Part shown: one piece after another, positions 1-23,108 of the stretch
Layout: each line of letters opens with the position of its first letter
Numbering within the stretch: the stretch's first letter is position 1
Virus record (IMG/VR): IMGVR_UViG_3300012950_000025
Coordinates: 1 to 23,108 of that record
Strand: one strand, 5' to 3'
DNA: 23,108 nucleotides
Source of the DNA: a virus
Translations under genes and position numbers: made by a program
Notes under the pieces: generated by a model
The model's input: the letters and a program-made list of their open reading frames with translations, nothing else
Databases searched by the model: none
Told to the model about the DNA's origin: nothing

Positions 1-3000
1 AGAGATTTGGTTGGAGTGACATCAATGCCAGTTGGAATGGGTTCTACTGGTATATTTGTTGGTACTGGCGCTACCGTAGCAGAGCAACTTTATTTACATT
101 CTGTTGGAACAGGTGTAACTCATGCATTAACTACTACAGATACACAACTTACTGGTATCCTAGAGAAAGTAGTTGTTACATCAACTGCAACAACTGCACA
201 TGGACTTGGAGTAGGTGATACTGTATTTTTGGATGTTCTACCTGGCATTACATCAGCTTATACGGTTAAGTATAGTGATTATAATAGAAAGACTACAGTA
301 GGATTATCAACATTTAGTCAGGCGGGAATTAATACATCTAGTAATGCACTTTCTATTACTAATCATAAACTTAATACAGGTGATAAGGTAATATATGAAT
401 CAGTAGGTGCAGTAGGTGGTTTAACTAATAATACGTCTTATTATGTTATCAAGGTAGATGCTGATTCATTAAAATTAGCATCAAATTACTATAATTCTAC
501 AATTCAATATCCTCTTCCAATAGGATTAACTTCTACTGCTGGTGCTGATGTAACACATTCTTTACTTCCAGTTAATCCAGTAATTACTTTAACTAGGGGA
601 CACAAATTAGAATTCAACGTGGCTGATAGTTCATTAGGGAATGTATCAGGTGGAACAACTTACTCTGCATTTGCAGTTAATTTCTATAGAGATCAAGACT
701 TTAAACATGAGTTCCTTACTGAGACTGCAGATGAATTTGATGTTACGACTAGTGGTAATGTGGGAATAAGTGGAGGTAAGGTATTTTTACAAACAAATCT
801 TAAAACTCCAGAACTTCTTTATTATAATTTAACTCCCATTAATCCAGACAGAATTACTATAGTTCAATCTGAAATACTTGTTGATAAGACTGTTCAAAAT
901 TACAATACTATTAGATTAGTTGATTCTCTTTATGATGGTAATTTTAAGATATCTTCATTGGGCTCGACATCTTTTACTTATAATGTTCCAAATGAACCAG
1001 AATGTGCTTCATATATAGATGTTACTTCTAGGATGTCTTATGAAACAAATTCGGCAGGTGCTTTAGGACCAATTGCAGATATTAAGATAACCAATAAGGG
1101 ACAGGGATATAAGAGTATTCCTGGAATATCTACTATTAGTAGGAAATATACTGGCACTGCTTCTACAACTTATGGGGATGGTGCTTTATTAAGAGTTGAA
1201 AGTGATAGCATTGGAAAAGTTAAAACTACTCAAATTACTAATCCTGGTTATGAATTACCATACGATCAAACATTACGGCCTACAGGAGCATTACCAAGTC
1301 TCTTTAAGATTGATAGATTTAGAACTTTAGATCATATTGGATTAAGTTCGGGTGGAAAGAATTATTCGATTGCACCAAAATTAATTGTTAAAGATAGGGT
1401 TAGTGACATAATTCTTGATGAGATGGACATCAAAACGGAAATTAGTGGTTCTGTAGGTGTTTCTAGTGTTATTATTGTTAAAAATACGAAGAGACTTCAA
1501 GATCCAAAACCTACCATAATACCTATTCATAATACTAATGGTGTTGGTATTGAAACTGTTGGATTTACAACAACATCTGCAACTGTTGAACTTACTCTTG
1601 ATACTGATTTCTCTGTGGGACAAGATTTCCCATTTGCTGTTGGAGACAAGGTTTTAGTTGAAGGTGTTGGTATTGCTACGACTGGATTTGGTTATAATTC
1701 AAGTGAGTATAATTATAATCTCTTTACACTAAATTCTGTTACTCCAAACTATGGTGGAGCAGATCCAACGGTTACTTTTATACTAGAAAATGATAACCCT
1801 GGAGAGTTTAATCCAGATAATTCAGCAGGGCGTGTAATACCAGAAAAACATTTCCCTGGATTTATGCCAGTTACTAGAAAAGGTGATTTTAGTATTAAAG
1901 AGAAAATTACTCAAGAAACACTTACTGGTACTAAAACTGGTACGGTAATTGGATGGAATAAAAATAATAATACCCTTAGAGTTGCTACATCTGATGTATT
2001 TGAAGCAGGTAAGCAAATTGAAGGTGGTTCATCAAATCAGGTTGGATTTATTCAATCAGTTGAATCCTTTGAATCTACTTTTGATGTTGGACCTCTCGTA
2101 GAACAGAAAAAAGGATTCCATGAAGTAACTGGATTCCTTAATGATTCAGGACAAAGAATTGCTGATAATGATTATTACCAGTCATTTGCTTATTCCGTTA
2201 AGTCACCAGTTCAGTACGCTAATTGGAAAGATGTAGTTGGAGAACTCACTCATACCAGTGGATTTAAGAAGTTCTCTGATATGGAACTTGAATCATTTGA
2301 TGGTAGACCCACCACTGCTGATGAACAGGGTGATGGTGCTTATGGTACTACTGGTTCTGGTTTCCCATCTCCAGGTAGAGGTGCTGCAGCTGCAAACGCT
2401 GCTTCTGATCAGGAAGTATCGCTTACCGTTGATTTATCATCAGTAAGGGATGTAGATACAGTTTTAGATTATGATATTGCTACAGAATTAAGTGTTGAAG
2501 TTGCTGGTATAAGCAGTGAAAATCAGATAACGGTTTCAAAAGAAATTGTTTTAGAGAATAAAATTCTTACTGATTATGAGGAAGCAAGAACTAATAGGGT
2601 TCTCTCAATTGATGATGTAGGTGATTTATTCTCTAGTAAGCCACGAACTGACCCATTTGAAGTATTTGACTCTGTAACAAAACAATTATTTACAAGTAAT
2701 AGATATTTTTATCATGTAAAAGATACTCGTTATACTGGAGAAACTCAAACTGGTTTCTTTAATCTTGTTAATGATGGAACCAATTCATATATTCAGCAGT
2801 ATAGTATTGATAGTCAAGGATACTTAGGATCCTTTGATTTCGCCTTTAGTGGTGCTTATGGGAATGTCTCTTTCCACCCAGTTAAGTATGAATTGAATAA
2901 TTATGTAATTGACTTTATTTCTCTTGATATTAATAATTGGACAGGAATTCAAACTGGTGGCCAAGTTGGAATGGGTTCAACATCCATAGGTGAACTTGTT

Positions 3001-6000
3001 ACAATTACTGGAATTACAACTACAACTTCTGTTGGAGCAGCTAAATCTGTATATGGAATTAGTACATCTGCTTCTGCTGGTAATAAATTAATTGTTGAAG
3101 TTACACAAACAACTGAAGGTATTAGTACACATCAATTTAACGAAATTAGTATTATTCATGATAGACAAAATGGTGATTCTGGTACTGGATGGGTTGACTA
3201 TGGTGAATTCTGTACTGGTGGACAAATTGGAACATTTGGTATAGAAACAGCAGGAACACAACTTAATCTTAACTTTACTCCAAATTCTGGTGTAAGTACT
3301 GTATGTGCAGTTAAAATTGTTGATACTGAGTTAAGTGCAACTGCAACTGGTGTTGGTACAACTACATTATTAGAAGGTATGATGGAGTCCTTCTACACAT
3401 CTATTTCTGCTTCTGGTACTCCTGGGCAGAATTATATTTGTGGATTTACCAGTACCGAATATGAAGGTGCTTCCTTCATTGTTGGTGTTGAAGATACTAC
3501 AAATAATAAGTCTTCAATAACAGAATATCTCCTTTCTCAATCTAGTGATGGTATAGAGGCGGTAACATATTATACTGGTTATGGAGAAGTATTATCCTAT
3601 TCAGACGATCCATTCATTGAACCTGCTGGATTAGGTACAGTTGGTGCTGGATATTCTGGTGGTAAGTTCTGTCTCTACTTTACTCCTAATGCTAGTATCG
3701 CCACTAAGGTTAGAGCGTATGGTAAAACTGTAGAGAATCAAAGAAGTTCGGTTGGTATTACTACTATTGGGATCGGAACAGAAAATTCAATAGGACAATT
3801 ACGTTGTGGAGAGGGTACTTATTCTGGTACTCTTGCTGTCGTTGCTCGTAACTTTAATCTTACTCATAGAAATAGGCCAATCTTCAAGAAGGTATGGGAT
3901 CCTGAAGAGGATACTACAGTTGTTGATATTAATGCAAATACTCTTCAAATACCAGATCACTTCTTAATTACTGGTGAGAAATTAACATATGCATACGATG
4001 GAACTGGTATTTCTACATCTGGTGGTGTTATTGGAACTACTATCTACGCTGTAAAACTTAGCGAAGATTTAATCAGATTATCACCCACTGCATCTGATGC
4101 TCTTGCCACTCCACCAACAACTCTTGGATTTACCACTGTTGGAACTGGCAATAGTCACACAATTACATGTCACAAGCAGAATACTAAGGCATTGATTGCT
4201 CTTGATAATAATATTCAGTCACCTATTGTATCTACTGGTGTTACTGTCGGATTGGTTAGCACTATGAATGCCACCCAGGTGAATGCTCAGATTACTGGCA
4301 TTGGATCTATGGTTGGTGGCGACTTAATCAAGATTGATGAAGAATTTATGAGGGTTAAGTCTACAGGTTATGTACTTTCTGATCAATTACTTGTTGATAG
4401 AGGTTGGTTAGGAAGTGATGGCGGTATTCATACTTCAGGTGCTGTTATTACTAAGTATGATGGAAATTATACAATTCTTGGAAATTCACTTAACTTTGTA
4501 GAACCTCCTTATGGTGAAGAAGGTATTGCTGGACTAACAACTCGTTCCACTTTCCAAGGAAGAGTCTTTATTAGAACAGCAGAATCAGGTGATACAGTTG
4601 CTTATGAAGATAACTATCTATTTGATTCACTTTCGAAAGATTTCACTGGTGTGGGTAAGACATTTACTCTTACACAGGACACTTCTAATATTGTTGGATT
4701 CTCGACTAATAATGGCGTAATTCTCTTAAATGAGATTTTCCAGGGCCCAGATGTTGATTATACTTTATTAGAGAGTGGTAGTCAGACTGATATTACATTT
4801 ACGGGAACTGGTTCTTCTGTAGCATCAGATTTGAATGCTGGAACCGTTCCTAGAGGTGGTGTTCTTGTTAATGTTGGTTCTTCTGAAGGAATGGGTTATC
4901 AACCATTAGTTGCTGCAGGTGGTACTGCTAATGTTTCTGGATTGGGAACTATTTCCTCTATATCAATCGGGAACAGTGGTAGTGGTTATAGAATTGGTAT
5001 TCAGACAGTATACGTCGGAGTTGGAACTTCTGGTGCTACTGGATATCCTAATATCGTCTCTATTGGTACTGCTGTTGTTGAAAATGGTTATATTGTAAGT
5101 ATTGGTGTTACAGATGGTGTTTCTGCTGGATATACCTTCACAAATCCACCTAAAGTCTTTATTGATGCACCTACTGGATATGAGAATATTCCTTTAGTTG
5201 CCGCAGGAGGTTCTACTACAAGTGGAGTTAATGCGACTGTTGATATCACTGTTGGATTGGGTAATAGTGTAACTCAATTCAGTATTGTTAATACCGGACG
5301 TAATTATGCAATCGGTGATGTATTAACAGTTCCTGCTAATACGGCATCATTTACTGGAATTCCAACAACTGGAACTTCCGCTAATTTCAAAGATTTCCAA
5401 GTTATTATCGAATCTGTTCATGATGATAGTTTCACTGGTTGGACATTTGGACAATTGGAAGTTTTGGATGATTTTAGCACATTCTTTAATAGTGTTACAA
5501 AGTCCTTTACTATCACTAAATCAGGAGTTCCTGTTTCACTTAGATCTGCTAAAGGTTCGCCAATTAGGATTCAAGATAACTTAATTATCTTCATCAATGA
5601 TATTTTACAAGATCCTGGAGTTTCTTTTGAATTTAAGGGTGGTAGTGTTATTGATTTCCTCGAAGCACCTAAAGAAGGTGATACTTTAAAGGTATATTAC
5701 TTCAAAGGTTCTGCAGCAGACTCTGTATTCGTTGATATTGTTGAAACTATTAAAAAAGGTGATAAAGTACGTCTTCGTGATGAAGCTGTGCGAGCAAATA
5801 CATTTGGATTAGATCAAACTCAACGTATTGTTAGTGGTATTCAAACTTCTGATAAATTTAAAACAGTTCAGTATTTTGGACCTGGTATTACTACTGATAC
5901 TGCACTTGAGCGTCCTATAAGTTGGACTAAGCAAAAGGATGATATAGTTGTTGATGGTGTATATGTTTCTAAGGGAAGGATTATTGATGAGTCAATGATT

Positions 6001-6999
6001 ACTCCTGTTACTAGAATAATTCAAAATGTTGGTATAGCATCTACTACAATATTTGTTCAGAGTATTCGTCCATTATTTGATGATAGTGAGGAAGGATATA
6101 CTGGTGCTGAATTGAATCTGGATATTGTTGATCAAGATGGACCTAAGATTGCCGCTGCTGCTACTGCAATTGTTTCTGATACAGGAACAATAAGTTTGGA
6201 TCTAACAGCAACAGGTATGGGATATACCATTGCACCTACTGTTTCTATTAGTACTTACTTTGGTATAACTACACTTTCAACAGCAACTGCAACTGTAAGT
6301 GCTGCTGGAACAGTTAACACTTTAACTGTTGATAACGCTGGTGTTGGATATACTAATACAACTGTTCCAATGGTTCTTATTGGACAACCTACAGGACTTG
6401 CTGATACTCTCGGTACTCCTGTAATGACTGGTGATTTTGGTTATATTACTTGTGTGGCCGCAACCACTGTTGGAACTGCAACAACAGGACTTGTATTTGA
6501 TATCATGGTTAATGATATGATGAGAGAGACTGCAAAAGTAGGTACTGCTGTTACAGTAACTCAAATAGAGGCAGGTGATTTCTTCTACGTATTTAATACT
6601 AATGAAGGTGATGGTGTTACTTCTTATGAGGATGCGAATGGTACCAGCACAGTTGGTATTGGAACTTCCTTCTTAAATAACATATATCGTGCTCAAACTA
6701 TTGGATATGCAGTAACTGATGTTCCAGGAGGTATAAGTACTTATGTTGGAGTTACTAGTGCTTTAGGTACTGGAGTAGGTTCAACAACACTTATTCAGGT
6801 AACTGTTAGTGTTTCTTCTACTGATAATATATCATTCGGTTCTAGTTCACATTATGGGGAATATAGCTTCGGTAAGTTAACTGGAGTCACTAGAGATAGT
6901 GATGCTGGTTCATTTAGTGTCGTTACTAGTGACGGTATTACAGGACTATCAACTGCTCCTGTGATTAGAAGAATTAAAAACGTTAAGCGTTCTTACTAA
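1..6999 (+). CDS. Giant virion structural protein, 5'-truncated by window (positional equivalent of T4 baseplate gp7)
   Basis: Frame 1 is open from the first base to TAA at 6997-6999, giving 2,332 visible residues. The true start lies upstream, because codons 1-2 are also open. No enzymatic motif is visible; the protein is Gly/Thr/Ser/Val-rich and reads as a chain of small beta domains. In order (visible residues): an H-x-L-x-x-G-D-x-V segment near 118-165; a segment starting NPVITLTRGHKLEFNV (about 190-293) that resembles a cupredoxin-like phage domain; GxGY-type repeats near 365-465; a module with a TGTVIGW core near 640-690; two or three related domains with an FTPN signature (about 900-1250); a phage 'GDLIKIDEEFMRV' module (about 1440-1485); two fibre-type 'N-[DE]-I-[LF]-Q-[DG]-P' domains (about 1560-1600 and 1840-1900); and more GxGY repeats. 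It is followed 20 bases later by gp8. T4 has gp7 (1,032 aa) directly before gp8, so a baseplate-wedge role is inferred from synteny; I see no clear gp7 similarity in the visible part. Confidence 0.85.
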   Translation, partial: RDLVGVTSMPVGMGSTGIFVGTGATVAEQLYLHSVGTGVTHALTTTDTQLTGILEKVVVTSTATTAHGLGVGDTVFLDVLPGITSAYTVKYSDYNRKTTVGLSTFSQAGINTSSNALSITNHKLNTGDKVIYESVGAVGGLTNNTSYYVIKVDADSLKLASNYYNSTIQYPLPIGLTSTAGADVTHSLLPVNPVITLTRGHKLEFNVADSSLGNVSGGTTYSAFAVNFYRDQDFKHEFLTETADEFDVTTSGNVGISGGKVFLQTNLKTPELLYYNLTPINPDRITIVQSEILVDKTVQNYNTIRLVDSLYDGNFKISSLGSTSFTYNVPNEPECASYIDVTSRMSYETNSAGALGPIADIKITNKGQGYKSIPGISTISRKYTGTASTTYGDGALLRVESDSIGKVKTTQITNPGYELPYDQTLRPTGALPSLFKIDRFRTLDHIGLSSGGKNYSIAPKLIVKDRVSDIILDEMDIKTEISGSVGVSSVIIVKNTKRLQDPKPTIIPIHNTNGVGIETVGFTTTSATVELTLDTDFSVGQDFPFAVGDKVLVEGVGIATTGFGYNSSEYNYNLFTLNSVTPNYGGADPTVTFILENDNPGEFNPDNSAGRVIPEKHFPGFMPVTRKGDFSIKEKITQETLTGTKTGTVIGWNKNNNTLRVATSDVFEAGKQIEGGSSNQVGFIQSVESFESTFDVGPLVEQKKGFHEVTGFLNDSGQRIADNDYYQSFAYSVKSPVQYANWKDVVGELTHTSGFKKFSDMELESFDGRPTTADEQGDGAYGTTGSGFPSPGRGAAAANAASDQEVSLTVDLSSVRDVDTVLDYDIATELSVEVAGISSENQITVSKEIVLENKILTDYEEARTNRVLSIDDVGDLFSSKPRTDPFEVFDSVTKQLFTSNRYFYHVKDTRYTGETQTGFFNLVNDGTNSYIQQYSIDSQGYLGSFDFAFSGAYGNVSFHPVKYELNNYVIDFISLDINNWTGIQTGGQVGMGSTSIGELVTITGITTTTSVGAAKSVYGISTSASAGNKLIVEVTQTTEGISTHQFNEISIIHDRQNGDSGTGWVDYGEFCTGGQIGTFGIETAGTQLNLNFTPNSGVSTVCAVKIVDTELSATATGVGTTTLLEGMMESFYTSISASGTPGQNYICGFTSTEYEGASFIVGVEDTTNNKSSITEYLLSQSSDGIEAVTYYTGYGEVLSYSDDPFIEPAGLGTVGAGYSGGKFCLYFTPNASIATKVRAYGKTVENQRSSVGITTIGIGTENSIGQLRCGEGTYSGTLAVVARNFNLTHRNRPIFKKVWDPEEDTTVVDINANTLQIPDHFLITGEKLTYAYDGTGISTSGGVIGTTIYAVKLSEDLIRLSPTASDALATPPTTLGFTTVGTGNSHTITCHKQNTKALIALDNNIQSPIVSTGVTVGLVSTMNATQVNAQITGIGSMVGGDLIKIDEEFMRVKSTGYVLSDQLLVDRGWLGSDGGIHTSGAVITKYDGNYTILGNSLNFVEPPYGEEGIAGLTTRSTFQGRVFIRTAESGDTVAYEDNYLFDSLSKDFTGVGKTFTLTQDTSNIVGFSTNNGVILLNEIFQGPDVDYTLLESGSQTDITFTGTGSSVASDLNAGTVPRGGVLVNVGSSEGMGYQPLVAAGGTANVSGLGTISSISIGNSGSGYRIGIQTVYVGVGTSGATGYPNIVSIGTAVVENGYIVSIGVTDGVSAGYTFTNPPKVFIDAPTGYENIPLVAAGGSTTSGVNATVDITVGLGNSVTQFSIVNTGRNYAIGDVLTVPANTASFTGIPTTGTSANFKDFQVIIESVHDDSFTGWTFGQLEVLDDFSTFFNSVTKSFTITKSGVPVSLRSAKGSPIRIQDNLIIFINDILQDPGVSFEFKGGSVIDFLEAPKEGDTLKVYYFKGSAADSVFVDIVETIKKGDKVRLRDEAVRANTFGLDQTQRIVSGIQTSDKFKTVQYFGPGITTDTALERPISWTKQKDDIVVDGVYVSKGRIIDESMITPVTRIIQNVGIASTTIFVQSIRPLFDDSEEGYTGAELNLDIVDQDGPKIAAAATAIVSDTGTISLDLTATGMGYTIAPTVSISTYFGITTLSTATATVSAAGTVNTLTVDNAGVGYTNTTVPMVLIGQPTGLADTLGTPVMTGDFGYITCVAATTVGTATTGLVFDIMVNDMMRETAKVGTAVTVTQIEAGDFFYVFNTNEGDGVTSYEDANGTSTVGIGTSFLNNIYRAQTIGYAVTDVPGGISTYVGVTSALGTGVGSTTLIQVTVSVSSTDNISFGSSSHYGEYSFGKLTGVTRDSDAGSFSVVTSDGITGLSTAPVIRRIKNVKRSY
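3010..3740 (+). repeat. Tandem FTPN domain repeats inside the giant structural protein
   Basis: Two successive stretches of the encoded protein share a pattern: a charged/polar segment, a Y-G-E triplet, a glycine-rich L-G-T-x turn, then an FTPN signature followed by an alternating hydrophobic strand. The FTPN copies are at about 3271-3320 (FTPNSGVSTVCAVKI) and 3677-3726 (FTPNASIATKVRAYGK). A third, more divergent candidate lacking FTPN lies just upstream at about 2760-2940. The similarity is at protein level; the DNA has diverged, so this is an old duplication. The alignment was made by eye. Confidence 0.5.
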
Positions 7000-7002
7000 A
7001 TA
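6995..7002 (+). promoter_or_regulatory. Possible late promoter element overlapping a stop codon
   Basis: ACTAAATA spans the TAA stop of the giant gene and ends 17 bases before the gp8 start. It differs at two positions from the T4 late promoter core TATAAATA. In an A+T-rich genome this can occur by chance, so it is a weak call supported mainly by similar elements at two other gene junctions here. Confidence 0.2.
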
Positions 7003-7019
7003 AAGAAAAAAGTCTAAAA

Positions 7020-8585
7020 ATGTCTGCTATTATAACAGATCAATTGAGGGTCTTGAATGCCGCTAATTTTGCAGCAGGCATTACTACGACTACTAATAGT
7101 TATTATAGTTTTATTAATCTTCCCAATGCAACTGATGTTCAGTCAGATTGGGATAGTAATGTACCTGATCCAAAAGATTCTTTTTTAGAAGAAGATAGAT
7201 ATTGGGATACTATGCTAGCGTTGAAAAAAATCAATGCTGGTGATGTAAAAAGAGTTATAAGAAAACTAAGTTGGACATCTGGTACAACTTACGATTATTA
7301 TAGAGATGATTATAGTAGAAGTAAGACAGCTGGACAAACTGGTGCTTCTAACTTATATGGCGCAAATTACTATGTAATGAATAGTGATTACAGAGTTTAC
7401 ATCTGTATTGCTAATGGTTACGACCCAGATAACTTACTAGGTAAACCATCTCTTGATGAACCTCTTCACACAGATTTGGAACCAAAAGCTGCTGGTACTA
7501 GTGGTGATGGTTATCTTTGGAAGTATCTCTATACTATTAACCCAGGAGATCTTGTTAAATTTGAATCAACTAATTTCATTCCAGTCCCTAATGATTGGAT
7601 GACTACTACTGATGCGAATATTACTGCTGTAAGAGGTAATGCTGCCCTTTCTGGTAACCTTCTAAAGAATATCGTTATTACGAATAGAGGTGCTGGTTAT
7701 GGTAATGCTGCTACTTACACCAATGTTCCTGTTAATGGAAATGGCAATAATGCTAAGTGTTCTGTAACGGTTAATGCTTCCGGACAAATTGAGTCAGTTA
7801 GTGTTACGCAAGGTGGTGATGGATATACTTACGGAACAGTGGATTTAGCATCTTCTGGTATTACTAACACTTCTGGTAGTACTGATGCTGTATTTAATGT
7901 TATCATACCTCCTCAAGGTGGACATGGTGCAGACATTTATCGTGAATTGGGTGCAACTAGAGTTCTAGTTTATTCTCGCATTGAAAATGATGATTCAAAC
8001 CCAGACTTTGTAACCGGACAACAGTTTGCCAGAGTTGGACTTGTTAAGAATCCAGAAGAAACGGATTCTACTACAGTAATTACTTCAACTCAAGCAAGTG
8101 CAGTTTATGCTTTAAGATTAACGGGTGCTGGTGTTACTGCAGCAACATTTACTGCTGACGCTAGAATTCGTCAAACAGTTGGAGTTGGTTCTACAGCAGT
8201 AGGACAGGTGGTAGCATGGAATGCAACAACGAGAGTTTTAAAATTCTGGCAGTCTAGTGCACTTGCTGGATTTACTACTGCTGGTATAGCAAAAACAAAT
8301 CCAGAATATGGATTTGAGTTGCATGACTTTGTGTCAGATGTCGGTACAGGAGGAACTACTGTTATTAGTGGTGGTTCTGTTGATTTGAGTATTGACTTAG
8401 ACTATAGCGGTATAACCACTGTAATAAATAATAAGACGTATAACCTTGGGCAAACTTTTACAGAAGGTGTTGCTCCTCCAGAAGTTAAAAAATATTCTGG
8501 AGATATTATATACGTTGATAATAGGGCATCTATCACTAGATCCACTAATCAAAAAGAAGACATCAAAATCATCGTAGAGTTCTAA
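7020..8585 (+). CDS. 8: Baseplate wedge protein gp8
   Basis: A 521-residue homologue of T4 gp8, a wedge component that joins gp6, gp7 and gp10 in the hexagonal baseplate. The clearest family signature is the C-terminus, GDIIYVDNRASITRSTNQ (residues about 494-511), followed by an acidic-hydrophobic tail ending EF. It mirrors the T4 gp8 ending with its GEMIYMENR motif. Other matches are a Y-R-V-Y-I-C-I segment near residue 125 and a GDGYLWKYLYTINPGD motif near 160-175, equivalent to T4 GDGYVWEYLFEIPPD. T4 gp8 is 334 aa. Much of the extra length is an insert with two GxGY repeats (about 218-281) and a segment with a GQVVAW core near 395. The start ATG lies 20 bases after the preceding stop, with only a weak upstream purine stretch. 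The next gene begins 3 bases after this stop. Homology is secure; the gain of the insert is inferred from the length difference. Confidence 0.9.
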   Translation: MSAIITDQLRVLNAANFAAGITTTTNSYYSFINLPNATDVQSDWDSNVPDPKDSFLEEDRYWDTMLALKKINAGDVKRVIRKLSWTSGTTYDYYRDDYSRSKTAGQTGASNLYGANYYVMNSDYRVYICIANGYDPDNLLGKPSLDEPLHTDLEPKAAGTSGDGYLWKYLYTINPGDLVKFESTNFIPVPNDWMTTTDANITAVRGNAALSGNLLKNIVITNRGAGYGNAATYTNVPVNGNGNNAKCSVTVNASGQIESVSVTQGGDGYTYGTVDLASSGITNTSGSTDAVFNVIIPPQGGHGADIYRELGATRVLVYSRIENDDSNPDFVTGQQFARVGLVKNPEETDSTTVITSTQASAVYALRLTGAGVTAATFTADARIRQTVGVGSTAVGQVVAWNATTRVLKFWQSSALAGFTTAGIAKTNPEYGFELHDFVSDVGTGGTTVISGGSVDLSIDLDYSGITTVINNKTYNLGQTFTEGVAPPEVKKYSGDIIYVDNRASITRSTNQKEDIKIIVEF

Positions 8586-8588
8586 AAC

Positions 8589-11500
8589 ATGTCACAGGAA
8601 ACGAACCTAAACGTTAGTCCGTATTTTGACGATTTTGATGCGGCAAATGATTTTCACAAGGTGCTATTCAAGCCTGGATATCCAGTTCAGGCTAGGGAAT
8701 TAACAGGGTTACAATCAATACTTCAAAATCAGATTGAAAAATTTGGCGATCATATATTCAGGGAAGGTTCTAAAGTAATACCTGGACAACTTTCTTATCA
8801 AAGTAATTATTACGCTGTTCAAGTTGAAGCAGCATATTTTGGTATTCCAGTTTCTTTTTACGCTGAGAAGTTAATTGGTAAGAGGATTAAGGGAGAAGTT
8901 TCTGGTGTTACAGCAAAAGTTGTTGATTATATCACTGAAGGTGAGTCTGATAATGGTAATTTAACATTTTATCTTCAGTATGAGAAGTCGTCTACTACTT
9001 TTAGTGGACAAACTTTCCAAGATGGAGAAACACTTTTAACATTAGCATCTATAACATATGCAAATACTGTTATTGCGTCAAATGAAGGATTTGCAAATGC
9101 TATTCCTTCTAGTGCTACTTCAACTGGATGCGCAGTTCAAATTACAGAAGGTGTCTATTTCTTAAGGGGTAATTTTGTAAGAGTTGCAAAACAGACACTT
9201 ATTCTTGATCAGTATACAAATACTCCTTCTTATCGAGTAGGATTGAGTGTAACAGAAGAAATTATAACTGCTGGTGCTGATGAAGCTTTATATGATAATG
9301 CTAAAGGATTTAATAACTTTGCTGCTCCTGGAGCAGATAGACTTAAAATATCTGCTGTTTTAGCAAAAAAAGATGTTGATGAACTTAATGATGAGAATTT
9401 TGTTGAAATCATGCGTCTGGTTGATGGACAAAAAGAATTTTTCCAAGATGACGCACAACATTCTTTAATTAGAGATGCTCTTGCTAAGAGAACATTTGAT
9501 GAATCTGGTAATTATTATATAAAACCTTTTAGACTTAAAGCTAAAGAGTCATTAAACAATAGAAAAGGAAATAAAGGATTATATTTACCTGGACAAACTA
9601 CACAAGATGGTAATACTCCATCTAGTGCTTTGATGGTTTATCAGATTAGTCCTGGTAAGGCATATGTTCGTGGTTATGATGTTGAGACAATTGCTAATAC
9701 AAATATTGATGTTCCTAAAGCAAGAACAACAAAAGAGGTAAAGGATGTTGGTATAGATTATAATACTGGTACTCAGTTTATCGTAAACAGAGCATTCGGT
9801 ACTCCTAATGTTGGATTAGGGACTACTGCATATGTTTCACTTAGAAGTGAAAGAATTGGTGTTACAACTGCAACTGCTGCTGGTGGTGAAATTGGTAAAG
9901 CAAAGGTATATAATTTCTCTGCAGAATCAGTAAATCTTCGCACAACACTTCAAGATCAGAATGAGTGGGATTTACGTTTATTTGACATTCAGACATACAC
10001 TACACTGGGTATTAGCACTGATATCAATATTTCCCTCCCCGCTCGTATTACGGGCGATTCTAGCGGTGCTGAGGCGTATCTGGTGAGCGCTGTGACAGGT
10101 GCTTCGGAATTCAGTGTTTATTGCAGTACTGGTAATTTTGTTAAAGACGAATCTTTTAAAGTTAATGGTAATGATGTTGGTCCAGTAATTAAGACTGTTT
10201 TCGATTATGGATTAAATGATGTATTTTCTGTTTATTCCAACCCTGGAGTTGGACAGACATTTAATGCTGATTTTAAATTACCACATGCTGTTACACCTAA
10301 AGCATCTACTTTCTTAGGAAATAATCCAACATATACTATTACTCCAGGAAATCAAGGAATATCTACTATAACAAGTGCTGGTAATAATTTTGCTGGTATT
10401 GTAACTGCTGGTAATTATGTTTCATATGGTGGGACTACTACTGATACCAGTTTAAACATAGTTACCGTTGTTTCAGAAGATGGAGCAAGTCTTACTGTTG
10501 CTGCTGCTACATCAGTATCTGGTGTTTATAATGGACAACTTCCTGGTGTCAATGATGTTGTAACCAACTCTTTAAAGATTCGTTCTCTTGATGCTAGAGT
10601 TAAAGATGGCAATTCCTTTCTTACAAAATTACCTAATAGTAATGTCAGTGATATTAATATACTTAATTCTCATATAGTAGTTAAGAAACAGTTCCAAAAT
10701 GTTACGGTAGCAAGTAATCAAATATCTGCAGCACAATTTAGTATTGGTGCAGATTTCACATATATGCCATTCACACCTGAGAGGTATGTAATATCATATG
10801 GTGATGGTTCTCATGAACCACTTACTGCTGGCCAAGTAGAGATTAGTGCTGATAGTAAGACTATTAATTTCTTTAATTTAAATGTTGCAGCAGACACCCA
10901 AACAAGAGTTGATGTAACTCTCAAAAAGAGTAATCCATCTTCTAAAGAAAAAAGATTTAATGTCGCTAATACAATTATAACCAGATCCAATAAAGTTGGT
11001 TCTGGTAGTTCAATCCAAAGTCTTCAGAATGGATTGACATATAGTAATCTTTATGGAACACGTGTTGAGGATGAAGAAATTTCTCTGAATGTTCCTGATG
11101 TTGTTAGGGTTCTTGGAGTTTATGAATCCAATGATATGACGGATCCTGATTTACCATCGATTACGATGGCATCATTATCAGGTCCTAATGGGACAACTTC
11201 TGATTTAACGGTTGGTGAGGAAATTATTTCTTCTAATGGCGCTGTTGCGGTTGTGGTTGAAATAACAAATGCATCTCAAATTGGCATCTGTTATCGTAAT
11301 GGGGCTCAGTTCCAGATTGGAGATGTTGCTACTTTCCAAACTTCTGGTATTCAAGGAACAGTAACTGCCTTTACAATTGGTGATAGAGATATACTGAATA
11401 AGTATAGAGTTGATTCAGGACAACGCCCTTCTTTCTATGATTATGGTAGAATTATTAGAAAGGATGGAGAAGGATATCCGGTTGGAAGGTTAAAAATTGT

Positions 11501-14500
11501 CTATCAATATTACGCTGTTCCATCATCTGATGAAGGAGATGTCTTTAGTATTAAGAGTTATGGTGCTGAAAGGTATGACAATGACATCTTCTATCTTGAC
11601 ATAAACCTTACAGATAGACTATCAGATTACATTGATATTCGTCCAAGGGTTTCTACTTACGATCCATCGTCTGCTACAACTTCCCCATTTGAATTTTCTT
11701 CAAGAGAATTTACTGGAACTGGGCAAAGTGCTCCTAACATCCTTTCTGATGATGAGACTTTAATTCTCACCTATTCATATTATCTTGGAAGGATTGATAG
11801 ACTTTTCTTAACAACTAATGGTTCTTTCCAGATTCAGACAGGACTTCCTGCTGATGAACCAGTTCCACCAGAAGCAGTGAGTGGTGCTTTAGATATTGGA
11901 ACAATATATATTCCTGCTTATACTTATGAAGCAGACCAAGTTAAGACTCTTCTTAAGAATTATAAGAGATATCGGATGTCCGATATTGGTAGAATTGATC
12001 AAAGAGTTAAGAATCTTGAGTATTACACTGCTCTTTCAATGCTTGAGAGTGACACTAAAAATATGTCAATCAAAGATGCAGAGGGTTTAGATAGATTTAA
12101 GTGTGGTTTCTTAGTCGATAACTTTAAGTCAAATACAGCGTCTAGTAAGTTAGACCCAGATTATAAGGCTTCTATTGATAAGAATCTTGGTGAATTACGT
12201 CCTTCACATTATACAACTGCAGTTGATCTCCTTTTAGGAACTAATTCAATTATTGGTATTGGACAAGATGCCGATACTGCTCAAGATTATGGTTTTGCAA
12301 CAGATTTAGTAGGTAGTGGATGTCGTAGAACCGGTGATTTAATTACTCTTGATTATAGTGAAATTGATATGGTAAAGAACGTCTATGCTTCTAGAACGGA
12401 GAATGTTCAACCATTTGCGGTAATCTTCTGGCGTGGAAGTATGGAACTTAATCCATCTTCAGATGTCTGGATCGATACAAGAAGAATTGATGCTCGTAAT
12501 GTTAACATTGAAGGGGATTATGAGGATACTATTAGTGAAATGGGTGCTGATGAAAATACAGGACTTGTTTCTACAGTTTGGAATGCATGGCAAACAGACT
12601 GGATTGGTGTTGATGTAGCAACAACTGTTACTCAGACTACCAGGACAGAAAGAACAGGAGATGTTCCTAGAACAATTGATGTTGCTGGTAACCGTGGATG
12701 GGGACAACCAAGTCAATCCTTCACAAGATGGGTAACAGTCAATGCTCGTGAAATCCAGGTTGATGTAACTAACCAAGAAACAACAACTAGTACTAATCAG
12801 TCTAGAACAGGACTTGCTACTAGGGTTGTTGAAAAGATTGATTCTGAATCTTTAGGTGATCGTGTCGTTGAGCGGGATAATTTGCCGTTTATGCGTTCAC
12901 GTAATATTGAATTTGTAGTTAGGAACGTTAAACCAAGAACTCAACTCTTCCCATTCTTCGAAGGTGAAGATGTTACTAAGTTCTGCTTCCCCAAACTGTT
13001 GGAAGTAACTATGACAAATGGTACTTTCCAAATAGGTGAAACAGTTATTGCGACTCCATCTATTTTGGATGAGGGTGCAAGAACAGCATCTACACCATAT
13101 ATTCAGTTTAGAGTTGCTTCTCTGAATCATAAGTATGGGCCATATAATGCTCCATCGGATACTTATACTGTCAATCCATACAATGACGAAGAAGGGATTT
13201 CTGATGTTTATACTTCAACTACAGGATTGCTTAATGTAGATACTTTCAGTCTACAGAATCAACCACAAGGTGATTATTATGGATTTGTGAATGGTACCAT
13301 GACTTTAAGAGGACAGACAAGTGGTGCTCAAGCAACTATTACAACTTCTCGTTTGGTAAGTGATAATGTTGGTACTTTAATTGGTTCCTTCTTTATTCCT
13401 GATTCCTCTATTGCTGAAAACCCACAATTTACTTCTGGTAATAAGAGTCTCCGCTTTACTTCATCTGCTGTTAATTCTCTTATTCCAGGAACTATTACTA
13501 CTGCAGTTGAGAAAAATTATGAGTCTTCAGGTATTATTGAAACTCTTCAAGAGACAATCATTAATACAAGGAATGCTGAGATTGTAGCTGAAGATTTAAC
13601 TGATAATAGAGTACTTACCAACATTCAAAGAAGAGAAGTTGGTAGAAGAGATGGGCCTGTGCTTGGTGAAACCACTACGCAAGTCGCGCAGCGCGTGATT
13701 ACTAGATGGAGTGATCCTCTAGCACAAACCTTTAGTGTACCAGAACCAAATGGTGTATTCCTTACAAGTGTAGATTTGTTCTTCTCAACAAAGGATGAAG
13801 AATTACCCTGTGGTGTTGAAGTTAGAACTGTTGATACTGGTTATCCAACTACAACTATTATACCTTTCAGTAAGAAAGATGTAGAATCTTCTAGCATTAC
13901 AGTATCGACAGATGCTTCTGCTGCTACGCGATTTACATTTGATGCCCCAGTATACCTTGAGGGTGGTGGAGAATATGCTTTAGTTGTCATATCACCATCA
14001 ACAGAATATAATGTTTGGATATCTCGACTCGGTGAAGAAGATATTTCGACAACTGGATTAGGTGAATCACAAAAGATACTTATTACTCAGCAACCATATC
14101 TTGGTTCTTTGTTCAAGTCTCAGAATGCTTCTACTTGGAGTGCTTCTCAGTTCGAAGATCTTAAGTTTACTATTAACAAAGCAGAATTTACTGCTGGAAC
14201 TACAGGAACAGTTAATTTTTATAACCCTCAACTCAATGTTGGAAACAACGAACTGGTTGAGTTAAATTCAAACCCAATTACTTCATACTCTAAGAGAGTT
14301 ACATTGGGATTAACTTCTTCAATAGCAGATACTATTGATAGTTTGGGTATTGCTACTGGTGTGGCTATCGCTCAGACAGGATCTGGGTTATCCGGAGGAG
14401 TTGGAAATATTATTGCTATCGGTGGTTCTGTTGTAAGTAGTGGTTCTACAGCTGCTCTAAAAGCAATTAGTCCAGGAACAGGTTATACTGTTGCAACTAC

Positions 14501-16259
14501 AGAGAGTATTCAACCATATACCCTTACTGGTGGTGGTTCTGGAATGGTAGTTACTGTTCAAGTAGGTACTGCTGGTTCTGTATATCAGAATCCTGACGAT
14601 AAGGCAGGTTTAGTTGGACTTGTTAGTGTTACTGATGGTGGAAGAGGATATAAAGTTGGTGATGTGGTTGGTATTCCAACTGCTTCTATGAATGGTATTG
14701 GTACTGGAGCACAACTCTCTGTTGTTTCTATTGGATTTACTAATACATTATTCTTAGATAAAGTTGAGGGTGACTTTATTGCCGCTGGTTCTAGCATGGT
14801 ATATGTTACTGATGTTGGTATTAGATCTGAGATTAATGGATCAGGTTCTAATGTAACTATCCTTAACGGACAAGTTGTTACAGATCCATTATATGATGGA
14901 AAAACAGTTAAGGTTCGTCATAGAAATCATGCTATGCATGAATCCAATAACCTGGTTAAGATTGAGGGTATTGTAAGTGATATTGCTCCAACATTAATTC
15001 CTGCTGCTTATGGAAGAGATAGTACGAGTGATATTACCGTTAGTGCTGGTACAGCATTTACTTCGTTTGAGAGTGTTGGTGTTGGTACTACTAATCCTGG
15101 ATATCTTAAGATTGGAGATGAGATTATTAAGTATACTTCCGTTAGTGGAAATACTATTAGTGGGGTTACCAGAGCACAAGATTCTACCGTTGCGTTTACA
15201 CATCCATTAAACTCTTTAGTTTATAAGTATGAATTTAATGGAGTGTCTTTAAGAAGACTTAATAAGACGCATAACATGTCAGAGGTGGCTAATCAAGGTT
15301 CACATCCAATCACTATGGATAGTTATTATCTTGGTATTGATATGGGTGAGACATCTTCTGATGGTGTTGGAATTGGTACTAGTAGATCTGCAAGTGCTAA
15401 TGGATTCCCAAGTTTGTATTTTGATGATACAAAGACAGCTGGTGAGTCAAGAATTCATGCTTCTCAAAATATTCAATTTGAAGTATTGACACCTAATGTT
15501 CAAACTCTTGCTCCTAAGGGAACGAATATTGTATCTAGGATTAGAACCGTTAGTGCTAGAAGTGTAAGTGGTATTGAAACATCATTTGAAGATGAAGGAT
15601 ACCAAGGAATTCGTTTAAACGATTCCAATTATTTTGAAACACCTCGAATGATTGCTTCTAAAGTCAATGAAGATAGTAAATTAACTACCCTTCCTGGCAA
15701 TAAGTCAATGAATATTCAATGTGATTTGAATAGTGATGATATTAATGTCTCACCAGTTATTGATATTGATAGAGTAAGTACAATTCTTACTACCAATAGA
15801 ATTGATGATACAGTTACTATATTTGCTGACAATGATAAAGTGAAGATTGGTGGGGAAGATCCAACATCTGCAACTTATGTAACCAAAAATATAGGACTTA
15901 AAGTTCCTGCTACTGGTATAAAAGTTTTATTTGCTGCTACTAGAGCAAGTACATCTGATATTAGAGTTGCATATAGCATCTTTAGAGAAGATTCTTCTGA
16001 TAACCAAACACGTTATCAACTCTTCCCTGGATATGATAATCTTGATGAAAATGGTACTATTGTGAGTACTGCGAATAATTCAGGACTTCCTGACAATTTT
16101 GTAGCTCCATCACAACAAAGGGATGATTTCCGTGAGTATGAGTTTAGTATTAATGATTTGAAAGAATTTAATGGATTTAAGATTAAGATTATGATGACTG
16201 GAACTAGTCAGGCTAAACCTCCTAGGATTAGAGAATTTAGAGCAGTTGCATTATCATGA
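8589..16259 (+). CDS. Giant DUF4815-type virion structural protein (baseplate/tail-fibre region)
   Basis: A 2,556-residue protein. The N-terminus carries PYFDDF, then PGYPVQARELTGLQSILQNQ (about residues 31-50) and FREGSKVIPG, which I recognise as the start of the DUF4815 family of phage structural proteins. Further family-like segments are YRMSDIGRIDQRVKNLEYYT near 1128, LPFMRSRNIEFVVR near 1431 with a following PFFEGEDVTKFC, and DPLAQTFSVPEPNGVFLTSV near 1708. Appended modules follow: GxGY repeats (about 1958-2031), a 'GYLKIGDEIIKYTSV' module (about 2148-2218) and a C-terminal beta domain (about 2376-2556) ending RIREFRAVALS. It occupies the slot of T4 gp9-gp12 and wac, none of which is otherwise present here, so a peripheral baseplate or fibre-attachment role is inferred. 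Its TGA overlaps the next ATG (ATGA at 16256-16259). A G+C-rich patch lies at 10031-10110. The virion role is likely; the exact location is unknown. Confidence 0.85.
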   Translation: MSQETNLNVSPYFDDFDAANDFHKVLFKPGYPVQARELTGLQSILQNQIEKFGDHIFREGSKVIPGQLSYQSNYYAVQVEAAYFGIPVSFYAEKLIGKRIKGEVSGVTAKVVDYITEGESDNGNLTFYLQYEKSSTTFSGQTFQDGETLLTLASITYANTVIASNEGFANAIPSSATSTGCAVQITEGVYFLRGNFVRVAKQTLILDQYTNTPSYRVGLSVTEEIITAGADEALYDNAKGFNNFAAPGADRLKISAVLAKKDVDELNDENFVEIMRLVDGQKEFFQDDAQHSLIRDALAKRTFDESGNYYIKPFRLKAKESLNNRKGNKGLYLPGQTTQDGNTPSSALMVYQISPGKAYVRGYDVETIANTNIDVPKARTTKEVKDVGIDYNTGTQFIVNRAFGTPNVGLGTTAYVSLRSERIGVTTATAAGGEIGKAKVYNFSAESVNLRTTLQDQNEWDLRLFDIQTYTTLGISTDINISLPARITGDSSGAEAYLVSAVTGASEFSVYCSTGNFVKDESFKVNGNDVGPVIKTVFDYGLNDVFSVYSNPGVGQTFNADFKLPHAVTPKASTFLGNNPTYTITPGNQGISTITSAGNNFAGIVTAGNYVSYGGTTTDTSLNIVTVVSEDGASLTVAAATSVSGVYNGQLPGVNDVVTNSLKIRSLDARVKDGNSFLTKLPNSNVSDINILNSHIVVKKQFQNVTVASNQISAAQFSIGADFTYMPFTPERYVISYGDGSHEPLTAGQVEISADSKTINFFNLNVAADTQTRVDVTLKKSNPSSKEKRFNVANTIITRSNKVGSGSSIQSLQNGLTYSNLYGTRVEDEEISLNVPDVVRVLGVYESNDMTDPDLPSITMASLSGPNGTTSDLTVGEEIISSNGAVAVVVEITNASQIGICYRNGAQFQIGDVATFQTSGIQGTVTAFTIGDRDILNKYRVDSGQRPSFYDYGRIIRKDGEGYPVGRLKIVYQYYAVPSSDEGDVFSIKSYGAERYDNDIFYLDINLTDRLSDYIDIRPRVSTYDPSSATTSPFEFSSREFTGTGQSAPNILSDDETLILTYSYYLGRIDRLFLTTNGSFQIQTGLPADEPVPPEAVSGALDIGTIYIPAYTYEADQVKTLLKNYKRYRMSDIGRIDQRVKNLEYYTALSMLESDTKNMSIKDAEGLDRFKCGFLVDNFKSNTASSKLDPDYKASIDKNLGELRPSHYTTAVDLLLGTNSIIGIGQDADTAQDYGFATDLVGSGCRRTGDLITLDYSEIDMVKNVYASRTENVQPFAVIFWRGSMELNPSSDVWIDTRRIDARNVNIEGDYEDTISEMGADENTGLVSTVWNAWQTDWIGVDVATTVTQTTRTERTGDVPRTIDVAGNRGWGQPSQSFTRWVTVNAREIQVDVTNQETTTSTNQSRTGLATRVVEKIDSESLGDRVVERDNLPFMRSRNIEFVVRNVKPRTQLFPFFEGEDVTKFCFPKLLEVTMTNGTFQIGETVIATPSILDEGARTASTPYIQFRVASLNHKYGPYNAPSDTYTVNPYNDEEGISDVYTSTTGLLNVDTFSLQNQPQGDYYGFVNGTMTLRGQTSGAQATITTSRLVSDNVGTLIGSFFIPDSSIAENPQFTSGNKSLRFTSSAVNSLIPGTITTAVEKNYESSGIIETLQETIINTRNAEIVAEDLTDNRVLTNIQRREVGRRDGPVLGETTTQVAQRVITRWSDPLAQTFSVPEPNGVFLTSVDLFFSTKDEELPCGVEVRTVDTGYPTTTIIPFSKKDVESSSITVSTDASAATRFTFDAPVYLEGGGEYALVVISPSTEYNVWISRLGEEDISTTGLGESQKILITQQPYLGSLFKSQNASTWSASQFEDLKFTINKAEFTAGTTGTVNFYNPQLNVGNNELVELNSNPITSYSKRVTLGLTSSIADTIDSLGIATGVAIAQTGSGLSGGVGNIIAIGGSVVSSGSTAALKAISPGTGYTVATTESIQPYTLTGGGSGMVVTVQVGTAGSVYQNPDDKAGLVGLVSVTDGGRGYKVGDVVGIPTASMNGIGTGAQLSVVSIGFTNTLFLDKVEGDFIAAGSSMVYVTDVGIRSEINGSGSNVTILNGQVVTDPLYDGKTVKVRHRNHAMHESNNLVKIEGIVSDIAPTLIPAAYGRDSTSDITVSAGTAFTSFESVGVGTTNPGYLKIGDEIIKYTSVSGNTISGVTRAQDSTVAFTHPLNSLVYKYEFNGVSLRRLNKTHNMSEVANQGSHPITMDSYYLGIDMGETSSDGVGIGTSRSASANGFPSLYFDDTKTAGESRIHASQNIQFEVLTPNVQTLAPKGTNIVSRIRTVSARSVSGIETSFEDEGYQGIRLNDSNYFETPRMIASKVNEDSKLTTLPGNKSMNIQCDLNSDDINVSPVIDIDRVSTILTTNRIDDTVTIFADNDKVKIGGEDPTSATYVTKNIGLKVPATGIKVLFAATRASTSDIRVAYSIFREDSSDNQTRYQLFPGYDNLDENGTIVSTANNSGLPDNFVAPSQQRDDFREYEFSINDLKEFNGFKIKIMMTGTSQAKPPRIREFRAVALS

Positions 16260-16453
16260 TACCTGTAAAAGACAATCATGCTCTTTACAGAGATGAAGAA
16301 TCAAACGCAATTGTTTCTACTGATATGACTGAATACAAAAAGTACATTGCTGCTCGTAAAATTAAAAAAAGTGAGAGAGCAGAATTAGATGAACTTAAAA
16401 GTGAACTTAAAGAAATCAAAGACTTATTAAAGGGTATTGTAAATGTCAACTAG
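16256..16453 (+). CDS. Small hypothetical protein with charged helical C-terminus
   Basis: A 65-residue protein not recognised as a T4 homologue. The N-terminal half (MIPVKDNHALYRDEESNAI) is polar. The C-terminal half, from about residue 30, is Lys/Glu-rich with leucines or isoleucines at heptad-like spacing (ELDELKSELKEIKDLLKGI), which predicts a short coiled coil. It starts within the ATGA overlap with the giant upstream gene and overlaps the next gene by 11 bases, so it is probably translated by coupling. Its place between two structural genes suggests a minor virion or assembly part, perhaps an oligomerising partner; this is inference. The tight overlaps on both sides and gene-like composition support it being real. 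Confidence 0.75.
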   Translation: MIPVKDNHALYRDEESNAIVSTDMTEYKKYIAARKIKKSERAELDELKSELKEIKDLLKGIVNVN

Positions 16454-16817
16454 AACTTTTACATTTGATGTGGATTCCGATTATCCACCAGTAGCTGACC
16501 TGGTAATAAATGTTGGTGCATCATTTACTTGCACCTATACTGTTAATATTCCTGCAGGTTCAGCATATGACATGACAGATCAAACTTTGTCCGGACAAAT
16601 GGCAAAGTATGTTGGAGCAGCTGCAACTGCTACGTTTACTGTAGGGTTAACAAGTGCTTATGATGGTAAGTTCTTTATTGGATTAACTACTACACAAACC
16701 TCGGAATTAACAGAAGGTAGATATTTTTATGATGTAAATGCGAAAGATGGAAGTACTGTAAATAGAATTGTAGAGGGACAACTTTTGGTTAGGGGTGGCA
16801 TTTCTTCCTCCCTTTGA
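16443..16817 (+). CDS. Small beta-rich virion protein (BppU-N-like fold suspected)
   Basis: A 124-residue protein. Its layout resembles small phage beta-sandwich domains: an N-terminal strand, an AGSAYDMTDQTLSGQMAKY segment (about residues 38-56, comparable to the 'polar term then modified residue' strand of baseplate upper-protein N-domains), a TSAYDGKFFIGLTTTQTSEL stretch, and EGRYFYDVNAKDGSTVNRIV followed by EGQLLVRGG near the C-terminus. The 'EGRY-YD-G-EG' order is typical of that class. No catalytic residues or signal peptide are seen. It starts inside the previous gene (11-base overlap), with AAGGG about 9 bases upstream as a plausible ribosome-binding site. The family assignment rests on pattern memory and is uncertain; a structural role fits its neighbours. 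Confidence 0.75.
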   Translation: MSTRTFTFDVDSDYPPVADLVINVGASFTCTYTVNIPAGSAYDMTDQTLSGQMAKYVGAAATATFTVGLTSAYDGKFFIGLTTTQTSELTEGRYFYDVNAKDGSTVNRIVEGQLLVRGGISSSL

Positions 16818-16823
16818 TAAATA
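16816..16823 (+). promoter_or_regulatory. Candidate T4-type late promoter upstream of gp13
   Basis: GATAAATA matches seven of eight bases of the T4 late -10 core TATAAATA. It begins inside the stop codon of the preceding gene and ends 17 bases before the gp13 ATG, within the 23-base gap. T4 late promoters need no -35 element, so nothing further can be checked in the sequence. The resulting leader would be short. Confidence 0.35.
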
Positions 16824-16840
16824 ATTAAAAAATTGGGAAT

Positions 16841-17692
16841 ATGGCGAAGCCTGCTTCTAGATCGCAATTAATAGAATACGCGAAGCGACAATTAGGTGCG
16901 CCTGTAGTCGAGATTAACGTTGCTGATGAGCAATGTGAGGATTGTCTTGACGATGCGTTCCAAATGTGGCAAGAAAGGCATTATGATGGTGTCGTGAAGA
17001 TGCCTATGAAATATAAGATTACAGCAGATGATATTAATAGAGGCATTGGATCAGTAGGAATAGTAACAACAACCGTTACACAGGCAGCAAGTACCGGTAT
17101 AGGGACTACTTCTGGTGCGGATGAAACCTTCTCTTTTGAAGAGAATAGTAATTATATTAAGATGCCTGATACCATAGTAGGTATCAATAAGATATATCGG
17201 TTCGATGGTTCGAACACGATGACTAATAATATGTTTAGTGTGAAATATCAGTTATTCTTGAATGATGTTTATTACTTCAATTCAATTGAATTGCTGACTT
17301 ATGCAATGACAAAGACAAAGTTGGAAGATATTGATTTCTTATTGAATACAGAGAAGCAGATTAGATTTAATGTTAGGCAAGAAAGATTATACCTTGATAT
17401 TGATTACAATAGTTTATCAATTGGTGACTATTTGATTATTGATTGTTGGCGAATATTAGATCCCACACAATCTACTGCAGTATTTAATGATAGGTTTGTT
17501 AAGAGATACTACACTGCTCTTCTTAAAAGACAGTGGGGTTCGAATATGATGAAATTCCAAGGAGTTAAACTTCCTGGTGGAATTGAATTGAATGGTAGAC
17601 AAATTTATGATGATGCTCAACTTGAACTTGATAAGATACAGGATAGAATGACTTGGGATTATGAAGAACTACCACTTGATATGATAGGCTAA
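16841..17692 (+). CDS. 13: Neck protein gp13 (head completion)
   Basis: A 283-residue homologue of T4 gp13 (309 aa), which with gp14 forms the neck that closes the filled head and accepts the tail. Visible family signatures: the N-terminal LGAPVVEINVADEQCEDCLD (T4: [20 protein letters not shown]) followed by ERHYDG, and the C-terminal NDRFVKRYYTALLKRQWG, then KFQGVKLPGGIELNGRQI (about 237-254) matching T4 HQGMMLPGGVTIDGQRL. A Thr/Gly-rich stretch near 70-90 (TVTQAASTGIGTTSG) looks like a small insertion of the repetitive sequence seen elsewhere in this window. The stop overlaps the gp14 start by one base (TAATG at 17690-17694), which couples the two partners. A candidate late promoter precedes it. 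The first codons use more GCG/CGA-type codons than neighbouring genes. Confidence 0.93.
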   Translation: MAKPASRSQLIEYAKRQLGAPVVEINVADEQCEDCLDDAFQMWQERHYDGVVKMPMKYKITADDINRGIGSVGIVTTTVTQAASTGIGTTSGADETFSFEENSNYIKMPDTIVGINKIYRFDGSNTMTNNMFSVKYQLFLNDVYYFNSIELLTYAMTKTKLEDIDFLLNTEKQIRFNVRQERLYLDIDYNSLSIGDYLIIDCWRILDPTQSTAVFNDRFVKRYYTALLKRQWGSNMMKFQGVKLPGGIELNGRQIYDDAQLELDKIQDRMTWDYEELPLDMIG

Positions 17693-19065
17693 TGGCATTA
17701 AATCCATTTTTCACTCAAGGAACTCGTAACGAGCAAGACCTTCTTCAATCTCTCAATAATGAGATGATTAAGATGTATGGTGTTGAATGCTATTATCTTC
17801 CTCGTAAATATTTGACGACTAATACAGTCATTAAAGAAGTAATACAGTCAAAGTTTGATGATGCTTATCCATTAGAAGCATACGTTAACAACTATGATGT
17901 CTATCAGGGTAATGGTACAATACTATCAAAGTTCGGTGTTGAGGTTCAGCAAGATATTAATTTGGTTATTTCTAGAGAGAGATTCAAAACATACATCCAA
18001 CCTCTTATTAGAAATGAAACGGGAATTACGGTATCCACCAGACCGAGGGAAGGGGATATAATCTGGTTCCCATTAGATGATAGGCTATATGAAATTAAAT
18101 TTGTTGAACATGCTAAACCATTCTTCCAATTAAAAGAACTTTATGTCTACGAACTCCAGTGTGAAGTATTCCGTTATGAAGACGAAACGGTTGATACTGG
18201 AGTTGGTCAGATTGATGACGAAACCTCCGACCTTGGATACTCACAAACTCTCACACTTACTGGTATCGGAACAACAGCTACTGCTGTCACCACATTTAGA
18301 GACGGCGGTATTCAGTTCATTGATCTCCTTAATTCTGGAAGCGGATACAGGGCAACCCCCACAGTTGCAATTTCTTCTGCTCCAGGTGGCGGCATTACAG
18401 CTACTGCTGTAGCGATTACAACCAGTATGGTTGGACTTACTACTTCTTATGCTATTGAGAGTATTCGTATAACTGATCCTGGTGCTGGTTATCTATCACC
18501 ACCATCTGTTACATTTGCTGGTGGAGGTGGAACAGGTATTGCTGTAACAGTTGGTATTGCTACTACAGGAACTGTTGGAGTAGTTACGATTACAGACGGT
18601 GGTGCTGGATACTATGGAACTACACCTACAATCACGTTTGCTGCCCCTGGAACAGGTACAACTGCAACTGGGGTATTAGTTGCTACTGGTGGTACTATAC
18701 AGTCTGCTAGAATAGTTAATGCTGGTGCAGGATATACTGATGTACCTACAATTACCATTAGTGATCCAGGGTTGCTTGGTTCTGGTGATTTCTACTTTAA
18801 TGAGGAGGTTACAGGTGGTACCACAGAAACTAAAGCAAGAGTCAAGTCTTGGGATGTCGATACTAAAACCCTTGTGGTTGGTATTGCAACAGGAACATTC
18901 CTCCAAGGAGAATCTATTACTGGTGACGAATCCGGAGCAGTTTACACTCTTGCAGTGGATACTACTGATGATCTAGTGACACCATACGCAGATAATGCTA
19001 CAATACAATCAACGGGTGATGATATTCTTGATTGGACAAGAAAGAACCCATTTGGAGACGCTTAA
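17692..19065 (+). CDS. 14: Neck protein gp14, enlarged by a GxGY repeat domain
   Basis: A 457-residue homologue of T4 gp14 (256 aa). The N-terminal ~170 residues match the family: GVECYYLPRKY (30-40; T4 GVECYYVPREY), a FGVEVQQDINLVIS segment, REGDIIWFPLDDRLYEIKFV and a following PFFQL near 147 (T4 EGDLIYFPMDNSLFEINWV, PFYQL). From about residue 203 to 360 there are four GxGY repeats (NSGSGYRATPTV, DPGAGYLSPPSV, DGGAGYYGTTPT, NAGAGYTDVPTI). A second beta module follows (about 365-425) containing SITGDESGA. The C-terminus ends KNPFGDA, recalling the short SPFDNDF tail of T4 gp14, so the extra ~200 residues appear to sit between the core and a conserved tail. It would assemble with gp13 at the neck; the added domains are presumably displayed on the outside (inference). 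Confidence 0.92.
   Translation: MALNPFFTQGTRNEQDLLQSLNNEMIKMYGVECYYLPRKYLTTNTVIKEVIQSKFDDAYPLEAYVNNYDVYQGNGTILSKFGVEVQQDINLVISRERFKTYIQPLIRNETGITVSTRPREGDIIWFPLDDRLYEIKFVEHAKPFFQLKELYVYELQCEVFRYEDETVDTGVGQIDDETSDLGYSQTLTLTGIGTTATAVTTFRDGGIQFIDLLNSGSGYRATPTVAISSAPGGGITATAVAITTSMVGLTTSYAIESIRITDPGAGYLSPPSVTFAGGGGTGIAVTVGIATTGTVGVVTITDGGAGYYGTTPTITFAAPGTGTTATGVLVATGGTIQSARIVNAGAGYTDVPTITISDPGLLGSGDFYFNEEVTGGTTETKARVKSWDVDTKTLVVGIATGTFLQGESITGDESGAVYTLAVDTTDDLVTPYADNATIQSTGDDILDWTRKNPFGDA
18300..18770 (+). repeat. Four GxGY beta repeats within gp14
   Basis: Four protein-level repeats of about 35-45 residues each follow the form I-x-[NDS]-x-G-x-G-Y-x-x-x-P-[TS]-[VI]-x-[IF]. They are separated by Ala/Thr/Gly-rich linkers. 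The DNA of the repeats is related but not identical (for example GGTGCTGG[AT]TA is reused around the GAGY codons). The same module occurs in gp8 and in both giant proteins. Confidence 0.8.
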
Positions 19066-19332
19066 ATGGAAAAAGAACCTGAATACGGTTATTATGATCC
19101 TGATGGTGGTGCTGAGTGGTTTCCACCCATACACAAAAACCCCCTAGATTCTATGCCAATTGCGACTGATAAATCCGGTAGTAGTTATGCTTCACGTCAT
19201 AAGTCAACACCGGATAATGAGAAAGGTGCTGAAGAAATTGTGACTATGCATGAGAAAATGTATAGGATGGCAACAAAGAATGGTACTACTATTACGATGG
19301 GTGGATCTGAAAATCTGTTAAATAGTAACTAG
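19066..19332 (+). CDS. Hypothetical 88-residue protein between gp14 and gp15
   Basis: This 88-residue protein is not recognised and T4 has no gene at this position. The ATG directly abuts the gp14 stop (TAA at 19063-19065). The N-terminus is acidic and aromatic (EYGYYDPDGGAEWFPPIHKN), the centre is polar (GSSYASRHKSTPDNEKG), and a short amphipathic helix with several methionines follows (EEIVTMHEKMYRMATKNG). No signal peptide, membrane segment or cysteine is visible. It may be a small neck- or tail-end accessory made with gp14 and gp15; this is only a positional inference. The lack of a gap from gp14 supports genuine coding. An alternative is a packaging or assembly cofactor. Confidence 0.75.
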   Translation: MEKEPEYGYYDPDGGAEWFPPIHKNPLDSMPIATDKSGSSYASRHKSTPDNEKGAEEIVTMHEKMYRMATKNGTTITMGGSENLLNSN

Positions 19333-19351
19333 TTAACTCGGTATTTAGTCT

Positions 19352-20398
19352 GTGTTTGAATATTTCTATCATGAGATCCTGAGAAAAACCGTCATTGGTT
19401 TTGGAACCCTTTTTAACAACGTTCAAATCAGAAAGGTGGATGGCACTGGCAAAGGAATCAGTGTTATGAAGGTTCCACTTGCCTATGGTCCAATTCAGAA
19501 ATTTTTGGCAAGAGTTGAACAAACACCAGATTTAAAAGGAGCACCGGCTTTAACACTTCCTAGGTTATCATTTGAATTTACTGGATTAAGTTATGATCCA
19601 TCTAGAAAGGTAACTCAAACACAAACTTTTTTAACTGCTCCTACAAGCGACAAGACACAGGCACGACAGGTTTATATGCCAGTGCCATATAATATGACGT
19701 TTGAATTGAATGCGCTTACTAAAATAAATGATGATGCATTACAGATAGTAGAACAGATATTACCTTACTTCCAACCTTCTTATAATTTAAACATTAATTT
19801 ACTCTCATCCATCGGTGAAAAGAGAGACGTACCCATTGTTTTAGATAGCGTTTCTTTCACTGATGATTATGAGGGAGATTTCTCAGAACGTCGAGCATTA
19901 GTTTATACACTTACATTTACTGCCAAGACATACCTCTTTGGCCCTATTCCTTCTGCTTCTACTGGATTAATCAAGAAAGCAACTATTGATTACAGTACAA
20001 GGAAAGGTAAGGACTTTAGAAGAGAAGTTCGCTACAGTGTTACACCACGTGCTATTAAGGATTACACTAATGATGGTACAACATATTTGGCAGAAACCCT
20101 TGATACTACAGAGACTCTTGTTACTGTAGCAGATGCATCTTCACTCAGTGTGAAGGATCATATCTATGTTGGTACTGAGAATATCAAAATCACAGAGATT
20201 GATGGCAATAACCTTGTTGTTCTTCGTGGACAAGAGGGAACCACTGCTGCAGAACATGTCAATGGTGCTACAGTAGATCTTATTACTACTGCTGATGATG
20301 CACTTATTGATATGGGTGATGATTTTGGTTTCAATGAAACAACTTCATTCTTCCAGGACTTTAAGCAGTATAGTCCATCTCAAGATAAGGATGTTTAA
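19352..20398 (+). CDS. 15: Tail sheath stabiliser and completion protein gp15, GTG start
   Basis: A 348-residue homologue of T4 gp15 (272 aa), which caps the finished tail tube and sheath and binds the neck. Signatures: the N-terminus FEYFYHEILRKTVIGFGTLF with NVQIRK (T4 MFGYFYNSSFRR, LFSNIQIK), the segment QIVEQILPYFQP at residues 131-142, which as I recall T4 gp15 is identical there, and a KRDVPIVLDSVSFTDDYEGD segment. The start is GTG at 19352. An in-frame TAG at 19346-19348 rules out anything longer, and the family N-terminus begins exactly at this codon. Residues about 243-312 hold an added module (DHIYVGTENIKITEIDG, then RGQEGTTAAEHVNGATV) also present in both giant proteins, followed by an acidic tail. 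The module lies in the C-terminal region, where T4 gp15 has a proline-rich tail. Confidence 0.93.
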   Translation: MFEYFYHEILRKTVIGFGTLFNNVQIRKVDGTGKGISVMKVPLAYGPIQKFLARVEQTPDLKGAPALTLPRLSFEFTGLSYDPSRKVTQTQTFLTAPTSDKTQARQVYMPVPYNMTFELNALTKINDDALQIVEQILPYFQPSYNLNINLLSSIGEKRDVPIVLDSVSFTDDYEGDFSERRALVYTLTFTAKTYLFGPIPSASTGLIKKATIDYSTRKGKDFRREVRYSVTPRAIKDYTNDGTTYLAETLDTTETLVTVADASSLSVKDHIYVGTENIKITEIDGNNLVVLRGQEGTTAAEHVNGATVDLITTADDALIDMGDDFGFNETTSFFQDFKQYSPSQDKDV

Positions 20399-20400
20399 TT

Positions 20401-20820
20401 ATGGCAGACTTTACTGAATTAGAAAAAACGTTCGATGTAGCAAGTGAAGTTGTTGCAGATGTTAAGAAGGTTGGTATCCAAAAACCACCCCTAGAAAGGG
20501 ATAAGACGGATATCAGAAATGACTACGAATATACAAGAGGCAATTTATATTCTATCATTGAGAAAGGACAAGAAGCAATTAATGGAATTCTTGAACTTGC
20601 TCAAGAGAGCGAAATGCCAAGAGCGTACGAAGTTGCCGGACAACTCGTCAAATCAGTCTCAGATGCCACCGATAAATTGATGGATCTGCAGAAGAAACTT
20701 AAAGATGTTGAAGAGGAGAAAGAAAGGTCTCCAACGAATGTAACAAATGCTTTGTTTGTTGGTTCAACTAATGAATTAGCAAAGATGCTAAAAGATGCTA
20801 CTAAGGCTCAAAATAAATAA
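20401..20820 (+). CDS. 16: Terminase small subunit gp16
   Basis: A 139-residue homologue of T4 gp16 (164 aa), the ring-forming DNA-recognition subunit that starts packaging and stimulates the gp17 motor. Its layout matches: NDYEYTRGNLYSIIEKGQEA near residues 40-59 (T4 DDYGVVRRNMHF), a long helical core with EMPRAYEVAGQLVKSVSD (T4 DSPRHMEVFATLMGQM), a coiled-coil LMDLQKKLKDVEEEKE, and a C-terminal NALFVGSTNELAKML (T4 NATVFMGSPTELMDEI). It is slightly shorter than T4 gp16 at both ends. It starts 2 bases after the gp15 stop. In T4, gp16 is followed by gp17; here at least three other genes come first. Confidence 0.92.
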   Translation: MADFTELEKTFDVASEVVADVKKVGIQKPPLERDKTDIRNDYEYTRGNLYSIIEKGQEAINGILELAQESEMPRAYEVAGQLVKSVSDATDKLMDLQKKLKDVEEEKERSPTNVTNALFVGSTNELAKMLKDATKAQNK

Positions 20821-20824
20821 AGAT

Positions 20825-22486
20825 ATGGTAAGCAAAACTCCGATTGTTGATCTCCCGTCAATAGACGAGTTTATTGTTGAGCCTGAAGGATTACCTTCTG
20901 TATCTCAATTTTTACCTGAAGAGATAGAAGAAGTTGAAGAAGAAATACAAACTATTGAGGATGCCGATGGTAATGCCTTTTTAGAAGTAGAAGATATTAT
21001 TAAAGCACCTGAATGGGGTGAATTGGTAAGAATGGTTAATGATGTCCGTAAGGATATACCAGAGATACCAGAAGTTAAAGATTATGCTCCAGAATTAGAA
21101 GAGTTATCTGCTACTATTCAGCAGATAAAAGAGGAGATACCAGTAGTACCAGAGATTAGGTATTATGAAGATGAGTTACAAACATTACGAGAGTCAATTA
21201 GTAAAGTTGAAGACTCTATCCCTTCTTTACCAACTTGGATTCACAAAGTCACCGAAGTCCCTGATTTTGCTTGGGTTGGAAAAGGATTCAATGTTATCGA
21301 TGAAGATTTTAGGTCTGTAAGAGATACAATATCTACTCTTGCAACAAGAGTAACTCATGAATTAGAAAGAATAAATGAGGAAACAGATACTAAACAGTTT
21401 GAGACAAAGACTGATTTTAAGACTATTCATGAAAGAGTTGATACTGTAAGAAAAGATATCTTTAAGCAACTTAGGGAACAGTCTACTGTTATCTGGAATC
21501 TTCAGAAGAAACTTAAATCAAATCAGAAAGAATTTGAGATAACCTTTAATGATAAAGTTGGAGAAAGGTTTGATGCTTTTAGTGAGGTAACAAAGAAAAC
21601 TGTAGAGAATCTACAAGAATCATTTGTTGAATCTACAGATAATCTTGCTAAGCATATGGATAAGGAGGTCAATTCTCTTTCAGAGAGAATTAAGACTTTA
21701 CCTAAACCAAAGTATTATGAAGAAGATTTAAAGAATATTAGAAAAGAACTTAAGGATTTAACTGAGTTAAAAGCTCTTGTATATGATATAAAATTAAAAC
21801 AACATGATATACAAGAAGGACTTTTAAATATTCCACCAGATGTTGACAATTCAGATCCATTAACACCTTTGGATCAAAAGTTTGCTACTCATGAAGATCT
21901 AGCAAAACATTACAGACTTTTTATTAATAGGATACAAACTCAACTTTCTACTCTAGGTGGTGGAGGTGCTGTACGTTTTGATGATCTAGAAGACGTTGGT
22001 ATTGGAACTTATACCAAGTATAGTACTACTGCTGCTAATCCAGGTATCAATACAGGTACAGTATTGATATATGACTCTAATTTAAAAATTGTTGGTATTG
22101 CTAGTACCGCATTAACTACAGATGCAGAGACTTTAGATCAGACATTGAAGCAGGGTAATACCACTGGAATGGGTATGAGTATGAGTGGTATTGTTACTTT
22201 TAGCAATACTACTGAATCACATGATTGGGATAATGGTTCTGTATTATTCAGTGGTGGTGTTGGTATAGCAAAGAGTTTACATGTTAAGGGTAATATATCA
22301 GCGGCAGGAACTATTACATATGAAGATGTAACAAACGTTGATTCTATCGGTATTATAACAGCCAATAGTGGTATAAATGTTTCTGGTGTGGTTACTGCAA
22401 TTGCAGGCGCAGCAGTAACTTACTATGGTGACGGTTCTAATTTGACAGGTAAAGCATCTATCGGAATGGTGCTGGCATTAGGATGA
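20825..22486 (+). CDS. Coiled-coil fibre-like virion protein between small terminase and the gp17 region
   Basis: A 553-residue protein from the ATG at 20825. An in-frame ATG at 20795 would add ten residues but overlap gp16 by 26 bases. The N-terminus is acidic (EEIEEVEEEIQTIED). Two adjacent 27-residue repeats follow at 78-131 (starting IPEIPEV and IPVVPEIRYYED), with a related copy near 290 (LPKPKYYEEDLKNIRKEL). Most of residues 80-370 is charged, heptad-rich and probably coiled coil. A glycine hinge (LGGGGA, about 377) leads to RFDDLEDVGIG and a beta-rich C-terminal third containing SVLFSGGVGIAKSLHV, SIGIITANSGINVSGV and TYYGDGSNLTG, motifs I associate with marine phage fibre and structural proteins. 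The overall plan, long trimer-like stalk plus beta tip, is that of a fibre or whisker. It ends in an ATGA overlap with the next gene. The virion role is likely; its exact location is unknown. Confidence 0.82.
   Translation: MVSKTPIVDLPSIDEFIVEPEGLPSVSQFLPEEIEEVEEEIQTIEDADGNAFLEVEDIIKAPEWGELVRMVNDVRKDIPEIPEVKDYAPELEELSATIQQIKEEIPVVPEIRYYEDELQTLRESISKVEDSIPSLPTWIHKVTEVPDFAWVGKGFNVIDEDFRSVRDTISTLATRVTHELERINEETDTKQFETKTDFKTIHERVDTVRKDIFKQLREQSTVIWNLQKKLKSNQKEFEITFNDKVGERFDAFSEVTKKTVENLQESFVESTDNLAKHMDKEVNSLSERIKTLPKPKYYEEDLKNIRKELKDLTELKALVYDIKLKQHDIQEGLLNIPPDVDNSDPLTPLDQKFATHEDLAKHYRLFINRIQTQLSTLGGGGAVRFDDLEDVGIGTYTKYSTTAANPGINTGTVLIYDSNLKIVGIASTALTTDAETLDQTLKQGNTTGMGMSMSGIVTFSNTTESHDWDNGSVLFSGGVGIAKSLHVKGNISAAGTITYEDVTNVDSIGIITANSGINVSGVVTAIAGAAVTYYGDGSNLTGKASIGMVLALG
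21056..21217 (+). repeat. Tandem 27-residue repeats in the fibre-like protein
   Basis: Two adjacent 27-codon units, residues 78-104 and 105-131, share the form I-P-x-[IV]-P-E-[VI]-[KR]-x-Y-x-x-[ED]-L-x-x-L-x-x-x-I. A third IP-x-[LV]-P start follows at residue 132, and a distant copy lies near residue 290. The Pro-rich start followed by a Tyr and a heptad stretch suggests short helices joined by proline elbows. Confidence 0.65.
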
Positions 22487-22824
22487 AGACCTTTAAGCAG
22501 TTTATATCAGAAACTCCTAGTATGTCTGGTCCGGTAGTACCAGATAATCCTTCCATGGCAGGGTATGTGCCAAAATTATTTCCACATGATATCACTCCTT
22601 TAGATCAAGGTTTTCAGGGACCAGGAGAGACGGGACAAGATAGATATAATAGATTTTTTGGAGTTATACCTGTTGAAAGAATGACTCTTAAAACTAAACT
22701 TGACGGGAATGATTCTATTGATCAGATGGTACAAGCATCAAAAGAATTTGTTAGTGTACAAGATAGTAGAAGTGCTGCAATAAGGTATAAACAATTCAGA
22801 CAGAACTTAATAGGTGATAAATAG
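22483..22824 (+). CDS. Small protein with a T4-type capsid-targeting N-terminal peptide
   Basis: A 113-residue protein starting in the ATGA overlap with the fibre-like gene. The first ten residues, MKTFKQFISE, closely match the capsid-targeting sequence of T4 internal head proteins IPI and IPIII (MKTYQEFIAE): same length, Lys-Thr-aromatic start, F-I and final Glu. I-S-E also fits the (L/I)-x-E rule of the T4 prohead protease gp21, which would leave a mature protein of 103 residues starting TPSMSG. The rest is polar: SMSGPVVPDNPSMAGYVPKL, a Gly-rich GFQGPGETGQDRYNRFFGV, then a Lys/Arg-rich helix ending RYKQFRQNLIGDK. No enzyme motif is seen. I infer an internal head protein packaged with the scaffold. 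An alternative is a structural protein whose N-terminus resembles the signal by chance. Confidence 0.82.
   Translation: MKTFKQFISETPSMSGPVVPDNPSMAGYVPKLFPHDITPLDQGFQGPGETGQDRYNRFFGVIPVERMTLKTKLDGNDSIDQMVQASKEFVSVQDSRSAAIRYKQFRQNLIGDK
22816..22823 (+). promoter_or_regulatory. Candidate T4-type late promoter before the membrane-protein gene
   Basis: GATAAATA, one mismatch from TATAAATA, overlaps the TAG stop of the preceding gene and ends 21 bases before the next ATG. It is the same octamer found before gp13. A chance match in A+T-rich DNA is possible. Confidence 0.35.
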
Positions 22825-22844
22825 AATGACTTGCTGTAAATTCT

Positions 22845-23108
22845 ATGCCCGAAGAAGTTAAAGAAGAACTTCAAGAGGAAGAGAAAAAGAAAGGTGCTCT
22901 TAGCAAACTAAAAGATGCTATACTACCAGATGCAGCTGAACAAGCTGCTATAATATCAACATTCGTCAGACTTGGCGTGTTGGTATGGTCCGGCGGAATT
23001 TTGACTTTAAATTACGTTGCCATACCTGGCGTTCCTCAGCAGAAAATTGATCCGACATTTATAGCTTCGGTTTTTACAGGAGTTTTAGCTAGCTTCGGAA
23101 TTCAGACA
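22845..23108 (+). CDS. Small membrane protein, 3'-truncated by window end
   Basis: ATG at 22845 opens a frame of 88 codons that runs off the window without a stop. The N-terminus is strongly charged (MPEEVKEELQEEEKKKG), followed by LSKLKDAILPDAAEQAA. Two hydrophobic segments come next: TFVRLGVLVWSGGILTLNYV (about residues 41-60) and FIASVFTGVLASFGI (about 72-86), joined by a short AIPGVPQQKIDPT loop, so a two-span hairpin membrane protein is predicted. It follows the small targeting-peptide gene by 20 bases; no strong ribosome-binding site is visible, and a candidate late promoter precedes it. The length, charged tail and paired spans would suit a holin or another inner-membrane late protein, but no family could be assigned. 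The charged end lies at the N-terminus, whereas many holins carry it at the C-terminus. Confidence 0.75.
   Translation, partial: MPEEVKEELQEEEKKKGALSKLKDAILPDAAEQAAIISTFVRLGVLVWSGGILTLNYVAIPGVPQQKIDPTFIASVFTGVLASFGIQT

Follow-up and report, generated by a model that had tools for sequence, protein, structure and literature searches.

A 113-amino-acid open reading frame (ORF) in IMG/VR virus record IMGVR_UViG_3300012950_000025 raised the question whether its first ten residues, which resemble the capsid-targeting sequence (CTS) of phage T4, mark the product for entry into the phage head, and what such a product would be. The ORF (the window gene) lies near the end of the window, the whole stretch of 23,108 nucleotides that was analysed. 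CTS-marked internal proteins that vary among T-even phages are a known concept (PMC9026906). Targeting of T4 IPIII depends on its residues 4 and 7 and processing on 8 and 10; gp21 cleaves after [LI]-x-E (PMC9026906). The product of the window gene is probably made as an internal head protein precursor, for which we infer packaging, cleavage and any injection. In the proposed mechanism, leader residues 1-10 would draw the protein into the prohead core, a gp21-type protease would then cut after Glu10, and the mature polypeptide of 103 residues would stay within the capsid. On the same account, this leader, or a second type exchangeable with it, marks many further proteins of these phages, among them enzymes directed at the host and carried in the virion.

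The window gene and its leader

The window covered a structural region of a marine T4-like, kyanovirus-related phage, encoding gp13, gp14, gp15, gp16, a fibre-like ORF, the window gene and a DUF6450 ORF. Features around the window gene were as follows.

19352..20398, + strand: gp15, tail sheath stabiliser (PHROG/Pfam search)
20401..20820, + strand: gp16, terminase small subunit (phrog_445, 2e-51)
20795..22486, + strand: tail-fibre-like ORF upstream of the window gene, whose ATG its stop overlaps (junction conserved in relatives)
22483..22824, + strand: window gene, putative internal head protein precursor, 113 aa (ORF, homologues)
22483..22512, + strand: leader MKTFKQFISE (type A), with K2, F4 and F7 (targeting) and I8 and E10 (processing), by T4 mapping (PMC9026906)
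22507..22515, + strand: predicted prohead-protease joint S9-E10/T11, with I8 just before it (I-x-E)
22513..22821, + strand: body, 103 aa, with conserved short motifs and low predicted order except for helix 79-109
22783..22797, + strand: C-terminal leader-like segment RYKQF (homologue alignment)
22845..23108, + strand: downstream DUF6450 ORF, running off the window (PHROG/Pfam search)

The original prediction had placed the gene near packaging genes, which agreed with the order gp13-gp14-gp15-gp16-fibre-[gene] in the window and with the presence of gp17 downstream in relatives. Because the stop of the fibre-like ORF overlaps the ATG of the window gene, coupled translation of the two is likely. 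In the same region, the gp14 neck protein (17692-19065) contained an additional Gly-rich repeat region, at about residues 190-360, that matched virion structural and baseplate wedge families.

Translation of the window gene begins with MKTFKQFISE/T (the slash marks the predicted joint; written MKTFKQFISETPSMSG...; full protein, MKTFKQFISETPSMSGPVVPDNPSMAGYVPKLFPHDITPLDQGFQGPGETGQDRYNRFFGVIPVERMTLKTKLDGNDSIDQMVQASKEFVSVQDSRSAAIRYKQFRQNLIGDK). Its leader has F4, F7, I8 and E10, all of the positions mapped in IPIII, and residues I8-S9-E10 form the [LI]-x-E processing motif. The proposed match to the T4 CTS in length and pattern, with an I-x-E end, was therefore borne out by the ORF and by positions 4, 7, 8 and 10. 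A scan of T4 (AF158101), included as a control, recovered ipII and ipIII (MKTYQEFIAE) as well as 61.1 (MKTFKEFIKED). The sequence MKTYQEFIAE, previously quoted for both IPI and IPIII, was correct for IPIII, and also for IPII, but not for IPI, which begins MKTFKEFTSTTTPVSTITE (MKTFKEF...). Because of this start, the window leader is closer to that of IPI than had been stated, and closer to it than to those of IPII and IPIII.

A marine family around the window gene

The 103 residues behind the leader had been described as unrecognised. Body-based searches overturned this description, yielding 16 relatives at first and later no fewer than 188 related loci in IMG/VR; further relatives came from S-SM2 (ADO97450, 41.7% identity) and S-SKS1 as well as from two single-cell marine viruses. 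Judged by sequence, these relatives and the window protein make up a large family of leader-bearing proteins that has no name. Among 47 aligned homologues, chosen by similarity of the body and not of the leader, residue 10 was Glu in 45 and Asp in two, K2 was kept in 45 and residue 7 was Phe or Tyr in 45, while nearly all had F, L or Y at position 4 and I, L, M or V at position 8. Leader codons varied synonymously at their third positions across homologues, with the encoded residues unchanged. Since these body-selected homologues retained K2, positions 4, 7 and 8 and E10, and since the start pattern far exceeded a codon-permuted control (see below), the leader is not a product of chance.

About five relatives (L003, L004/L005, L021 and L322) kept the body and had no MKTF-type leader. 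Their replacement leaders (MFIDRILSILRE/SPTN, MLIDRVISILRE/TAPTN, MDIDRVISRIRNLKE/TPTN and MNINRFVSNIKHIRE/AAPTN) were short and led into the same type of L-x-E joint, followed by [STA]P. Homologues with an intact body and a lost peptide had been named in advance as evidence against the prediction; in form they do occur, but with the L-x-E joint preserved and another leader present. Because the joint is preserved, exchange of the leader is the better reading of these deviant homologues. The joint predicted for the window protein is based on the near-invariance of E10 in the 47 homologues, its retention despite leader exchange and the [LI]-x-E cleavage rule (PMC9026906).

Most relatives were located between gp16 and gp17, in the usual order gp14-gp15-gp16-fibre-[gene]-SSM2_109-gp17, and 55 of 60 family genes abutted the upstream ORF. 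In seven contigs (L295, L305, L307, L317, L329, L335 and L340) a relative was flanked on both sides by gp23, which encodes the major capsid protein, and gp3; two more (L297 and L339) showed one flank of this head-operon placement, and several head-operon contigs also had gp21 and gp22 upstream. The S-SKS1 relative was two genes away from gp61. The family thus occupied three different genome sites, and it was not present in every T4-like phage searched. Of the contigs compared, the one closest to the window (G002, 85 kb) was 79-80% identical and collinear over window positions 11-23107 and encoded a gp21 peptidase S77 (5e-37); G005 and G006, which also match the window, likewise had gp21 (PF03420). 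The gp21 homologue expected in the same genome was thus found by proxy in these matching contigs, whereas the 23-kb window itself does not show gp21.

AlphaFold with the 47 homologues gave no confident fold for the window protein (pLDDT 59, pTM 0.25). Neither a catalytic domain nor a Pfam family was found in it, and PHROG gave nothing useful for the body. An earlier lean towards an injected effector was therefore not supported for this body, which has no confident fold and no enzymatic family; it is probably no enzyme but an accessory or carrier protein, small and for the most part extended. Conserved body residues were L40, Q42, Q45, P47, E49, G51, P63, V64, L69, S78, I79, D80, M82, A85 and S86. 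The RYKQF site reads [RK]K[TN]FxxF in many relatives and is where extra C-terminal modules join. Many family members carried such additions (KKSIDCSNPKGFSQ.AHC; CPDGKYWCYTDKKCK with a Gly/Asn-rich tail; PRIPRKKGQPA; a gp61.1-like NNVGGG), some of which also occurred as stand-alone leader proteins, such as MKTFKQFQEEWSNKYKKSIDC... (L082). Fusions often retained a leader-like KTFxQFxE ahead of the module, and P-TIM68 AIR93449, located directly after gp23, chained several modules. Cutting of such chains by gp21, as polyproteins, is proposed here as a hypothesis only. Leader-like segments were also observed at the C-termini of S-SCSM1_93 (L383:6626-6835) and of cytidylyltransferases (KKRTFKEFLEYIE; KSFKNFLNKYRKN).

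The leader on unrelated proteins and in virion proteomes

The suggested search for the N-terminal pattern revealed that the leader is widespread in marine T4-like relatives: the start MKTFK[QE]F occurred in at least 119 IMG/VR stretches, whereas a codon-permuted control matched nine across the full collection. Among the matches listed, 121 leader proteins of at least 35 aa fell into at least 78 unrelated body clusters; an in-frame stop was present within 30 codons upstream of 114 of these 121 proteins, and 98 had their first Glu at residue 9 or 10. Named cargo among the matches listed included S-adenosylmethionine (SAM) lyase (a cluster of 14), nucleotidyltransferase/cytidylyltransferase-like proteins, ADP-ribosyltransferase (ART-PolyVal) and an RlpA-like domain. 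A T4-core ORF accompanied the leader on 89 of the 119 stretches listed, versus one of the nine control stretches. All nine complete T4-like genomes examined encoded gp21 (PF03420), and several unrelated leader proteins were found per T4-like genome; the three podoviruses examined had neither gp21 nor leader. The leader is portable, an identical type being found on unrelated bodies. These included a second protein of G002, starting MKSFQQFLSE/A, whose assignment as cytidylyltransferase-like is based on an FGRFNPP motif and a similar layout, read directly.

Because the protein at L114:4567-5838 looks like an HK97-type capsid protein, not all pattern matches are T4-type leaders. This protein starts MKTFKQFLESKG, and its stretch carries no T4-core genes. 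In the scanned leader set, one member matched Phage_capsid.

Cyanophage proteomics has repeatedly detected enzymes in virions; the authors of these studies concede that such enzymes could be carry-over of free proteins, which they could not separate from packaging. From 31 ten-residue leaders of the window family only, a leader profile was derived, and each of the 3,148 possible ORF starts in S-CREM2 was ranked by it. The top four ranks went to a cytidylyltransferase (ORF154), a SAM hydrolase (ORF6), an APH/ChoK-like kinase (ORF14) and ORF13, all of which are virion proteins detected by mass spectrometry (MS) according to PMC10665884 (Table 3). Only one of 2,000 column-permuted profiles reached four of four in S-CREM2. 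An NMNAT of S-SCSM1 (leader MKSFLQFLKE) and a cytidylyltransferase of S-SZBM1 (leader MRFRQFIIE) are likewise listed as MS-detected virion proteins. Across S-CREM2, S-SCSM1 and S-SZBM1, six of the nine starts that scored at least 10 belonged to MS-detected proteins, with 1.7 expected (P about 0.002, on approximate base rates and with about 150 of the 229 kb of S-SCSM1 covered). The leader proteins missed by MS were SSCSM1_30, SSZBM1_191 and SSZBM1_192; two of these three belong to a single family of 105-aa proteins, and the third has 165 aa. No virion MS of the window protein or a close homologue was found in the literature.

Several further observations were made in these phages. The frame of SSCSM1_97 (MK867354 93121; L383:8121), an MS-detected virion protein, opens upstream at MDKTDRVIQLIRE/MIAVGAGGFTG with a type-B-like leader; this protein was probably annotated from an internal Met. 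S-CREM2 ORF12 (OR473000 7704-10313, - strand; L366), which is MS-detected and labelled a CRISPR-Cas9 nuclease, had no Pfam match; near its N-terminus it showed a leader-like PLRFASFMAEA, followed by an LGLxSDGHG module as in cytidylyltransferases. Short, adaptor-domain-like modules of the LGLxSDGHGxW type followed the leader in several different enzymes (S-SM2 130761; G002 8181, - strand; S-SCSM1 88819; S-CREM2 12846, - strand).

These data can be combined in a joint reading that we put forward tentatively and with some doubt, in which marine T4-like phages would use a packaging code readable from sequence, carry polyprotein cargo and employ the window body as a carrier. Two exchangeable leader classes, A (MKxFxxFxxE) and B (MxIDRIxxxxRxxKE-like), would each end in an LxE-type joint. 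The head cargo that they load would be large and fast-changing, with SAM lyase, NMNAT-like enzymes and ADP-ribosyltransferases as well as kinases among its members. Some cargo would consist of polyproteins, strung from stand-alone leader modules with leader-like joints left for gp21. Universality of the leader in gp21-bearing phages was considered and rejected, S-PM2 and HTVC008M having gp21 and no leader by pattern; so was a single leader class per phage lineage, as S-SKS1 and S-SM2 carry both.

As far as the literature searched shows, the marine family, the breadth of leader cargo, the link between leader and virion enzymes and the exchangeable second leader are new; the search, whose partial coverage leaves absence unproven, found no earlier report of the leader in marine phages. 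The leader may allow what marine T4-like phages bring into a cell to be read from their genomes. If it predicts virion enzymes, it would supply a mechanism, and the question which proteins are carried would become one of genome scanning. Sibling cargo includes SAM lyases, which are able to block restriction-modification.

Alternative readings and known systems

Capsid targeting by the leader, as originally proposed, is well supported by the conserved functional positions, the association with gp21, the head-operon synteny and the MS detection of other leader proteins. Targeting would also be expected of a scaffold-like component of the prohead core that enters by the leader, is cut up or expelled at maturation and is not delivered to the host. 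Low predicted order of the window protein and the location of relatives between gp23 and gp3 are consistent with such a component, for which the reported absence of gp67 and gp68 from cyanomyoviruses (PMC2984593) leaves room as a substitute. We nevertheless consider it unlikely, because a family that is missing from some T4-like phages and occupies three genome sites does not resemble an essential core protein, and because discarded filler would not need so well conserved a body. Small acidic ORFs were observed between gp20 and gp21 (P-TIM68 103333-103578; S-SCSM1 51854-52009); these may correspond to gp67, despite its stated absence from cyanomyoviruses (PMC2984593).

The overlap or abutment with a fibre-like ORF in most relatives would suit a tail or neck accessory of that ORF, with the leader serving to dock the protein on the tail and not on the prohead, and MS detection, which gives virion location, cannot tell head from tail. 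This reading appears improbable, since the leader also occurs on unrelated enzymes distant from tail genes and on the head proteins IPI, IPII and IPIII of T4, and since relatives of the window body are found in the head operon. Still harder to credit is an N-terminal sequence that acts only as a translation-initiation or expression-enhancing start region, with no targeting role. AT-rich early codons can help initiation, and the start of the window gene overlaps the upstream stop; however, selection acts on the amino acids, as third codon positions vary without loss of the aromatics at 4 and 7 or of Glu10, and controls with permuted codons or permuted columns both fail.

As an internal head protein precursor, the window protein can be compared with T4 IPI, IPII and IPIII (Mullaney and Black, 1996; reviewed in PMC9026906), small proteins that likewise have a ten-residue N-terminal leader. 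Shared features are the aromatics at positions 4 and 7, a hydrophobic residue at 8, Glu10, a gp21-type protease (in relatives of the window gene) and the use of one leader on several unrelated bodies. Similarity of the window body to any T4 IP was not found; a test for the IPI family gave no Pfam match and a weak PHROG match (E 0.014) confined to residues 1-19, the leader region. In contrast to the T4 proteins, family genes are located in the g15-g18 region or the head operon, the mature window protein is not basic (pI 6.5), and its relatives bear C-terminal add-on modules and sometimes another leader.

The head proteins of phiKZ and SPN3US, which have N-terminal propeptides, are also substrates of a gp21-like protease that cuts after Glu (PMC9026906), but these phages belong to another group and do not have the same leader, the phiKZ motif being S/A-x-E. 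T4 gp61.1 (54 aa; AF158101 18966-19130, - strand; L198), of unknown function and encoded next to gp61 and 61.2 (adfA; PMC9391042), has the same CTS-like leader type as the window protein, and in marine phages similar small proteins and window-family members are found near gp61. It differs in having only a short Gly/Lys-rich tail. In the literature searched, gp61.1 was nowhere reported to be an internal head protein; its leader suggests that it may be an overlooked one. Virion-borne enzymes of cyanophages (NMNAT/cytidylyltransferase, SAM hydrolase and APH/ChoK-like kinase; PMC9602691, PMC10665884 and PMC9146016) differ from the window body, which by homology is not an enzyme. The route by which they enter the virion is not explained in the parts of these papers that were seen, and several of them carry the same leader.
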